A stretch of 64,000 nt of DNA from Pseudomonas oryzihabitans. Lineage in GTDB: Bacteria > Pseudomonadota > Gammaproteobacteria > Pseudomonadales > Pseudomonadaceae. The stretch lies in contig NZ_CP021645.1 of assembly GCF_006384975.1 (NCBI RefSeq), forward strand, positions 248,001 to 312,000, written 5' to 3'. Positions 1-64,000 of this stretch are shown here, piece after piece (the first letter of the stretch is position 1; the number at the start of each line of letters is the position of its first letter). The notes under the pieces are model-generated. The model searched no databases and had not been told where the DNA came from. It saw only the letters and a program-made list of their open reading frames with translations. The position numbers were made by a program, and so were the translations under genes.

Positions 1-644
1 GCTGCGCCGCCTGGGGCAGCTTCCTGCACCAGGGCCAGATCTGCATGGCCACCGGCCTGATCCTGGTACAGCAGGATGTCGCCGCGGCCTTCACCGAGCG
101 CCTGGCGATCCGCGCCGCAGGCCTGCGGGTAGGCGATCCGCTCAGCCCCGGTACTCAACTCGGCCCGCTGATCAACGCCCGGCAGTTGCAACGGGTGCAA
201 GCCATCGTCGCGGACAGTCTGGCCGCCGGTGCCCGGCTGGAGCAGGGCGGTAGCCACGAAGGCCTGTTCTATGCCCCGACCGTGCTGAGCGGCGTGCGCC
301 CCGGCATGCGCGCCTTCGATGAAGAGATCTTCGGGCCGGTGGCCAGCGTGGTGACCTTCACCGACGAGGCCGAGGCCGTCGCCCTGGCCAACCGTACCCC
401 CTACGGCCTGGCCGCCGGGGTGCTCTCCGGCTCCCTGGCCCGCGCTCGTGCCCTGGGCGCGCAGCTCAACTGCGGAATGCTGCACCTCAACGACCAGACG
501 GTGAACGACGAGGTGGTCAACCCCTTCGGCGGCCGCGGCCAGTCCGGCAATGGCGGCAGCGTCGGCGGCCTGTGCAACTGGGACGACTACAGCCAGTGGC
601 AGTGGGTGACGGAGCACGAGGAGCCGCCGCGCTATCCCTTCTAG
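1..644 (+). CDS. NAD(P)-dependent aldehyde dehydrogenase (benzaldehyde/aromatic aldehyde type), 5' end outside the window
   Basis: Only the C-terminal part is present; the reading frame is already open at base 3, so the true start lies upstream. The first visible residues contain GQIC, the catalytic-cysteine motif of aldehyde dehydrogenases (Cys codon at about 42-44). Downstream come the EEIFGPV substrate/NAD loop and the FGGRGQSGNGG segment near the C-terminus, both standard for the family. It oxidises an aldehyde to its acid with NAD(P). The C-terminal sequence and the following alcohol dehydrogenase point to an aromatic aldehyde (benzaldehyde, coniferaldehyde or vanillin), but the exact substrate is inferred. 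The gene ends 39 bp before the next one and is probably in the same operon. Confidence 0.9.
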   Translation, partial: CAAWGSFLHQGQICMATGLILVQQDVAAAFTERLAIRAAGLRVGDPLSPGTQLGPLINARQLQRVQAIVADSLAAGARLEQGGSHEGLFYAPTVLSGVRPGMRAFDEEIFGPVASVVTFTDEAEAVALANRTPYGLAAGVLSGSLARARALGAQLNCGMLHLNDQTVNDEVVNPFGGRGQSGNGGSVGGLCNWDDYSQWQWVTEHEEPPRYPF

Positions 645-683
645 CCCGCTTCATTCCATCAATAACAACAAGAGGAAAATCCC

Positions 684-1451
684 ATGACCCTGAATGGCAA
701 GACGCTGGTGATCACCGGTGTGGCCTCCGGTATTGGTGCCGAACTGGCGCGCCTGGCCCGCTTCCACGGCGCCCTCGTGATCGGCGTCGACCGCAATCAA
801 CCCCAGCTCAGTCTGGATGAATTCCACCAGGCCGACCTGGGCGATCCGGACAGCATCGCTACCCTGGTCGGCCGTCTACCGGAGCGCCTGCACGGTCTCT
901 GCAACATCGCCGGGGTACCGGGCACGGCGCCGGCAGAGACGGTGGCGCGGGTCAACTACCTCGGGCCGCGCCTGCTCAGCCAGCAACTGGTCGAGCGATT
1001 GGGGCAGGGCGGGGCCATCGTCAACGTCGCCTCCATCCTCGGCGCCGAATGGCCGCAGCGCCTGGAGCGGCACCGCGAGCTGGCGCGGATCGCCGACTTC
1101 GCCGAGGCCCGGGCCTGGCTGGCGGCGCACCCGGTGGAGCAGGCGACCTGCTACCAGTATTTCAAGGAAGCGCTGATCGTCTGGAGCTTCGTGCAATCCC
1201 AGACCTGGCTGCGCGAATTCGGCGTGCGTCTGAATTGCGTGGCGCCGGGACCGGTGTTCACGCCCATCCTCGGCGACTTCGTCAGCATGCTCGGCGAGGA
1301 GCGTGTCGCCCGCGACAGCCAGCGCATGCTGCGCCCGGCGCTGGCCGACGAGGTGGCCGAGGTGATCGCCTTTCTCTGCAGCGATGCCTCGCGCTGGATC
1401 AACGGCGCCAACCTGCCGGTGGATGGCGGTCTGGCCGCCAGTTACGTCTGA
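684..1451 (+). CDS. calA: SDR-family coniferyl-alcohol dehydrogenase-like protein (CalA)
   Basis: A 255-residue short-chain dehydrogenase, the length of characterised coniferyl alcohol dehydrogenases. The N-terminal TGVASGIGAELA is the Rossmann nucleotide-binding motif, CNIAGVPG takes the NNAG position, and the catalytic Tyr/Lys lie in CYQYFKEA around residue 160. PVDGGLAASY ends the protein as in many SDRs. Predicted role: oxidation of coniferyl or a related aromatic alcohol to the aldehyde, which the upstream aldehyde dehydrogenase would take to the acid. The ATG has a GAGG ribosome site 8-9 bp ahead. The family assignment is firm; the coniferyl-alcohol substrate is by resemblance. Confidence 0.75.
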   Translation: MTLNGKTLVITGVASGIGAELARLARFHGALVIGVDRNQPQLSLDEFHQADLGDPDSIATLVGRLPERLHGLCNIAGVPGTAPAETVARVNYLGPRLLSQQLVERLGQGGAIVNVASILGAEWPQRLERHRELARIADFAEARAWLAAHPVEQATCYQYFKEALIVWSFVQSQTWLREFGVRLNCVAPGPVFTPILGDFVSMLGEERVARDSQRMLRPALADEVAEVIAFLCSDASRWINGANLPVDGGLAASYV

Positions 1452-1523
1452 CCCCGGTCGCCGCGCTCGTCTGGGCGCGGCGATCACGTTCTCCCACAAC
1501 AAGAACAATCCAAGGATGACGTC

Positions 1524-2468
1524 ATGCGCAAAACCCTTAGCCTCGGTCTGTTGGCGGCGGCCAGTCTCTGTTCCACCCTGGCCCAGGCCTACGACCTGCC
1601 CGGTCTCAACCTCGGTTCCACCAGTTTCTACGATGGCACGCCCGCGCCGGACGGCCCAGGTTGGTACCTGTCGGAATACCTCCTCTATGGCAAGACCAGT
1701 CGCTTCAACGACCAGGATGGCCGCAAGCTACCGTTGCCCACGCAGGAACTGACCACCTTCGCCCCGGTGACCCAACTGATCTATGTTGGCCAGCCGCTGG
1801 CCAATGGCGCCATGCCCGGTTTCACCGCCATCCTGCCCTGGCTGGCCAAGGCCGATGTCGACGACGGCCTCGGTGGCCAGGCGCTGAGTTCACGCGAAGG
1901 GGTGGGCGACCTGACCCTGGGCGCCTTCTTGCAATTGCCCACCAGCCTGCGGCCGGACGGTGGGCCGCGCCTGGCCCAGCGTGTGGAGGTCGACATCCTG
2001 GCGCCCACCGGCCGCTACGACCGGGAGCGGGCGATCAATCCGGGCAGCAACTTCTGGTCGTTCAATCCCTACTACGCGGCGACCTACTGGCTGACCCCCC
2101 AGTGGTCGGTATCGGGGCGTTTCTACTATCTGTGGAATGGCAAGAACGACCAGCCGCTACGCAGCTTCGGCGATGTCTCCGACACCCAGGCCGGCCAGGC
2201 GCTGCATGCCAACCTGACCACTCAGTACGCGCTGAACGAGCGCCTCAGCGTCGGCCTGAACGGCTATTGGCTCAGGCAGATCACCGATTCCCAGGTAGAT
2301 GGCCATGACGTGAGCGGGCGCCGCGAGAAGGTCTGGGCCTGGGGGCCGGGCCTCACCTACGCCTTCTCCAAGCAGAACCTGATCACCTTCAACAGCTACT
2401 TCGAGCAGGATGCCGAGAACCGCACCGAGGGACGCAAGTTCGTCATTAACTTCTTGCACAAGCTGTAG
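1524..2468 (+). CDS. Outer-membrane transporter-like protein of the phenol-degradation MetA/SphA family
   Basis: 314 residues with an N-terminal signal peptide ending near AQA (residue 22). The rest alternates aromatic and polar residues (FNPYYAATYW, FYYLWNG) as in beta-barrel outer-membrane proteins and ends with the hydrophobic FVINFLHKL. This matches the SphA / Phenol_MetA_deg family, usually encoded beside aromatic catabolic genes and thought to help hydrophobic aromatics cross the outer membrane. The ribosome site AAGGATG precedes the ATG. It is the third gene of the ALDH-SDR-porin block, 72 bp after the SDR gene. The transported compound cannot be told from sequence. Confidence 0.75.
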   Translation: MRKTLSLGLLAAASLCSTLAQAYDLPGLNLGSTSFYDGTPAPDGPGWYLSEYLLYGKTSRFNDQDGRKLPLPTQELTTFAPVTQLIYVGQPLANGAMPGFTAILPWLAKADVDDGLGGQALSSREGVGDLTLGAFLQLPTSLRPDGGPRLAQRVEVDILAPTGRYDRERAINPGSNFWSFNPYYAATYWLTPQWSVSGRFYYLWNGKNDQPLRSFGDVSDTQAGQALHANLTTQYALNERLSVGLNGYWLRQITDSQVDGHDVSGRREKVWAWGPGLTYAFSKQNLITFNSYFEQDAENRTEGRKFVINFLHKL

Positions 2469-2475
2469 TGAAAGA

Positions 2476-2506
2476 CCCGATCGACCGTACCTAGCGGTCG
2501 ATCGGG
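2476..2506. terminator. Perfect 12-bp stem-loop between convergent genes
   Basis: Arms 2476-2487 (CCCGATCGACCG) and 2495-2506 are perfect reverse complements around a 7-base loop. The right arm is the last codons of the minus-strand DUF4124 gene. On the minus strand the stem is followed by TCTTTC, a weak U-tract; on the plus strand there is none. It probably ends transcription of one or both convergent units. Confidence 0.5.
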
Positions 2507-2973
2507 ATACCCGGGCTCGGCGGCGGGGGCGGGGGTTGCATGGCCTGGGGATGAGGCACCATGTGCCAGGTCTCGTGGCGCGGCCGTTCGATGTACACCG
2601 GGTAGGGCTGGTAGATCACCCTGGGCCTCTGTGTCTCTATTCCCTGCTGGTGCAGAGTCGAGGAAGAAGAAAAGGAGGAAGAAGAGGAAGACCCGCCAAC
2701 GATGGTGATGTCGTCGGCCGGACGCGGCGCCTGGGGGATCATGACGATGTTCTGCTGGGGCGCCACGGTTGCCGGTGGCGTATTGGCCGGGGGCGGGGCC
2801 ATATTGAAGCCGTTGGAGGAGGGCTGCAGCGGAATGACGCTGACCTGGCTACCCGCGGGGCAGGCGCCCTGGGTGTAGGTAGTCTGGCCTTGGGTGTCCA
2901 CGCATTTGAAGACATCCTGAGCCATGGCGGTACTGGTGATGGCGAGCAACAGGCAACACAGCAAGGACCGCAT
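2491..2973 (-). CDS. DUF4124 domain-containing secreted protein
   Basis: 160 residues. A signal peptide (MRSLLCCLLL... cleaved near AMA-QD) is followed by DVFKCVDTQGQTTYTQGACP, the signature of DUF4124, a small periplasmic/extracytoplasmic domain common in gammaproteobacteria. The remainder is low complexity: a proline-rich stretch, a run of about a dozen serines broken by one Phe (residues ~94-105), and a poly-Pro tail. Function of the family is unknown. It is alone on the minus strand, convergent with the MetA-like gene and divergent from lpxO. Confidence 0.75.
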   Translation of the reverse strand: MRSLLCCLLLAITSTAMAQDVFKCVDTQGQTTYTQGACPAGSQVSVIPLQPSSNGFNMAPPPANTPPATVAPQQNIVMIPQAPRPADDITIVGGSSSSSSFSSSSTLHQQGIETQRPRVIYQPYPVYIERPRHETWHMVPHPQAMQPPPPPPSPGIPIDR

Positions 2974-3167
2974 GGCGAGGATGACTCCGACGCATGTTCT
3001 CGTAGCTGGCAGAATACTGGAGCCATGGCTCTAGTCCCAGTGATCGACCTTCCCTGACTATGGAAGGATAGCGACTGCTCAGCAAAAAGGCAGACTGTAA
3101 AGACTGGGCCTTGGCTTAAGGGAGGCGTATAACATCCGGATACATTTACTTTTCGGGATCGCGACAC

Positions 3168-4068
3168 GTGAAGTGGCTCGTACTGGCACTGTTTTTTCTG
3201 TGTGTTCTCTATGTGCATTTCCGGGGTCGGGTGCGCCACAGGTTCCTGCGCCAGCTGAGTGACCATTCGACCTTCCTGGCGCCGCTCAACACCTTCATGT
3301 TTCTCACCTCGCGGGTGCCCAATGCGCCCTATCACGAGGTGGCGCGCTTCCCCGAGCTGCAGGTGCTGCAGGACAATTGGCCGCTCATCCGTGACGAAGC
3401 CCTGAATCTGTTGCGCGCCGGCCAGATCAAGAAATCCGCCGAGCACAACGACGCTGGTTTCAACTCCTTCTTCAAGAGTGGCTGGAAGCGCTTCTATCTG
3501 AAGTGGTATGGCGACAGCCATCCCTCCGCCATGCAGCTCTGCCCGCGCACCACCGAATTGCTCAAGGGCATCGGCACGGTCAAGGCGGCCATGTTCGCTG
3601 AGCTGCCGCCTGGTTCGCGCCTGGTCCGGCATCGTGATCCCTACGGCGGTTCGTTGCGCTACCACCTGGGCCTGGTCACCCCCCAACGATCCGCGCTGCT
3701 TCATCGAGGTGGACGGCCAGCGCTATCATTGGCGCGATGGCCAGGCGGTGGTGTTCGACGAAACCTTCATCCACTACGCCGAGAACACCACCGACCAGGA
3801 TCGCATCATCCTGTTCTGCGACGTGGAGCGGCCCTTGCGTTATCGCTGGGCCGGCGCCTTCAATCGCTGGGTCAGCGGTACCCTGCTGGCCTCGGCTGCC
3901 TCGCCCAACGACGCTGGCGACAAAACCGGCGGGCTCAATCGCGCCTTCAAGCATCTCTATCGCATTCGCCAGCGCGGCAAGGCGCTGAAGAAGCGCAATC
4001 GCTTCCGCTACTACCTCGAGCAGTGGTTGCTGCTGGCGGTACTGGTCGGCGTGATTATCTGGATCTGA
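3168..4068 (+). pseudogene. lpxO: lpxO, Fe(II)/2-oxoglutarate lipid A 2-hydroxylase, frameshifted in a C6 tract
   Basis: LpxO hydroxylates the secondary acyl chain of lipid A at the cytoplasmic face of the inner membrane. The frame from GTG 3168 gives an N-terminal membrane helix (WLVLALFFLCVLYV), then HRDPYGGSLRYHLGLVTP with the HxD iron ligands. At the C6 run 3679-3684 the homology jumps to the +1 frame, giving NDPRCFIEVDG, the third ligand His in DETFIHYAENTTDQ, and a C-terminal helix. Removing one C restores a single 299-residue protein, the normal length for LpxO. As written, the first frame reads junk to 4136. The extra C may be a real null or phase-variable state, or a sequencing error in a homopolymer. 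Confidence 0.8.
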
Positions 4069-4138
4069 ACGAACGACGCTCGTCAGCCGGCTCTGACGTT
4101 CGACTTGACCCCGGCCTGGATCACCGTCAATACTGATA

Positions 4139-4154
4139 CTGTATAAATATACAT
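4139..4154 (+). promoter_or_regulatory. LexA box upstream of imuA
   Basis: CTGTATAAATATACAT fits the LexA consensus CTGT-N8-ACAG at all but the last base, with the usual AT-rich centre. It lies 45 bp before the imuA ATG, a typical position for SOS control of the imuA-imuB-dnaE2 cassette. Confidence 0.8.
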
Positions 4155-4198
4155 ATCAGGGCGATGGCCATGGACAATATCCTTGCGAGTTCGGCGGC

Positions 4199-4813
4199 AT
4201 GAGCGGCGGCGCCAGCCTGGCCCGGCTGTTCGAGGAGCGGCGCCTCTGGAGGGGGCAGACCAGCCCCGAGGCCCGGCGCAGTGGGCAGCCCACGGGCGTC
4301 GCGGCGCTCGATGCCCATCTGCCCGGCGGCGGGTGGCCGGAAGCGGCCCTGACCGAATTGCTGCTGGCTGGGCCCGGCCACGGTGAATTGCGTCTGCTCT
4401 GGCCGACGCTGGCCCGGCTGAGCCAGGCCGCCGAGCGCATCGCCCTGATCGCTCCGCCACTGCTGCCCTATCCACTGGCCTGGCAGGCTGCCGGGGTGGC
4501 GCTGGAAGCCCTGGTGGTGATCCGCGCCCAAGGCGCCGAGGTGCTCTGGGCTGCCGAGCAATGTCTGCGTTCCGGCTGCTTCGGCGCGGTGCTCTGTTGG
4601 CCCGAGCGGGCCGACGATCGCCAATTGCGGCGCCTGCAGGTCGCCGCCGAGAGCGGTCGTACCCTGGCCTTCGCCCTGCGGCCAGCCGCGGCCCTGGACA
4701 ATCCTTCACCGGCGGCCTTGCGCCTGGAACTCAAGGCGCCCCTCGAACGGGTGCACATCCGCAAATGTCGGGGCGGTCAACCCGGTCTCCTCAGTCTGGC
4801 CGGCGGCGTTTGA
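4199..4813 (+). CDS. imuA: ImuA, translesion synthesis accessory protein (SulA-like/RecA-like)
   Basis: 204 residues beginning MSGGASLARLFEERRLWRGQ, with GVAALDAHLPGGGWPEAALTELL typical of ImuA, a degenerate RecA-related protein. It works with ImuB and DnaE2 in SOS-induced mutagenic lesion bypass. The ATG overlaps the TGA of a 12-codon reading frame (4164-4202, MAMDNILASSAA) that starts just after the LexA box, so translation may be coupled. imuB follows after 7 bp. No lexA2 gene precedes the cassette here, unlike the lexA2-imuA-imuB-dnaE2 layout of several pseudomonads. Confidence 0.88.
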   Translation: MSGGASLARLFEERRLWRGQTSPEARRSGQPTGVAALDAHLPGGGWPEAALTELLLAGPGHGELRLLWPTLARLSQAAERIALIAPPLLPYPLAWQAAGVALEALVVIRAQGAEVLWAAEQCLRSGCFGAVLCWPERADDRQLRRLQVAAESGRTLAFALRPAAALDNPSPAALRLELKAPLERVHIRKCRGGQPGLLSLAGGV

Positions 4814-4820
4814 GCGGGCC

Positions 4821-6230
4821 ATGCGCTGGGCCTGCATCCTCTTTCCGCAACTGGCGCTGGATGCCGTCTTGCGGCGCCATCCGGAGCCGGAGCGACCCCT
4901 GGTGCTGCTCGCCGGGCCGCCGCAGCGACGGGTGTTGCAGGCGGTCAATCCAGCCGCGCGAGCCCTGGGGCTGCGTCCTGGCCTGACGCTCGCCGCGGCC
5001 CAGGCGCTGAGCCGCGACTTCGAACAGCAGGAACACGATCCGGCGCTCATCGAGGCCGCCGAGGCGCTGCTGGCGGCCTGGGGCTACGGCTTCAGCTCCC
5101 AGGTCAGTCGCCACTATCCCCGAGCGCTGCTACTGGAGGTGCAGTCCAGCCTGCCGCTGCTGGGCCCCTGGCCGCGCCTCGAGCGACGCCTGCGCGACGA
5201 ACTCCAGGCGTTGGGCTTTCGCCATCGCCTGGCCCTGGCGCCCAATCCGATAGCGGCGCGGATGCTGACCAACGTCGCCGATGGCCTGGTCGCCTCCCTC
5301 GATGACCTGCCGCATCTGCTCGCCCGTCTGCCCGTGGACCGCGCAGGCTTCGCTCCACAGCAGGCCCAGGCTCTGGCACGCATGGGCATCCGGCGGTTGG
5401 AGCAACTACTGGCCTTGCCCAGGGCCGCCCTGGCGCGACGCTTCACCCCGGAGTTGCTGCAGCAGCTGGATCTGTTGCGCGGCAGCCGCAATCTGGCGCT
5501 GGAGTTCTACCGGCCGCCGGATCGCTTCGTCACGCGGGTGGAGCTCAACTTCGAGGTGGAATCGCACCAGGCCCTGCTGTTTCCCTTGCGGCGTCTCACC
5601 GCTGACCTGGCCGTCTGGCTGGCCAGTCGCGACCGTGGGGTGCAGCGTTTCCTGCTGTGGCTGGAGCACCGCCAGGGCCCGGCCACCGCGCTCACCATAG
5701 GGCTGCTGGCCCCCGAGCGCGATGCCGCCTTGCTGTTCGAATTCGCCCGTGGCCGGCTCGAACAGTTGCAGGTGGTGGCTCCGGTCCTGGCGCTGCGCCT
5801 GGAAAGCGAAGAGTTGCCGCTGTTCGTACCCGAACGCCATGGCCTGTTCGACGAGCGCTCGGCCCAGGCCGTGGGCTGGGAGGTGCTGCGCGAGCGCCTA
5901 CGCGCGCGCCTCGGCGAGGAGGCGGTGCTCGGTCTCGGCATCCAGGCCGATCACCGGCCCGAACGGGCCCTGGTCTGGCGGCACGAGCGACGGCTGGAGG
6001 CCAGGCTGCCCGCGGTACGTCCGGGCTGGCTGCTGAGCGAACCGCGTCCGCTCGACGGCCAACCGAGCCGCATCCTCGCCGGACCCGAGCGTATCGAAAG
6101 CGGCTGGTGGGACGGCGATGATCAGCGGCGTGACTACTATCGCATCGAGGTGGCCGATGGGCGCCAGGCCTGGGCCTTCCGCCGCTATGGTGAAGAGACG
6201 CCCTGGTGGGTCCAGGGCTGGTTCGCATGA
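4821..6230 (+). CDS. imuB: ImuB, inactive Y-family DNA polymerase homologue
   Basis: 469 residues of the DinB/UmuC fold. In active Y polymerases the N-terminus carries a metal-binding Asp (for example IDMDCF); here the equivalent is [14 protein letters not shown], without it, as expected of ImuB, which acts as the scaffold joining DnaE2 to the beta clamp. The fingers/little-finger segments follow ([36 protein letters not shown]). EELPLF near residue 332 resembles a clamp-binding motif. The gene sits 7 bp after imuA, and its TGA overlaps the dnaE2 ATG (ATGA), so the three genes form one SOS operon. Confidence 0.9.
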
Positions 6231-9200
6231 GCGGCTATGCCGAGCTGCACTGCCTGTCGAACTTCAGTTTCCAGCGCGGTGCCTCCAGCGCCCTCGAGTT
6301 GTTCGAGCGGGCCAAGGCGTTGGGCTACGCGGCGCTGGCCATCACCGACGAATGCACCCTGAGCGGTATCGTACGGGCCTGGCAGGCCGCGCGGCAGGTC
6401 GGCCTGCCGCTGCTCGTCGGCAGCGAACTGACCCTGGACGAGGGTCTGCGCCTGGTACTGCTGGTGGAGAATCTGCAGGGCTACGAGAGCCTCTGCGCGC
6501 TGATCACCTGCGCCCGGCGACGCGCGCCCAAGGGCCGCTATCAGCTGACCCGGGCGGATCTGACCCAGCCCTTGCCGGGCCTGCTGGCGATCTGGCTGCC
6601 GGGTAGCGAACCGGCAGACGAGGAGGGGGCCTGGCTCAAGAGCACCTTCGTCGAGCGCCTCTGGATCGGCGTGGAATTGCTGCGCAGCGTCGACGACAGC
6701 GCTCGGCTCGCCCAGCTCCAAGCCCTGGGCGAACGCCTCGGCCTGCCCGGCGTGGCCTGTGGCGACGTGCACATGCACAGCCGCGGTCGTCGTGCCTTGC
6801 AGGACGTGCTCACCGCCATTCGCCATCATCTGCCGCTGGCCGAGGCCGGCTATCGGCTGCACCCCAATGGCGAACGCCACCTGCGCCCCCTGGCTGTGCT
6901 CGAAGACCTGTATCCCGTGGCATTGCGCGCCGCAACCCTGGAGATCGCCGCCCGTTGTCGCTTCGATCTGGCCGAGCTGCGCTATCAGTACCCCCACGAG
7001 GTGGTGCCCGCCGGCGAGACGGCCACTTCCTGGCTCGCCGAGCTGACCCGTCGTGGGCTGGCCTGGCGCTGGCCGGAGGGCGTACCGGACACGGTCGCCA
7101 GCAGGGTGGCCCTGGAGCTGGCGCTGATCGCCGAGAAGGGCTACGAGAACTACTTTCTCACCGTGCACGACATCGTCGACTACGCCCGTCGCCAGCATAT
7201 CCTCTGCCAGGGGCGCGGCTCGGCGGCCAACTCGGTGGTCTGCTACGCCCTGGGCATCACCGAGCTGAGTCCCCTGACCGGCAACCTGTTGTTCGAGCGT
7301 TTCATCTCCCGTGAGCGCGACGAGCCGCCGGACATCGACGTGGATTTCGAGCACGAGCGGCGCGAAGAGGTCATCCAGTACGTCTTTCGCCGCTACGGTC
7401 GCGAGCGGGCCGCGCTCACCGCGGTGGTCAGCACCTACCATGCCGCCGGTGCCCTGCGCGATGTCGGCAAGGCCCTGGGCCTGCCGGGCGACCAGCTCAA
7501 TGCCCTGTCCGGCTGCGCCGGGCGCTGGACCGATGAGATTCCCGGCCCCCAGCGTCTGCGCGAGGCGGGCTTCGATCCGGACAGCCCCCTGTTGCAGCGG
7601 GTGCTCATCCTCGCCGGCCAATTAATCGGCTTTCCCCGGCATCTTTCCCAGCATCCCGGTGGTTTCGTCATCTCCGAGGCGCCCCTGGCGACGCTGGTGC
7701 CGGTGGAAAACGCCGCCATGGCCGAGCGCACCCTGATCCAGTGGGACAAGGACGACCTCGACGCCGTGGGCCTGCTCAAGGTCGACATCCTCGCCCTCGG
7801 CATGCTCAGCGCCTTGCGCCGCTGCTTCGACCTGGTCGCCGACTGGCGTGGCCAGCGCTGGACCCTGGCCAGCCTGCCCCAGGAGGATAAATCCACCTAC
7901 ACGATGATCTCCCGCGCCGATACGGTCGGGGTATTCCAGATCGAATCGCGCGCTCAGATGGCCATGCTGCCGCGCCTCAGGCCCCAGACCCTCTATGACC
8001 TGGTGATCGAGGTAGCCATCGTGCGCCCCGGACCGATCCAGGGGGACATGGTGCATCCCTACCTGCGCCGCCGTAACGGGGAGGAAGAGGAGGAGTATCC
8101 CCATGACGAACTGCGCCCGGCGCTGGAGCGCACCCTGGGGGTGCCGCTGTTCCAGGAGCAGGTCATGCAGATCGCCATCATCGCCGCCGAATACACGCCG
8201 GGCGAGGCCGACCAGTTAAGGCGCTCCATGGCTGCCTGGAAACGCCATGGCGGCCTGGAGCCCCATCGTAAGCGGCTGCACGACCGGATGGTCGAGCGCG
8301 GCTATGAACCGGAATTCGCCGCGCGACTCTTCGAGCAGATCAAGGGTTTCGGCAGCTACGGCTTTCCCGAGTCCCATGCCGCCAGCTTCGCCCTGCTGAC
8401 CTATGCCAGTTCTTGGCTCAAATGCCATGAACCGGCCGCCTTCGCCTGCGCCCTGGTGAACAGCTGGCCGATGGGTTTCTACAGCCCGGACCAGGTGTTG
8501 CAGGACGCCCGTCGCCATGGCGTCGAGGTGCGCGCCGTGGACGTGCAGTGCAGCGACTGGGACTGCCGGCTGGAGGCGGGAGGAGGCCCGCAGCCAGCGA
8601 TTCGCCTCGGGCTACGCCTGGTGCAGGGCTTGGCGGAGGCGATCGGACGGCGCCTGGTGGCGGCCCGGGGCGCGAGTCGCTTCAAGGATGTGGAAGACCT
8701 GTGCCGGCGGGCCGACCTGGATAATCGCGCCCGAGGGCAACTGGCCGATGCCGGAGCCCTGGCGGATCTCGCCGGTGATCGCCACCAGGCGCGTTGGGCC
8801 ATGGCCGGCGTGGAGCGCCAGCTACCGTTGTTCGCGGCGGCTAGCGCGGCCGCCGAGGAGCGCCCGGAATTGCCTGTCCCCAGTGTCGCGGAAGAGGTTC
8901 ACGCCGACTATCGCACCCTGGGCACTACCCTGGGGCCTCATCCGTTACTGCTGTTGCGCGGTGAACTACAGGCACGGCGTTGCCGGGATTTCAGCCAACT
9001 GAGCGATGTCCAGCCGGGGGCCTTGGTCCGGGTCGCCGGACTGGTGCGGGGACGGCAGCGACCGGGCACGGCCAGTGGCGTCATCTTCGTGACCCTGGAA
9101 GACGAGCACGGCATGCTCAATGTGGTGGTCTGGCGCGCCGTGGGCGAGCAGCAGCGACGACCCCTGTTGCAGGCACGCCTGTTACAGGTCGAAGGGCATC

Positions 9201-9301
9201 TGGAGCGGGAAGCGGGGGTACAGCACCTGATCGCCGGTCGGTTGACCGATCTGACTCCGCTGCTCGACGAACTCATGGTGTCGAGTCGGGATTTTCACTG
9301 A
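6227..9301 (+). CDS. dnaE2: DnaE2, error-prone DNA polymerase III alpha-like subunit
   Basis: 1024 residues, normal for DnaE2. The order is PHP domain (residues ~1-270, starting [18 protein letters not shown]), then the C-family polymerase core. [19 protein letters not shown] carries the catalytic acidic residues and [17 protein letters not shown] is the next signature block. A helix-hairpin-helix and an OB fold ([19 protein letters not shown]) end it. ERQLPLF at about residue 870 fits a beta-clamp motif. I chose the ATG at 6227, which overlaps the imuB stop, rather than an in-frame start 21 bp upstream inside imuB. It makes the mutagenic bypass synthesis of the LexA-controlled cassette. Confidence 0.95.
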
Positions 9302-9342
9302 GGGCGTACGGGGAAGAAGGGGAAGGGTGCAGCGGGAGGGCT

Positions 9343-9375
9343 GTCTTCCGAAGCGCTCGAGAGCGCCCGGAAGAC
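9343..9375. terminator. Hairpin between convergent dnaE2 and hupB
   Basis: GTCTTCCG (9343-9350) pairs with CGGAAGAC (9368-9375), with a second GCGCTC/GAGCGC stem inside. There is no clear U-tract on either strand, so terminator function is a guess from its position. Confidence 0.4.
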
Positions 9376-9394
9376 AAGAATCGACCAGACAGCC

Positions 9395-9667
9395 TTAGCT
9401 GACGGCGTCTTTCAGGCCTTTGCCGGGCTTGAAGCCGGGCAGCTTGGCAGCGGCGATCTTGATGGTGGCACCGGTCTGCGGGTTGCGGCCTTCGCGAGCA
9501 GCGCGCTCTTTCACTGCGAAAGTTCCGAAACCGACCAGGCTAACGCTGTCGCCTTGCTTCAGGGCGTCGGTCACCGCAGTGGTGAAGGCGTCCAGGGCTT
9601 TGGCAGCGGTGGCCTTGGGCAGGTCGGCAGACGCGGCAATGGCGTCGATCAGCTCAGCTTTATTCAT
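9395..9667 (-). CDS. hupB: DNA-binding protein HU-beta
   Basis: 90 residues, exactly HU length. It starts [21 protein letters not shown] and contains [21 protein letters not shown], the DNA-binding arm region with the conserved RNPQTG, ending [18 protein letters not shown] dimers bend and compact DNA and assist replication and regulation. It is a single gene with about 250 bp of leader upstream before the next feature. In many pseudomonads hupB follows lon; here it stands between dnaE2 and a ykgJ-like gene. Confidence 0.96.
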
Positions 9668-9921
9668 GTAAAAACTCCATGTGTGAGTATTGGCCAGGCA
9701 GTATAGCGGCAGCTTTGCCTTGCGTAGAGCCTTTGTGAGCCTCTACGTGGCCGGTTGAAGCAGCCTAGTTGTTCGGCGCTACAGGATACGCATAGCGGGC
9801 GAAAGAGCGATAGGGTATTCCATGATGCAGGGGCGTGAAAACCTGATCCGTACTGCATTTTCCAAGCTTTACAGCCCAACCGTCGCCTTTTTGGGCAGCG
9901 GCAGGGGCCGTTTGGTTTCCT
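9668..9921. other. Intergenic leader of hupB; no gene seen
   Basis: It contains a CGTAGAG/CTCTACG stem-loop at about 9723-9747 and T-rich stretches, presumably the hupB promoter and untranslated leader. No conserved ORF or RNA was recognised. Confidence 0.5.
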
Positions 9922-10293
9922 TTAGGCGACTCGGTCCGGCGAAAGATGGGGCTGCAGCGGCGGCGTCAAGGGCGGCAGGCCATGGGCCGCACGGGCGGCA
10001 TCGCAATGGGGATTGGGCTCGCCGTTTTCCCAGGCGGCCATGAATTCCCGGCAGGTACTGGAGCGATTCTCATAGATGGTGCAGCGGGTGCCGCAACCGA
10101 CCTCGCCCAAGAGCGCCGCACAGCGCGCGGGCTTCTGCTCCGTGCCCTGCATCGCCACCAGGTGGGGCGTGACGGCCACGGTGAGGTTGTCGGGGACCAG
10201 GCCGCCTGCCGATTGGCATTCGCCCCAGTAGAAAGACACGCGGAAATAGGCGCAACAGGCGCCACAGCTCAGGCAAGGATTCTCGGTCGACAT
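9922..10293 (-). CDS. YkgJ-family cysteine cluster protein
   Basis: 123 residues from the ATG giving [14 protein letters not shown], the N-terminal CxxCxxCC-type cluster that defines the family. Further cysteines ([19 protein letters not shown]) complete the pattern thought to bind zinc or an Fe-S centre. Biochemical function is unknown. A longer frame starting at 10335 would add [14 protein letters not shown], which looks like untranslated sequence. It has no obvious operon partner. Confidence 0.8.
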
Positions 10294-10399
10294 GCACGAA
10301 GGCCATCGCAGAAACCGGCGGCGCCGGCGGGACAAGGGCGGATTCTAGGCAAGCCCCAGCAGCCTGCGAAGCCCCCGGCAACGACCGTTCGGCGGCGAC

Positions 10400-11308
10400 C
10401 TACGGCACTCTCGTCCCGGGACCGGGGGTGACCAGATGCCGCTGTAGCCAGGCGATGAACACCCTGACCTTGGCCGGCACCAGTCGGCGGTGCGGATAGA
10501 CCGCATGGATGGCGATGGCCTGGGTGTGCCAAGTGGCGAACAGTCGCGCCAGGCGGCCACTGGCGATGTCTTCGCCGACCAGGAAATCCGGCTGGCGGAT
10601 GATGCCGTGCCCGTCCAGCGCCGCCTGGTGCAGCACGCTGCCGTTGTTGGCGCGCAAAGGGCCGCCGACCTTGACCTGCAGACGTTCGGTGCCACGCTGG
10701 AATTCCCAGTCATCGCCGTCGCTGGCATAGCTGTAGAGCAGGCAGCGGTGCTGCCGCAACTCGCTTGGATGCTCCGGGTGGCCATGCAATTGCAAGTAGG
10801 TAGGCGCCGCGCAGACGAACAATTCCACCGCCCCCAATGGCTGCGCCACCAGGCTGGAATCGCTCAGCTCGCCGATGCGCACGGCGAGATCGAAGCCTTC
10901 CTCGACCAGCCGTACCTGGCGATCGCTGAGTTCCAGGTCGATGGAAACGTCCGGGTATTCCTGCAGGAAGCTGCTCACCAGCGGTGCCAGGTGGCGTACG
11001 CCGAAGGTAAGGGGGGCGCTGACCCGCAGCCGGCCCCGGGGGCGCTCGTGGCCTTCTTGCAGACGCTGTTCGAGGGCATCCAGATCACCCAGCAGGGGCA
11101 CGATGCCTTCGTAGAGGGTACGGCCGGCCTCGGTCAGGCTCAGGGTACGGGTGGTGCGCTGCAACAACCGGGTGCCGTAGTGCCGTTCCAGCGCCGCCAG
11201 GTGCTTGGTGAGGGCCGAGCGTGACAGCTCCAGACGCTCGGCCGCGGCGGTGAGGCTGCCCAGTTCGACGATCCTGACGAAGGCCTCCAGCGCACGCAGG
11301 GTATCCAT
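10400..11308 (-). CDS. LysR-family transcriptional regulator
   Basis: 302 residues: an N-terminal winged helix-turn-helix (LGSLTAAAERLELSRSALTKHLAALERHYG, residues ~17-46) followed by a two-lobed effector domain (RGRLRVSAPLTFGVRHLAPLVSSFLQEYPDV). It belongs to the CrgA-like group with the RTTRTLSLTEAG linker. It is divergent from doxX-ygiD across 100 bp, the usual arrangement for a LysR protein and the operon it controls, so it probably regulates those genes and itself. The inducer is unknown. Confidence 0.9.
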   Translation of the reverse strand: MDTLRALEAFVRIVELGSLTAAAERLELSRSALTKHLAALERHYGTRLLQRTTRTLSLTEAGRTLYEGIVPLLGDLDALEQRLQEGHERPRGRLRVSAPLTFGVRHLAPLVSSFLQEYPDVSIDLELSDRQVRLVEEGFDLAVRIGELSDSSLVAQPLGAVELFVCAAPTYLQLHGHPEHPSELRQHRCLLYSYASDGDDWEFQRGTERLQVKVGGPLRANNGSVLHQAALDGHGIIRQPDFLVGEDIASGRLARLFATWHTQAIAIHAVYPHRRLVPAKVRVFIAWLQRHLVTPGPGTRVP

Positions 11309-11325
11309 GCCTTGTTTCCTATTCG

Positions 11326-11336
11326 TGCACAGTGCA
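11326..11336. promoter_or_regulatory. Palindrome in the LysR/doxX intergenic region (candidate operator)
   Basis: TGCACAGTGCA is an 11-bp perfect palindrome 17 bp upstream of the LysR start, in the divergent promoter. It is a candidate LysR-family binding site. No experimental match is implied. Confidence 0.35.
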
Positions 11337-11408
11337 TTCGCAGTTTGCTGCTTTATTCGCGTTATGGAAACAGGACAATGAGCCTATCTTCCCTGAACGA
11401 GTGCCATC

Positions 11409-11807
11409 ATGAACGACCGTACCGCTCCTTACGCTGCCCTGTTGCTGCGCATCGCCTTGGGCGTGATGTTCCTGGCCCACGGCCTGACGAAACTGCTGGT
11501 CTTCACCCTGCCAGGCAGTGCCGCCTTCTTCGCTTCGGTGGGTTTTCCCGGCTGGTTGGCCTATCCGGTCACCTTCTTCGAGCTGGCGGCCGGTATCCTG
11601 TTGCTCTTGGGTGCCTGGGTCCGTCCCGTGGCGGCGGTCGCCGCCGTCCAGTTGTTCGTCGCCGCGACCGTCCATTTCGGCAATGGCTGGTCGTTCACCA
11701 ATCCCCATGGTGGCTGGGAATATCCGGTTTTCCTCGCCGTCACCGCCGCGGCCCTGGCTCTGTTGGGCGCCGGTCGGCTGTCCTGGGATGCCCGCAAGCA
11801 CGCCTGA
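11409..11807 (+). CDS. DoxX-family membrane protein
   Basis: 132 residues with about four membrane helices (LLLRIALGVMFLAHGLTKLLVF; FFELAAGILLLLGAWVRPVAAVAAVQLFVA; VFLAVTAAALALLGAG). LAHGLTKL near residue 22 is a DoxX hallmark. DoxX proteins are small inner-membrane proteins, some linked to quinone or thiol redox reactions; the exact activity here is unknown. It is followed after 24 bp by the ygiD-like dioxygenase, with which it is probably co-transcribed under the divergent LysR regulator. Confidence 0.85.
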   Translation: MNDRTAPYAALLLRIALGVMFLAHGLTKLLVFTLPGSAAFFASVGFPGWLAYPVTFFELAAGILLLLGAWVRPVAAVAAVQLFVAATVHFGNGWSFTNPHGGWEYPVFLAVTAAALALLGAGRLSWDARKHA

Positions 11808-11831
11808 TTCTGCCTTCGAGAGGTAACCGCC

Positions 11832-12608
11832 ATGTCGCTTCCCACCCTGTTCGTTTCCCACGGCTCGCCCATGGAGGCGCTCGACGCCGGTGCGGCGGGA
11901 GAGGCTTGGCGGCGCCTGGGGCAGACGCTGCCAACGCCTGCGGCCATCGTCGTGGTGTCGGCGCATTTCGATACCCAGGTGCCGGTGTTCGGCCGCGCCG
12001 AGCGCCCGGCCACCATCCATGACTTCTACGGCTTTCCCGACGCCCTCTACCAACTGGACTATCCCGCGCCCGGTGCCCCGGCATTGGCCGAGCAACTGGC
12101 TCAAGGACTGCGTGACCAGGGCTGGGAGGCGCGTACCGGCGAGCAGGGCCTGGATCATGGTGCCTGGGTGCCGCTGCGCTATCTCTATCCCGAAGCAGAG
12201 ATTCCGGTGGTGCCCCTGTCGATGAGCGCGGCCCGTGGGCCGGAGTATCACTTCGCCCTGGGCCAGGCGTTGGCGCCCCTGCTGCCGGCGGACACCCTGC
12301 TGATCGGCTCGGGTAGCCTTACCCATAACCTGGGTGATTTCCGCCGGGGTGGCAGTGAATCGCCCGGCTATGTGGCGGACTTCCAGCAGTGGATGCAGGG
12401 CCGTCTGCAGGCGCGTGATCTCGCGGCCCTGCTGGATTACCGCCGCCAGGCACCTGGTGCCCGCCAGGCGCATCCCACCGACGAGCACCTGCTGCCGCTA
12501 TTCGTCGCCCTGGGCGCCGCGGACCCGGAAGGGGACTTCGCCATCCATCACGACGGCATCGCCCATCGCATCCTGGCGATGGACCTCTACGGTTTTTCCC
12601 GCCACTGA
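11832..12608 (+). CDS. ygiD: DODA-type extradiol aromatic ring-opening dioxygenase (YgiD)
   Basis: 258 residues of the LigB/DODA superfamily, related to 4,5-DOPA extradiol dioxygenase YgiD. Metal ligands are visible in LFVSHGSPM (His9), VVSAHFDTQ and GLDHGAWVPLRYLYP, with SGSLTHNL before the C-terminal third. These enzymes cleave catechol-like rings with Zn/Fe. The physiological substrate in bacteria is uncertain. The ATG is preceded by GAGAGG. The gene is second in the doxX-ygiD unit and is followed by a strong terminator. Confidence 0.88.
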   Translation: MSLPTLFVSHGSPMEALDAGAAGEAWRRLGQTLPTPAAIVVVSAHFDTQVPVFGRAERPATIHDFYGFPDALYQLDYPAPGAPALAEQLAQGLRDQGWEARTGEQGLDHGAWVPLRYLYPEAEIPVVPLSMSAARGPEYHFALGQALAPLLPADTLLIGSGSLTHNLGDFRRGGSESPGYVADFQQWMQGRLQARDLAALLDYRRQAPGARQAHPTDEHLLPLFVALGAADPEGDFAIHHDGIAHRILAMDLYGFSRH

Positions 12609-12617
12609 TGCACAACG

Positions 12618-12651
12618 AAGGCCCGGCTCCCTTGGTGAGCCGGGCCTTTTT
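12618..12651 (+). terminator. Rho-independent terminator after ygiD
   Basis: AAGGCCCGGCTC (12618-12629) pairs perfectly with GAGCCGGGCCTT (12637-12648) and runs into T5. The left arm begins with AA, so it can act weakly on the minus strand too, for the convergent Yip1 gene. Confidence 0.9.
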
Positions 12652-12668
12652 CAGGGGAACATCCTGCC

Positions 12669-13262
12669 TCAGCCGAACAGCTGCGGACCGTAGCCCCACA
12701 TCAGTACCGTGGTCGCCATCAGTACCTCGAGCACCAGCACCCCGATGGCCAGCGTCGAGCCGGACATGATGAAGCCTTCACGCTGGTCGATATTGAGGAA
12801 GGACGGAATGCCGGTGTAGAGCAGGTAGGCCGAATAGGCCAGGCCGACGATACCGGCGATGGCACACAGCCACACCAGCGGATAGAACCCCACCAGCCCG
12901 CTAAGCAGCATCGGGGTGGCCACGTAGCCGGCGAACAGGATGCAGCGATTGGCACTGGGTCGATCCGGATAACGCCGCGCCAGCCAGTGGATCACATGAC
13001 CCATGGCCACCACTGCGGCCATGATCAGCGCATAGCTGATGACCGCCAGCACCACGGCGGTGGGTAGATCCAGTACATGGGCTTCGCCACCGCCGAAGCG
13101 CCAGCCGAAGGTGGTGGTGCCGACCAGGGACGCCACGACCGGAATGGCCGCCAGGAAGGCGACATGATGGGCGAAGAAGTGCCCGACGGATTCCCCTTCG
13201 CGACGAATCTGTTGCCACTCGCGATCGGGATGGGCCAGCAGGCCCCAGACATGATTGATCAT
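12669..13262 (-). CDS. Yip1-family integral membrane protein
   Basis: 197 residues with about five hydrophobic helices (HHVAFLAAIPVVASLVG; AVVLAVISYALIMAAVVAMGHVI; FAGYVATPMLLSGLVGFYPLVWLCAIAGIVGLAYSAY; LAIGVLVLEVLMATTVLMW). The start MINHVWGLLAHPDREWQQI and the overall plan fit the Yip1 domain family of bacterial membrane proteins of unknown function. The ATG at 13262 has GAGGAG ahead. A longer frame from 13295 adds only arginine-rich residues. It is convergent with ygiD and divergent from hpxO. Confidence 0.8.
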   Translation of the reverse strand: MINHVWGLLAHPDREWQQIRREGESVGHFFAHHVAFLAAIPVVASLVGTTTFGWRFGGGEAHVLDLPTAVVLAVISYALIMAAVVAMGHVIHWLARRYPDRPSANRCILFAGYVATPMLLSGLVGFYPLVWLCAIAGIVGLAYSAYLLYTGIPSFLNIDQREGFIMSGSTLAIGVLVLEVLMATTVLMWGYGPQLFG

Positions 13263-13553
13263 GATCCTGCTCCTCACCCGCTGTGGTCGCCGCAAGCGGG
13301 CCTCTAGGTGATGGCGAATGCTGGACTAACGCATCTGGCGACTACCTTATGAGTATAGAAGGGCTCTGGAATGCGTCATGCGAGCCGACGAAGGGTCGCC
13401 TGCTTCGAAACGAAGCGACCAGCGGCGCCCAGGCACCAGCCTGGTGCGTTTTCTGCCGAGCTTTACTGCGTTGTGCGCCGATTTTCCAATACCTGACCAC
13501 TTGGACAGGTTTTTGCTTGGTCAGGGCATCTGTTACCGCCAACGAGGCCTGTC
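13263..13553. other. Intergenic region upstream of hpxO with several hairpins
   Basis: It holds three dyads: GCTTCGAAACGAAGC (13402-13416), GCACCAGCCTGGTGC followed by GTTTT (13433-13452), and CCTGACCA...TGGTCAGG with an 18-bp spacer about 30 bp before hpxO. The second looks like a short terminator or attenuator; the third could be a regulator site. No coding potential was recognised. Confidence 0.45.
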
Positions 13554-14711
13554 ATGCCAACTCTCGACATCATCATCGCCGGTGCCGGCATGGGCGGGCT
13601 CAGCGCCGCCCTGGCACTCCAGCAAGCCGGCCACCGCGTACGGCTGTTCGAGCGTGCCATGGAGCTGGCGCCCATCGGCGCGGCCATCTCCATCTGGCCC
13701 AATGGCGTGAAGGTGCTGGACCGCCTGGGCCTGGGGCCAGCCATCGCCGCCGTGAGCGGCGACATGCGCACCATGAGCTACCACGATCAACAGGGGCAAT
13801 TGCTCACGCGCTTCAGCCTGCTGCCGCTCTATGAGGCCGTCGGTCGCCCTGCACAGCCAATCGCCCGGGCCCAGTTGCAGCGCCTGTTGCTGGACGCGGT
13901 GGGCGCGGAGCGGGTAACGCTCGGTGTTGGCTGCGAGGGTTTCGCGCAAGACGAGCACGGGGTGACGGTAACACTCAGTGACGGTCGCCAGGAGCGGGCC
14001 GACCTGCTGGTCGCCGCCGACGGGACCCACTCGCGGCTGCGGGACCGGGTGGTGGGGCAGTCGATCACCCGTGACTACTGTGGCTACGTGAACTGGAACG
14101 GACGGGTGAAGATCGCGCCGGACCTGGCCGAAGAACACGAGTGGGCGCAGTTCGTGGGTAATCACCAGCGCGTCTCGCTGATGCCCATGGGCGGCGGCGA
14201 GTTCTACTTCTTCTTCGATGTGCCGCTGCCCAAGGGGACGCCCAACGACCGTAGTCGTTACCGCGAGGAGCTGGCCGGGCATTTCGCCGGCTGGGCACCG
14301 CCGGTGCAGCGCCTCATCGAGCGCCTGGATCCCCAGGGGGTCGCCCGGGTCGAAATCCACGATACCCGACCGCTGACCACCCTGGTGCGTGGGCGAGTGG
14401 CCCTGCTGGGCGATTCGGCCCATTCCATGGCGCCGGACCTGGGGCAGGGTGGTTGCCAGGCCATGGAGGATGCCTGGGTGCTGGCGCGTTGCCTGGAAGT
14501 CGAAGCCGATCCCTTGGCAGCCTTGCAGGCCTACGAGCAGGCCCGCGTCGAGCGGGTCGCTGGCATCGTCGAGCGGGCGCGCAAGCGCTGCGAGATCACC
14601 CATGGCCAGGCTCCCGAAGCTACCCGCGCCTGGTACGCCGAGCTCGCCGAGGAAACCGGTGAGACGGTGATCGCCGGGTTGCGCAAGACCGCTGACGGCG
14701 GCCCGCTGTGA
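13554..14711 (+). CDS. hpxO: FAD-dependent urate hydroxylase HpxO
   Basis: 385 residues, near-identical in length to Klebsiella HpxO. FAD-binding IIIAGAGMGGLSAALALQQAG lies at the N-terminus; GAAISIWPNGVKVL, GYVNWNG and FYFFFDVPLP are HpxO-like blocks; RGRVALLGDSAHSMAPDLGQGG is the second FAD motif; ARKRCEITHG near the end is characteristic. The enzyme converts urate to 5-hydroxyisourate with NADH and O2, the first step from urate to allantoin. The downstream hydrolase and decarboxylase genes of that route are not in this window. Confidence 0.88.
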   Translation: MPTLDIIIAGAGMGGLSAALALQQAGHRVRLFERAMELAPIGAAISIWPNGVKVLDRLGLGPAIAAVSGDMRTMSYHDQQGQLLTRFSLLPLYEAVGRPAQPIARAQLQRLLLDAVGAERVTLGVGCEGFAQDEHGVTVTLSDGRQERADLLVAADGTHSRLRDRVVGQSITRDYCGYVNWNGRVKIAPDLAEEHEWAQFVGNHQRVSLMPMGGGEFYFFFDVPLPKGTPNDRSRYREELAGHFAGWAPPVQRLIERLDPQGVARVEIHDTRPLTTLVRGRVALLGDSAHSMAPDLGQGGCQAMEDAWVLARCLEVEADPLAALQAYEQARVERVAGIVERARKRCEITHGQAPEATRAWYAELAEETGETVIAGLRKTADGGPL

Positions 14712-14782
14712 AATAGTCGGGGCGGGACGAACGGCAGTGTCTGGGGTATAAATCCCTATTTGGCTTATCAGAGATTCTGCCC

Positions 14783-15799
14783 ATGCGTCTACGTCTCGCC
14801 CTAACCCTCGTCAGTTCTTTCGCCCTGGCTCCGCTGGCCTTCGCCGCCGAGAGTGGCTGCCCTTATCCGCAGACGGTGAAGTTCGCCGGACCCAACTGGG
14901 AGAGCGGCATGTTCACCACCGAGGTCCTGCGCCTGCTGGTGGAGAAGGGCTATGGCTGCCAGACCGACGCCGTGCCCGGTAATACCGTGACCCTGGAGAA
15001 CGCCCTGGCGCAGAACGATATCCAGGTCACCGGCGAGCAGTGGGCCGGTCGCAGTCCAGCTTGGCGCGCGGCGGAGCAGGCCGGCAAGGTCTTCGCCGTG
15101 GGCGAGACCGTCAAGGGTGCCACCGAGGGCTGGTGGGTGCCGGAATACCTGGTCAAGGGCGATCCGGCCCGGGGCATCAAGGCCAAGGCACCGGACCTCA
15201 AGAGCGTGGCCGACCTGCCGCGCTACAAGGATTTGTTCCGCGATCCGGAAGAACCGGGCAAGGGCCGTTTCCTCAATTGCCCCACCGGCTGGACCTGCGA
15301 AATCGTCAACACCCAGAAGCTCAAGGCCTACAAGCTGACCGACAGCTACACCAACTTCCGTACCGGCACTGGCCCCGCGCTGGATGCTGCCATCGCCACC
15401 GCCATGCGTCGGGGCGAGCCGGTACTCTTCTACTATTGGTCGCCGACCCCGCTGATGGGTCGCTACAAGCTGGTCCAGCTGGAAGAGCCGCCCTTCAGCG
15501 AAAAGGCCTGGGAGACGCTGTCGGACCCGAAGAATCCCAATCCACTGCCGTCGCGGTCGCTGCCGGCCAAGATCACCATCGGCGTTTCGCGCGACCTGCA
15601 CGACAAGGCGCCGGCCCTGGTGGCCCTGTTCGAGAAGGTGCAATTCCCCCTCGACCAGTTCAACGGCATCCTCGCCGAGATGGCGGAGAAGCACGAAGAC
15701 GCCCAGGTGGTGGCCAAGCGTTTCCTCAAGGAGCACCCGGAGGTCTGGGCGTCCTGGCTGCCGGCGGAAAACGCCGAGCGGGTGAAGGCGGCGCTCTGA
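14783..15799 (+). CDS. Periplasmic substrate-binding protein of a betaine/choline-type ABC transporter (OpuAC family), copy 1
   Basis: 338 residues with a signal peptide cleaved near AFA-AE (residue 23). Aromatic-rich blocks of the glycine-betaine/choline-binding family are present: VKFAGPNWESGM, GATEGWWVPEYL and LFYYWSPTPLMG, whose Trp/Tyr residues would box a quaternary ammonium group. It is clearly paralogous to the second binding protein at 17947-18906 (shared FAGxNWESGM, FRDPEEPGKGRF, TNFRxGTGPALDAAI). No permease is adjacent; it may share the transporter encoded 3 kb downstream. The ligand is not determined by sequence. Confidence 0.88.
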   Translation: MRLRLALTLVSSFALAPLAFAAESGCPYPQTVKFAGPNWESGMFTTEVLRLLVEKGYGCQTDAVPGNTVTLENALAQNDIQVTGEQWAGRSPAWRAAEQAGKVFAVGETVKGATEGWWVPEYLVKGDPARGIKAKAPDLKSVADLPRYKDLFRDPEEPGKGRFLNCPTGWTCEIVNTQKLKAYKLTDSYTNFRTGTGPALDAAIATAMRRGEPVLFYYWSPTPLMGRYKLVQLEEPPFSEKAWETLSDPKNPNPLPSRSLPAKITIGVSRDLHDKAPALVALFEKVQFPLDQFNGILAEMAEKHEDAQVVAKRFLKEHPEVWASWLPAENAERVKAAL

Positions 15800-15856
15800 G
15801 AGCCCGCCCGGGCGGGTGATGGGCGATAATGGTGGTTTCCTCTATTGGAGCCATCC

Positions 15857-16639
15857 ATGACCGTCGCCGCCCTCACCATGTACGTCGAGCCCGCCGAGGT
15901 ACGAGCCGCCTATCGTCAGCTGGCCGACGCCGTGGCCCGGCGGTTGGACGTAGAACTCGCGCCCGCCCCCGAGGATCTGCCGACGCTCTGGAGTCATCCC
16001 GATCTGCTGCTGGCCCAGACCTGCGGCTATCCCTGGGCGACCCGCCTGCGCGGCCAGGTCCGTCTGGTCGCCGCTCCGCGGTATGACTTCGAAGGCTGCG
16101 CAGGGGCCGAGCACTGCGCCTTCATCCTGGTGCCGGAAACGCTGGAGGCGGAGAGCCTGGCCGACCTGCGCGGCAAGCGCGTGGCCCTCAATGGCCTGGA
16201 CTCCAACACCGGCATGAACCTGTTGCGCCACGCCGTGGCCCCCCTGGCCGAGCGCGGCCGCTTCTTCGGTGAGGTCATCGTCAGCGAGAGCCACGCCAAC
16301 AGCCTGGCCCTGTTGCAGCAGGAGCATGCCGATGTAGCCGCGGTGGATGCCGTGACCTATGGCTATCTGCGTCGCGCCGAGCCTGGACGCGTCGCGGGTC
16401 TGCGTCTGCTGCAACGCACCCGGCCGAGCCCGACGTTGCCCTTCATCACCGCGGCCAGCCGGTCCGATGCCGAGGTGGACGCCTTGCGTGCTGCCTTGAA
16501 CGACAGCCTTGCGGCTGACCCCGAGCTGGGTGGCATCTTGGCCATCGAGGGCATTACCGCAGTGGACGAGGCCACCTATCTGCCGCTGCTGGACTGGCGC
16601 CGTGAGGCGGTGGAAAAGGGTTATCCGGTCATCGCCTAG
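15857..16639 (+). CDS. PhnD-like (phosphate/phosphite/phosphonate family) substrate-binding protein without a signal peptide
   Basis: 260 residues. The body follows the PhnD periplasmic-binding fold: LLAQTCGYPWATRL, VALNGLDSNTGMNLLRHAVAPL and VIVSESHANSLALLQQEHADVAAVDAVTYGYL. The N-terminus MTVAALTMYVEPAEVR is not a signal sequence, so the protein is probably cytoplasmic or uses the domain as a sensor. The ATG at 15857 has GGAG 6 bp ahead; a TTG at 15845 is less likely. No permease or ATPase partner is beside it. The stop codon TAG is the first three bases of a palindromic repeat. Confidence 0.75.
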   Translation: MTVAALTMYVEPAEVRAAYRQLADAVARRLDVELAPAPEDLPTLWSHPDLLLAQTCGYPWATRLRGQVRLVAAPRYDFEGCAGAEHCAFILVPETLEAESLADLRGKRVALNGLDSNTGMNLLRHAVAPLAERGRFFGEVIVSESHANSLALLQQEHADVAAVDAVTYGYLRRAEPGRVAGLRLLQRTRPSPTLPFITAASRSDAEVDALRAALNDSLAADPELGGILAIEGITAVDEATYLPLLDWRREAVEKGYPVIA

Positions 16640-16726
16640 GTTGGGCTGAGACGATTCCACTGTCGAAGCCAAACATTGGGAAGCCGGCCTGGGAATGTTG
16701 GGCTTCGCTGTGCTCAGCCCAACCTA
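16637..16726. repeat. GTAGGTTGGG-type palindromic repeat, copy 1
   Basis: TAGGTTGGGCTGAG at the left pairs with CTCAGCCCAACCTA at the right, with an inner TCGAAGCC.AAC / GTTGGGCTTCG pair. It shares its core with copies at 16744, 28284 and 33781. The left end supplies the TAG stop of the PhnD-like gene. Confidence 0.85.
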
Positions 16727-16743
16727 AGGTGACGGCTCTTGGC

Positions 16744-16836
16744 GTAGGTTGGGTTGAGACGGCTTTATCGTCGAAGCCCAACATGGGGAGTGTGGCCTGG
16801 TCACTGTTGGGCTTCGCTGCGCTCAACCCAACCTAC
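16744..16836. repeat. GTAGGTTGGG-type palindromic repeat, copy 2
   Basis: GTAGGTTGGGTTGAG and CTCAACCCAACCTAC form the outer arms; CGAAGCCCAAC / GTTGGGCTTCG the inner arms. It lies 17 bp after copy 1, making a tandem pair between convergent genes. Its right end supplies the TAG stop of the MBL-fold gene. Confidence 0.88.
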
Positions 16837-17666
16837 GGTGTCCCTGCCTGCAACCGCCGCAACTCCACCAGATCATGGCTACAGAACAGCGTCAGCCCCA
16901 GGTCCTGGCGCAGGGAGAGTTCGCGTAGCCGGGCCTGGTTGTCCAGGCGGCTGGTGCGGTCGGCTTCCATCAGCCGCTGGTAGAACCTCAGTCCTGGGGT
17001 ACAGCGGCGTTCGGGATGGCCCATCTCCTCGCGGTAGAAATAGGCGTCGCCGGCGTGCAGCAGCCAGCCGCCGTCATGTTGGATGGCGATCCCGGCATGA
17101 CCCGGGGTATGGCCGGGCAGGGGGATCATCAGGATTTCCGGTGGCAGACCGGGCAGGTCGCGGACGGCGGCGAAGCCCTGCCAGGCTTCGCCCTGCGGCT
17201 CATGGAAGTGCCAGTGGCGGATGCCTTGCCACTGCGCCGGGCTGTAGCGACGGCGGCCGATGAAGCCGTGGCGCTGCCGCTGGGCCTCCCACTCGCGCTG
17301 CAGCACATGGACCTGGGCCTGGGGAAAGTCGTCCAGTCCGCCGGCATGATCGAAATCCAGGTGGGTCAGCACGATATGGCGCACATCGCCGGGCCGAAAG
17401 CCCAGCCGGCGGACCTGCGCCAGGGCGCTGAGTTCGGGGTCGTACTGGATGCGATTCATCAACCGGAAGAAGGGGCTCAGCCGCCGACCGCGTTCCTGCA
17501 AGTCGAGTTCGCCGAAGCCGGTGTCCACCAGCACCAGTCCGGAATGGTCGGTCTCTACCAGCAGACAATGACAGGCCAGGTGGGCGGCGAGACCGCGGCT
17601 GAAACCGTCATACAGCGCCCCGCCCAGGGGGCACATGCAGCCGCAATTGATGTGATGGATACGCAT
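16833..17666 (-). CDS. MBL-fold metallo-hydrolase (AHL-lactonase-like family)
   Basis: 277 residues from the ATG giving MRIHHINCGCMCPLGG. The metal-binding motif is HLDFDHAGG (HxxxDH near residue 110) and PGHTPGHAGI supplies the next His. LLHAGDAYF carries the bridging Asp. The layout, with the GLVLVDTGFGELDL beta strand, resembles the AttM/AiiA-type lactonase branch, but many relatives have other substrates, so quorum quenching is only a possibility. A frame extending 60 residues upstream is low-complexity and unlikely to be translated. The gene is divergent from the second betaine-type binding protein. Confidence 0.82.
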   Translation of the reverse strand: MRIHHINCGCMCPLGGALYDGFSRGLAAHLACHCLLVETDHSGLVLVDTGFGELDLQERGRRLSPFFRLMNRIQYDPELSALAQVRRLGFRPGDVRHIVLTHLDFDHAGGLDDFPQAQVHVLQREWEAQRQRHGFIGRRRYSPAQWQGIRHWHFHEPQGEAWQGFAAVRDLPGLPPEILMIPLPGHTPGHAGIAIQHDGGWLLHAGDAYFYREEMGHPERRCTPGLRFYQRLMEADRTSRLDNQARLRELSLRQDLGLTLFCSHDLVELRRLQAGTP

Positions 17667-17946
17667 GGCGGGCTCCGCGAGGGTGACCTGCGGTAGAAGA
17701 GGCGAGGGCGGGCAAAGTTCGAGCGCAGCGGCCGTTCGTGCGGGTCCGCAGCCGGTGGGGGGGCGGCGGGCCGGGGCGGCGACGATTGACCGACCGGAGC
17801 ACGATCTCGGGTTAAGCGCCGGTGAGGCGGGTAAGGGCAGTGCCACGGCCTCTGGCTGAACCCTGAGCCGTCGGTGCTGACCAAGCTAGGATCGCCAGCG
17901 GACCGGCTCTGCCGCCCTGGCCCGCCCAGCGCAGACGGAGCCGTCC
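17667..17946. other. Divergent intergenic region; no gene seen
   Basis: 280 GC-rich bases between the MBL-fold gene and the second binding-protein gene, presumably holding both promoters. No operator or RNA motif was recognised with confidence. Confidence 0.4.
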
Positions 17947-18906
17947 ATGCCAATAGCCTTTCCCCGCCGTTCCCTCCTGGCCGCCGGCCTGTCCCTTGGC
18001 CTGCTCGCCGCCGGCAGTGCCCAGGCGGCCGACTGGTGCGCCAGCAAGTCCGTGAAGTTCGCCGGGGTGAACTGGGAGAGCGGCATGCTACTCACCGAGT
18101 TGATGGGCTTCGTCCTGCAGCATGGCTATGACTGCAAGGTGGATAGCATCCCCGGCAATTCCATCACCCTGGAACAGGCGCTGGCCAATGACGACATCCA
18201 GGTGTTCGCCGAGGAGTGGATCGGCCGCAGCGAGGCCTGGAACAAGGCCGCCGCGTCTGGCAAGGTAGTCGGCGTGGGTGCGCCCATCGAAGGAGCCACC
18301 GAAGGCTGGTACGTGCCACGCTACCTGGTGGAAGGCGAGGACGCCAAGGCGCCCAAACTCAAGACCATCGCCGACCTCGGCCAATACGCCGAGCTGTTCC
18401 GCGACCCGGAAGAGCCGGGCAAAGGCCGCTTCCACAATTGCCCGGCCGGTTGGACCTGCGAGCTGGAGAATACGCAGATGCTACAGAGTTACGGTCTGGC
18501 TGACCGCTACACCAACTTCCGCCCCGGCACCGGGCCGGCACTGGATGCAGCCATCGTTTCGGCGACCAAACGCAAGCAGCCGATCCTCACCTACTACTGG
18601 TCGCCGACGCCGCTGCTAGGCCGGGTCGATCTGGTCCAGCTGAGGCCCCGCGATGGCGAGGAAAAACGCATCCAGGTACAGGCCGGCCTGTCCAAGCCGT
18701 TTCACGATGGCGCTCCAGAACTGGTCGCCGTGCTGAGCCGGGTCAACGTGCCCATCGCGCTGCTCAACCGCACCCTGGCCCAGCAGGCCGAGGCCAAGCA
18801 GGATGCGCCCACCACCGCCAAGGCGTTGCTCAAGGCCCATCCCGAACTGTGGCAGGCCTGGGTGACCGACGCCGACGCCCGCAACAAGATCCAGGCGGCG
18901 CTCTAG
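17947..18906 (+). CDS. Periplasmic substrate-binding protein of a betaine/choline-type ABC transporter, copy 2
   Basis: 319 residues. It has an Arg-Arg-containing signal peptide (FPRRSLLAAGLSLGLLAAGSAQA) and then ADWCASKSVKFAGVNWESGM. Ligand-box aromatic blocks GATEGWYVPRYL and LTYYWSPTPLLG are present. It is first in a three-gene unit with permease (1 bp downstream) and ATPase, so this copy is the dedicated receptor of the transporter. Paralogy with the 14783-15799 protein is strong along the whole length. Its substrate is probably a quaternary amine such as glycine betaine or choline. Confidence 0.9.
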   Translation: MPIAFPRRSLLAAGLSLGLLAAGSAQAADWCASKSVKFAGVNWESGMLLTELMGFVLQHGYDCKVDSIPGNSITLEQALANDDIQVFAEEWIGRSEAWNKAAASGKVVGVGAPIEGATEGWYVPRYLVEGEDAKAPKLKTIADLGQYAELFRDPEEPGKGRFHNCPAGWTCELENTQMLQSYGLADRYTNFRPGTGPALDAAIVSATKRKQPILTYYWSPTPLLGRVDLVQLRPRDGEEKRIQVQAGLSKPFHDGAPELVAVLSRVNVPIALLNRTLAQQAEAKQDAPTTAKALLKAHPELWQAWVTDADARNKIQAAL

Positions 18907-18907
18907 G

Positions 18908-19759
18908 ATGTTTCCCGAAGGCCTGACCTTTTCCTTCGCCGATGCCGTGAATCGCGGCGTCGACTGGCTGGTGACCCGCTACGGTGATGTCTTCCGCGCC
19001 ATCTCCGACACCCTGCTGCAGGCCATCGTCTGGCTGGAAGGCCTGCTGCGCGGTACGCCCTGGTGGGCCATCCTGCTGATCGTCGCGGCCCTGGCCGGCC
19101 ACGCCACCCGCCGGGTAGTGCCGACGCTGCTGATCACCGGCCTGCTGTTCCTGGTCGGCGCCCTGGGGTTGTGGGACAAGCTGATGCAGACCCTGGCCCT
19201 GGTGCTGGTGGCCACCGCCATCGCCGTGATCATCGGCGTGCCCCTGGGCATTCTCTGCGCGCGCAGCACCCGACTGCGCCTGGTGCTGATGCCGCTCTTG
19301 GACATCATGCAGACCATGCCCAGCTTCGTGTACCTGATCCCGGTGTTGATGCTGTTCGGCCTGGGCAAGGTGCCGGCGATCTTCGCCACGGTGATCTATG
19401 CCGCGCCGCCTTTGATCCGCCTCACCGATCTCGGCATCCGCCAGGTCGACCGCGAGGTGATGGAGGCGGTCAACGCCTTCGGCGCCAGTCGCTGGCAGCA
19501 ACTGTTCGGCGTGCAACTGCCGCTGGCGCTGCCGAGCATCATGGCTGGCATCAACCAGACCACCATGATGGCGCTGTCCATGGTGGTGATCGCCTCCATG
19601 ATCGGCGCGCGCGGCCTCGGTGAGGAGGTGCTGGTGGGCATCCAGACCCTGGACGTGGGCAAGGGCCTGCAGGCGGGCCTGGCCATCGTCATCCTCGCCG
19701 TGGTCATCGATCGCATCACCCAGGCCTATGGTCGCCAGCGTCATGAGGTGGAGCGATGA
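18908..19759 (+). CDS. ABC transporter permease, ProW/OpuAB-type
   Basis: 283 residues with about six membrane helices. The permease-ATPase coupling (EAA) loop is visible as MEAVNAFGASRWQQLFGVQLPLALPSIMAGI (around residues 192-221). LLDIMQTMPSFVYLIPVLMLFGLGKVPAIFA is the conserved glycine-betaine permease core. It forms the inner-membrane channel of the transporter fed by the upstream binding protein. The start follows the upstream stop by 1 bp, and its end overlaps the ATPase start by 4 bp (ATGA). Confidence 0.93.
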   Translation: MFPEGLTFSFADAVNRGVDWLVTRYGDVFRAISDTLLQAIVWLEGLLRGTPWWAILLIVAALAGHATRRVVPTLLITGLLFLVGALGLWDKLMQTLALVLVATAIAVIIGVPLGILCARSTRLRLVLMPLLDIMQTMPSFVYLIPVLMLFGLGKVPAIFATVIYAAPPLIRLTDLGIRQVDREVMEAVNAFGASRWQQLFGVQLPLALPSIMAGINQTTMMALSMVVIASMIGARGLGEEVLVGIQTLDVGKGLQAGLAIVILAVVIDRITQAYGRQRHEVER

Positions 19760-20571
19760 AGATCGTCGTCGAGCGGGTTTCCAAGATCTTCGGCAAGCGC
19801 GAACAGGCGGCCTTGGCGCTGCTGCGCGAGGGGCACGACAAGGCCGAGATCCTCGCCCGCACCGGTTGCGTGGTGGGGGTGGATGATCTCTCCCTGGAGA
19901 TCGCCGAGGGCGAGATCTTCGTCATCATGGGGTTGTCCGGTTCGGGCAAGTCGACCCTGGTGCGCCACCTCAACCGGCTGATCGACCCCAGCAGCGGGCG
20001 CATCCTCATCGACGGCCAGGACATCCTCCAGCTACCCCTGCCGGCCCTGCGCGACCTGCGCCGCCAGCGCATCAGCATGGTGTTCCAGAGTTTCGGCCTG
20101 TTGCCGCATCGGCGGGTGGTGGACAACGTCGCCTACGGCCTCAAGGTGCGCGGCGAGCCCAAGGCGGTCTGCCGCGAGCGGGCGCTGCACTGGCTGGAGG
20201 TGGTCGGCCTGAGCGGTTACGAGCGCAAGTGGCCGCACCAGCTCTCCGGAGGCATGCGCCAGCGCGTCGGCCTGGCGCGGGCCCTGGCGGCGGATACCGA
20301 GATCATCCTGATGGACGAAGCCTTCTCCGCCCTCGATCCGCTGATCCGCGCCGAGATGCAGGACCAGCTGTTGGAACTGCAACAGCGCCTGCACAAGACC
20401 ATCGTCTTCATCACCCACGACCTGGACGAGGCGCTGCGTCTGGGCAATCGCATCGCCATCCTGCGCGATGGGCGTCTGGTGCAGGTGGGCACGCCGGCGG
20501 ACATTCTCGGCCAGCCCGCCGACGACTACGTGGCGCGCTTCGTCCAGCGGCGGAGCGTTGCGACAGTTTGA
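19756..20571 (+). CDS. ABC transporter ATP-binding protein, ProV/OpuAA-type without CBS domains
   Basis: 271 residues. Walker A GLSGSGKST (~56-64), signature LSGGMRQRVGLARALA, Walker B IILMDEAFSALDP, and switch His in VFITHDLDEAL. It is clearly the glycine-betaine ATPase type, yet it ends soon after the ABC domain (QRRSVATV); the tandem CBS domains that sense ionic strength in ProV/OpuAA are missing. This suggests uptake for catabolism or choline supply rather than osmotically gated import, which is inference. It is translationally coupled to the permease gene. Confidence 0.93.
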   Translation: MKIVVERVSKIFGKREQAALALLREGHDKAEILARTGCVVGVDDLSLEIAEGEIFVIMGLSGSGKSTLVRHLNRLIDPSSGRILIDGQDILQLPLPALRDLRRQRISMVFQSFGLLPHRRVVDNVAYGLKVRGEPKAVCRERALHWLEVVGLSGYERKWPHQLSGGMRQRVGLARALAADTEIILMDEAFSALDPLIRAEMQDQLLELQQRLHKTIVFITHDLDEALRLGNRIAILRDGRLVQVGTPADILGQPADDYVARFVQRRSVATV

Positions 20572-20635
20572 AACAATTGCGGCAAGGCCCTTCACGAGCA
20601 TTTCACAGGGCCAAGGCTCTGATGGTGAGACCTGT

Positions 20636-20662
20636 GGCCTGACCTCGCGCCAGGCCTTTTTT
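20636..20662 (+). terminator. Rho-independent terminator between the ABC operon and terC
   Basis: GGCCTG (20636-20641) and CAGGCC (20651-20656) form the stem, followed by T6. It lies 23 bp before the terC ATG, so it either ends the ABC operon or acts as an attenuator in the terC leader. Confidence 0.75.
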
Positions 20663-20684
20663 CTACTACTGGAACCGCGCCGCA

Positions 20685-21437
20685 ATGGACTATCTGCTAC
20701 AACTCGCCGCCGACCCTACCGTCTGGATCGCCCTGGCCACCCTGATCGTCATGGAAGTGGTGCTCGGCATCGACAACCTGATCTTCATCTCCATCCTCAC
20801 CAACAAGCTGCCCGCACACCAACAGCAGAAGGCCCGCCGCCTCGGCATCGGCCTGGCGTTGGTCATGCGCCTGGGTCTGCTCGGCACCGTGGCCTGGATC
20901 GTCCAGCTCACCGAACCCATCATCGAGCTCTTCGGCAAGGGCTTTTCCTGGAAGGACATCATTCTCATCGCTGGTGGCCTGTTCCTCTTGTGGAAGGCGA
21001 CCAAGGAGATCCACCACAACGTCGATCCCGAGCCGGACAGCGCCCTGACCAAGGGCGGCGAGGTGGCGACCCTGGCGTTCGGTTCGGCCATCGTGCAGAT
21101 CCTGCTGCTGGACCTGGTGTTCTCGGTGGACAGCATCATCACCGCGGTGGGCATGACCGAGCACCTGCCGGTGATGGTGATCGCCGTGGTGGTGGCGGTG
21201 ACCGTCATGTTGCTGGCGGCCAACCCCCTGGCCAACTTCATCAACCACAACCCCACCGTCGTGATGCTGGCGTTGGGTTTCCTGATCATGATCGGCATGA
21301 CGCTGATCGCCGAGGGTTTTGGCGCCCATGTGCCCAAGGGCTACATCTATGCGGCCATGGCCTTCTCCGCGCTGATTGAGGGGCTGAACATGCTGTCGCG
21401 GCGCGCTAAGCGGCGCCAGCAGGCGGCGGGCAAGTAA
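20685..21437 (+). CDS. TerC-family integral membrane protein
   Basis: 250 residues with about seven membrane helices. The two acidic signature segments are [16 protein letters not shown] near the N-terminus and [21 protein letters not shown] in the middle. TerC proteins (Alx, YkoY and relatives) move metal ions, notably Mn2+, or help metalate exported proteins; some confer tellurite resistance. The terC ATG follows a terminator by 23 bp. I saw no match to the 5' half of the yybP-ykoY Mn riboswitch that often precedes this family. Confidence 0.92.
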
Positions 21438-21446
21438 GGGCGGGGC

Positions 21447-21478
21447 GTGCCGGAAAAGGCTTTGTTACATTCCGGCAC
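21447..21478 (+). terminator. Stem-loop after terC
   Basis: GTGCCGGA (21447-21454) pairs with TCCGGCAC (21471-21478). There is no proper U-tract afterwards, so it is a weak or processing hairpin. Confidence 0.4.
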
Positions 21479-21570
21479 GTCTATTGCTAACAATTCCTTA
21501 CGAGTCTAGGCACTATCGGTCAAGACCCTTGTCATAGCAGCGTCACACGCGAGGTTTACAACTAGAAGTC

Positions 21571-21795
21571 ATGAACATTCAAACCCAAGCCCAAAACGCC
21601 ATGCATGCCCTCAGCGCCGCCTTCGCGCCGATGAGCTGCGTCATCGACGCCCCCAGCAAGCGTGGTTTCTCCTTCATCGTCGTCAACGAGCATGGCGTGG
21701 CCAAGCACACCCGCCGGATCTATCGCGACGAATACAGCAACCCAAGCCGCCTGCAGGCCATCATCGACAGCACCCGCCTGGCCATCGCCGGCTGA
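21571..21795 (+). CDS. Small hypothetical protein (74 aa)
   Basis: 74 residues starting MNIQTQAQNAMHALSAAFAP and containing FSFIVVNEHGVAKHTRRIY. It is probably a real gene: good codon use, its own 130-bp upstream region, and a basic/hydrophobic pattern like small cytosolic pseudomonad proteins. No domain was recognised and there are no membrane segments or signal peptide. It stands alone between terC and the convergent atoE. Confidence 0.6.
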   Translation: MNIQTQAQNAMHALSAAFAPMSCVIDAPSKRGFSFIVVNEHGVAKHTRRIYRDEYSNPSRLQAIIDSTRLAIAG

Positions 21796-21851
21796 GATCC
21801 AGCCGGCTCCCGCTTCACCCCTCCCGCTTTACCGTCTGCGCCCCACCCGAG

Positions 21852-23273
21852 CTACGGGTGTACCGGCGGCAGATAGGCCAACGTTCCCCCCAACAGCCAC
21901 AGCAGCACCAGCACCAGGGGTGCATGGACCAGCAGCTGCACGAAGGAAAAGCCGACCAGGTCGCGCGCCTTCAGCCCCAGCACGCCCAGTAGCGGCAGCA
22001 TGTAGAAGGGATTGATCAGATTCGGCAGCGCCTCGGCGGCGTTGTAGATCTGCACCGCCCAGCCCAGGTGATACTGCAGGTCGTTGGCCACCTGCATCAC
22101 ATAGGGCGCCTCGATGATCCACTTGCCCCCACCCGAGGGAATGAAGAAACCCAGCAGCGCCGAATAGACGCCCATCAGCAGGGCGAAGGTGTCATGCGTG
22201 GCGATCTGAGTGAAAAACGCTGCAATATGGTGCGCCAGGGTCTGGCCATCGGCGCCGTTGACCTTGGTCAGGATGGCGGCGATGGAGCCGTACAGCGGAA
22301 ACTGGATCAGCACCCCGGTGGTGGCCGGCACGGCGCGGGCCACGGCGTCGAGGAAGTGCCGCGGCCGCCAGTGCAGCAGGGCGCCCAGGCTGAGGAACAA
22401 CAGGTTGTAGGTGTTCAGCCCCGAGATGGCCTCGATGGCCGGCTTGCTGGCGAATTCTTGCACCAGCCACCCGGCGGCCAGCAAGACCAGCAACACGATC
22501 AGCACCGGACTGTATTCCAGCCATTCGCCCGGACGGGCCGGCGTGGCCGCAGGCTGGGGCGCCGGGGTGAGGTCGACGCCGCAGGCGCGGGCATCGCGAG
22601 CACTCTCAGGCCCCGGCGCGGTGACGTAGGCGATCACCGCCGAGACCACCAGCAGCACCAGCAAGAGGGCGCCGGATTGCCAGAGGAACAGCGTCTGGCT
22701 GAAGGGAATCACCCCGGTGATGGCCAGGATCGACGGCGGCAGGCTGGCCGGATTGGCCTGCAACTGCGCCGCCGAGGACGACAGCCCCAGCGCCCAGACC
22801 GCGCCCAGGCCCAGGTAGGCGGCGGCCCCGGCGGCGCGATAGTCCATCTTGAGTTCTTCGCGGCGGGCCAGGGCGCGCACCAGCAGGCCGCCGAACACCA
22901 GGCTCAGGCCCCAGTTGAGCAGCGAGGCGAGCATGGCCACCAGGGCCACCCAGCACACCGCGCCACGCCCGGTGCGCGGCACCCGCGCCAGCCGCTCGAT
23001 CAGTCGCGCCGCCGGCCCGGAGCTGGCCACCACGTAGCCGCCGATGACCACGAAGGCCATCTGCATGGTGAAGGGAATCAGACTCCAGAAACCGTCGCCA
23101 AAGGCCTTGGCGGTCTTGGCCGCCGGCGCGCCCATGCCCAGAGCGGCCAGGGCCACCACGGCCACGGCGAGCACGGCGAACACCCAGGAATCGGGAAACC
23201 AGCGTTCGGCCCAGTTGGAACAGGCCAGGGCGAACCGCGCGCTGCGCGAATCGCGGGAGGGGGTGGAGGTCAT
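21852..23273 (-). CDS. atoE: AtoE-type short-chain fatty acid transporter
   Basis: 473 residues with around ten or more membrane helices. PDSWVFAVLAVAVVALAALGMG, FQIATHDTFALLMGVYSALLGFFIPSGGGKWIIEAPYV and NLINPFYMLPLLGVLGLKARDLVGF are typical AtoE blocks. The family imports short-chain fatty acids such as acetoacetate or butyrate. The chosen ATG (23273) follows AGGATCCC; an upstream frame from 23330 is not needed. It is last in the ketone-body gene run but separated from atoB by a palindromic repeat, so it may be transcribed at a different level. Confidence 0.9.
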   Translation of the reverse strand: MTSTPSRDSRSARFALACSNWAERWFPDSWVFAVLAVAVVALAALGMGAPAAKTAKAFGDGFWSLIPFTMQMAFVVIGGYVVASSGPAARLIERLARVPRTGRGAVCWVALVAMLASLLNWGLSLVFGGLLVRALARREELKMDYRAAGAAAYLGLGAVWALGLSSSAAQLQANPASLPPSILAITGVIPFSQTLFLWQSGALLLVLLVVSAVIAYVTAPGPESARDARACGVDLTPAPQPAATPARPGEWLEYSPVLIVLLVLLAAGWLVQEFASKPAIEAISGLNTYNLLFLSLGALLHWRPRHFLDAVARAVPATTGVLIQFPLYGSIAAILTKVNGADGQTLAHHIAAFFTQIATHDTFALLMGVYSALLGFFIPSGGGKWIIEAPYVMQVANDLQYHLGWAVQIYNAAEALPNLINPFYMLPLLGVLGLKARDLVGFSFVQLLVHAPLVLVLLWLLGGTLAYLPPVHP

Positions 23274-23332
23274 GGAGGGATCCTTTTGTTGTTGTTTTTT
23301 GTTGGGGTGTAGTGCGAGGCGGTGATGCATTG

Positions 23333-23395
23333 ATCGCGGCCATGGGCCGCTCCTACGGTGTGTCCGTATCTGTAGGAGCGGCCCATGGCCGCGAT
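23333..23395. repeat. CGGCCCATGGCCGCG-type palindromic repeat, copy 1
   Basis: ATCGCGGCCATGGGCCGCTC and its reverse complement face each other across a short GGTGTGTCCGTATC spacer. The same unit occurs at 28385-28441 and 61871-61928. It sits between atoB and atoE inside the ketone-body gene run. Confidence 0.9.
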
Positions 23396-23405
23396 TAAAA
23401 GCTTG

Positions 23406-24587
23406 CTACCGCCGCTCCACCGCCAGGGCCACGCCCTGGCCACCGCCGATGCACAGGGTCGCCAGGCCACGCCGACCCTCGCGCCGCCGCAATTCGTGCA
23501 GCAGGGTCACCAGCACCCGGCACCCCGAGGCGCCGATGGGATGGCCCAGGGCGATGGCGCCGCCGTTTACGTTGACCTTCTCATCATCCCAACCCAGTTC
23601 CTGGCCCACGGCCAGCGCCTGGGCGGCGAAGGCTTCGTTGGCCTCGATCAGGTCCAGGTCGCCCAGCTGCCAGCCGGCTTTTTCCAGGGTCTTGCGGGTC
23701 GCCGACACCGGGCCGATGCCCATGATTGCCGGGTCCACCCCGGCACTGGCATAGGCGGCAATGTGGGCCAGCGGTTCAAGGCCCAGGGCGGTGGCCTTGG
23801 TCGCGCTCATCACCAGCACCGCGGCAGCGCCGTCGTTGAGGCTGGAGGCATTGCCGGCGGTGACACTGCCGTCCTTGGCGAAGGCCGGCCGCAGTCTGGC
23901 CAGGCCCTCGGCAGTGGTGTCGGCGCGGATGCCTTCGTCGGTGTCGAACAGCAGCGGCTCGCCCTTGCGCTGGGGGATGGCCACCGGGGTGATCTCCTCG
24001 CGGAAACGCCCGGATTCCACCGCCGCCGCCGCGCGCTGCTGGGAGCGGGCGGCGAAGGCATCCTGGGCCTCGCGGCTGATCTGGTACTTCTCCACCAGAT
24101 TCTCCGCCGTCTGCCCCATGTGGTAATCGTTGAAGGCATCCCAGAGGCCGTCGCTGATCATGGAGTCGACCAGCTCGGCATGGCCCAGGCGCAGGCCGCT
24201 GCGCACCTTGGGCAGCACGTAGGGCGCCAGACTCATGTTTTCCATGCCGCCGGCGATGACGATCTCGGCGTCGCCGCAACGGATCGCCTGGGCGGCCAGT
24301 TGCACCGCCTTGAGGCCGGAGCCGCAGACCTTGTTCAGGGTCAGGGCCGGCACCTCATGGGGTAGCCCGGCCTTGACCGCTGCCTGGCGCGCGGGATTCT
24401 GGCCGGCGCCCGCGGTGAGCACCTGGCCGAGGATGACTTCATCCACCTGGGTGGGGGCCACACCGGTCTGCTCCAGCAGGGCGCGGATGACGGTGGCGCC
24501 GAGTTCGACTGCGGGCACATTGGCCAGGGAGCCCTGGAAGCTGCCGACCGCGGTACGGGTGGCAGCGACGATGACGACGTCTTGCAT
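23406..24587 (-). CDS. atoB: Acetyl-CoA C-acetyltransferase (acetoacetyl-CoA thiolase)
   Basis: 393 residues, standard thiolase length. The active-site Cys lies in [14 protein letters not shown] (about residue 88), GGMENMS follows, and the C-terminal catalytic His and Cys lie in [10 protein letters not shown] and [15 protein letters not shown]. It cleaves acetoacetyl-CoA to two acetyl-CoA, the last step of 3-hydroxybutyrate and acetoacetate use. The start is 14 bp after the CoA-transferase B stop, so it belongs to the same transcription unit. Confidence 0.95.
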
Positions 24588-24601
24588 GACTAGGGTCTCC
24601 T

Positions 24602-25228
24602 CTAGGCCTGGATGGCGGCGCCAGTGGCGGCGCGCAGTTCATCGAGGCTCACGCCTTCGGCCAGCTCCACTAGCTTGAGGCCCGTGTCGGTCACCTCCAG
24701 CACGGCCAGGTCGGTGATGATCAGGTCGACCACACCGACGCCGGTCAGCGGCAGGTCGCAGGCCGGCAGGATCTTGTGCGCACCCTTGGCGGTGTGCTCC
24801 ATCAGCACCACCACCCGCTGCACGCCGGCCACCAGGTCCATGGCGCCGCCCATGCCCTTGACCATCTTGCCGGGGATCATCCAATTGGCCAGGTCGCCTT
24901 TCTCGGAAACCTGCATGGCACCGAGGATGGCCAGGTTCACGTGACCGCCACGGATCATGCCGAAGCTGGTCGCGCTGTCGAAATAGCTGCTGCCGGGCAG
25001 GGCGGTGACGGTCTGCTTGCCGGCGTTGATCAGGTCGGGGTCGACCGTTTCGGCGGTGGGGAAGGGGCCGATGCCGAGCAGGCCGTTTTCCGACTGCAGC
25101 CAGACATCCATGCCGGCGGGGATGTAGTTGGCCACCAGGGTCGGCAGGCCGATCCCGAGGTTGACGTAGAAGCCGTCCTGCAGCTCCCGGGCGGCGCGTT
25201 GCGCCATCTGTTCGCGGGTCCAGGCCAT
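24602..25228 (-). CDS. atoA: 3-oxoacid CoA-transferase subunit B
   Basis: 208 residues. [11 protein letters not shown] contains the catalytic glutamate of class I CoA-transferases (around residue 50); [39 protein letters not shown] is the conserved centre. With subunit A it moves CoA from succinyl- or acetyl-CoA to acetoacetate. Its start is one base after the subunit A stop. The choice between AtoA (acetyl-CoA donor) and ScoB (succinyl-CoA donor) cannot be made from sequence alone. Confidence 0.93.
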
Positions 25229-25229
25229 C

Positions 25230-25931
25230 TTACTTCTCCTCGCTCAGGGTGCGTTTCTCGATGCGTTTCTCGGGGTTGGCATTGACGATCAGGCGCTGCA
25301 CGAAGATGCCGGGCAGGTGGATCTGGTCGGGGTCCAGCTCGCCGGTCTCCACCAGCTCCTCCACCTCGGCCACGCAGACGCGACCGGCCATGGCGCACAG
25401 CGGATTGAAGTTGCGCGCGGTCTTGTTGAACACCAGGTTGCCGGCCTTGTCGGCGCGCTGCGCCTTGACCAGGGCCACGTCGGCGGTCAGCGCCAGCTCC
25501 AGCACATGGGGCTGGCCGTTGAAGTCACGGGTTTCCTTGCCCTCGGCCACCAGGGTGCCGTAGCCGGTGCGGGTGTAGAACGCCGGGATGCCGGCGCCCC
25601 CGGCGCGCAGCTTCTCGGCCAGGGTGCCCTGGGGGGTGAATTCCAGTTCCAGTTCGCCGGCCAGGTACTGGCGCTCGAATTCCTTGTTCTCGCCCACGTA
25701 GGAGGAAATCATCTTGCGGATCTGCCGGGTCTCCAGCAGTTGGCCGAGACCGAAGCCGTCCACCCCGGCGTTGTTGCTGATGGCGGTCAGCTCGCGGGCG
25801 CCAGTGTCGCGTAGCGCGGCGATGAGCGCCTCGGGGATGCCGCAGAGGCCGAAGCCGCCCACGGCCAGGGTGATGCCGTCGCGCACCAACCCGTCGAGGG
25901 CGGCCGCGGCGTTGGGATAGAGCTTGTTCAT
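25230..25931 (-). CDS. atoD: 3-oxoacid CoA-transferase subunit A
   Basis: 233 residues. [16 protein letters not shown] is the subunit A CoA-binding motif (GGFGxxGxP) near residue 20, followed by [15 protein letters not shown] and [37 protein letters not shown]. It forms the heterodimer with the next gene to activate acetoacetate. The gene starts 20 bp after the dehydrogenase stop in the gntP-bdhA-atoDAB unit. Confidence 0.93.
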
Positions 25932-25951
25932 GGCGTAGATCCTCGGGTCGT

Positions 25952-26704
25952 TTATTGAGCGGTCCAGCCGCCGTCCATGGTCCAGGCAGCGCCGCGCACC
26001 TGGGCGGCGGCGTCGCTGCAGAGGAACAGCGCCAGTTCGCCCAGTTGCGTGGTAGTGACGAATTCCTGTGACGGCTGCTTCTCGCTGAGCAGGTCGCGAC
26101 GGGCCTGGTCCGGGTCGCTGCCACGGCTGTCCAGCTGCTGCTGGATCAGCGGGGTGAGCACGAAGCCTGGGCAGAGGGCATTGCAGGTGATGCCGGTGCG
26201 GGCGGTCTCCAGGGCGGTGACCTTGGTCAGGCCCACCACCCCGTGCTTGGCGGCGACGTAGGCGGCCTTGCCGGTGGAGGCCACCAGGCCGTGCACCGAG
26301 GAGATGTTGACGATGCGGCCCCAGTCACGCTCGCGCATGCCCGGTAAGGCCAGGCGGGTGGTGTGGAACACCGCCGAGAGATTGAGGGCGATCACCGCGT
26401 CCCAACGCTCCACCGGGAAGTCTTCCACCGGTGCCACGTGCTGGATGCCGGCGTTGTTGACCAGGATGTCCACGCCGCCGAAGTCGCGCTGCGCATAGGC
26501 GAAGAGGTCTGCGATCTCCTCCGGCTGGGACAGGTCGGCGCCGTGGAAGCCGCTGCGGCCGGACAGGCTGGCCTGGGCCGGCGCGGGATCGCCGAAGCCG
26601 TTGAGGATGAGGGTGGCACCGGCGGCGGCCAGGCGCTGGGCGATGCCCAGGCCGATGCCGCTGGTGGAGCCGGTGACCAGGGCGGTCTTGCCGGTAAGGT
26701 CCAT
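25952..26704 (-). CDS. bdhA: 3-hydroxybutyrate dehydrogenase (SDR)
   Basis: 250 residues. NAD-binding [16 protein letters not shown] in [17 protein letters not shown], and the catalytic Tyr-Lys in [15 protein letters not shown]. The [11 protein letters not shown] block and the C-terminus are typical of D-3-hydroxybutyrate dehydrogenases of pseudomonads. It oxidises 3-hydroxybutyrate to acetoacetate, which the next two genes activate. It lies 10 bp after the permease gene. Confidence 0.93.
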
Positions 26705-26714
26705 GGCTGTCTCC

Positions 26715-28109
26715 TTAGACGAGTCCGGTCAGGTAGTAGAGGGCGATGACGAAGAACACCGCGGCGGTCTTGATCAGGGTGATCTTGAAGATACCGCCGT
26801 AGGCTTCGCGGTGGGTCAGGCCGGTCACCGCCAGCAGGGTGATGACCGCGCCGTTGTGCGGCAGGGTGTCCATGCCACCGCTGGCCATGGCTGCCACCCG
26901 GTGCAGCACTTCCAGGGGGATGCCCGCGGCATTGGCGGCGGCGATGAAGGTCTCGCTCATGGCGGCCAGGGCGATGCTCATGCCGCCCGAGGCCGAGCCG
27001 GTGATGCCGGCCAGCAGGGTCACGCTCACCGCCTCGTTGATCAGCGGATCGGGAATGGCCTTGAGCCCCTGGGCGAACAGCACGAAGCCAGGCAGGGCGG
27101 CGATCACCGCGCCGAAGCCGTATTCGGAGGCGGTGTTCATGCCGGCCAGCAGGGCGCCGGACACGGCGGTCTTGCTACCCTCGGCCAGCCGGCCGCGGAT
27201 GGCGCTGAAGCCGGTGACCAACACCAGCAGGATGCCCGCCAGCAGGGCGCCTTCTACCGCCCAGATGCCGGTCAGCTTGGCGACTTCCTGGGTGATGGGC
27301 TTGGCCATGCCGGGCAATGCCAGAGTGCTGGTGGCGCCGTACCAGTCGGGAATCCAGCGGGTCAGCAGTCCGTTGAGTACCCCCACCAGCACCAGCGGCG
27401 CCAGGGCCAGCCAGGCATTGGGCAGCGGCAGGTCGGCGGCGGTCTCGGGCTCGTTGCGCAGCGGCACGCTGGCATAGCCTTCCTGCTCGCGCCGGGCTTT
27501 GCGCCGGGCACGCTCCAGGTAGGTCAGGCCCACGGCGATGACGAACAGCGAACCGGCCAGGCCCAGCCAGGGCGCGGCCCAGGCGGTGGTCTGGAAGAAG
27601 CTGGTGGGGATGATGTTCTGGATCTGCGGCGTGCCGGGCAGGGCGTCCATCGTGAAGGAGAAGGCGCCCAGGGCGATGGTCGCCGGGATTAGCCGCTTGG
27701 GGATGTCGCTCTGGCGGAACATCTCGGCGGCGAAGGGATAGACGGCGAAGACCACCACGAACAGCGAGACGCCGCCGTAGGTGAGCAGGGCGCAGACCGC
27801 GACGATCACCGGGATGGCCCGTTCGCGGCCGAGCAGGCGGATGGCCGCGGCGACGATGGCGCGGGAGAAGCCCGACAGCTCGATTAATTTGCCGAACAGG
27901 GCGCCGAGCATGAAGACCGGGAAGTACAGCTTGAGAAAGCCCACCATCTTGTCCATGAACACCCCGGTGAAGGCGGGAGCCACGGCGGACGGGTCGGTGA
28001 GCAGCACGGCGCCGAGGGCGGCGAGGGGGGCGAAGAGGATGACACTGAAACCCCGGTAGGCGGCGAACATCAGCAGCGCCAGGGCGGCGAGTGCGATCAG
28101 GACACTCAT
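26715..28109 (-). CDS. GntP-family permease (probable 3-hydroxybutyrate importer)
   Basis: 464 residues, highly hydrophobic with about twelve membrane helices, ending in a hydrophobic segment. LMNTAS-type motifs (GMNTASEYGFGAVIAALPGF, GITGSASGGMSIALAAMSETF) and the terminal SGGMDTLPHNGAVITLLAVTGLTH block match GntP transporters placed with bdhA in other pseudomonads. Classic GntP takes up gluconate; the gene neighbourhood here argues for 3-hydroxybutyrate. It is the first gene after the sigma-54 promoter at 28187-28202. Confidence 0.9.
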   Translation of the reverse strand: MSVLIALAALALLMFAAYRGFSVILFAPLAALGAVLLTDPSAVAPAFTGVFMDKMVGFLKLYFPVFMLGALFGKLIELSGFSRAIVAAAIRLLGRERAIPVIVAVCALLTYGGVSLFVVVFAVYPFAAEMFRQSDIPKRLIPATIALGAFSFTMDALPGTPQIQNIIPTSFFQTTAWAAPWLGLAGSLFVIAVGLTYLERARRKARREQEGYASVPLRNEPETAADLPLPNAWLALAPLVLVGVLNGLLTRWIPDWYGATSTLALPGMAKPITQEVAKLTGIWAVEGALLAGILLVLVTGFSAIRGRLAEGSKTAVSGALLAGMNTASEYGFGAVIAALPGFVLFAQGLKAIPDPLINEAVSVTLLAGITGSASGGMSIALAAMSETFIAAANAAGIPLEVLHRVAAMASGGMDTLPHNGAVITLLAVTGLTHREAYGGIFKITLIKTAAVFFVIALYYLTGLV

Positions 28110-28186
28110 GGCTTCTCCTAGAGCTTCGCCTGGGGCGAAGCGGTTCTTGTTGTTATAGGGCGATGCAGGGATCGCCTGAACCTAGG

Positions 28187-28202
28187 AGCCAGAACCGTGC
28201 CA
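28187..28202 (-). promoter_or_regulatory. Sigma-54 (-24/-12) promoter for gntP-bdhA-atoDAB
   Basis: On the minus strand TGGCACGGTTCTGGCT fits TGGCACG-N4-TTGCW with one mismatch and keeps the essential GG and GC dinucleotides exactly 10 bases apart. It is about 78 bp upstream of the gntP ATG, and the adjacent gene encodes a GAFTGA-bearing sigma-54 activator. Confidence 0.8.
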
Positions 28203-28283
28203 GATTTCTAAGTGATTGTTTTGTGTAGGCTTTTATTTTAGCGATAGCCAATCGCCGGCAAATTTTCTCAAAAGATGGACACT

Positions 28284-28373
28284 GTAGGTTGGGTTGAGCG
28301 AAGCGAAGCCCAACAACGGCCCAACGCCGGCCATGTTGGGCTTCGACGATAAAGCCATCTCAACCCAACCTAC
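28284..28373. repeat. GTAGGTTGGG-type palindromic repeat, copy 3
   Basis: GTAGGTTGGGTTGAG and CTCAACCCAACCTAC are the outer arms, with inner GCGAAGCCCAAC and GTTGGGCTTCG. Inverted relative to the orientation of copy 2. Confidence 0.88.
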
Positions 28374-28384
28374 GGCTAGACATT

Positions 28385-28441
28385 GTAGGTGCGGCCCATG
28401 GCCGCGATTGACGATCTATCGCGGCCATGGGCCGCTCCTAC
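28385..28441. repeat. CGGCCCATGGCCGCG-type palindromic repeat, copy 2
   Basis: GTAGGTGCGGCCCATGGCCG and its near-perfect reverse complement flank a TTGACGATCT spacer. It is 11 bp from the copy-3 repeat of the other type. Confidence 0.9.
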
Positions 28442-28468
28442 AGATATTTCTCCAAATATAGGCTTGTC

Positions 28469-29908
28469 TCAATTTTGAGATGTCAGCCCCAGCGCCACCA
28501 ACTTCTTGTACAGCGTAGACCGCCCCAGACCCAGGCGCCGGGCGGCTTCGTCCACCTTGCCGCCACAGGCGGCCAAGGTGGACTGGAACAGTTCCCGCTC
28601 GAAGCGCTGGCGGGCTTCGGCATAGGTTTCGCCGGTAGCGCTCGCCACGGGCTGCCTGGCTGGCAATTCGGCAGAAACGCCCAGAGCCTCCGCCAGCGCC
28701 GCGGCATCCAACTGGCTGTCGTCACCCAGCAGTACGGCGCGCTCCAGCACGTTGCGCAGCTCGCGCACATTGCCGGGCCAGGGTTGGCGCTGCAGCAGGG
28801 CCAGGCCGTCGGCGGTGAGTTCGGGAGCGGGCTGCCCAGCCACGGCGGGCAGGCCGTCGAGGATGGCTTCGGCCAGTATCGCCAGGTCGTCCAGGCGCTC
28901 CCGTAGCGGCGGGATGCGGATCGGCAGCACGTTGAGCCGGTAGTAGAGGTCGGCGCGGAAACGTCCCTCGGCCACTGCGGCCTCCAGGTCGCGGGAGGTG
29001 GCGGCGATCATCCGCACATCGCAGGCCAGTACCTCGTTGGAGCCCAGCGGCTCGTATTCCTTCTCCTGTAGTACCCGCAGCAGCTTGGCCTGCAGTGCCA
29101 GGGGCATGTCGCCGATCTCGTCGAGAAAGAGGGTGCCGCCCTGGGCGATCTGCAGCTTGCCCGGGCGCGCCCGGCGCTCGGCGCCGGTGAAGGCGCCCGG
29201 CGCGGTGCCGAAGAATTCCGCTTCCAGCAGGCTTTCCGGAATGGCCGCGGCGTTGATGCTGACGAAGGGCCGCCCGGCGCGTGGCGAGGCGCCGTGGATG
29301 GCATGGGCCAGCAACTCCTTGCCGGTGCCGGTCTCGCCCAGCAGCAGCACCGCGGCCGCGCTGGCGGCGGCGCGGCGAGCACGGCGCTTGACCTCCAGGC
29401 TGGCCGGACCGCTGCCGACGAAGTGGCCGAAGCCGTACTTGGCGGTACGCGCGTGCTGCAACGAGCGCCGGGTGGTGGCCAGCTCCTCCTGGATGCGTAG
29501 GTAACGGGTCACCAGGGGCGCCAGCTGCTGCAACTGGTCGAACAGGGCGAAGCCGATGGCGCCGATCAATTCGCCCTCGTCGGTATGGATCGGCAGGCGC
29601 ATCACCACCAGGGGGCCGCTGCGGGTCTCCAGCATGTCCAGCAGGATCGGCTGGCCATTGCGCGCCACCTCGCGCAGCAGGCTATGGGGGATGATCTGCT
29701 CCACCGGCTGGCCGATGGCCGCGGCGGCATCCGGCAGGCCGAAGTGCTGGGCGTATCTCTGGTTGATCCAGACGATGCGCGCCTCGCGGTCGACGATCAC
29801 CGTGCCGTTGCTGGTCTGCTCGATGATCTCGAACAGCGAGCGGATCGCCCGCTGGCGGATGCCGGCATAGTCGTCCAGGCCCGGCAGGCCGGGTGGCGTG
29901 GCGCTCAT
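28469..29908 (-). CDS. Sigma-54-dependent enhancer-binding regulator with N-terminal PAS domain
   Basis: 479 residues. PAS-like sensor at ~15-120 (GTVIVDREARIVWINQRYAQHFG), AAA+ core with Walker A GETGTGKELLAHAIH, the sigma-54 contact loop GAFTGAERRA and Walker B GGTLFLDEIGDM, and a C-terminal Fis-type helix-turn-helix (LGLGRSTLYKKLVALG). There is no receiver domain, so activity is probably set by a ligand at the PAS domain. Its start overlaps the 3-hydroxyacyl-CoA dehydrogenase stop (ATGA). It is the obvious activator of the sigma-54 promoter just downstream. Confidence 0.93.
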   Translation of the reverse strand: MSATPPGLPGLDDYAGIRQRAIRSLFEIIEQTSNGTVIVDREARIVWINQRYAQHFGLPDAAAAIGQPVEQIIPHSLLREVARNGQPILLDMLETRSGPLVVMRLPIHTDEGELIGAIGFALFDQLQQLAPLVTRYLRIQEELATTRRSLQHARTAKYGFGHFVGSGPASLEVKRRARRAAASAAAVLLLGETGTGKELLAHAIHGASPRAGRPFVSINAAAIPESLLEAEFFGTAPGAFTGAERRARPGKLQIAQGGTLFLDEIGDMPLALQAKLLRVLQEKEYEPLGSNEVLACDVRMIAATSRDLEAAVAEGRFRADLYYRLNVLPIRIPPLRERLDDLAILAEAILDGLPAVAGQPAPELTADGLALLQRQPWPGNVRELRNVLERAVLLGDDSQLDAAALAEALGVSAELPARQPVASATGETYAEARQRFERELFQSTLAACGGKVDEAARRLGLGRSTLYKKLVALGLTSQN

Positions 29909-30822
29909 GGCTTCAGCGCATGGCGCAGCTGGTGCAGGCGCCGCTGGACGATACGCTCGCGGCGCGCCGCATCCCAGTCGTAGAAGCCCGCGCCGCTACG
30001 CAGACCGGTACGGCCGGTGGCCACCTGGTCTTCCAGTACCTGTAGCGGGGTTTCATCCCGCGCCAGGGTGGGCCAAAGATGGCTGGCGATGTCGCGAAAG
30101 GTGTCCAGCCCACCCATGTCCGCCGCTTCCAGCGGACCGACCATGGCATAGCGTCGACCCAGGGAGGCGCGCATCACCCGGTCCACCGTCTCGGCATCGG
30201 CCGCGCCGCTCTGCACGATGTGCAGGGCCTCGCGCAGCAGGGCGAATTGCAGGCGATTGCCGACGAAGCCGGGAATGGCCCGCTGCAACACCACGGCTTC
30301 CAGTTCGGCGGCTTCCAGCAGTAGGCGCACGGACTCCAGATGGGCGGGCAGGGTGGCACTGCCAGGCACCAACTCCACCAGGGGAATGAAGTGCGGCGGA
30401 TTCCAGAAGTGCGCGATCAGCAGCCGCTCAGGGTGGCGCAGGTGGGCGGCCAGTTCGTCCGGTGGCAGGCCGCTGGTGTTGCTGGCGATCAGGGCGTCGG
30501 GCCGCAGCACGGCTTCGAGCTGGGCATAGAGGCGGTGCTTGAGTTCCAGGCGTTCGGGCACGGCTTCGAACAGCAGGTCGCAGTCGGCGAGGTCGGTAAG
30601 CTCAGTGGTGGTAGTCAGACGGTCGATGACGGCCTTGGTGTCCACCGCGATCCCGGCCTCGACCAGTTCGGCGAGCAGGGTACGAGCCGTGGCCGGTACC
30701 TCGGCGAGGCGGGCGGGGTCGACGTCCTGCAAGCGCACGGCATGGCCGTGGCGCGCGAGGTGCACGGCGATACCTATGCCCATGAGACCGGAACCCAGGA
30801 CGGCGAGGCGTGGCATGGTCAT
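29905..30822 (-). CDS. 3-hydroxyacyl-CoA dehydrogenase family protein
   Basis: 305 residues from the ATG at 30822 (AAGGAAAAGATC ahead). N-terminal Rossmann motif AVLGSGLMGIGIAVHLARHGHAV, ASNTSGLPPDELA, the catalytic His region LIAHFWNPPHFIPLVELVPG, and a C-terminal 3HCDH domain (IPGFVGNRLQFALLREALHIV; GLRSGAGFYDW). It oxidises an L-3-hydroxyacyl-CoA or a related hydroxy acid; the exact substrate is uncertain, and carnitine- or gulonate-type dehydrogenases share this fold. It is translationally coupled to the sigma-54 regulator downstream and divergent from codBA. Confidence 0.85.
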   Translation of the reverse strand: MTMPRLAVLGSGLMGIGIAVHLARHGHAVRLQDVDPARLAEVPATARTLLAELVEAGIAVDTKAVIDRLTTTTELTDLADCDLLFEAVPERLELKHRLYAQLEAVLRPDALIASNTSGLPPDELAAHLRHPERLLIAHFWNPPHFIPLVELVPGSATLPAHLESVRLLLEAAELEAVVLQRAIPGFVGNRLQFALLREALHIVQSGAADAETVDRVMRASLGRRYAMVGPLEAADMGGLDTFRDIASHLWPTLARDETPLQVLEDQVATGRTGLRSGAGFYDWDAARRERIVQRRLHQLRHALKP

Positions 30823-31020
30823 GATCTTTTCCTTGTGATACAGCCGCGGCAACCGTCTCACACTTGACCGCCCCCGGCCAAGGCACAGGGCGTGGCGGTG
30901 CACCATGGTCGGGCTCCGGCGTCCGGGCCACGGCCGAGCGGAAGGCTCTGCAGCGCCCTTCGACGAGCCCTGGCACGAGCACTGCTACAGGACAGGCACG
31001 CCCATCCCGAGGAGTCCGTC

Positions 31021-32283
31021 ATGAGCAATGCCGCCGGCAACGACTATCCCCTGAGCGAAGTCCCGCCCCATGCCCGCAAGGGCCTGGCCTCCCTGGCCAT
31101 GGTGCTGCTGGGGTTCACCTTCTTCACCGCCACCATGTTCGCCGGCGGCAAGCTGGGCGTGGCCTTCGGCTTCGCCGACCTGCTGCTGGTCATCGCCATC
31201 GGCAACCTGCTGCTGGGTCTCTATGCCGCCGCCCTCGGCCATATCGCCTGTCGCAGCGGCCTCAACTCGGTGCTCATGGGGCGTTTCGCCTTTGGCGAGC
31301 GCGGCAGCAAGCTCTGCGACCTCATCCTCGGCTTCACCCAGATCGGCTGGTACGCCTGGGGCACCGCCACCGCTGCGGTAGTGCTGGGCAAGTACTTCGG
31401 CCTGGAGCAGGGCGCGGTGCTGGCGCTGATGGCGGTGTTCGGCCTGGGCTTCTGCGCCACCGCCTATGTCGGCTATCGCGGCCTGGAGATCTTTTCCTGG
31501 ATCGCCGTGCCGGCCATGGCCGTGCTGCTGGTGCTGTCCATGAGCGTGACGACCAGCAAGGCCGGCGGCCTGGACGGCCTGCTGGCGATCCAGCCCAGCG
31601 CCAGCCTGGACCTGTCCACCGCCATCACCCTGGTGTTTGGCACCTTCGTCAGTGGCGCCACCCAGGCCACCAACTGGACGCGCTTCGCCCGCTCTACTCG
31701 GGTGGCAGTGCTCGCCAGCCTGATCGGCTTCTTCATCGGCAACGGCCTTATGGTGCTGATCGGCGCCTACGGCGCCATCGTCTATCAGCAACCCGACGTG
31801 GTGGAGGTGCTGATGCTGCAGGGCTTCGCCACCGCCGCCCTGGCCATGCTGCTGCTCAATATCTGGAGCACCCAGGACAACACCATCTACAACTTCGCCG
31901 TGGCCGGCTGCAACCTGGTGCGCACCGACCGGCGCAAGACGGTGACCCTGGCCGGCGCCCTGATCGGCACCGCCCTGGCGTTGCTGGGCATGTACGACCT
32001 GCTGGTGCCCTATCTGGTGCTGCTCGGCACCGTGATCCCGCCCATCGGTGGGGTGATCGTCGCCGACTACTGGTTGCGCCATCGCGGCCGCTATCCGCTG
32101 CTCGCCGAGGCCCGGCTGCCGCGCTACAACTGGCCGGGGCTGGCCGCCTACGGCCTGGGCACCGTCGCCGCCTTCGGCTCTCCCTGGGTGGCACCCCTGG
32201 TGGGTATCGGGGTGGCGGCACTGGCCTATGGCGTGTTCAATGGGCTGATTCGGGGGCGCACTACCGCCCCTGCCTCGCTGTAG
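31021..32283 (+). CDS. codB: Cytosine permease CodB
   Basis: 420 residues of the NCS1 family with about twelve membrane helices. It begins MSNAAGNDYPLSEVPPHARKG, close to CodB of enterics, and contains FTFFTATMFAGGKLGVAF, QIGWYAWGTATAAVVLGKYFG and NIWSTQDNTIYNFAVAGCNLV, the latter typical of CodB. It imports cytosine for CodA, whose gene follows after 11 bp. The ATG at 31021 is preceded by GAGGAGT; a longer frame upstream is intergenic. Confidence 0.95.
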   Translation: MSNAAGNDYPLSEVPPHARKGLASLAMVLLGFTFFTATMFAGGKLGVAFGFADLLLVIAIGNLLLGLYAAALGHIACRSGLNSVLMGRFAFGERGSKLCDLILGFTQIGWYAWGTATAAVVLGKYFGLEQGAVLALMAVFGLGFCATAYVGYRGLEIFSWIAVPAMAVLLVLSMSVTTSKAGGLDGLLAIQPSASLDLSTAITLVFGTFVSGATQATNWTRFARSTRVAVLASLIGFFIGNGLMVLIGAYGAIVYQQPDVVEVLMLQGFATAALAMLLLNIWSTQDNTIYNFAVAGCNLVRTDRRKTVTLAGALIGTALALLGMYDLLVPYLVLLGTVIPPIGGVIVADYWLRHRGRYPLLAEARLPRYNWPGLAAYGLGTVAAFGSPWVAPLVGIGVAALAYGVFNGLIRGRTTAPASL

Positions 32284-32294
32284 GGAGATCGACC

Positions 32295-33536
32295 ATGCGC
32301 ATCCTCAACGCCCGCCTGCGTGACCGCGAAGGCCTGTACGACATCCGCATAGACGGCGGGCGCATCGCCGCCATCGCCGAACAGTTGATGCCGCCCACGG
32401 TAGGCCCCGACGACATCGACGCCGCCGGCAACCTGGTGGTGCCGCCCTTCGTCGAGCCGCACATCCACCTCGACGCCACCCTCACCGCCGGCGAGCCGCG
32501 CTGGAACATGAGCGGCACCCTGTTCGAAGGCATCGAATGCTGGGGCGAGCGCAAGGCCACCATCACCCAGGAAGACACCAAGACCCGCGCCAAGCGCACC
32601 ATCCGTGCCCTGGCCGCCCATGGCATCCAGCACGTGCGCACCCACGTGGACGTCACCGATCCGTCCCTCGCCGCGCTCAAGGCCATGCTGGAGGTGCGCG
32701 AGGAGACCGGCCACCTGATCGATCTGCAGATCGTCGCCTTTCCCCAGGAGGGCATCGAGTCCTTCAAGAACGGGCGCGAGCTGATGGAGGAATCCATTCG
32801 CCTGGGCGCCGACGTGGTCGGCGGCATCCCGCACTTCGAGTACACCCGCGACCAGGGCGTGAGTTCGGTGAAATTCCTCATGGACCTGGCCGAGCGTACC
32901 GGCTGCCTGGTGGACGTCCATTGCGACGAGACCGATGATCCCCACTCGCGCTTTCTCGAAGTGCTCGCCGAGGAGGCGCGCAGCCGCGGCATGGGTTCGC
33001 GGGTCACCGCCAGCCATACCACCGCCATGGGCTCCTACGACAACGCCTACTGCGCCAAGCTGTTCCGCCTGCTGACCCATGCCAGCATCAACTTCATCTC
33101 CTGCCCGACCGAGAGCATCCACCTGCAGGGCCGCTTCGACACCTTTCCCAAGCGCCGCGGGGTGACCCGGGTCAACGAACTGCTGGAGGCCGGCCTCAAC
33201 GTCTGCTTCGCCCAGGATTCCATCGTCGATCCCTGGTATCCGCTGGGCAACGGCAACATCCTGCGGGTGCTGGAGGCGGGCCTGCACATCTGCCACATGC
33301 TCGGCTATCGCAACCTGCAATCGGCGCTGGACCTGGTCACCGTCAACAGCGCCAAGGCGCTGTCCCTGGGCGACCGCTATGGCCTGGAGGAGGGGCGGCC
33401 AGCCAACCTGCTGGTGCTGTCCGCCGACAGCGACTACGAGATGGTCCGCAGCCAGGGCCTGCCGCTGTATTCCATCCGCCACGGCAAGGTGTTGATGCAG
33501 CGCCGGCCGGCGCAGGTGGAATTGGCGGATTTGTAA
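32295..33536 (+). CDS. codA: Cytosine deaminase CodA
   Basis: 413 residues of the amidohydrolase superfamily. The metal ligands are seen in EPHIHLDATL (HxH), LVDVHCDETDDPHSRFLEV and QDSIVDPWYPLGNGN (Asp of the active site). The last differs from E. coli HDDVFDPWYPLG but keeps the Asp. It deaminates cytosine to uracil with an Fe/Zn centre. It forms a two-gene operon with codB; GGGAG precedes the ATG. Confidence 0.95.
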   Translation: MRILNARLRDREGLYDIRIDGGRIAAIAEQLMPPTVGPDDIDAAGNLVVPPFVEPHIHLDATLTAGEPRWNMSGTLFEGIECWGERKATITQEDTKTRAKRTIRALAAHGIQHVRTHVDVTDPSLAALKAMLEVREETGHLIDLQIVAFPQEGIESFKNGRELMEESIRLGADVVGGIPHFEYTRDQGVSSVKFLMDLAERTGCLVDVHCDETDDPHSRFLEVLAEEARSRGMGSRVTASHTTAMGSYDNAYCAKLFRLLTHASINFISCPTESIHLQGRFDTFPKRRGVTRVNELLEAGLNVCFAQDSIVDPWYPLGNGNILRVLEAGLHICHMLGYRNLQSALDLVTVNSAKALSLGDRYGLEEGRPANLLVLSADSDYEMVRSQGLPLYSIRHGKVLMQRRPAQVELADL

Positions 33537-33780
33537 GGGGGTGGGGGCAACCGCCTCTCCGAATGGGACGCACCCTGATTCCGGCGATCTTGCCGGAGCT
33601 GGGGGTGCTGAAGGCCTGCTCGTTTAACTCCCTCTCCCCCTGGGAGAGGGCCGGGGTGAGGGCGCGCCTCACCGCTAAGCCCCCAGCGGAAAAGGCTGCG
33701 CCGTTTTCCACGCTACGGCTGACAAGGTCGCGGCACGGTAGGAGCGGTCGCTACGGCGCACCGACATGGCCGCGATCCGC
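33537..33780. other. Repeat-rich intergenic stretch after codA
   Basis: It contains a CCGGCGATCTTGCCGG hairpin near 33582-33597, a CCCTCTCCC-CCT-GGGAGAGGG palindrome (33630-33650), and a degenerate CGGCCCATGGCCGCG-type repeat (about 33738-33777: GTAGGAGCGGTCG...CATGGCCGCGAT). No gene is seen. Confidence 0.6.
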
Positions 33781-33859
33781 GTAGGTTGGGTTGAGACGGC
33801 TCTATCGTCGAAGCCCAACAGTGCGGTGTTGGGCTTCGCTAACGCTCAACCCAACCTAC
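33781..33859. repeat. GTAGGTTGGG-type palindromic repeat, copy 4
   Basis: GTAGGTTGGGTTGAG and CTCAACCCAACCTAC outer arms with inner CGAAGCCCAAC and GTTGGGCTTCG; shorter spacer than the other copies. It begins 6 bp after the stop of the minus-strand GNAT gene. Confidence 0.88.
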
Positions 33860-33865
33860 GGGAGC

Positions 33866-34351
33866 CTACCGGCCGCTTTCCGCGAAATCGCGCAGCGCTG
33901 TGCCATCCAGGCGATAGCGCACCCACTCATCCTGCGCCTTCGCGCCGAGGCTTTCGTAGAAGTCGATGGCCGGGGTGTTCCAGTCCAGCACGCTCCACTC
34001 CAAACGACCGCAGTCGTTGGCCACCGCCTCGCGGGCGAGTTCGCGCAGCAGGCCCTTGCCCAGGCCGGTGCCGCGGGCGCTGGGGCTCACATAGAGGTCT
34101 TCCAGGTAGATGCCGTTGCGGCCCAGCCAGGTGGAATAGCTGTAGAAATACACGGCGTAGCCCACCACCTGGCCGTCGTGCTCGGCGACCAGGGCACGGG
34201 TCGGCGTAGCGGCGGCGAACAGCGTCGCCTCGATCTGCGCCGGACTGGCCAGCACTTCATGAGCGGCCTTCTCGTAGTCGGCCAGTTCGACGATGAGGGC
34301 ATGGATACGGGCCGCGTCTGCGCGACGGGCGGGGCGAATCTGGGAAGTCAT
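33866..34351 (-). CDS. GNAT-family N-acetyltransferase
   Basis: 161 residues. The acetyl-CoA-binding signature is SARGTGLGKGLLRELA (around residue 93; R-x-x-G-x-G/A pattern), preceded by GIYLEDLYVSP and followed by WSVLDWNTPAIDFYESLGA. The order resembles the diamine/spermidine acetyltransferase branch, but the acceptor is not predictable with confidence. It is a single minus-strand gene with palindromic repeats downstream and the 183-bp inverted-repeat element upstream. Confidence 0.88.
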   Translation of the reverse strand: MTSQIRPARRADAARIHALIVELADYEKAAHEVLASPAQIEATLFAAATPTRALVAEHDGQVVGYAVYFYSYSTWLGRNGIYLEDLYVSPSARGTGLGKGLLRELAREAVANDCGRLEWSVLDWNTPAIDFYESLGAKAQDEWVRYRLDGTALRDFAESGR

Positions 34352-34386
34352 AAGGTCCTTGCTGAGTCGATGGCGCGCGGGCGACC

Positions 34387-34569
34387 CTAGTGTGGTGTTT
34401 CAAAAGTTATCTACGCAATTTTGGCGGCGCTTTTTGTCCGCAGCGGCGGACCGCCCTGGGCGGCGTTGCCACTCCTCGCCATAGCCCTGCTATGACTCGT
34501 CCTGGCGCCTGGTCCAAGAACAAAAATCACTCGCCAATTCTTGCGCGAACTTCTGAAACACCACACTAG
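34387..34569. mobile_element. 183-bp element with 22-bp terminal inverted repeats (MITE-like)
   Basis: The ends 34387-34408 and 34548-34569 are reverse complements at 21 of 22 positions (CTAGTGTGGTGTTTCA... outward). Weaker complementarity continues inward (CGCAATTTTGGC / GCCAATTCTTGCG), so the element could fold into a long imperfect hairpin. It has no coding capacity. CTAG stands at both outer ends. The right end supplies the TAG stop of the hybrid kinase gene. Confidence 0.6.
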
Positions 34570-36668
34570 GAGGGCGCCGTCACCCGCCGGGCTGACCCGG
34601 ACAGCATGGTGGCCACCTGCGCGGCCAACTGGTCCAGGGTGAAGGGCTTGGTCATGAGCTCCATGTTACCACCCAGGAAAGCCGTTCTACTCAGGGCGCC
34701 CTCGGCATAGCCGGTCAGGAACAGCACCGGCAAGCGTGGCCTGAGCTGCTGGATCACCTCCGCCAGTTGGCGGCCATTCAGGCCCGGCAGGCCGACATCG
34801 GTCACCAGCAGGTCCAGCTGGGGCAACTGCTCCACCAGGCGCAGCGCGGCCTTGCCTTCGGCCGCACTCCAGACCCGATAGCCCAGAGCTTCCAGCGCCT
34901 CCTGGTTGACCAGGCGCACGGCATCGTCGTCTTCCACCAACAGGATGGTCTCCCCGGCGCCCTGGGTGAATTCGCTAGGCGCGACGCGCGGCGACTCGCG
35001 GCGCTGCTCCGCCGTTGGCAGATAGACGCAGATCCGCGTCCCCGTCGCATCGCTGGCGATGGTCAGGCGGCCGTTGCTCTGCCGGGCGAAGCCATAAACC
35101 ATCGACAGGCCCAGGCCGGTGCCCTGGCCCTGGGGCTTGGTGGTGAAGAAGGGTTCGAGCACCTTGTCCAGCAACCGCTCCGGGATACCCGTCCCGGTAT
35201 CCCGGACTTCGATGCAGACATAGTCGCCCGGGGCCAGGGCATCGTCCTCGGGACCCTGTTCGCTGCAGGTGACCAGGGAGGTCGCGAGGGTGACGAGCCC
35301 GCCGTCCGGCATGGCATCGCGGGCGTTGATCACCAGGTTGAGGAGGGCGTTCTCCAGCTGATTGGCATCGGCCAGGATCCAGGGCAGGTCGGTGCCCAAT
35401 TCCAGCGTCACCGAGATCTGCTCGCTCACGGTGCGTTGCAGCAGATCGTGCAGCGCCAGGATCAGTTCGTTGGCGGACATCGGCCGCGATTCCAGCGACT
35501 GCCGACGCGAGAAGGCCAGCAAGCGCTGGGTGAGGGCCGCCGCCCGGTGCGCCGAATGCTGGGCCGCTTCCATGTAGCGCTCCAGCCCTGCCAGTTGGCC
35601 CTTGCCCTTGATCCTCATCAGATCCAGAGCGCCCAGCACCCCGGTCAGCATGTTGTTGAAGTCGTGGGCGATCCCGCCGGTGAGCTGACCGACCGCTTCC
35701 ATCTTCAGCGATTGGCGCAACTGCTCTTCGGCGCGGCTGCGCTCGGCGGTTTCCCGTTGCAGCTCGCTGAGCGTGAGCGCCAGGGTCCGGGTGCGCTCCT
35801 GCACCTGGACCTCCAGCTCTTCGTTGAAGCGCCGCAAGGCCAGTTCGGCCCGCTTCTCGTCGCTGATGTCGGCGATCACCGTGGTCGCCCCGATGATCTG
35901 CTGGGCGTCGTCATGCAAGGGCACCGCGCTCACGCGCAGCCAGGATTCCGCACCGTCGGCGGTGGTGTGATAGAAGTCCTGGCCCCTGACGCGCTCCCCC
36001 CGCAAGGCCCGCGCGCCCGGAAATTGATCGGGCGGCAGCAGTTGCCCGGTACTGTCGAGCGCTGCCCAGCGCGCCGCTTCCCGGGGTTGCCGGGAGGGGA
36101 TGCGCTGCCCCGGTACATGCTGCTCGTAGAAGGGATTGCTGACTAGGGTGCGGCCTTCTCGGTCCATGAAGCACACCCCGACCGGCAGGTTCTCCAGCAG
36201 GGTCTGCATGCGCTCGCGCTCCTGGGCGAGTTCGCTGAGGCGATCACGCATCTCGAACTGACGCAGGCGCGAACGCCAGGCGGCGGCAACGCTGCTGAGC
36301 AGGGAAGCGCCGCTCAGGGGGCGTTCCAGGATGACCACGTTGGTCGCCGCCGCGGGCAACTGCCGGCGCAGCAGATCGTTGCCCCGGCCCGAGCGTTTGG
36401 CGTCGGAGGCCAGCAGCACCAGCGGGATGTCCGACCAGGTCGGCTGTCGCTCCAGCGCCCCGCTCAGGGCACCCATGTTCTGCCGCAGGGCTTCCTCGGT
36501 GAACACGATGATCCCGGTCTCGTCGCCGAGGGCGGCCGCCACCTCGTCGAGGCTGCTCAGGTAGCGGGTGTGGTAACCCTGGGTGAATAGCCGCTGCAGG
36601 CTGGCTGCGTCACCCCGTAGCGGTGCGCAGATGATGAGCTCGCAGGACGGCGCCGCTGTCTCGGTCAA
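34566..36668 (-). CDS. Hybrid sensor histidine kinase (pseudo-receiver, PAS, HisKA, HATPase, receiver)
   Basis: 700 residues, soluble. An N-terminal receiver-like domain (1-135; [32 protein letters not shown]) lacks a clear phospho-acceptor Asp. PAS follows at ~150-275, a coiled coil at ~275-325, the phosphorylation site His335 in [11 protein letters not shown], HATPase motifs [10 protein letters not shown] and [12 protein letters not shown], and a C-terminal receiver (~583-695) with LVTDVGLPG and TKPFT. The start codon is TTG, overlapping the KaiC-like gene's stop as TTGA, so the two are coupled. Its TAG stop lies inside the end of the inverted-repeat element. Confidence 0.9.
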
Positions 36669-38158
36669 TCGCGCTGTTCCATCAGGGGTTGCGTGGCACC
36701 GAAGTATTCCGGCGTACCGGTGAGGACGCCGCGGAATTCCACCAGGGGTTGGCCCACCCGGATTCCTCGGGTATCGATGCGCAGTTCCCGGATCGCATCT
36801 TCGTGACCGCCACCGCGGTGCTTGAGGATGGAAATCGCCTTGCGCAGGCGCCCGTGGGCTTCGAAGAAGCGAATCAGTACCACGGTGTCGGCGATGTAGG
36901 AGATATCGAGATTGGTGGTCATCGAACCGACCAGGCCGTGCTGGGGATTGAGGAGAAAGGTCACCACCCCGGATTGACTGAGGTAGGAGAGCAGCTCATG
37001 CATCTGCAGGATTAGCTGCTGTTCCTGCGGCATGGCGGCGAGGTAGCCATTGAGACTGTCCAGCACCAGCATGCGGCAGTCGTGCTCTTCGACGTCCCGC
37101 CGCACGCGCCAGGCGAATTCGCCGGGAGAGAGCTCGGCGGGATCGATCTGGTGGACCACCAGCAGGCCCTCCTCGATATAGCGCAGCAGCGGCATCCCCA
37201 TACTTTCCGCCCGCTTCATCAGGGTACCGATGCGCTCGTCGAACTCATAGACGGCGCAGCGCTCGCCCCGGGCGCAAGCGGCCACTACGTACTGCAGGGC
37301 CAGGGTGGTCTTGCCGGTACCGGCCGGGCCGGTGATCAGGGTGCTGGTGCCGCGCAACGGTCCGCCATGCAGCAGGGCATCCAGGTCGGGAATATCGCTG
37401 GGTACCGGGGCGCCGACGAAGTCTTGGTGGCGCCCCGCCGCGATCATGCGCGGATAGACTTCCAGGCCCCCACGGCGGATGGTGAAGTCGTGATAGCCGG
37501 CGATGAAGTCCACGCCGCGCAGCTTCTGCACCTGCAGGCGCCGGCGGGCGGCGCCGAAGTCCAGGGTCAGGCGCTCCAGGGTCAGTACCCCATGGCAGAG
37601 GCTGTGCAGGTGATTGTCCCGCTCGCCGCCGCTGGTGGTCAGGTCATCCACCAGCAGCACGGTCAGGCCACGCCCGGCGAAGAAATGCTTGAGCGCCAGC
37701 ACCTGGCGCCGATAGCGCAGCGGGTCCTGGGCCAGCAGGCGCATCTCGGACAGGCTGTCGAATACCAGGCGGCTGGGCTTGATTTCATCCACCCGGGCCT
37801 GGATCAGCTCGATGGTATCGCCCAGTTCCGACTCCCAGGGATGCAGGATGGTCTGCTCCTGCGCGCCCCCGAGTACCGCGTCGGCAGCCGACAACTCGAA
37901 CAGGTGCACGCCCTCCAGGCTCCAGCCATGGGATTCGGCCACGCTCTGCAACTCTTCGCTGGTTTCCGAGAGGGTGATGTAGAGCACCGACTCGCCCTGG
38001 CGCACCCCTTCGAAGAGAAACTGCAGGCCCAGGGTCGTCTTGCCCGAGCCCGGAGTGCCTTCCAGCAGATAGAGACGATCTCTCGGCAGGCCGCCGCGCA
38101 ACACCCCGTCCAGGCCGGGATTGCCGGTCGCGATGATTGAGTGACTGGGGGAGTTCAT
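36665..38158 (-). CDS. KaiC-like two-domain RecA-superfamily ATPase
   Basis: 497 residues with two KaiC/RecA domains: Walker A GTPGSGKTT at 34-42 and GPAGTGKTT at 277-285, with TLSETSEEL holding the catalytic glutamates of domain 1 and LVFDSLSEMRLL as Walker B. No kaiA or kaiB is present, so clock function is not implied; such proteins in Pseudomonas usually pair with histidine kinases as signalling switches. The ATG at 38158 was chosen because family homology starts there; the 30 upstream residues are Arg-rich. It overlaps the hybrid kinase gene by 4 bp. Confidence 0.88.
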   Translation of the reverse strand: MNSPSHSIIATGNPGLDGVLRGGLPRDRLYLLEGTPGSGKTTLGLQFLFEGVRQGESVLYITLSETSEELQSVAESHGWSLEGVHLFELSAADAVLGGAQEQTILHPWESELGDTIELIQARVDEIKPSRLVFDSLSEMRLLAQDPLRYRRQVLALKHFFAGRGLTVLLVDDLTTSGGERDNHLHSLCHGVLTLERLTLDFGAARRRLQVQKLRGVDFIAGYHDFTIRRGGLEVYPRMIAAGRHQDFVGAPVPSDIPDLDALLHGGPLRGTSTLITGPAGTGKTTLALQYVVAACARGERCAVYEFDERIGTLMKRAESMGMPLLRYIEEGLLVVHQIDPAELSPGEFAWRVRRDVEEHDCRMLVLDSLNGYLAAMPQEQQLILQMHELLSYLSQSGVVTFLLNPQHGLVGSMTTNLDISYIADTVVLIRFFEAHGRLRKAISILKHRGGGHEDAIRELRIDTRGIRVGQPLVEFRGVLTGTPEYFGATQPLMEQRD

Positions 38159-38419
38159 GGCTGAGCGGACCTCGCGGCGGCGCAAACGAAAGGGCAGGAA
38201 ACGCCGGGTGGCGAGGCCTTGGTGCCGACTCGCAACGTGCGGCGGCAACCTGCAGGACCCGCTGGAGCTTGGCCTGAGGACGACGACAGGGTAGGTGAAG
38301 GGCCTTCCCGTGCCGCAACAATCGTCAGTCTAATACGCTAGATCGCTCCAGGCCACTTTGGTACACCGGCGGTAACCTTTGCCGCTATCTTCCGCCATCC
38401 GCGCCAGGCACCGCCCCGC

Positions 38420-40024
38420 TCAGGTGACGCCGCTCGGACCGTCCAGTACCCGCCGCACCTTGCGCGCCAGATCGTTGGGAATATAGGGCTTGGAGATCAC
38501 CTCGAATTCCGAGCCGCCGATATCGGTGCGCTCCAGGGAATTTTCCGCGTAGCCGGTGGTGAGCAGCACCCTGGTGTCCGGGTACAGCCGCTTGACCTCG
38601 CGGGCCAGCATCACGCCGTTCATGCCCCCCGGCATGATCAGGTCGGTGAACACCAGGTCGAACGGCTGCTCGGTCTCGCGCAGGATGCGCAAGGCTTCGC
38701 TGGCATTGATGGCGATCTGCGCGGTGTAGCCATAGTCTTCCAGCACCAGCTTGGCCAGGTCGGCGACATCCGGCCGATCTTCCACCACCAGGATGCGTTC
38801 GGTGCCGCTGCGTCGGTCGGAGCGCTGTTCCTGTTGCTGATAGGTGATGTGGCTATCGTCCACCGGGAAATACAGACGCAGGGTAGTGCCGACGTCTTCC
38901 TCCGAATAGATGCGCACCGTCCCGCCGGATTGCTTGGCGAAGCCATAGACCATCGACAGCCCCAGGCCCGACCCCTTGCCTTCCTCCTTGGTGGTGAAGA
39001 AGGGGTCCATCACCCGATCGCGGATGCTGGCCGGCATGCCATGGCCGTTGTCGGTGATGGCCAGGCTGACGTAGCGACCTGGCATCAGGCCGTCATAGGA
39101 CATATTGGCCAGCTCGCGGACCTCGACGTTGCGCGTCTCGATCCCCACGCTGGCCTTAGGGCGATCCGCCAGAGCATCGCGGGCGTTGATCAGGATGTTT
39201 AGCAGCGCCACCTCGGCCTGGGTCGGGTCGATCCGGCAGTTCCACAAGTGGGGGTCCAACTGGGTGCGGATTTCCACGTCGCCCAGGGTGCGTTCGGCCA
39301 GCTCGTGGGAGGTACGGATCAGGTTGTTCAGATTGAGCACCCGACCCTCCAGCTTCTGCTTGCGCGAGAAGGCGAGCAGCTGCTGGGTGAGGGTGCTGGC
39401 CCGTTCGGCGGCCGACTTGGCATGGGTGGCGCTGCGCAGGATGCGCTCCTGATCAAAGCTGGGCTTCTCCGCGGTGCGCTGGATGATGTCGATGTAGCCC
39501 ATCATCACCTGCAGCAGGTTGTTGAAGTCGTGGGCGATACCACCGGTGAGCTGCCCCAGGGCCTCCATTTTTTGTGCCTGGCGCAAGGCATCCTCGGCAT
39601 CGCGGCGCCGGCTGACGTCGAGTTGGGAGGCGAAGAAATAGATCAGCTCGCCCGCATCGTTGTACACCGGCGAGATGAACAGCGCGTTCCAGAAGCTCGA
39701 GCCATCCTTGCGGTAGTTGATGATCTCCACCGACAACTCGCGCTTCTGCTCCACCGCCTCGCGAATCTGGCTGACCACCGCGCGATCGGTCTCCGGGCCC
39801 TGCAGAAAGCGGCAGTTCTGCCCGATCAGCTCGTCCACCTGGTAGCCGGTCATCTCGATGAAGGCGTTGTTGGCGAAGATGATCGGATTGTCCGGCTGCG
39901 ACGGGTCGGTCACCAGCATCGGCATCCGCGTGGTTTCCACGGCGGCGAAGAAAATGTTCTTGCCCTGGTGCGAAATATCGCCTGTCGCTGAATTGTCGAC
40001 CCGCGCCTTGCGGGACTTGGGCAT
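38420..40024 (-). CDS. LOV-domain blue-light hybrid histidine kinase
   Basis: 534 residues from the ATG at 40024; a TTG at 40081 would add 19. The LOV motif GQNCRFLQG places the flavin-adduct Cys at residue 71, followed by the LOV-like [20 protein letters not shown]. Then comes [13 protein letters not shown] with the phospho-accepting His, HATPase ([28 protein letters not shown]), and a C-terminal receiver ([33 protein letters not shown]). This LOV-HK-REC order is that of the P. syringae LOV kinase. Blue light should form a Cys-flavin adduct and alter kinase activity. It is divergent from a single-domain receiver. Confidence 0.92.
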
Positions 40025-40263
40025 CTGGCTCACGTATGCGGGATCCTTGCGCGGCAAATGGGCGTCTTGGCCCTCAGACAACCCAGCGGCAAAAAAACTT
40101 CATCGACGTCGCGCTTGAGCCTCTCTAGGGCGGCCCTTGTCGGGCTGTAAGCCAGGCGGAGTGCGGCTTTGGCGGCCAGTGGCCAGCGTACCGCTCACCC
40201 GCCTCAGGTGACCGTTAAGGAAGTCCGCGGAGAATCTCGCACTCATCCGATGTCTGAGCTGCC

Positions 40264-40650
40264 ATGAAGCCGAGAAGCCTTGATATACAAAGACAAATCC
40301 TTGTTCTGGAAGACGATCCGGGGCAGCGCGAGCTGCTGACCGAAGTCCTTACCGAACAGGGACTGGATGTCGTCGCCGTCGCCTCCAGCGACGAGGCCCT
40401 GGCTCACATGGACGCACACAGCGGTGACACCAAGCTGGTCATCGCCGATGTGAACGTACCGGGCATCCTGGATGGCCTGGCCTTCGCGCAACTGGCCGCG
40501 GCCAGCTGGCCAACGGTGCCCTTCATCATCATCTCCGGCTACATCGACCAGGATCTCGCCGTCCTGCCACGCCGCGCCGCCTTCCTGCCCAAGCCCTGGG
40601 GTGTTGCCGATCTGCGCCAGTTGGTCGAGAGCCTGCTGCCGCGTCGCTAG
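40264..40650 (+). CDS. Single-domain response regulator
   Basis: 128 residues, receiver domain only. Acidic pair EDD at 16-18, phospho-acceptor Asp62 in LVIADVNVPG, switch Ser in IIISGY, and Lys110 in FLPKPW. With no output domain it probably acts as a phosphotransfer or CheY-like protein. It lies divergently beside the LOV kinase and is a candidate partner of that kinase or of the KaiC-linked hybrid kinase. Confidence 0.88.
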   Translation: MKPRSLDIQRQILVLEDDPGQRELLTEVLTEQGLDVVAVASSDEALAHMDAHSGDTKLVIADVNVPGILDGLAFAQLAAASWPTVPFIIISGYIDQDLAVLPRRAAFLPKPWGVADLRQLVESLLPRR

Positions 40651-40857
40651 CCTCCCGCCGCCAACGGGCGTCTTTTCCCCCGCGATTACCTCCTCGCAAA
40701 ACGGTGCGATCGCCCCGTTCGGGTGCCTTTCGTGCGCTACACCGGGGCAACAATGGCCAAATGATATGACGTTCGTCGGCAAGTTCTTCGAGCCTGGAAC
40801 CAAATGCCCTGAACACTATCAATGTGCCATCTATTCCCGACTGGCAAGGAGCGCTTC

Positions 40858-41346
40858 ATGGACGCAGTCATCACCCAGATTACTCAGATCACCGATTGGG
40901 AATTCCTCATCGCGCTGGAGCGCAGCCTGGAAAGTCGCGGGCGCCTGGACATGGCGGCGCGCGAAGCCCTCGAACGCCAGGGGCATCTGCTCTCCCGGCG
41001 TTACCTGCAGCAGAAGTGCAAGCTCGGCAACGGCCCCTTCAGCCCGGTCGAGGACGAAATCCTCGACGTCCTGACCACCGCCACCGCAGCCCTGCGCCGT
41101 AGTCGCCGCCTGCCGCACAACATCGTCAAGAGCGTGCGCCTGGGCGGCCTGATCGAGGCGGTCGAGCGCAATGTCTGCCATGCCGGCGCCTTGCTCTGCC
41201 GTACCGACTTCGAAGCCGATGGCATTCCGCGCGGCACCCTGGAACGCCTCGTCGACCGCAATCCCCAGGCGTTCGAACTGGAAGCGCGCCGCGCCGCTGC
41301 CCGCTACATCGCCGAGAACGAACCCGCCTTCCGCGCCGCGGGTTGA
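40858..41346 (+). CDS. Hypothetical protein (162 aa)
   Basis: 162 residues starting MDAVITQITQITDWEFLIALE, mostly alpha-helical in appearance, with Arg-rich and Cys-containing middle (VERNVCHAGALLCRTDFEADG). There is no signal peptide or membrane helix and no domain I recognise. The ATG has AAGGAGCG 5-6 bp ahead, which supports the start over an upstream frame at 40822. It lies about 200 bp after the response regulator gene, so co-transcription is uncertain. Confidence 0.6.
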   Translation: MDAVITQITQITDWEFLIALERSLESRGRLDMAAREALERQGHLLSRRYLQQKCKLGNGPFSPVEDEILDVLTTATAALRRSRRLPHNIVKSVRLGGLIEAVERNVCHAGALLCRTDFEADGIPRGTLERLVDRNPQAFELEARRAAARYIAENEPAFRAAG

Positions 41347-41454
41347 AGCCACCTCCAGGCCGCCTAAGGGCAGCCTGATGGGCTAGGCGCCTAGGTTCGA
41401 GCTGCCGCTATCCCGTGCTACCGTTGCGGCGTCACCGCCGCAACGAGCCCCGCC

Positions 41455-42075
41455 ATGTCCATCGTCGACAATCTCTTCGCCTTCACCCTCGCGGCCGCGC
41501 TGCTTACCCTCACGCCGGGCTTGGATACCGCGCTGGTACTGCGCACCGCCGCCGTCGAAGGCCGCGCCCAGGCCTGGAGGGCGGCCCTGGGCATCAACCT
41601 GGGCTGCCTGCTCTGGGGCGCCGCGGTGGCCTTCGGCCTGGGCGCGCTACTGGCCGTATCGGAGCTGGCCTACACCCTGCTCAAATACTGCGGCGCCGCC
41701 TACCTCTGCTGGTTGGGCCTGAATCTGTTGCTGCGTCCGCGTACCACCTTCACCAGCGCCTCGGCGGAGCAGGGCACCTCTTCCAAGTGGTTGCTCAAGG
41801 GCATGCTGGGCAACGTGCTCAATCCCAAGGTCGGCATCTTCTACGTCTCCTTCCTGCCGCAATTCATTCCCCAAGGCCAACCCCTGATCGCCTGGACCTT
41901 CGGCCTGGTCGCTATCCATGTGGTGTTGGGGCTGCTCTGGTCCCTCACCCTGATCGGCGCTACCCGCGCGCTGGGGGAGGTGTTGCGCAAGGCTGCGGTG
42001 ATCCGCTGGCTGGATCGGACGACGGGGGTGGTCTTTCTAGCGTTTGCGGCGCGGTTGGTGGTGAGTAGGAGGTAG
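41455..42075 (+). CDS. LysE/RhtB-family amino-acid exporter
   Basis: 206 residues with about six membrane helices. The N-terminal block LFAFTLAAALLTLTPGLDTALVLRTA carries the family's TPG motif. KYCGAAYLCWLGLNLLL and KGMLGNVLNPKVGIFYVSFLPQFI (the NPK motif) are further hallmarks. It exports an amino acid or derivative; the substrate is unknown. It lies at the left edge of the AT-rich island and has normal high-GC composition, so it belongs to the core chromosome. Confidence 0.92.
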   Translation: MSIVDNLFAFTLAAALLTLTPGLDTALVLRTAAVEGRAQAWRAALGINLGCLLWGAAVAFGLGALLAVSELAYTLLKYCGAAYLCWLGLNLLLRPRTTFTSASAEQGTSSKWLLKGMLGNVLNPKVGIFYVSFLPQFIPQGQPLIAWTFGLVAIHVVLGLLWSLTLIGATRALGEVLRKAAVIRWLDRTTGVVFLAFAARLVVSRR

Positions 42076-42320
42076 GGGGCTCCTAGCAGGAGTGCAGAAG
42101 AAGTCTTCAGAAACGACGAGGCGCGCACTAAGCGTGCCTTGAGGTGATCCTGGTAGATCGGATTTGGTCGAGCGACTACGTCAAGCCTAAGCGCTGCAGG
42201 CCGCATGAGAGTTGAGATTTGAGGCCGTGGTGGCTTGTCGGCATACAAGCTGGCATACACGGTGCTTAACCTGCGCCCTGGCTGAGGCCATTCGATCCAT
42301 TTGGCCGGCGGTTCAATTCC
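42076..42320. other. Left boundary of the AT-rich island
   Basis: This gap holds the left direct repeat and then about 140 bp of intermediate composition without a recognisable gene. A minus-strand frame here (starting MYASLYADKPPRPQ) is probably chance; a decayed integrase end was considered but cannot be supported. Confidence 0.5.
42108..42178. repeat. Island direct repeat, left copy (attachment-site-like)
   Basis: About 70 bp that match 45883-45953 at most positions: CAGAAACGAC, then a stem-loop AGGCGCGC-ACTAA-GCGTGCCT, GGTGATCCTG, ATCGGATTTGGTCG and AGCGACT. The last part copies the 3' end of the tRNA-Pro gene with one base deleted. Similarity stops immediately after this. Confidence 0.7.
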
Positions 42321-42998
42321 CTATTCTGGCCAGTTGATGAGATGGATCAGGGAGCCCGGTTTATCTAGGTTCAAAGAATGTCTTCGCTCAAAGGACAGAT
42401 CGGCCATTCGCATTGGTGAGAGGCCATGAACCACAGCCTCGCAAATTTGTACGAAGGCTAACGGTTGAGGGAAGAAATCAGCTGCAATGCGGAGCTCTTG
42501 AACACCGCTAATTTGCATGTGGGATTGACAGTGAGCTGTCACCGCAGCGTCAAAATCAAACCTAATATGAGATGTATTGCATGGGCTGTGACCCTGGCTT
42601 TCCATAAGCTCGGTCCAGTTGTAAAGGTGATTATAGAGGTCAAGATCTTCTCTATCGAGAGCCTCTTCTGCTGCTACAAAGATCTCGTCTTGACTTGATG
42701 AGCTTTTTATCGGTGAAGGGTAAAAGGCTAATCTCCCTTTTTGTAGTTTCTCTGTAGCATCAAAGCCATAATAAAACTGGAAAAATGATCCGTCCGATAA
42801 AAGAACTGAATATTGTTGGCTGTCTAATAGCTTTTGATACTCAATCGGGTAGTACGAGTTTTTGTAGATACCTGGCTTTCTGCCTTGCCAAGTTATTTGA
42901 AGCTCATCATGGATTATACAAGAGTTCTGAACTTGGGTATGCGATGCAAGATGCCGAATCGCATTTCGTATGCCTTGCTCTGCATGTGCAAATTTCAT
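42321..42998 (-). CDS. DUF2290-like hypothetical protein, partner of the island helicase
   Basis: 225 residues, AT-rich and unlike its neighbours in codon use. The segment CNTSHIRFDFDAAVTAHCQSHMQISGVQELRI, followed by FVQICEAVVHG, resembles DUF2290, a domain of unknown function. No signal peptide or membrane helices. The start is 8 bp after the helicase stop and its ribosome site overlaps that stop (TAGGA), so both are made from one transcript. I infer a joint function with the helicase, possibly phage defence. The DUF2290 call is from memory of the motif and moderate. Confidence 0.6.
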   Translation of the reverse strand: MKFAHAEQGIRNAIRHLASHTQVQNSCIIHDELQITWQGRKPGIYKNSYYPIEYQKLLDSQQYSVLLSDGSFFQFYYGFDATEKLQKGRLAFYPSPIKSSSSQDEIFVAAEEALDREDLDLYNHLYNWTELMESQGHSPCNTSHIRFDFDAAVTAHCQSHMQISGVQELRIAADFFPQPLAFVQICEAVVHGLSPMRMADLSFERRHSLNLDKPGSLIHLINWPE

Positions 42999-43006
42999 AT
43001 GGCATC

Positions 43007-45238
43007 CTACTTGCGTCGCTCGATGTTTATCGAAAGTTCCGGATGCTTCTCAATAATCTCAAGGGCACGTTGTAACTCATCAAGCTCTTTGTCGGTTTTG
43101 TTCAGGAACGTTTTGTTGCTATTAACAATCGCTGGGTCGGGGCAGGCAAACTTAAATCTAGGGAAGTCCTGCTTGATGGCTTCAATTTCATTTGTAAGTG
43201 ATGCCATATTAGTGCCGTAGCCAGTGATGTAGCACCATCCCCTAGATCGAGTGACTGCCACAAAGAAAGCGTTTCTCATTCTCAGTGTAAAATCGCTCAC
43301 AACTAGTTGGGCATTTAGCACAAATACTATATTTGCCTCATTTCCTTTTGCTCGGAAAGGAGTGGTGATTGTGACAAAGCCTTTTGGCTTGAAAACATCG
43401 GCACTTTCCACATAGCCAGGAAGTACGGATTTCACTCCGGCATTAGTGAGGGCTCTTTGAATTGCCAGCATTGCGCTCTTGTTATTTCCTGAGCGGAGAT
43501 TGATTACTATTATTTCTTCTGGTGCAACGGCATGTTCGTCTATCAGACGTTTAACGCTTTGGCTTATGTACGTAAGCTGATCATCTTCGTTTTCAGCTGT
43601 GTGAGTTTGTATAAGGTTCAGCGGTTTGCGTCGGTTGTCATTTAGAATTCCTTCAAGAAGGTTTTTACTGTTTTCGTCCGGTCTTTCTATGTCAACTTGA
43701 TCGCCTTGATGAATTTCCAAGGTTCTTGGTTCGTTTACTCTGTAGCCAATGGCATTCCATTCGGCAGCGTAATAGAACATTTCGCTGGGCTGCTTAGAGT
43801 AAATGCCCATTGCGACCCCATGTGCAGTCATCAGAACAGGTCGTGGAGTTCGATAGCAGTTTGGTAGAACGAAGTCTTTGGGAATCCCGCCCTCATACGA
43901 TCCATTGAGTATCGTGTCAGGTAGGTTTGGTTTTCCGTCAGTGCCTGACCCGAACAATTCTGACGGCCCTTTAATGAAAGAGTCACGAAGAGATTGGAAT
44001 TCGTCGTATGCCCATATAATACGCTTTTGTTGGCCCTCACCCTTGGCCAACTTGTAAGCTACTTGGAAGATTTCATTTGAAAAATCCTGTGCCTCATCTA
44101 TTAGTACCAAGTCGTATTCAGGCTGTATCTTGTCTCCAACTTTTAGGAGAAGATCTCTATAGATGGATCCCAAAGCGTCGCTCGATCCTCTTACATCTTG
44201 AAATGTTAGAGGCGTGATGCCCATTTTTTGGCATAGGCTTGAGTAAAGTCCAGGTCTCTGTCTTCCACCCCATGCATGGTAGACATCTATCCTTGTATCA
44301 AAGTCGGGTGCTTTTTTCGCTTCTAAGGTATAGTACCTCGAGATTAAGCTCTGAACATGCTGGTAAAGACTTTGGGTATTAAAAAGATAAAGTATTTTAA
44401 AATCTGGAAACTTTTTGTGTGTGATGGCTGCTTTCAAGCAGAGGACAATGGTTTTTCCTGTTCCTGCTAGCCCCCGTATCCTTTGTGGGCCAGGAGGTAG
44501 CTGCATCGCTGCCCTTCTTTGTGCATCGTCCTGTTTGAAAGTCGTCTGTAATGATTTTTGGATGTAGTCATTTATGGTGGTGAGCGGCTTTTCTTCTATC
44601 GGTATATCTTTGTTTTCATATACAAAGGTTCCCTCAATTAAAGAGTATATTTTTCCTAAATCTTCCTCGGAGCAGTTGTAATCGAGAGGTATGTTGTCTA
44701 GATATGCATCGATCTCATCGAAGCTTAAATTTTCTATTGAAGTTAATTCGATATTAACCAAGTCTGATTGCTCAGCCTTGTCATTTGCACAGAAAACTAT
44801 AACGCTTCGGACTGGTACTTTAGAGCGGCGTGTTTTTCGATCATAGAGTGCTAAGTCGTTTTTAAGGCGGCTTTGTACTTCTTCTTCGTATATTTCGTTA
44901 ATTATAACTCGAGAAGTTGTTATATGTCCGGACTCTGCCCTCCAGTAATCTGCGTCTCTGCGTTCTATTACGTCGATTATCCTGTCCTCAACAACATCGA
45001 TTAGCAGTATGCCAATTTGCTGAGAAACTACTATGAAAGATGGTACGTCTTGGTCTGAGGATCTGCCAAGAGTAGTAAGTTTATAGCCTACATACCCCTT
45101 GTGGTCTTTAAGCTTGTTTTGGATGGTTCCAGCTATTTGAAAATGAAATGGCTTATTCTCAAGCGCTAATGATCCGGATAGAAATGAAAATTTGTCGTCC
45201 ATACGTGCGCCCGAGTGAATTGGTGGAAAAAAGGCCAT
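43007..45238 (-). CDS. SF1 (UvrD-like) DNA/RNA helicase with nuclease-like N-terminal domain
   Basis: 743 residues. N-terminal ~220 residues contain DVPSFIVVSQQIGILLIDVVED, which resembles the beta-hairpin core of NERD / PD-(D/E)XK nuclease domains but lacks the usual ExK (IDVV instead). The helicase has Walker A GLAGTGKT (256-263), Walker B LVLIDEAQDF (377-386), motif III IIWAYDEFQSL, motif V TTPFRAKGNEANIVFVL and motif VI FVAVTRSRGWCYI. ATG 45238 gives the full frame; an internal ATG (Met13) could be used, and neither has a clear ribosome site. Low GC shows recent acquisition. First gene of a two-gene island operon. Confidence 0.85.
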   Translation of the reverse strand: MAFFPPIHSGARMDDKFSFLSGSLALENKPFHFQIAGTIQNKLKDHKGYVGYKLTTLGRSSDQDVPSFIVVSQQIGILLIDVVEDRIIDVIERRDADYWRAESGHITTSRVIINEIYEEEVQSRLKNDLALYDRKTRRSKVPVRSVIVFCANDKAEQSDLVNIELTSIENLSFDEIDAYLDNIPLDYNCSEEDLGKIYSLIEGTFVYENKDIPIEEKPLTTINDYIQKSLQTTFKQDDAQRRAAMQLPPGPQRIRGLAGTGKTIVLCLKAAITHKKFPDFKILYLFNTQSLYQHVQSLISRYYTLEAKKAPDFDTRIDVYHAWGGRQRPGLYSSLCQKMGITPLTFQDVRGSSDALGSIYRDLLLKVGDKIQPEYDLVLIDEAQDFSNEIFQVAYKLAKGEGQQKRIIWAYDEFQSLRDSFIKGPSELFGSGTDGKPNLPDTILNGSYEGGIPKDFVLPNCYRTPRPVLMTAHGVAMGIYSKQPSEMFYYAAEWNAIGYRVNEPRTLEIHQGDQVDIERPDENSKNLLEGILNDNRRKPLNLIQTHTAENEDDQLTYISQSVKRLIDEHAVAPEEIIVINLRSGNNKSAMLAIQRALTNAGVKSVLPGYVESADVFKPKGFVTITTPFRAKGNEANIVFVLNAQLVVSDFTLRMRNAFFVAVTRSRGWCYITGYGTNMASLTNEIEAIKQDFPRFKFACPDPAIVNSNKTFLNKTDKELDELQRALEIIEKHPELSINIERRK

Positions 45239-45882
45239 GGTGACGATGAAATGGCCTACCAGCGTGCCTAGGATAGCTAGGAATACGTACTATTTTAGCT
45301 CGACTACCGGTTGCCAGATAGCAACTGACCAAAATGCTTGGGGGGGCAAGGATCCGCAGGGAAATTCCAGGCTGCCATCTGCCTTCCTAGGCTGCGACTG
45401 GCGCAGCTTAAGGGCGAATACAGGGGTACAGAAAAAGCGACACGTTTAGCCCGCAGGTGTGGCGGGGTGACAACGGCGCGCGCCTGGTGCAGAGCCCTCC
45501 GGCGCGGCCTCTGGCGGCCAAGGTGTGGGGCCGGTTGCCCCGACACTGCCGCGCCGCCACGCCGCCCGTCGTCGGCCTTTCGCTGGCCAGGGAGGGCTGA
45601 TCGGTGCGGTTGGTCGGCTGCACACCCTGTGGCCCTCTAAAGGCAGGAAGATTTAGGCGCTGCTAGTCCCTGGGGCTTCGGCGTGCTCGCGGTTCAGTAT
45701 ACAAGAGGGAGTGCAGGGCGTCTCCGTCAAAACAGGGCAGACGGTAATCGCGTCCAGCGATGAAAAGGAGAATGAAGAGGGGGAAGGGAGCCTGCTTTTG
45801 GCCTTTCCGTTACCTGGCTAGGGCAAGCATTTCCCAACGCAGGAATCAAGGCTCGGAAAGAGCGGCGCCCACACAAAACACC
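45239..45882. other. Non-coding right part of the island
   Basis: About 640 bp between the helicase start and the right repeat. The first 100 bp are AT-rich and should hold the helicase promoter. From about 45310 GC rises again. I found no convincing gene: frames on both strands are short and low-complexity. It may be remnants of an earlier integration or a non-coding RNA region. Confidence 0.5.
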
Positions 45883-45953
45883 CAGAAACGACAAGGCCCG
45901 CACTAGGCGGGCCTTGGGGTGATCCTGCTGGATCGGATTTGGTCGGAGCGACT
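45883..45953. repeat. Island direct repeat, right copy, overlapping the tRNA-Pro 3' end
   Basis: Partner of 42108-42178. It spans the tRNA terminator, the gap and the last 14 bases of tRNA-Pro (45940-45953). This is the usual layout of an attachment site used by a tRNA-targeting integrase. Confidence 0.7.
45893..45915 (-). terminator. Terminator of tRNA-Pro
   Basis: AAGGCCCGC and GCGGGCCTT form a 9-bp stem with a 5-base loop. On the minus strand it is followed by a weak TTGTCGTTT tract. A degenerate copy of the stem is in the left direct repeat. Confidence 0.75.
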
Positions 45954-46016
45954 GGATTCGAACCAGCGACCTTCTCGTCCCGAACGAGACGCGCTACCAA
46001 ACTGCGCTACGCTCCG
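45940..46016 (-). tRNA. tRNA-Pro (anticodon CGG)
   Basis: 77 bases on the minus strand. Acceptor arms CGGAGCG and CGCTCCG; D-arm GCGCAGTTTGGTAGCGC; anticodon stem TCTCG/CGAGA around loop TTCGGGA, giving anticodon CGG; T-arm CTGGTTCGAATCCAG; encoded ACCA tail. Its 3' end is duplicated at the far side of the AT-rich island. Confidence 0.95.
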
Positions 46017-46092
46017 TAATGGATGGCGCGCATTCTACCTAAAACTCATGCAAGCACAAGGGGTTAGGCGAAAAAAACGCGCCGGGCAGGAA

Positions 46093-46314
46093 TCACAGTT
46101 CCTTGATGGTACGGATCTGGTCCTTGTTGATGCGGGTCGGCTTGCCGTCGAGCTGCTTGAAGGTATAGAAGCCCGAGTCTTCGTCGTATTTCGGCGTGTC
46201 GGTGGCCTGGATCTCGCGGCCATCGTTGAGGGTGATGACGCTGGGCGTGGAGCAGCCGGCGAGCAGGGCGCTGGCAACGACCAGCAGGGCGGCGGGGAGC
46301 AGATGCTTGTTCAT
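46093..46314 (-). CDS. YgdI/YgdR-family small lipoprotein
   Basis: 73 residues. The signal peptide MNKHLLPAALLVVASALLAGCS ends in a lipobox (LAGC), so the mature protein is lipid-anchored at Cys22. The remainder, TLNDGREIQATDTPKYDEDSGFYTFKQLDGKPTRINKDQIRTI, is the YgdI/YgdR SH3-like domain. Function of the family is unknown. Expressed alone; the ATG at 46314 follows GGAGACCG. Confidence 0.9.
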   Translation of the reverse strand: MNKHLLPAALLVVASALLAGCSTPSVITLNDGREIQATDTPKYDEDSGFYTFKQLDGKPTRINKDQIRTIKEL

Positions 46315-46446
46315 GGGGCGGTCTCCTTTCTTGGCAACCAAGCGGGCTTAGGACCGCGGGTGAGGGGGTGAGTTCGTCCGGGAACCGGGCGGTCACGCAA
46401 CCATTGTGGAAAGGACCCGCCTGCGCCCAGGTGAAGGCGCGAGCCT

Positions 46447-47022
46447 TTAGACGGGTCTTTCCAGCGCCGTGGGGTCGTTGAAGTTGGCCAGGCGTGGGTC
46501 GTCCTCGGCGAAGTCGACGGCAGTGAGCCCCAGGGGCAGCAGCGCTCCGCGCGGGCTGCGTTCGCCCTGGGCCCAGGCGCTGCGCAGTGCGGGCAGCAGG
46601 TGCCGGGGCAGGGCGGTGAACAACGGCTGCCAGTAGCCGCCCTGGCGGGCCATGACCGGTCCCTGGCTCGCCTGGGCGGCCGCCAGCAGTTGCTGGGCGA
46701 GAGCCGCATCGATACGGGGCGCATCGCAGGGTAGCAGCAGGACCCAGTCATGCCGGCTCGCGGTGATTCCGGCTAGGATGCCGGCCAGGGGGCCGGGATA
46801 GTCCGGTTCCTCGTCGGCCACTACCTGGTCGGCCCATTGGGCGTAGCGCTCGGCGTTGCGGTTGCAGGAGATGACCAGATCGTCGGTGAGCGCCCGTACC
46901 GCGCGCTGCACGTGGGCGACCAAGGGCTGGCCCTGCCATTCCACCATGCCCTTGTCGCGCCCACCCATGCGTTGCCCGCGGCCGCCGGCGAGGATGAGGA
47001 TGGAGGCGGGCGGGAGCGGCAT
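46447..47022 (-). CDS. mobA: Molybdenum cofactor guanylyltransferase MobA
   Basis: 191 residues. The nucleotide-binding start ILILAGGRGQRMGGRDKGMVEWQGQPL is the MobA signature (LAGGxxxRMGGxDK), followed by DEEPDYPGPLAGILAGI and LLLPCDAPRID. It attaches GMP to molybdopterin to make the bis-MGD cofactor of DMSO-reductase-type enzymes. The ATG at 47022 is preceded by AGGTCTCC. It is convergent with the YgdI-type gene's other side and divergent from the secreted hypothetical gene; moaB and moeA are about 1 kb away. Confidence 0.93.
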   Translation of the reverse strand: MPLPPASILILAGGRGQRMGGRDKGMVEWQGQPLVAHVQRAVRALTDDLVISCNRNAERYAQWADQVVADEEPDYPGPLAGILAGITASRHDWVLLLPCDAPRIDAALAQQLLAAAQASQGPVMARQGGYWQPLFTALPRHLLPALRSAWAQGERSPRGALLPLGLTAVDFAEDDPRLANFNDPTALERPV

Positions 47023-47243
47023 GCAGGAGACCTCGGCTGGGCGCCTGGGCGCAGGCCCAGGGCGGAATCGGGTCGTCATGCTAGCCCAGTTCAGGTTGGC
47101 TTGCTGGCAGGGGAGCGGGTTGGTCCTGGGCAGGACCCTGGGCTAGACTCGGGCGCGCTCGCTTAAAATCGGCGTGCTAGACACCTTTGATCCCGCTCCA
47201 GCTGCGAGTGGGAGTCCCTGCCCAGAAAGGAGTTTGTGTCACG

Positions 47244-47735
47244 ATGAAGACGATGCTGCTGTCCATCCTCACCCTTGCGGCACTGCCCGCCTTCGCCGCA
47301 GGCGGCGGTGAGCCTCCCTCGGTCAAGGTCGAATTCGGCAAGCCGACCATCCGGCAGAAGCTCTTCTACGAAAAGATGTATGAGAAGAAGCCCTATCCCG
47401 ACGCCACCCTCTATTACTACGACAATGGCGTGTACAAGATCATCTCGCCGGGTGAGGAGCATTACGGCGTCTACGTGGTACACGGCAAGCTGACCGACGA
47501 TAAGTACGAGGTGGTTTTCATCTCCCTGCCATCCTCGGACTGGGGCAACAAGACGGCCCAGCACGTCCTCAAGTTCGACCGCAAGGCTGGCACCTTCACC
47601 CAGCAGGCGACCTGGGCGGATGATCCGAACATCGCGCCGCAATACGGCCGCTTCTCTCAGGACGCCAATACCATCGCCGATCCGCGGCCGATCAAGTGGG
47701 ACACCCACGCCGAAGGCGAGCAGCGCCAGCGCTGA
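47244..47735 (+). CDS. Hypothetical secreted protein (163 aa)
   Basis: 163 residues from the ATG giving MKTMLLSILTLAALPAFAAG, a clear signal peptide. The mature part is rich in Tyr and Lys (KLFYEKMYEKKPYPDATLYYYDNG) and predicts a small beta-rich periplasmic protein. No family was recognised. The AGAAAGGAG ribosome site precedes a short gap before the ATG. A rho-independent terminator follows directly. Confidence 0.7.
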   Translation: MKTMLLSILTLAALPAFAAGGGEPPSVKVEFGKPTIRQKLFYEKMYEKKPYPDATLYYYDNGVYKIISPGEEHYGVYVVHGKLTDDKYEVVFISLPSSDWGNKTAQHVLKFDRKAGTFTQQATWADDPNIAPQYGRFSQDANTIADPRPIKWDTHAEGEQRQR

Positions 47736-47747
47736 GCCCAGCAGCGG

Positions 47748-47778
47748 CGCCCCTTCGGTTGAAGGGGCGTCGGCTTTT
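47748..47778 (+). terminator. Rho-independent terminator
   Basis: CGCCCCTTC (47748-47756) and GAAGGGGCG (47761-47769) form a 9-bp stem with a GGTT loop, then TCGGCTTTT. It separates the secreted hypothetical gene from moaB. Confidence 0.85.
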
Positions 47779-47963
47779 CCTCTAGGCTGTACCCATGCAG
47801 ATCCCGCGGACCCTCCGGCAGAGCCACGCCGGTCAGCGCCACCGGCACGGTCGCCCTCCTGGCCGCTGCCGATCCGGGTAACGGCGCTGCCGGGAAACCC
47901 AAGGTCCTTCCGGTGGTCTTCCGCTGCACTCCTTCTTTCCTCGCACTTCGGAAACCCAAGCAG

Positions 47964-48503
47964 ATGAGCCACAAAGCCGAGGCGGTTTTCGTACCGCTGA
48001 ACATCGCCGTGCTGACGGTCAGCGACACCCGCACCTTCGAGACCGATACCTCGGGGCAGTTGTTCGTCGACCGCCTGGAGTCCGCCGGCCATTTCCTCGC
48101 CGCGCGTGTGCTGCTCAAGGACGACCTCTATAAGATCCGCGCCCAGGTCGCCCAGTGGATCGCCGACGAGCAGGTCCAGGTGGTGCTGATCACCGGCGGC
48201 ACCGGCTTCACCGGCCGCGACAGCACCCCCGAAGCCGTGGCCTGCCTGCTGGACAAGCAGGTGGATGGCTTCGGCGAGCTGTTCCGGCAGATTTCCGTGG
48301 CCGACATCGGCACCTCCACCGTGCAGTCCCGCGCCCTGGCCGGGCTCGCCAACGGCACCCTGGTCTGCTGCCTGCCCGGTTCCACCAATGCCTGCCGCAC
48401 CGCCTGGGACGGCATCCTCGGCGAGCAGCTGGATAATCGTCATCGCCCGTGCAACTTCGTGCCCCATCTCAAGCAGGCCGAGCCCTGCGGGCCGCGCGGA
48501 TGA
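47964..48503 (+). CDS. moaB: Molybdenum cofactor biosynthesis protein MoaB
   Basis: 179 residues from the ATG at 47964. VLTVSDTRTFETDTSG, VVLITGGTGFTGRDSTPEAV and CCLPGSTNACRTAWDGILGEQLDNRHRPCNF are the MoaB/Mog signature. The protein adenylates molybdopterin or stabilises related steps in cofactor maturation. Its TGA overlaps the moeA ATG (ATGA), so both are co-translated. Confidence 0.95.
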   Translation: MSHKAEAVFVPLNIAVLTVSDTRTFETDTSGQLFVDRLESAGHFLAARVLLKDDLYKIRAQVAQWIADEQVQVVLITGGTGFTGRDSTPEAVACLLDKQVDGFGELFRQISVADIGTSTVQSRALAGLANGTLVCCLPGSTNACRTAWDGILGEQLDNRHRPCNFVPHLKQAEPCGPRG

Positions 48504-49696
48504 GCCTGCTGTCCCTCGAAGAGGCGCTGGCCCGGCTGCTGGCCCTGGCCGCCGAAGACGGCCCCTTGCCCCAGGAGCGCGTCGCCCTGGAAGAGGCCGA
48601 CGGCCGCATCCTGGCCGCGCCGCTGATCGCCGACCTGGACCTGCCGCCCTGGGACAACAGTGCCATGGACGGCTACGCCCTGCGGCTGGACGACTGGCAA
48701 GGCGAGCCGCTGCGGGTCTCCCAACGCATCTTCGCCGGCCAGGCGCCTGCGCCGCTGGAGCCGGGCACCTGCGCCCGGATCTTTACCGGCGCGCCGATAC
48801 CGGCGGGTGCCGACTGCGTGGAGATGCAGGAAAACACCGAGGTACAGGACGACGGCCGGGTGCGCTTTCTCGAAACCTTGCGTCCGGCGCGCAACATCCG
48901 GCGCCGTGGCAACGAGGTGAAGGTCGGGGACGAGGTGCTGTCGGCCGGTACTGCCCTGGGGCCGGTCGAGCTGGGCGTTGCCGCCTCCCTCGGTCGCGCC
49001 CGGCTCGACGTCTATCGACGCCCCAGGGTCGCGGTACTCTCGACCGGTGACGAACTGGTCGTGCCCGGCCAGCCCTTAGGGCCGGGGCAGATCTACAACA
49101 GCAATCGGGCCCTGCTCATCAGCTGGCTGAAGCGCCTGGGCTGCGAGGTGTCGGACCAGGGCATCCTGCCGGATGACCTGGAGCATACCCGTACCCGGCT
49201 GGCGTCGCTGCAGGCCGATCTCATCCTCTCCACCGGCGGCGTTTCGGTGGGCGAAGCCGATTTTCTCGGCCAGGCGTTGCGCGAAGCGGGCGAGCTGACC
49301 CTCTGGAAGCTGGCGCTCAAGCCGGGCAAGCCGCTGACCTGCGGTCGCTTCCGCGGCATTCCGGTGATCGGCCTGCCGGGCAACCCGGCGTCGACCCTGG
49401 TGACCTTCGGCTTGCTGGCGCGGCCCTACCTGCTGCGCCGTGCCGGCAAGATCGATGTGGCGCCCTTGAGCATCGAGGTGCCGGCCGGTTTCGACTGGCC
49501 CCGTGCCGGTGCCCGCCGCGAATACCAGCGGGCGCGTCTCGAAGGGGGGCGGGCGGTCCCCCATCGTAACCAGGGCTCCAATGTGCTGCAGACGGCGGCC
49601 TGGGCCCATGGCCTGGTGGAGATTCGCGAGGATCGCACCTTCGGCGTCGGCGATCCGGTGCGCTTCATTCCGCTGGCGGAGTTGTTCAAGGCCTAG
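48500..49696 (+). CDS. moeA: Molybdopterin molybdenumtransferase MoeA
   Basis: 398 residues beginning MSLLSLEEALARLL. PPWDNSAMDGYAL, RIFTGAPIPAGADCVEMQE, VLSTGDELVVPG and LSTGGVSVGEADFL are standard MoeA blocks, and VIGLPGNPASTLVTFGLL leads to the C-terminal domain. It inserts molybdate into adenylated molybdopterin. The ATG overlapping the moaB stop was used rather than an upstream frame inside moaB. A GGCGGAAAAGT stem-loop follows the gene. Confidence 0.95.
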   Translation: MSLLSLEEALARLLALAAEDGPLPQERVALEEADGRILAAPLIADLDLPPWDNSAMDGYALRLDDWQGEPLRVSQRIFAGQAPAPLEPGTCARIFTGAPIPAGADCVEMQENTEVQDDGRVRFLETLRPARNIRRRGNEVKVGDEVLSAGTALGPVELGVAASLGRARLDVYRRPRVAVLSTGDELVVPGQPLGPGQIYNSNRALLISWLKRLGCEVSDQGILPDDLEHTRTRLASLQADLILSTGGVSVGEADFLGQALREAGELTLWKLALKPGKPLTCGRFRGIPVIGLPGNPASTLVTFGLLARPYLLRRAGKIDVAPLSIEVPAGFDWPRAGARREYQRARLEGGRAVPHRNQGSNVLQTAAWAHGLVEIREDRTFGVGDPVRFIPLAELFKA

Positions 49697-49701
49697 CGCC
49701 C

Positions 49702-49737
49702 GGCGGAAAAGTTGCCACGCGCCGACACTTTTCCGCC
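49702..49737 (+). terminator. 11-bp stem-loop after moeA
   Basis: GGCGGAAAAGT (49702-49712) and ACTTTTCCGCC (49727-49737) are perfect reverse complements. No U-tract follows, but the stem is strong and placed 6 bp after the moeA stop. Confidence 0.6.
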
Positions 49738-49873
49738 AAAGCCCAGCGAGCCAGCCGGCGGGACTGAACCGTGGCCGGCGGCCCACAGTCCTAGTCTGCA
49801 GAATCGCATGCCGGGCGCTGCCCGGCGCCTGACGTGGCATCTCGCCGCGTAAAGCCAACCTTGGACGACGATC

Positions 49874-50818
49874 ATGACGACTACAGGCACCCTGGCTGAC
49901 GCAGCCCTGGTCATCCTCAATGGCAAGGAAACCGGTAACGAAGAGGTCCGCTCCGCGATCCTCGAACGGCGCGAGGCCGGTCATCGCATCGACGTGCGGG
50001 TGACCTGGGAAGAAGAGGATGCGGCCCGTTTCGTCGAGCAGGCCACCCGGGAAGGCTATGGAACCCTGGTTGCGGCGGGTGGCGATGGCACCCTGCGCGC
50101 GGTCGCCGAAGCCATGGCCCAGAATCACTCTCAGGCGCGCCTCGGCCTGTTGCCGCTCGGCACCGCCAACGATTTCGCCCGTGCGGCTGGCGTACCGGTG
50201 GAGCCGGCCGCCGCCCTGGCCTTGCTCGATGGGCCGACCAGCGCCATCGATCTGGTCGCCGCCGACGGCCAGCTGTTCCTCAACATGGCAACCGGCGGCT
50301 TCGGCTCCCAGGTGACCGCCAACACGCCGGGTGAACTCAAGCGCCTGCTGGGCGGCGCGGCCTATCTGCTCACCGGCCTGACCCGCTTTGCCGAGGTGCA
50401 TTCGGCCAATGGCCGCTTCCGCGGTCCGGGTTTCGAATGGGAAGGCGAATTCCTCGCCCTGGGTATCGGCAATGGCCGCCAGGCCGGCGGCGGCCATGTG
50501 CTCTGTCCCACCGCCCTGGTCAACGATGGCCTGCTCGACGTCGGCATCCTGCCGGCGTCCCAGGATGTACTCGGCACCCTCGGGGAATTTCTCAGCAAGG
50601 GGTTCAGCACCGAGGAGATGTTCATTCGGGCGCGCCTGCCCTGGGTCGAGCTGGAAGCGGCTGAGGGGCTGGACATGAATCTCGACGGTGAACCGGTCAA
50701 GCGTGACCGGGTGAGATTCGAGGTGCGTCCGGGTATCCTGCAAGTCCACCTGCCGGTGGATTCGCCTCTGCTGGGCGCCACCGCCGGCACCTTGACCGAA
50801 CCGGCGGCGACATCCTGA
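49874..50818 (+). CDS. yegS: Lipid kinase YegS
   Basis: 314 residues. The diacylglycerol-kinase catalytic motif GGDGTLRAVAEAM is at ~74-86, and GLLPLGTANDFARAAGVP is the nucleotide-binding block; LDMNLDGEPVKRDRVRFEV ends the C-terminal domain. YegS phosphorylates lipids such as phosphatidylglycerol at the membrane. It is a single gene upstream of crtZ, with 22 bp between its stop and the crtZ start, so it may contribute to crtZ transcription. Confidence 0.92.
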   Translation: MTTTGTLADAALVILNGKETGNEEVRSAILERREAGHRIDVRVTWEEEDAARFVEQATREGYGTLVAAGGDGTLRAVAEAMAQNHSQARLGLLPLGTANDFARAAGVPVEPAAALALLDGPTSAIDLVAADGQLFLNMATGGFGSQVTANTPGELKRLLGGAAYLLTGLTRFAEVHSANGRFRGPGFEWEGEFLALGIGNGRQAGGGHVLCPTALVNDGLLDVGILPASQDVLGTLGEFLSKGFSTEEMFIRARLPWVELEAAEGLDMNLDGEPVKRDRVRFEVRPGILQVHLPVDSPLLGATAGTLTEPAATS

Positions 50819-50840
50819 CCGAGCGCCCGCGGAGGTAACG

Positions 50841-51359
50841 TTGGAGCTACTGATCAATGCGGGAATCGTGCTGGCGACCGTGGCGGGCATGGAGGGCTTC
50901 GCCTGGTGGTCGCACAAGTACATCATGCACGGCTGGGGCTGGGGCTGGCATGAGTCGCACCATCGGTCGCGCACGGGCTGGTTCGAGAAGAACGATCTCT
51001 ACGCCGTCGTCTTCGCTGGCCTGGCGATCCTGCTGATCGCCCTGGGCAACGCCGGCTATTGGCGCCTGGAATGGATAGGCGCGGGCATGACGCTCTATGG
51101 CTTGCTGTACTTCATCGCCCACGACGGCCTGGTGCATCAGCGCTGGCCGTTCCGCTACGTGCCCCGCAGCGGCTATCTCAAGCGGCTCTATCAGGCGCAC
51201 CGCATGCATCACGCGGTCGATGGGCGCGAGGGCTGTGTATCGTTCGGCTTTCTGCTGGCGCCTTCCACCCAGAGACTCAAGCGACAGCTGCGCGAGATTC
51301 ACGGCGGCGCCTTGGATTCCTCGCGCGAACGCAAGGCCCGTGAGCCGGTGCAGGAGTAG
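50841..51359 (+). CDS. crtZ: Beta-carotene hydroxylase CrtZ
   Basis: 172 residues. The four histidine clusters of the di-iron site are seen: HKYIMHG, HESHH, HDGLVHQR and HRMHH. FIAHDGLVHQRWPFRYVPRSGYLKRLYQAHRMHHAVDGREGCVSFGFL is the CrtZ core. It hydroxylates beta-carotene at C3/C3' to give zeaxanthin. The start is TTG (TTGGAGCTACTG), with GCGGAGGT 5-6 bp ahead, so the unusual start is well supported. crtZ is on the plus strand, opposite to and separate from crtB-crtI-crtY-crtX-fni. Confidence 0.93.
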   Translation: MELLINAGIVLATVAGMEGFAWWSHKYIMHGWGWGWHESHHRSRTGWFEKNDLYAVVFAGLAILLIALGNAGYWRLEWIGAGMTLYGLLYFIAHDGLVHQRWPFRYVPRSGYLKRLYQAHRMHHAVDGREGCVSFGFLLAPSTQRLKRQLREIHGGALDSSRERKAREPVQE

Positions 51360-51400
51360 TAGAGAGGAGGGCGCGCCTCCGTAGAGGCGCTACCGAAGGA

Positions 51401-51937
51401 TCAGGCGACGGCGGGAGTGTCGTAGGCGGCGAACAGCGAATGGGCGTACTGGCTGCGCTCGCTTTCGTTGCGCAGCAGGTCGATGAATTCCTTGGCCGGC
51501 GGATTCAGGCTGCCCGCAGCGGCGGCGCTCACCACCTCGGCCTGTTCACCCGCGGCCAGCTCGGCGAAGCCGACGCCCAGGCGGTCCAGGCAATAGGCAT
51601 CCACCACGGCCAGGCCGTCGCGCAGCAGATCGCGCAGGTTGGCGCCCTGCTGGACCTGGGCCTGCTCGTCGAAGGGATCGACGATGTTGGAGCGATCGCC
51701 GTGGGCATAGGGGGTGAGCATGTGGCGGTCGATGAATTCGGGCAAGCGGGTATCGGCCTGCTCGCTGTCGGCCTGCAGGTGGACGCACAGGGCGACCAGG
51801 GTGCGCCACTGGGTGGCGTTGAAGAATTCGGGTTTGTAGCCGGACTGCGCGTTACCGGAAAGGCCAAGGGCAAGTACTGAAGAGGAGGCAGCGAAGCTAG
51901 CGTGCGAAACAGCCATTTCCGTCTTGTGCATGTGCAA
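51401..51937 (-). CDS. Gluconate 2-dehydrogenase subunit 3-like protein (orphan)
   Basis: 178 residues. KPEFFNATQWRTLVALCVHLQADSE and LPEFIDRHMLTPYAHGDRSNI resemble the small subunit 3 of flavoprotein gluconate/2-ketogluconate dehydrogenases. The N-terminus (MHMHKTEMAVSHASFAASSSVLALGLSG) looks like a short export or membrane-targeting segment but lacks the usual Tat twin-arginine. No large GMC dehydrogenase or cytochrome gene is nearby, so its partner is elsewhere or it has another role. It lies between crtZ and crtB. An ATG at 51916 is an alternative start. Confidence 0.6.
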   Translation of the reverse strand: MHMHKTEMAVSHASFAASSSVLALGLSGNAQSGYKPEFFNATQWRTLVALCVHLQADSEQADTRLPEFIDRHMLTPYAHGDRSNIVDPFDEQAQVQQGANLRDLLRDGLAVVDAYCLDRLGVGFAELAAGEQAEVVSAAAAGSLNPPAKEFIDLLRNESERSQYAHSLFAAYDTPAVA

Positions 51938-52103
51938 ATCCCATACTCTTAGGCTGACTACCGGATGCGGCCCTCTGGCTCAGGCATCCATCCATCCGCG
52001 TCCCGCGTGGGGTCGCTTTAATCCGACCCGTTTATCGCATAAAAGTTTGCTGGCGTGCACCCCCAAGGTGCGCACAAATGTGACCGCCGCGAGACGGCCG
52101 ACG

Positions 52104-53039
52104 TCAGCGGCGCGGTCGGGTCCAGAGTTCGGTCGGGCGCGGCTCGTTGCGCTGGTGCCGGGAGAGCATGGCGCGGGCTGCGCCGCGACAGACCAGCCGC
52201 AGCTTGTCGGCGGTGCTGGTGCTGACCCGCTGGTCCCAGGCGTGGGCGCCCAGTTGCAGTACGTGTACGCCAATCTCGCGATAGACGCCGCGGGCGGTGG
52301 CGATGGCCCAGGCCGAGCGCAGGGGGAGGGCGGCGATGCCCTGGCGCGCCGAGTCGTAGTAGGGCTCGGCGAGGCGCACCAGGCGCTCGGCCAGTTGCGC
52401 CACGGCCGCGCGGTGCTGGGGTTCCGCCAGCTCGGCAGCCGGCACGCCGAGTTCGTCGAGCCACTGCCGGGGCAGGTAGATGCGGCCGATGCGGGCGTCC
52501 TCGACGATGTCGCGGGCGATGTTGGTGAGTTGGAAGGCCAGGCCCAGGTCGCAGGCGCGATCCAGGGTTTCCTCGTCTTCCGCGCCCATGATGCGCGCCA
52601 TCATCACGCCCACCACCCCGGCGACGTGGTAGCAATACTCCAGGGTGTCTTCCAGCTCCACATAGACCCGCTCTTCCACGTCCATGCGAAAGCCGGCCAG
52701 ATGGTCCAGCGGCAACGCCAGGGGGATGCCGTGGCGCTTGACCACGCGCTGGAAGGCGGCGAAGGCCGGGTCGCTCAGGGGCTCGTCGGTGTAGGCGGCC
52801 CGGGTCAGGCGTTCCAGCTCGGCCAGCCGTGCCTGGCCGGCGCTACGGTCGCCGTCGACCTGGCCATGGCCCAGTTCCTGGCCGTCGATGACGTCGTCGC
52901 AATGGCGGCACCAGGCATAGAGCAGCACCGCGCTCTCGCGGGTCTCGGGGGCGAACAGCTTGGCGGCGGCGGCAAAGCTCTTGGAGCCGACGGCGATGCT
53001 CTGTTCGGCGTGGTCGACGACGTCGTTCGTGGCGGTCAT
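52104..53039 (-). CDS. crtB: Phytoene synthase CrtB
   Basis: 311 residues. First Asp-rich motif in YAWCRHCDDVIDG and second in LGLAFQLTNIARDIVEDARIGRIYLP, both diagnostic of squalene/phytoene synthases. It condenses two GGPP molecules to phytoene. Its ATG overlaps the crtI TGA (ATGA), so it is the last gene of the crtX-crtY-crtI-crtB run and translationally coupled. Confidence 0.95.
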   Translation of the reverse strand: MTATNDVVDHAEQSIAVGSKSFAAAAKLFAPETRESAVLLYAWCRHCDDVIDGQELGHGQVDGDRSAGQARLAELERLTRAAYTDEPLSDPAFAAFQRVVKRHGIPLALPLDHLAGFRMDVEERVYVELEDTLEYCYHVAGVVGVMMARIMGAEDEETLDRACDLGLAFQLTNIARDIVEDARIGRIYLPRQWLDELGVPAAELAEPQHRAAVAQLAERLVRLAEPYYDSARQGIAALPLRSAWAIATARGVYREIGVHVLQLGAHAWDQRVSTSTADKLRLVCRGAARAMLSRHQRNEPRPTELWTRPRR

Positions 53040-54538
53040 GGCTGGCCGTGCTCCTCGAGGATGACGCTGGCGGTGGCCTTGGCCGACCCCACCACGCCCG
53101 GAACGCCGGCCCCGGGATGGGTGCCCGCGCCGACCAGGTAGAGGTTGGGAATGACACTATCGCGATTGTGCGGCCGGAACCAGGCGCTCTGGGTAAGGAT
53201 GGGCTCCAGGGAGAAGGCCGAGCCGACATGGGCATTGAGTTCCTGGCGGAAATCGGCCGGGGTGAAGATGCGCGAGGTGACCAGGTTGGCCCTCAGACCG
53301 GGCATGTAGCGCTCTTCCAGGTAGGCGAAGATCTTGTCTCTCAGGAGCGGGCCCTCCACGCCCCAGTCGACGTCGGCATTGCCCAGGTGCGGCACCGGCG
53401 CCAGCACGTAGTGGGAGCTGTGCCCGGGCGGTGCCAGCGACGGATCGGTGACGCAGGGCGAGTGCAGGTAGAGCGAGAAGTCGTCCGGCACGCCCGGGCC
53501 CTTGAACAGTTCGTCGATCAGGCCGCGATAGCGCTGGCCGAAGCAGACCATGTGGTGCTCGAGACCCACCGGCGGCTGGCTCAGGCCGAAGTGGATGACG
53601 AACAGCGACATGCTGTGTCTCTTGCGCTTGAGGCGATTGCCCTCGACCACGCCATGGGTGTGATGGCCGAGCAGCTTGCGATAGGTGTGCACCACGTCGG
53701 CGTTGGAAGCCACCAGATCGGCCGCGAGCTGGCTGCCATCGGCCAGGCAGACACCGGTGGCGCGATTGCCCTCGGTAAGGATGCGTTCCACCGGCGCGTT
53801 CAGCCGCAGCTCGCCGCCCAGGTCGGCGAACAGCTTGAGCAGCCCCTGTACCAGCGCATGGGTACCCCCCTTGGCGAACCAGACGCCCCACTTGCGCTCC
53901 AGCGCGTGGATCAGGGCGTAGATCGACGAGGTGGCGAAGGGGTTGCCGCCCACCAGTAGAGTGTGGAACGACAGGGCCTGGCGCAGTTTTTCGTTCTTCA
54001 CGAAACCCGAGACCTGGGTATAGACACTGCGCCAGGCGGTGAGCTGGGCGAGCTTGGGCGCGGCGGCGAGCATGTCGCCGACCTTGAGGAACGGCTTGGC
54101 GCCGAGGCGGAGATAGCCTTCTTCGAAAACCGCCTGGGAATAGGCCAGGAAGCGCTGGTAGCCGGCCACGTCGTCCGGTTCCAGGGCGCGGATCTGTTCG
54201 TCCAGCCGGGCCTGGTCGTTGACGTAGTCGAAGCGGGTGCCGTCTTCCCAGCACAGTTGATAGAAGGGACTGACCGGCAGCAACTCGACGTAGTCGCTCA
54301 TCCGCCGACCGCTGAGGGCGAACAATTCTTCCAGCGCCGAAGGGTCGGTGATGACGGTGGGGCCGGCGTCGAAGGTGAAGCCGGCGTCGTGATAGACGTA
54401 GGCACGGCCGCCGGGCTTGTCGCGGCCCTCGATGAGGGTGGTGGCGATGCCGGCCGACTGCAGGCGAATCGCCAGGGCGATACCGCCAAAGCCAGCGCCG
54501 ATGACGATGGCCCGCTTGGGCGCGTTACCTTGGGTCAT
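53036..54538 (-). CDS. crtI: Phytoene desaturase CrtI
   Basis: 500 residues. N-terminal FAD motif AIVIGAGFGGIALAIRLQSAGI with IEGRDKPGGRAYVY after it, and C-terminal LYLVGAGTHPGAGVPGVVGSAKATASVILEE, both typical of CrtI. It makes the four desaturations from phytoene to lycopene. The start ATG at 54538 overlaps the crtY stop; a frame extending to 54952 lies within crtY and is not used. Confidence 0.95.
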   Translation of the reverse strand: MTQGNAPKRAIVIGAGFGGIALAIRLQSAGIATTLIEGRDKPGGRAYVYHDAGFTFDAGPTVITDPSALEELFALSGRRMSDYVELLPVSPFYQLCWEDGTRFDYVNDQARLDEQIRALEPDDVAGYQRFLAYSQAVFEEGYLRLGAKPFLKVGDMLAAAPKLAQLTAWRSVYTQVSGFVKNEKLRQALSFHTLLVGGNPFATSSIYALIHALERKWGVWFAKGGTHALVQGLLKLFADLGGELRLNAPVERILTEGNRATGVCLADGSQLAADLVASNADVVHTYRKLLGHHTHGVVEGNRLKRKRHSMSLFVIHFGLSQPPVGLEHHMVCFGQRYRGLIDELFKGPGVPDDFSLYLHSPCVTDPSLAPPGHSSHYVLAPVPHLGNADVDWGVEGPLLRDKIFAYLEERYMPGLRANLVTSRIFTPADFRQELNAHVGSAFSLEPILTQSAWFRPHNRDSVIPNLYLVGAGTHPGAGVPGVVGSAKATASVILEEHGQP

Positions 54539-55701
54539 GGTGCTTCCTTGAACTGAGGAGGACGAGCCAGGGCGGCATCCAGCGCTGGTTTCAGCGGTAC
54601 CGGCGGTTTGCCGGAAAGGATGCGCAGCCGATCGAAGGCGGTGAGGCGGCCGGCGTAGAAGCGCTGGATCAGCGGTTCGGCGAGGCCGTAGAAGCGTTGC
54701 ATGACGCGCACCCGATGCTCGGGACGGCCGGCCAGGAACAGCATGCGATTGAGCAGGCGGAAGAAGCCCTGGCGCTGCCAGCGTCGCCGCGCATAGGCGT
54801 GCAGGCTGTGGCGTAGCGCCTCGGTCGAGGTGAAGGCTTGGGCGGCCAGGTGTTCGGCCAGTTGCACCGCTTCGGGCAGCGAATAGCCGGTGGTGGGATG
54901 GAACAGCCCCGCTGCCAGCCCTATGGGGGCGCCGGCCTCGACGTTGCGCCAATAGTGTTCGAGGTCGCCGCCGAGGGTGATGGGCAAGACGCCCTGTTCT
55001 TCGCGCAGCACCTCGGCGATTTCCCAGCCTTGGTGATCGGCGTAGTCACGGAGGTGTTGGCGCAGGCGCTCGACTGGCAGGCTCTCGCCGTCGGCGTAGT
55101 AGGTGTCTTCGATGAGCAGCCGATCCGGCGCCAGGGGCAGGCTGTAGACGAAGCGATAGCCATCCAGCTGGTTGACCGTGGCGTCCATCACGATGGGTTC
55201 GGCCAGGCCATGGGGCCGCGTCACCCGCACCTCCTGGCCGAGGAATTTCTGGTAGCCCAGCCAGAGCGCCGGGTCGCTGCGCGGCCCGCGCGCATCGATC
55301 ACGACGCTGGCCTGCAAGGCGGAGCCATCGGCGAAGACCACGCCGTCGTCTTCCAGGCGTGCCACCGCGCGCCCCAGCAGCAGGCGCTCGGCCGGCAGCC
55401 GCGTGCGCAGGACCTCGTCGAAACGCTCGGCACTGATGCTGGCATAGCCACTGCCGAGGTGGCGTCGGCGATGGGGGAAACGCACCTCGTAGCCGGGCCA
55501 GCGATGGGCGACCAGCGGCGCGATCCAGGCATGTTGCGCCGGCGTCAGGTCCGGCTGGTGGAACGACCAGGTATGGTTGCCGCCCAAGCGTGGCTCGGCT
55601 TCCACCAGTCGCCAGTCCACTTCCGGACGGGTCTCGGCCAGGCGCAGGGCGAGCAAGCCGCCGGCCAGGCCGCCGCCGACGATCAGCAGGTCAGGACGCA
55701 C
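54535..55701 (-). CDS. crtY: Lycopene beta-cyclase CrtY
   Basis: 388 residues with a GTG start (GTGCGTCCTGACCTG). N-terminal DLLIVGGGLAGGLLALRLAE is the dinucleotide-binding fold, and VEAEPRLGGNHTWSFHQPDL is typical of CrtY. GLFHPTTGYSLPEAVQLAEHLA lies in the C-terminal half. It cyclises both ends of lycopene to beta-carotene. It overlaps the end of crtX by 11 bp, and its stop overlaps the crtI start. Confidence 0.93.
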   Translation of the reverse strand: MRPDLLIVGGGLAGGLLALRLAETRPEVDWRLVEAEPRLGGNHTWSFHQPDLTPAQHAWIAPLVAHRWPGYEVRFPHRRRHLGSGYASISAERFDEVLRTRLPAERLLLGRAVARLEDDGVVFADGSALQASVVIDARGPRSDPALWLGYQKFLGQEVRVTRPHGLAEPIVMDATVNQLDGYRFVYSLPLAPDRLLIEDTYYADGESLPVERLRQHLRDYADHQGWEIAEVLREEQGVLPITLGGDLEHYWRNVEAGAPIGLAAGLFHPTTGYSLPEAVQLAEHLAAQAFTSTEALRHSLHAYARRRWQRQGFFRLLNRMLFLAGRPEHRVRVMQRFYGLAEPLIQRFYAGRLTAFDRLRILSGKPPVPLKPALDAALARPPQFKEAP

Positions 55702-56959
55702 GATCCAGTCCTCGCTGCGTCAGGCCATCCACCAGGTGCGCCGCCGCAGCGACGCCACCGGCAGCTGCGGCGATGGGCACGAAGCGTTCGGCGGCCCGAC
55801 GATAATCGGGGTCGGCCAGCACCGCGCCGAGTGCCTGGGTGATTCGTGCCCGGCTGGCCAGCCGCGGCGCCAGGCAGAGGCCGGCGCCCACCCGCTCCAG
55901 GCGGCGGGCGATGCCGGGTTGGTCGAACACCATGGGCAGTGCCAGCATGGGTTTGCCGGCCGCCAGGGCGTCCAGCACGGTGTTGAAGCCGCCGTGGGTG
56001 ATGACGGCGTCGGCGCGGGCGATGGCGGCTTCCTGGGGGGCGAAATCGGTGACCCAGGTCGCGCCGTCGTCCAGCAGGCGACGCTCGGCATTGGCATCGA
56101 GGCGACCGCAGTGGGCGATCAGCACCTGCACGTTCAATTGGCGACAGGCCTGGGCGATGCGGCGGAACAGCGGCAGGCGTCCGCCCTGTAGGGTGCCGAA
56201 GGAGGCGAAGACGAAGGGCCGGTGCGGATCGATGTCCAGCGTCAACCGCTGCTGCTGGACCTGGGGCGAGCGCAGGGGGCCGACCTCATGGAAATTCGGC
56301 GGCGGCGCACGCCGCGGGAAATCGAAACCTGGCAGGCACTGGCTCAGTTGCAGAAGGGGCGAGAAACAATCATCCAGTGTCCGCCGGTCGCCGAGGCCGA
56401 AGGCCTGGGCGTGGCGCTGGATGACCTTGCCCTGGGCACGCATCATCAGGTCGAACACCTGGGTCGCGCCCTGGACGATCTGCCGGTCCCGCTCGGTGCT
56501 GGGATAGGCGAAGGGCAGGGTGGGCAAGGGCAGATGGGGCTCGCGATTCATCGGCACGGCGCAGGCCAGGGACGCATAGGGCAGGCCGAGGTGCTCGCCG
56601 AGCAGGCCACCGGCGGGCTCCATCTGGTCGGCGATCAGGCAGTCGACGCCCAGGTCGCGCAGCGCGGCCGGGCCTTCGCGGCAAAACAGCTCGGTATTGC
56701 GCGCCATGTCGCCGATCACCCCGAACACCGCCCAGGGTTGGCGGCTGGCGGTGCGGGCCAGTAGTGGCGCCAGGCTGCCGCGCGGATGGCTATCCGCGCC
56801 TATGGCCTGGAAGTCGATGCCGGCCGGCCGGGGTCTATCACCGACATCCGCCTGGTGCAGCAGCGTAACCCGGTGGCCCAGCGCGACCAGGGCCTCACCC
56901 AGGACCATGTGGGTAGACAGGTGGCTCGGCAGCGGTGGCGAGATCAGGGCGACATGCAT
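55691..56959 (-). CDS. crtX: Zeaxanthin glucosyltransferase CrtX
   Basis: 422 residues of the GT1 glycosyltransferase family. N-terminal MHVALISPPLPSHLSTHMVLGEALVALGHRVTLL and C-terminal donor site FAPQEAAIARADAVITHGGFNTVLDALAAGKPMLALPMVFDQPGIARRLE (HGG motif) are characteristic. It glucosylates zeaxanthin, giving polar, membrane-stable pigments. The ATG at 56959 was chosen because the family N-terminus starts there; a long upstream frame overlaps fni. The start is 26 bp after the fni stop. Confidence 0.9.
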   Translation of the reverse strand: MHVALISPPLPSHLSTHMVLGEALVALGHRVTLLHQADVGDRPRPAGIDFQAIGADSHPRGSLAPLLARTASRQPWAVFGVIGDMARNTELFCREGPAALRDLGVDCLIADQMEPAGGLLGEHLGLPYASLACAVPMNREPHLPLPTLPFAYPSTERDRQIVQGATQVFDLMMRAQGKVIQRHAQAFGLGDRRTLDDCFSPLLQLSQCLPGFDFPRRAPPPNFHEVGPLRSPQVQQQRLTLDIDPHRPFVFASFGTLQGGRLPLFRRIAQACRQLNVQVLIAHCGRLDANAERRLLDDGATWVTDFAPQEAAIARADAVITHGGFNTVLDALAAGKPMLALPMVFDQPGIARRLERVGAGLCLAPRLASRARITQALGAVLADPDYRRAAERFVPIAAAAGGVAAAAHLVDGLTQRGLDRAS

Positions 56960-56985
56960 GGCGGCGTCCGGTCGGGTATCGGCCA

Positions 56986-58035
56986 CTATGGGCACTGGGG
57001 CGCCGCAGCGTCCAGCAGCTCGGCCTGGCGTAGCTGGGCGAGATCGGCCGAGCCGGTGCAGAAGCAGGCGATGCGCAGTTGCTCGATCACCACGCGAAAA
57101 TGCGCGATCACCGCCTCGCTCGACTGGGTCGCGCCCGGGAGGGCGGCGGCGGCCTGCCCGGCGAGGTCGGCACCAAGACGGATGGCCTTGGCCACGTCGA
57201 TGCCATCGCGGATGCCGCCCGAGGCGATCACCGTCGCCTGCGGGCAGGCCGCACGTACCTGGCGCAGGCTTTCGGCGGTGGGAATGCCCCAGTCGGCGAA
57301 GGCGCGGGCGATGGCGCGCTGCCCATCGTCGCGGGCACGCTCGGCTTCCACCGCGGCCCAACTGGTACCACCGGCACCGGCCACGTCGAGCACGGCCACG
57401 CCGACATCGGCCAATTGGCGGGCGACCCGGCCCGAAAGGCCCGCGCCCACCTCCTTGACGACGATCGGCACGGCGAGATGTGTAACCAGGTTTTCCAGGG
57501 CTGCCAGGATGCCCTGCCATTGGCGGTCACCGCCGGCCTGCACGGCTTCCTGCAAGGGATTGAGGTGCACGATGAGGGCATCCGCCTCGATCATCTCCAC
57601 GGCGCGGCGGGCTTCGTCGAGCCCATAGCCGGCCACCAGTTGCGCGGCGCCGAAGTTGGCCAGCAAGGGTATGTCCGGGGCCAGCCGGCGCAATTCGCCG
57701 GTCAAGCCCTGATCGCCGCCTTGTTGCAGCGCGATGCGCTGGGAGCCAACGGCCAGGGCGATTCCCAGGGCCTGGGCCGCCTCGGCGAGGTGGCGATTGA
57801 TCAGCGCGGCCCGCTCTGGACCGCCGGTCATGGAGCTGATTAGCAGGGGCGCCGCCAAAGGGCGATCGAACAACCGGCTGCTCAGATCGATCTGATCCAG
57901 ATTCAGTTCGGGCAGGGCGCAATGGTTGAAGCGATAGGCATCGAAACCCGTGGTGATGGCGCTGCGCGCCTTGTGGGGATCCAGCACGATGTCCAGATGG
58001 TCGTTCTTGCGACTTGCCAGTTCCCAATCCACCAT
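56986..58035 (-). CDS. fni: Type 2 isopentenyl-diphosphate delta-isomerase
   Basis: 349 residues. [11 protein letters not shown] is the type 2 IDI N-terminal motif, [25 protein letters not shown] the FMN-binding segment, [16 protein letters not shown] and [22 protein letters not shown] the later conserved blocks. This FMN- and NADPH-dependent enzyme interconverts IPP and DMAPP, supplying the carotenoid pathway. It is the first gene of the minus-strand crt run, divergent from crtE. Confidence 0.93.
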
Positions 58036-58171
58036 ATCTTCTTGAATCCGCCCTGAGTGACCTTTCGTCGGTCGTTGTGGTCTGGTAGGGGACTGCGGGT
58101 TCGCTATGCGAAGAACCTAATCCACCGAGGTTTGACCGTTCGTCGGTCCCTCACCTGGAGTATCTCGACTG
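58036..58171. promoter_or_regulatory. Divergent fni/crtE promoter region with a 16-bp direct repeat
   Basis: TGACCTTTCGTCGGTC (58058-58073) and TGACCGTTCGTCGGTC (58133-58148) match at 15 of 16 bases, 75 bp apart. One lies near each gene start, so both halves of the pathway may share one regulator. TTGACC at 58132-58137 could also be a -35 element. Confidence 0.5.
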
Positions 58172-59053
58172 ATGGCGACCGTATTAGTGCCGAACGCGAC
58201 AGACAATTTTGCCGCCTCGCTGCAGTGGCAGCGTACCCGTATCGACGAGCGTCTGGCAGAGCTGTTACCGGCCGGCGACGATCCGGTCGCCGCCGCCATT
58301 CGCGATGGCGTCCTCGCCCCCGGCAAACGGCTGCGTCCGCTGTTGATGATCCTGGCCGCCGAGGACCTCGGGCAGCCGGATGAGGCCGTCCTGGATCTGG
58401 GCTGCGCGGTGGAAATGGTGCATGCGGCGTCGCTGTTCCTCGATGACATGCCCTGCATGGACAACGCCCGCCTGCGCCGCGGCCGTCCCACGCTGCACGT
58501 CCAGTACGGCGAGGACATCGCCATGCTAGCCGCGGTGGCGCTGCTCAGCCACGCCCTGCGCCTGGTCGCCGGGCTGGAGGGCGTACCCGCAGAAACCCGT
58601 ACCCTGATGGTCTGCCAATTGGCCGATGCGGTCGGCACCGCGGGCCTGGTCTGCGGCCAGTATCACGACCTGCACGGCGGTCGCCAGGCACGTCCGGCCG
58701 ATGCCATCGCCCTGACCAACCAGCTCAAGACCGGCGCGCTGTTCTCCGCCGCCCTGGGCATGGCCGGCGCCACTCTGGTGACCACTGCCCAGCAGCGCGA
58801 GGCCTTCCACGTCTTTGCTTGCCAGCTGGGCCTGGCCTTCCAACTGCTCGACGATCTGGACGACGGCAAGGGCCTGGGCAAGGACGCTGGCAAGGACGGC
58901 GACAAGTCCACCCTGGTCAGCCTGCTCGGTCGCGAGCATGCCCAGCGCCAATTGCAGAGCCATCTGCGCCAGGCCCATGAGGCCCTGGCCGAGGCCGGTT
59001 GCGCCGATGGGGCCCTGGCGGGGGTGCTCGATATCGTCTTTCGTCCGCGCTAG
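58172..59053 (+). CDS. crtE: Geranylgeranyl diphosphate synthase CrtE
   Basis: 293 residues. The two Asp-rich motifs of prenyltransferases are FLDDMPCMDNARLRRGRPTLH and LAFQLLDDLDDGKGLGKDAGKD; APGKRLRPLLM and MLAAVALLSHAL are further conserved blocks. It extends FPP/DMAPP with IPP to GGPP for CrtB. It stands on the plus strand, divergent from fni-crtX-crtY-crtI-crtB. The start ATG is preceded by GGAG. Confidence 0.94.
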   Translation: MATVLVPNATDNFAASLQWQRTRIDERLAELLPAGDDPVAAAIRDGVLAPGKRLRPLLMILAAEDLGQPDEAVLDLGCAVEMVHAASLFLDDMPCMDNARLRRGRPTLHVQYGEDIAMLAAVALLSHALRLVAGLEGVPAETRTLMVCQLADAVGTAGLVCGQYHDLHGGRQARPADAIALTNQLKTGALFSAALGMAGATLVTTAQQREAFHVFACQLGLAFQLLDDLDDGKGLGKDAGKDGDKSTLVSLLGREHAQRQLQSHLRQAHEALAEAGCADGALAGVLDIVFRPR

Positions 59054-59117
59054 GGCGAATTCCCTGGCATCTCGCCGTCTAACCCCTCGATAGCCTTTTT
59101 TCGAGAGGAGCGTTGAG

Positions 59118-59342
59118 ATGTCGAAGTGGAAGATTGCCTACAGCAACACTGATGGCAACACCTCGGTGGTTTCCATCGAAGCCGACCAGAAACCCGACAT
59201 GGAGCGCGTCGCCCAGATCGTCCGTGACGATGCCCTGGAAGAGTACGACGACAGCGAAGTACCGCGGGACTACGACGAGCCCACCGTAGCCCTGCTGGAA
59301 CGCCACGGGATCACCATCACCGGGATCACCGAAGAAGGCTAA
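59118..59342 (+). CDS. Small acidic hypothetical protein (74 aa)
   Basis: 74 residues, MSKWKIAYSNTDGNTSVVSIEADQKPDM..., strongly acidic (DDALEEYDDSEVPRDYDEP). No signal peptide or membrane segment. The ATG has AGAGGAGCG ahead. It is probably a cytosolic protein of unknown role seen in pseudomonads; I know no family function. It lies 64 bp after crtE. Confidence 0.65.
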   Translation: MSKWKIAYSNTDGNTSVVSIEADQKPDMERVAQIVRDDALEEYDDSEVPRDYDEPTVALLERHGITITGITEEG

Positions 59343-59360
59343 TCCTTGCGGTATCTGGCC

Positions 59361-60020
59361 CTAGCGCAGGGGCCAGATGCCGCCATCCCCCACCACAAAG
59401 ATCTTGCGCGCCGGGTCCGGCGCCAACAGGTGCCCACCGGTGAAGTCGCCGAAGGCCGGCAGGATCAGCACCTCTTCGTTCTCCAGGCAGAAGCAGGGCA
59501 GGCGCAACGCCTGGCGTCCGCGACCCTGCAGGCGAAACGCCGGATGGATATGCCCGGCCAGTACCGGCAGGCGCGGATGGGGATCGGGCTCGTGTTGCAG
59601 CGACAGGCCGTCCAGCTCCAGCGGCTCACCAACCACGTCGATGCCCAGCGCCGCCGGCGGATCGCCAGCGCGTCTATCATGGTTGCCGCGGATCAGCAGC
59701 ATGCGCAGGCGAGACTGGCGCTCGCGCCAGCGCTCCAGGGTATCCAGCGTCAGGGGCGCGCGGGATTCGGGGGCATGGAGGAAGTCGCCGAGGAAGATGA
59801 TCTCGCGACAGTCGTAGCGCTCCAGCAAGCCATCCAGGCGCGCGATATTGCCTGCCGTGGTGCCATGGGGCACTGGCTGGCCCAGGGCGCGAAAGGCCGC
59901 TGCCTTGCCGAAGTGGATATCCGCCACCAGCAGCGCCTGGCGCGCCGGCCAGTAGATGGCTTTTTCGGCGAGCAGCCAGAGTTCGACATTGGCGAGGGTG
60001 AGGGCGTGATGGGCAGGCAT
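59361..60020 (-). CDS. pdeM: Ligase-associated DNA damage response endonuclease PdeM (metallophosphoesterase)
   Basis: 219 residues of the calcineurin-like phosphoesterase fold. Metal-binding motifs in order: LLVADIHFGKAAAFRALG, IIFLGDFLHA, LLIRGNHD and VLAGHIHPAFRL. The IHFGK and HPA features fit PdeM, which accompanies an ATP-dependent ligase and exonuclease elsewhere in genomes. Those partner genes are not in this window. It is a single minus-strand gene. Confidence 0.88.
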   Translation of the reverse strand: MPAHHALTLANVELWLLAEKAIYWPARQALLVADIHFGKAAAFRALGQPVPHGTTAGNIARLDGLLERYDCREIIFLGDFLHAPESRAPLTLDTLERWRERQSRLRMLLIRGNHDRRAGDPPAALGIDVVGEPLELDGLSLQHEPDPHPRLPVLAGHIHPAFRLQGRGRQALRLPCFCLENEEVLILPAFGDFTGGHLLAPDPARKIFVVGDGGIWPLR

Positions 60021-60180
60021 GACGGATCCGCTGTTGACTCCATTTCTGATGATGCCAGCCGCTCAGGGTTCAGCTGCGTTGCGTCTGGCGCAACACAGGC
60101 GCCGTGATTCCTTATTGGTTGGCCTTTAACGGCACACCATACTTGGGCTAGAACGCCACGGCACTTAGGGAGCGGAGTCT

Positions 60181-60939
60181 ATGACGGCACTGTGGACACG
60201 GCTGTACCAGCAGGCACAAGAGCAGGCGGCGCGTACGCCGCGACTGGCCGGCTATCTCGAAACCCGGGTATTGCGCCACGACTGCTTCGCCGCCGCCCTG
60301 GCGGATCGCCTGGCCCAGGGGTTGGCGCAACCCGCTGCGGGTGTCGAGCTGCAGGGCTGGTTCGCCGAACTGCTGGATCCGGACATCCTCGCCGCGGCGA
60401 GCGCCGATCTCGAGCGCCTGGCACGGATCAATCCCGCCTGCCCGGACGAACTCTGCGGCTTCCTCGAATTCCGCGGCTTCCTCGCCGTCCAGACCCAACG
60501 CCTGGCGCACCGACTCTGGCTGGTCGGCGAGCGCCACGCGGCGGTGCTGCTGCAAAACTGGAGCGCCACCGCCTGGGGCCTGGATCTGCATCCGGCAGCC
60601 CAATTGGGCAAGGGCCTGTTCGTCGATCACGGCCTGGGCCTGGTGATCGGCGAGACGGCCGTGGTGGAAGACGAGGTGAGCCTCTGGCACGGCGTCACCC
60701 TGGGCAGCACCCTCAACGAAAGCGGAGATCGTCATCCGAAGATTCGCCGGGGCGCCCTGATCTGCGCCGGAGCCACGGTGCTGGGCAATATCGAGGTGGG
60801 TGCCGGTGCCCTGGTGGCGGCTGGCGCCGTGGTGACCCGACCCGTGCCTCCAGGGCGGGTGGTGGGCGGCGTCCCGGCGCGCGACCTGGGACCTGTCCCC
60901 GCGGCGCTGGGTGCGTTGCAAGAAACGGAGGAAATGTAA
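60181..60939 (+). CDS. cysE: Serine O-acetyltransferase
   Basis: 252 residues. Helical N-terminus followed by a left-handed beta-helix of hexapeptide repeats: LDLHPAAQLGKGLFVDHGLGLVIGETAVV, then catalytic WHGVTLGSTLNESGDRHPKIRRGALICAGATVLGNIEVGAGALV. Acetylates serine as the first step of cysteine synthesis. The stop codon overlaps the next ATG (TAATG). CysE of this length has a shorter N-terminus than E. coli's; a second cysE may exist elsewhere in the genome. Confidence 0.9.
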   Translation: MTALWTRLYQQAQEQAARTPRLAGYLETRVLRHDCFAAALADRLAQGLAQPAAGVELQGWFAELLDPDILAAASADLERLARINPACPDELCGFLEFRGFLAVQTQRLAHRLWLVGERHAAVLLQNWSATAWGLDLHPAAQLGKGLFVDHGLGLVIGETAVVEDEVSLWHGVTLGSTLNESGDRHPKIRRGALICAGATVLGNIEVGAGALVAAGAVVTRPVPPGRVVGGVPARDLGPVPAALGALQETEEM

Positions 60940-61826
60940 TGGCACTAGCTCAACGACGCTTCGGTATCGATCATCCCCTGGTCAGCGTGCGGGACCATGC
61001 CGCTGCTCTGGCCAATTATCAGCGCCTGGGCTTCGCCCCTTCGCCCGTCAGCTACCACCCCTGGGGCACCGTCACCAGCCTGATGATGTTTCCCAGCAAC
61101 TTCATCGAGCTGATCGGCGTGGCCGATCCCGCCAAGTTCGGCACCGGCGCGGTGGACGGCTTCTGCTTTGGCCGGCGCCTGGGTGAATTCCTCGCGCGAG
61201 AGGAGGGCGTGTCCCTGGTGGCGCTGCACAGCACCGATTGCGACGGCGACCATGCCGAGCTGGTCGCCCGTGGCCTCGCCAGCCAGGGCCGCATCGATTT
61301 CCGCCGCGCCATGCGCCTGCCCGATGGCAGTCCCGGCGAGGCGGTGGTCTCCCTCGGCCTCTTCCTCGATGACCAGTTGCCGGACGTATCCAACTTCATC
61401 TGCCACCAGCACCGCCCGGAACTCATCTGGGTACCCGGCTGGCAGCAGCATCCCAACGGCGCCCTGGGCATCGACGCCCTGGCCTATGTGGCAACCGAGC
61501 CCGAGCGCCTCGCCGCCCGCTGGCGGTTGATCTACGGAGAGGATGCGGTCGGCCAGGTCGCCGGACAGGTCCAGGCCGACAGCGGCTGCGGCCTCCTGCG
61601 GGCTCTCACGCCGGAGCAGACCGCCGCCGAGTACGGCGCGGTCGGCCTGCCGCAAGCGCGGGCCGAGCGGCCCCATGCCATCGCCATCCGCGTAGCGGTG
61701 GCCAGCCTGGCGCGGGTGCGCGAAGTGCTGAGCGCCAGTGGTATCGAAGGCAGGGAACAGAACGGCTGCCTGCAGGTGGCGCCTGAATACTGCGGCAACA
61801 TGATCCTGGAGTTCGCCGAGCGCTGA
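60939..61826 (+). CDS. VOC-family (glyoxalase-like) protein
   Basis: 295 residues. N-terminal RRFGIDHPLVSVRDHAAALANYQRLGFAP and FIELIGV, with two betaalphabetabetabeta modules, match the glyoxalase-like domain of the VOC superfamily. HPLVSVRDH could supply a metal ligand. Substrate unknown. Translationally coupled to cysE through the TAATG overlap. Confidence 0.8.
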   Translation: MALAQRRFGIDHPLVSVRDHAAALANYQRLGFAPSPVSYHPWGTVTSLMMFPSNFIELIGVADPAKFGTGAVDGFCFGRRLGEFLAREEGVSLVALHSTDCDGDHAELVARGLASQGRIDFRRAMRLPDGSPGEAVVSLGLFLDDQLPDVSNFICHQHRPELIWVPGWQQHPNGALGIDALAYVATEPERLAARWRLIYGEDAVGQVAGQVQADSGCGLLRALTPEQTAAEYGAVGLPQARAERPHAIAIRVAVASLARVREVLSASGIEGREQNGCLQVAPEYCGNMILEFAER

Positions 61827-61870
61827 GGTCGGTTGCCAATGTGAATGCTCCTGAGGCTACACGTCGTCCT

Positions 61871-61928
61871 ATCGCGGCCATGGGCCGCTCCTACGGAAGC
61901 AACTGTAGGAGCGGCCCATGGCCGCGAT
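61871..61928. repeat. CGGCCCATGGCCGCG-type palindromic repeat, copy 3
   Basis: ATCGCGGCCATGGGCCGCTC facing its reverse complement across GGAAGCAACT. Essentially identical arms to the copy at 23333-23395. Confidence 0.9.
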
Positions 61929-62036
61929 CCGCTTCGCTACCGCGCTAGTCCACCTATTACCACCATTGAGCCACGCAGGATGCGCCGCCGCCGGTAGCCC
62001 GGTAAACTGGTCCTTCCCTAGAGTCCGGAGCGACCC

Positions 62037-62300
62037 ATGTCGACGTCCTTCGCCCAGATGCTGGAAAACATCACCCCCGATATCTACGAGGGCCTCAAGC
62101 TGGCCGTGGAAATCGGCAAATGGCCGGATGGCCGCAAGTTGAGCCGCGACCAGGTGGAGCTGTGCCTGCAGGCGGTGATCGCCTACGAGGCCAAACACCT
62201 GCCCGAGGACCAGCGGACCGGCTACATGGGTCCGCAGGAGTGCGCCTCCAAGTCGGTGCCCATCGAGAACATCCTGTTCAAGTCCGACGCCATTCACTGA
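62037..62300 (+). CDS. YeaC-family protein (DUF1315)
   Basis: 87 residues: MSTSFAQMLENITPDIYEGLKLAVEIGKWPDG..., ending PIENILFKSDAIH. This is the YeaC/DUF1315 family of small soluble proteins of unknown function in gammaproteobacteria. GGAGCGACCC precedes the ATG. It is followed by the DUF2797 gene and pepN, a common pseudomonad order. Confidence 0.9.
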   Translation: MSTSFAQMLENITPDIYEGLKLAVEIGKWPDGRKLSRDQVELCLQAVIAYEAKHLPEDQRTGYMGPQECASKSVPIENILFKSDAIH

Positions 62301-62385
62301 TCGTCCGCGCGTTGCCCGACGAGGTGCCCTTCGCTCAGCGAAGAGGCACCTCGCGCATTTTAAAGAATCGAGAAACATCACCGTG

Positions 62386-63228
62386 ATGACCGAACTGGGC
62401 CGTGGCGCCCTGCGCAAGATGGCCGTGACCCTGGCCGACCCCGTGAACTACGCCTTCCGTCTCGATGACCGCGAGGTGCCGGTCAATCCGCTGATCGGGC
62501 GCCACGTGCGGCTCGAATACCTGGGCGCCATCCATTGCACCCACTGCGGCCGCAAGACCCGCAAGAGCTTCAGCCAGGGCTACTGCTATCCCTGCTTCAC
62601 CGCCCTGGCCCAGTGCGACAGCTGCATCGTCAGCCCCGAGAAGTGCCACTACGAACACGGCACCTGCCGCGAGCCGGAGTGGGGCGAGGCCCATTGCATG
62701 GTGCCCCACGTGGTCTACCTGGCCAACTCCTCGGGCCTCAAGGTGGGCATCACCCGCGCCACCCAGCTGCCCACTCGCTGGATCGACCAGGGCGCCTACC
62801 AGGCGCTGCCGATCCTCAGGGTCGCCACCCGCCAGCAGTCCGGCCTGGTGGAAGACCTGCTGCGCAGCCAGGTGGGCGACCGCACCAACTGGCGCTCCAT
62901 GCTCAAGGGGGTGGCCGCACCGGAGGATCTGGTGGCGGTGCGCGAGCGCATATTCGACGCCTGCGCCCAGGGACTCGACGACCTCCAGGGCCGCTTCGGC
63001 CTGCAGGCGATCCAGCCGGTGGTCGACATGGCACCCATCGAGATTCATTATCCGGTCACGGTCTATCCCACCAAGGTGGTCAGCCAGGATCTGGAAAAGA
63101 CCCCCGTAGTGGAAGGCACGCTCTTGGGCATCAAGGGTCAATACCTGATGTTCGACACCGGCGTGATCAACATTCGCAAGTACACGGCCTACCAACTGGC
63201 CGTGTCCGCCTCCGCAGCAGAGATGTAA
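62386..63228 (+). CDS. DUF2797 domain-containing protein
   Basis: 280 residues from ATG 62386 (a GTG lies one codon upstream). CTHCGRKTRKSFSQGYCYPCF and CDSCIVSPEKCHYEHGTC provide paired cysteine knuckles that may bind zinc, then VYLANSSGLKVGITRATQLPTRWIDQGA resembles a GIY-YIG-like fold segment. Function unknown. It precedes pepN by 12 bp and is probably co-transcribed with it. Confidence 0.88.
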   Translation: MTELGRGALRKMAVTLADPVNYAFRLDDREVPVNPLIGRHVRLEYLGAIHCTHCGRKTRKSFSQGYCYPCFTALAQCDSCIVSPEKCHYEHGTCREPEWGEAHCMVPHVVYLANSSGLKVGITRATQLPTRWIDQGAYQALPILRVATRQQSGLVEDLLRSQVGDRTNWRSMLKGVAAPEDLVAVRERIFDACAQGLDDLQGRFGLQAIQPVVDMAPIEIHYPVTVYPTKVVSQDLEKTPVVEGTLLGIKGQYLMFDTGVINIRKYTAYQLAVSASAAEM

Positions 63229-63240
63229 GGACGTAAGCCA

Positions 63241-64000
63241 TGCGCACCGACCAGCCCCAGACCATCTACCTAAAGGACTACCAGGCGCCCGAGTACCTCA
63301 TCGAGGAAACTCGGCTGAGATTCGAGCTGCACGATGACCAGACCCTGGTGCACGCCGAATTGCGCTTGCAGCGCAATCCAGCGCGGGGCACTGGCTTGCC
63401 GCCCCTGGTGCTGCATGGCGAGGAACTGGAACTGCTGGCGGTGGCCCTCGATGACCAGGCCCTGGCGGCCGGCGACTACCAGGTCGAGGCCGGCAGCCTG
63501 ACCGTGCACCCGCAGGGCGACGCCTTCGTGCTCAAGACCTCGGTGCGCATCCATCCGGAAAGCAATACCGCCCTCGAAGGGCTGTACGTGTCCGGCAAGA
63601 TGTTCTGCACCCAGTGCGAGGCCGAGGGCTTCCGCAAGATCACCTACTACCTGGACCGGCCGGACGTGATGAGCGTCTTCACCACCACGGTGGAAGCCGA
63701 CAAGGCCAAGTACCCGATCCTGCTCTCCAACGGCAACCCGGTGGCCAGCGGCGATGCCGAGGGCGGCCGCCACTGGGCCACCTGGGAAGATCCCTTCCCC
63801 AAGCCGGCCTACCTGTTCGCCCTGGTCGCCGGTGACCTCTGGTGCGTGGAAGACAGCTATCGCACCGGCAGCGGCCGCGACGTGGCCCTGCGCATCTACG
63901 TCGAACCGGAAAACATCGGCAAGCTGCAACACGCCATGGACAGCCTGAAGAAGTCCATGCGCTGGGACGAGGAGGTCTACGGCCGCGAATACGATCTGGA
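63241..64000 (+). CDS. pepN: Aminopeptidase N, truncated by the window end
   Basis: The first 253 residues are visible. MRTDQPQTIYLKDYQAPEYL opens the protein, and SGKMFCTQCEAEGFRKITYYLDRPDVMSVFTT lies in the N-terminal beta domain, typical of gammaproteobacterial PepN. GNPVASGDAEGGRHWATWEDPFPKPAYLFALVAGDL continues it. The zinc site HEXXH lies beyond the window. The frame stays open to the last base, so nothing suggests damage. It cleaves N-terminal residues from peptides in the cytoplasm. Confidence 0.93.

What the first reader, a model, noticed from the sequence alone, without database searches (positions are those of the whole stretch)
42321..45238. Two-gene island: SF1 helicase with nuclease-like N-terminus plus DUF2290-like partner
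Seen: an AT-rich minus-strand operon, out of character with the GC-rich chromosome; a 743-residue helicase with complete SF1 motifs and an unassigned N-terminal ~220 residues; a 225-residue partner whose ribosome site overlaps the helicase stop (TAGGA). Established: many anti-phage systems are small, horizontally moved operons of a UvrD-like helicase or nuclease with a partner of unknown function, inserted at tRNA genes. Inference: this pair may be an undescribed or little-described defence module. The N-terminal DVPSFIVV...GILLIDVVED segment looks like a NERD/PD-(D/E)XK core with a changed catalytic motif.
Basis: partly seen in the sequence, partly recalled or inferred. Interest (0 to 1): 0.75.

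Follow-up and report, generated by a model that had tools for sequence, protein, structure and literature searches.

The report
Helicase–DUF2290 defence pair in tRNA hotspot
A two-gene bacterial anti-virus system of an already reported type sits in a chromosomal slot beside a tRNA gene where related species keep other defence systems, and its helicase carries a worn-out nuclease domain, which suggests that the small second protein, whose role is unknown, does the damage.

Summary
In detail: an intact, AT-rich, minus-strand two-gene operon near tRNA-Pro(CGG). It is not undescribed: it matches the PADLOC helicase and DUF2290 models, i.e. the "Helicase + DUF2290" system, reported in 2022 to inhibit phage T7. 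New here: (1) The site is a defence hotspot. In 10 genus genomes where it could be read, one is empty and nine are occupied; of the eight besides ours, six carry PADLOC-matched defence genes (Hachiman, HerA–SIR2, Ppl-like and others), four of them beside an integrase-bearing satellite-like backbone. (2) The N-terminus is a degenerate NERD nuclease (profile E 3.6e-11). Helicases paired with DUF2290 keep the catalytic lysine in 0 of 51; unpaired relatives keep D, E and K in 11 of 14. (3) DUF2290 has no PDB or viral fold match, yet holds near-invariant D69, R146, D148, H156, H160 and R170. Best mechanism: the helicase senses foreign replicating DNA; DUF2290 is the effector that took over from the in-cis NERD nuclease. 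Identity about 0.93; the swap about 0.45, because it rests on very few independent evolutionary events. Novelty: new member of a known kind.

The parts
43007..45202 (-). SF1 (UvrD/Schlafen-g3-like) helicase, 731 aa from the likely start (the ORF opens at 45238)
   Evidence: (PADLOC Helicase PDLC03002, E 9.8e-111)
44654..45202 (-). N-terminal degenerate NERD (PD-(D/E)XK-like) domain, residues 1-183
   Evidence: profile-profile match to intact NERD N-termini, E 3.6e-11; catalytic D to S55, E to D69, K to V71
44990..44998 (-). Relic of the NERD E-x-K motif: D69-V70-V71
44450..44473 (-). Walker A motif GLAGTGKT (residues 244-251)
42321..42998 (-). DUF2290 protein, 225 aa, proposed effector
   Evidence: PF10053, 2e-13; PDLC02998, 1.6e-15
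42489..42563 (-). Near-invariant R146-x-D148 ... H156-x3-H160 ... R170 block of DUF2290 (D69 lies at 42792-42794)
   Evidence: R146 46/46, D148 46/46, H156 45/46, H160 43/46, R170 46/46, D69 45/46
42108..42170 (.). Far copy of the 63-nt att-like direct repeat
45883..45945 (.). tRNA-side copy of the 63-nt att-like repeat (tRNA 3' end plus its terminator-like stem)
   Evidence: a single copy in the empty site L158
45940..46016 (-). tRNA-Pro(CGG), the target of the hotspot
45421..45504 (.). Conserved border of the cargo slot on the tRNA side
   Evidence: shared, wholly or in part, with inserts L152, L153, L154, L155, L156, L157, L160
42240..42262 (.). Short conserved border of the cargo slot on the far side
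   Evidence: L152 (95.7% over 23 nt), L156 (100% over 22 nt)

Best explanation
The island is a Helicase + DUF2290 anti-phage (and probably anti-plasmid) module, carried as exchangeable cargo in a tRNA-Pro integration hotspot. Proposed working: the SF1 helicase is the sensor motor, which loads on aberrant or foreign replicating DNA (T7-like replication, some plasmids). Its N-terminus is a NERD nuclease fold that has lost its catalytic residues and now serves as a docking or regulatory platform. The DUF2290 protein is the effector enzyme that has taken over the damaging role. It is held inactive by the helicase until ATP-driven translocation or binding on target DNA releases or activates it, whereupon it damages nucleic acid or a nucleotide pool and stops phage replication or the cell. 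Shown here: identity, pairing, hotspot, loss of the nuclease motif, and near-invariant polar residues in DUF2290. Inferred: complex formation, the trigger, the effector chemistry, and the takeover itself.
For: PADLOC models: Helicase 9.8e-111 and DUF2290 1.6e-15. Published: helicase + DUF2290 specifically inhibits T7 (PMC9122126, passages). PAO1 PA1372/PA1371 is assigned to the same system (PMC11637435, passage), and inactivation of PA1372 removes the cost of plasmid pNUK73 and restores the transcriptional profile that the plasmid disturbs, SOS included (PMC4410645, passages). Pairing: DUF2290 directly downstream in 48 of 64 helicase loci (13 without, 3 cut by contig ends), and the helicase next to DUF2290 in the 4 class genomes found by PF10053, our own included. 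Hotspot: 6 of 8 other occupied copies of the site carry PADLOC-matched defence genes. NERD homology: hhalign E 3.6e-11, probability 97, against at most 0.58 for 10 shuffled controls. Motif: catalytic K kept in 0 of 44 paired rows and 0 of 7 further ones; D, E and K kept in 11 of 14 rows shown to be unpaired. Pfam NERD in 0 of 45 paired helicases and 12 of 18 in the other set, one of which is cut downstream. DUF2290: six charged or His residues at 93-100% across 46 rows.
Against: The swap rests on very few events. The tree needs 3 changes of each trait; of 3 independent pairs 1 shows opposite change and 2 show none. Without the five far rows it needs 2 changes of each, and of 2 pairs none shows opposite change; no sign test can reach significance. 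Three unpaired rows (L076, L078, L082) also lost the NERD motif. DUF2290 has no fold match, so its activity is a guess, and no complex was modelled. Activity of this member is untested; the protein validated against T7 was not fetched or compared, and most other paired helicases are only 25-29% identical to ours. The PAO1 phenotype concerns PA1372, whose sequence I could not fetch; its authors found no role for it without the plasmid.
Confidence: 0.58

Rival explanations
1. DUF2290 is not the effector but an adaptor or specificity factor: it binds DNA or a phage protein and loads the helicase, which stops replication by itself through unwinding or displacing replisomes. The pseudo-NERD domain is only a DNA grip.
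For: The helicase core is complete. In PAO1 loss of the helicase alone removes the phenotype (passages), which fits any model that needs the helicase. No nuclease signature was found in DUF2290.
Against: Near-invariant charged and His residues in DUF2290 look like an active site. In Hachiman, a better-studied helicase-plus-partner pair, the partner HamA is the effector nuclease and the helicase the sensor (PMC12278908, abstract start).
Confidence: 0.3
2. The pseudo-NERD domain keeps an unusual nuclease activity (invariant D69 in this clade, other residues elsewhere), and DUF2290 is its inhibitor or immunity partner.
For: P54, F56, G64, D69 and W87 are invariant in 45 close helicases; 31 of 44 paired rows keep the D of the D...ExK motif.
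Against: The catalytic K is kept in 0 of 51 paired rows, and the E position is E or D in only 17 of 44; Pfam NERD in 0 of 45.
Confidence: 0.1
3. The pair is a selfish cargo or relic with no present defence role in this host.
For: San Millan et al. found no growth disadvantage and no expression change for the plasmid-free PA1372 mutant (passages). No integrase gene was seen in the island (ORF list). Of the 13 genus genomes only this one gave a helicase match (E <= 0.001).
Against: Both ORFs are intact. The same slot holds other defence genes in 6 of 8 other occupied relatives. A member of the system inhibits T7.
Confidence: 0.07

Closest known systems
Helicase + DUF2290 (Rst_Helicase-DUF2290; Rousset et al. 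2022, PMC9122126)
   Same: Same two protein families by PADLOC models, adjacent and co-directional; carried in a small cargo slot of a mobile element.
   Different: Ours belongs to a clade in which D is S/T and E is D; in paired rows outside it the D is mostly kept and the E and K lost. Located at a tRNA-Pro island in which no integrase was seen. The validated protein itself was not compared.
PA1372/PA1371 of P. aeruginosa PAO1 (San Millan et al. 2015, PMC4410645; assigned to Helicase + DUF2290 in PMC11637435)
   Same: Helicase with its partner gene in a low-GC (44%) island of a Pseudomonas chromosome, per those papers.
   Different: Sequence not compared here; close to a transposase gene, per the paper; known by a plasmid-cost phenotype.
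NERD-helicases without DUF2290 (annotated 'nuclease-related domain-containing DEAD/DEAH box helicase' in plasmid records); Nhi-like systems
   Same: Homologous N-terminal fold and SF1 helicase core.
   Different: They keep the D...E-x-K nuclease motif in 11 of 14 and have no DUF2290 next door.
Hachiman (HamA nuclease + HamB helicase)
   Same: Plan of a sensor helicase plus an effector partner; occupies the same genomic slot in relative G008.
   Different: PADLOC calls HamB a DEAD-box helicase; HamA and HamB models do not match the window proteins, and Pfam HamA does not either.
Schlafen group 3 helicases (SLFN11, SLFN14)
   Different: Pfam SLFN-g3_helicase is below its cut-off (18.6 of 24 bits) and Pfam lists no Schlafen nuclease core.

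Membership tests
Helicase + DUF2290 system | Helicase gene of the catalogued family | tested here: met
   PADLOC PDLC03002, E 9.8e-111, residues 118-703 of the 743-aa ORF; PADLOC's own score threshold is not given by the tool
Helicase + DUF2290 system | Adjacent DUF2290 gene on the same strand | tested here: met
   PF10053 50.6 bits (cut-off 25), PDLC02998 1.6e-15; 8 nt downstream
Helicase + DUF2290 system | Anti-phage activity | not testable with these tools
   Published for another member, against T7 (PMC9122126, passages)
NERD nuclease (PF08378) | Homology of the N-terminus to NERD | tested here: met
   hhalign E 3.6e-11, 145 columns; shuffled controls at most probability 0.58. Pfam's own model does not fire
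NERD nuclease (PF08378) | Catalytic D ... E-x-K | tested here: not met
   S55, D69, V71; the K is absent in 51 of 51 paired rows
Nhi (nuclease-helicase immunity) | Active NERD-type nuclease fused to the helicase (feature partly recalled) | tested here: not met
   PADLOC Nhi only 2.7e-6, best stretch 373-419; catalytic motif lost
Gabija | GajA nuclease partner next to GajB | tested here: not met
   GajB best E 8.4e-6; the partner is DUF2290, no GajA hit
Hachiman | HamA (DUF1837) partner | tested here: not met
   No HamA or HamB hit for the window proteins
Schlafen group 3 | SLFN-g3_helicase over its Pfam cut-off | tested here: not met
   18.6 bits against 24; structural likeness only

The most novel reading that the evidence does not exclude
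DUF2290 is a previously unrecognised effector enzyme family with no solved or viral fold match found, built around near-invariant D69 / R146-x-D148 / H156-x3-H160 / R170. Its recruitment freed the NERD nuclease fused to an SF1 defence helicase to decay into a pseudo-nuclease platform: one helicase sensor chassis with an interchangeable effector, in cis (NERD) or in trans (DUF2290).
Probability: 0.4. Interest if true: 0.65.

Novelty: new member of a known kind. Interest (0 to 1): 0.45.

Why it matters
Helicase + DUF2290 is a catalogued defence system; in the eight library papers that hold the word DUF2290 I saw no mechanism for it (passages read in five; the other three seen only in the listing). 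Finding that its helicases carry a dead NERD domain, while most relatives without DUF2290 carry a live one, points to DUF2290 as the effector and names six residues to mutate. It offers one reading of why loss of PA1372 in PAO1 removes a plasmid's cost. The tRNA-Pro site is a compact defence hotspot with seven different defence cargoes in nine occupied genomes, ours counted, and one two-gene insert (relative G010) with no PADLOC match that is a candidate to test.

Tried and rejected

Phage records: no helicase relative at 1e-20. Plasmid records: 42 of 72,556 at 1e-30, none at 60% identity or more. The PADLOC helicase model in Pseudomonadaceae gave 158 of 398 genomes at E 0.001, but the listed matches beyond the first few are short and weak (generic helicases, my reading); only 3 of 398 exceed E 1e-100. 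The phylum search with A4 gave 9 of 398 at E 1e-20. Gabija, Hachiman, Nhi and Schlafen membership were considered and dropped (membership table). Promoter- and terminator-like sites: 4 and 6 found, 4.7 and 4.3 expected by shuffling.

Rows picked and dropped. A4 holds the window and 44 of the 48 paired loci (L044, L098, L099 and L165 left out). A3 is a hand pick of 18: 11 of the 13 unpaired loci (L087 and L095, fragments, left out), six weaker relatives without DUF2290 next door (L104, L105, L107, L109, L112, L113) and L091, whose contig ends right after the helicase, so that its pairing is unknown; L091 keeps the motif and is left out of the count of 14 but was treated as unpaired in the tree, in the Pfam count and in the profile. 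From A3, L093, L097 and L113, and from A4, L167, lack a Walker A match to my pattern and were not aligned. From I dropped L175 (own locus) and L177 (cut contig). L165 shares sequence with L042, so the 48 paired loci are 47 distinct ones. In the tree, 7 rows from protein hits have no tested neighbourhood; they were left out. For the hotspot, 24 hand-picked proteins were scanned with PADLOC, not every ORF.

Full report
What is there. The minus strand at 42321-45238 encodes a 743-codon helicase ORF followed 8 nt later by a 225-codon gene. Near homologues start at the 13th codon, giving 731 aa from 45202. The AGGA that precedes the second gene overlaps the helicase stop. The genes are 43-44% GC, while 543 windows of the same size elsewhere in the 64 kb are 62.6-71.0%. 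The island lies between a LysE-type translocator gene (PF01810) and tRNA-Pro(CGG). It is flanked by a 63-nt, 89% identical direct repeat, one copy of which carries the 3' end of the tRNA gene.

What it is. Pfam finds DUF2290 (50.6 bits, cut-off 25) and a UvrD-type C-terminal helicase domain. PADLOC's Helicase (9.8e-111) and DUF2290 (1.6e-15) models match. Rousset et al. 2022 (PMC9122126; passages seen) report that an ATP-dependent helicase with a DUF2290 protein, from the cargo hotspot of P4-like satellites, specifically inhibits T7. A 2024 discussion (PMC11637435, passage) assigns PA1372/PA1371 of P. aeruginosa PAO1 to the same system. San Millan et al. 2015 (PMC4410645, passages) report that inactivation of PA1372 restores fitness and the transcriptional profile of PAO1 carrying pNUK73, a plasmid that otherwise induces SOS. 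They also report no expression change of the helicase mutant without the plasmid, which they read as no role in the host. I did not compare PA1372, nor the T7-inhibiting protein, by sequence.

The site. Of 13 genus genomes searched with both flanks, 10 including our own keep the LysE-type gene and the tRNA gene on one contig; in G012, G001 and G005 the site could not be read. G007 has one repeat copy and nothing inserted (L158): an empty site. Nine are occupied. Besides ours: G008 carries HamA and HamB (5.9e-131, 4.7e-303); G009 HerA and SIR2 (4.7e-249, 4.2e-171); G004 PDC-M71A/B (9e-99, 3.9e-91); G011 PDC-S25 (4.9e-84) and a weaker SIR2 (1.6e-9); G006 a DUF262-type protein (NsnA 2.6e-54, PD-T4-2_A 3e-40; the DUF262 name is my recall) with a methyltransferase; G002 a Ppl-like protein (2.5e-26). 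G010 has a two-gene insert with no PADLOC hit. G003 has a GC-rich insert with a MerR regulator and a cation-efflux gene; PADLOC's only hit there is mad1 at 6.7e-10, on the MerR N-terminus, and the same hit appears for the G004 copy of that regulator; I count it as a generic DNA-binding match, not as defence. G011, G006, G008 and G002 carry a tyrosine integrase; DUF927 was found in G011, G008 and G002, and a Toprim_3 protein in G011 (not every backbone gene was scanned). Parts of the island edges at 45421-45504 and 42240-42262 recur in other inserts, so the cargo slot has shared borders. I saw no integrase in our island; whether it lost one or moved by recombination of the flanks is open.

Pairing. 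Among 64 loci with a helicase match at E 1e-60 or better (out of 81 searched: 76 genome-contig loci plus 5 fetched regions), 48 have DUF2290 directly downstream, 13 do not and 3 are cut by contig ends (L165 duplicates L042). From the DUF2290 side, 4 of 369 class genomes have PF10053 and all 4, our own among them, have the helicase next to it. Of the 9 genomes of the phylum search, one is ours, one match is cut by its contig (L177), and the other 7 are paired.

The N-terminus. Profile comparison of the N-terminal domain (helicase part removed) with 12 intact NERD N-termini of relatives (11 unpaired, one cut) gives E 3.6e-11 over 145 columns; ten column-shuffled controls reach probability 0.58 at most. 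AlphaFold gives the domain a helix, a run of strands, a helix and a strand, compatible with that fold by my reading. The catalytic D, E and K are S55, D69 and V71 in the window. In 44 paired rows with tested context the K is kept in 0, the D in 31 and an E or D at the E position in 17; in 7 more paired rows the K is kept in 0. In 14 alignable rows shown to be unpaired all three are kept in 11; the cut row L091 keeps them too. Pfam NERD matches 12 of the 18 in that set and 0 of 45 paired helicases. Against a simple swap: three unpaired helicases (L076, L078, L082) also lost the motif, and the tree needs only 3 changes of either trait. Of 3 independent pairs one goes the expected way and two show no difference; without the five far rows it is 2 changes of each and 0 of 2 pairs; with so few the sign test cannot reach 0.05. 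L076 lies beside a DUF2357-PDDEXK_7 gene and L078 beside a helicase with an MTES_1575 nuclease, which may be other replacement nucleases, but n is 2.

Judgement. The finding is a real, intact defence module of a kind already in print. Its value is the effector-swap lead and the hotspot. That I found no role for DUF2290 in print rests in this library (eight papers hold the word; passages read in five); that I found no NERD link to this system rests (of the five papers listed by the three searches, passages read in two). Subscription papers are mostly not covered.

Noticed in passing
L152:1254-3293 (relative G010, same tRNA-Pro slot): Two low-GC genes (293 aa, membrane-like by eye; 382 aa, with an ANAPC3 Pfam match just over its cut-off) occupy the defence slot but match no PADLOC model: a candidate undescribed defence pair.
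   Followed up: partly
L153, L154, L157, L160: Satellite-like backbones at the same tRNA-Pro: tyrosine integrase in all four, DUF927 protein in L153, L157 and L160 (a near-identical ORF in L154 was not scanned), with variable defence cargo at the far end.
   Followed up: partly
L156:4384-5331: A 315-aa protein, membrane-like by eye, next to a HerA-SIR2 pair, with no PADLOC or Pfam match; possible accessory gene.
   Followed up: partly
L076:9908-15215: Helicase with a degenerate NERD and no DUF2290, followed by an AAA-like gene and a DUF2357-PDDEXK_7 nuclease gene: possible alternative effector.
   Followed up: partly
L078:9155-16972: Helicase with an N-terminal DUF4145 and a NERD-like part that lacks the catalytic K, next to a large helicase with an MTES_1575 nuclease.
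   Followed up: partly
L155:4277-5586 and L159:984-2290: A MerR regulator and cation-efflux gene pair recurs in the same tRNA-Pro slot in two relatives, so the slot is not used for defence alone.
   Followed up: partly
window 36665-38248: A KaiC-like protein with two matched stretches, beside what reads by eye as a PAS histidine kinase with a receiver domain (38420-40081) and a receiver-domain protein (40264-40650).
   Followed up: partly
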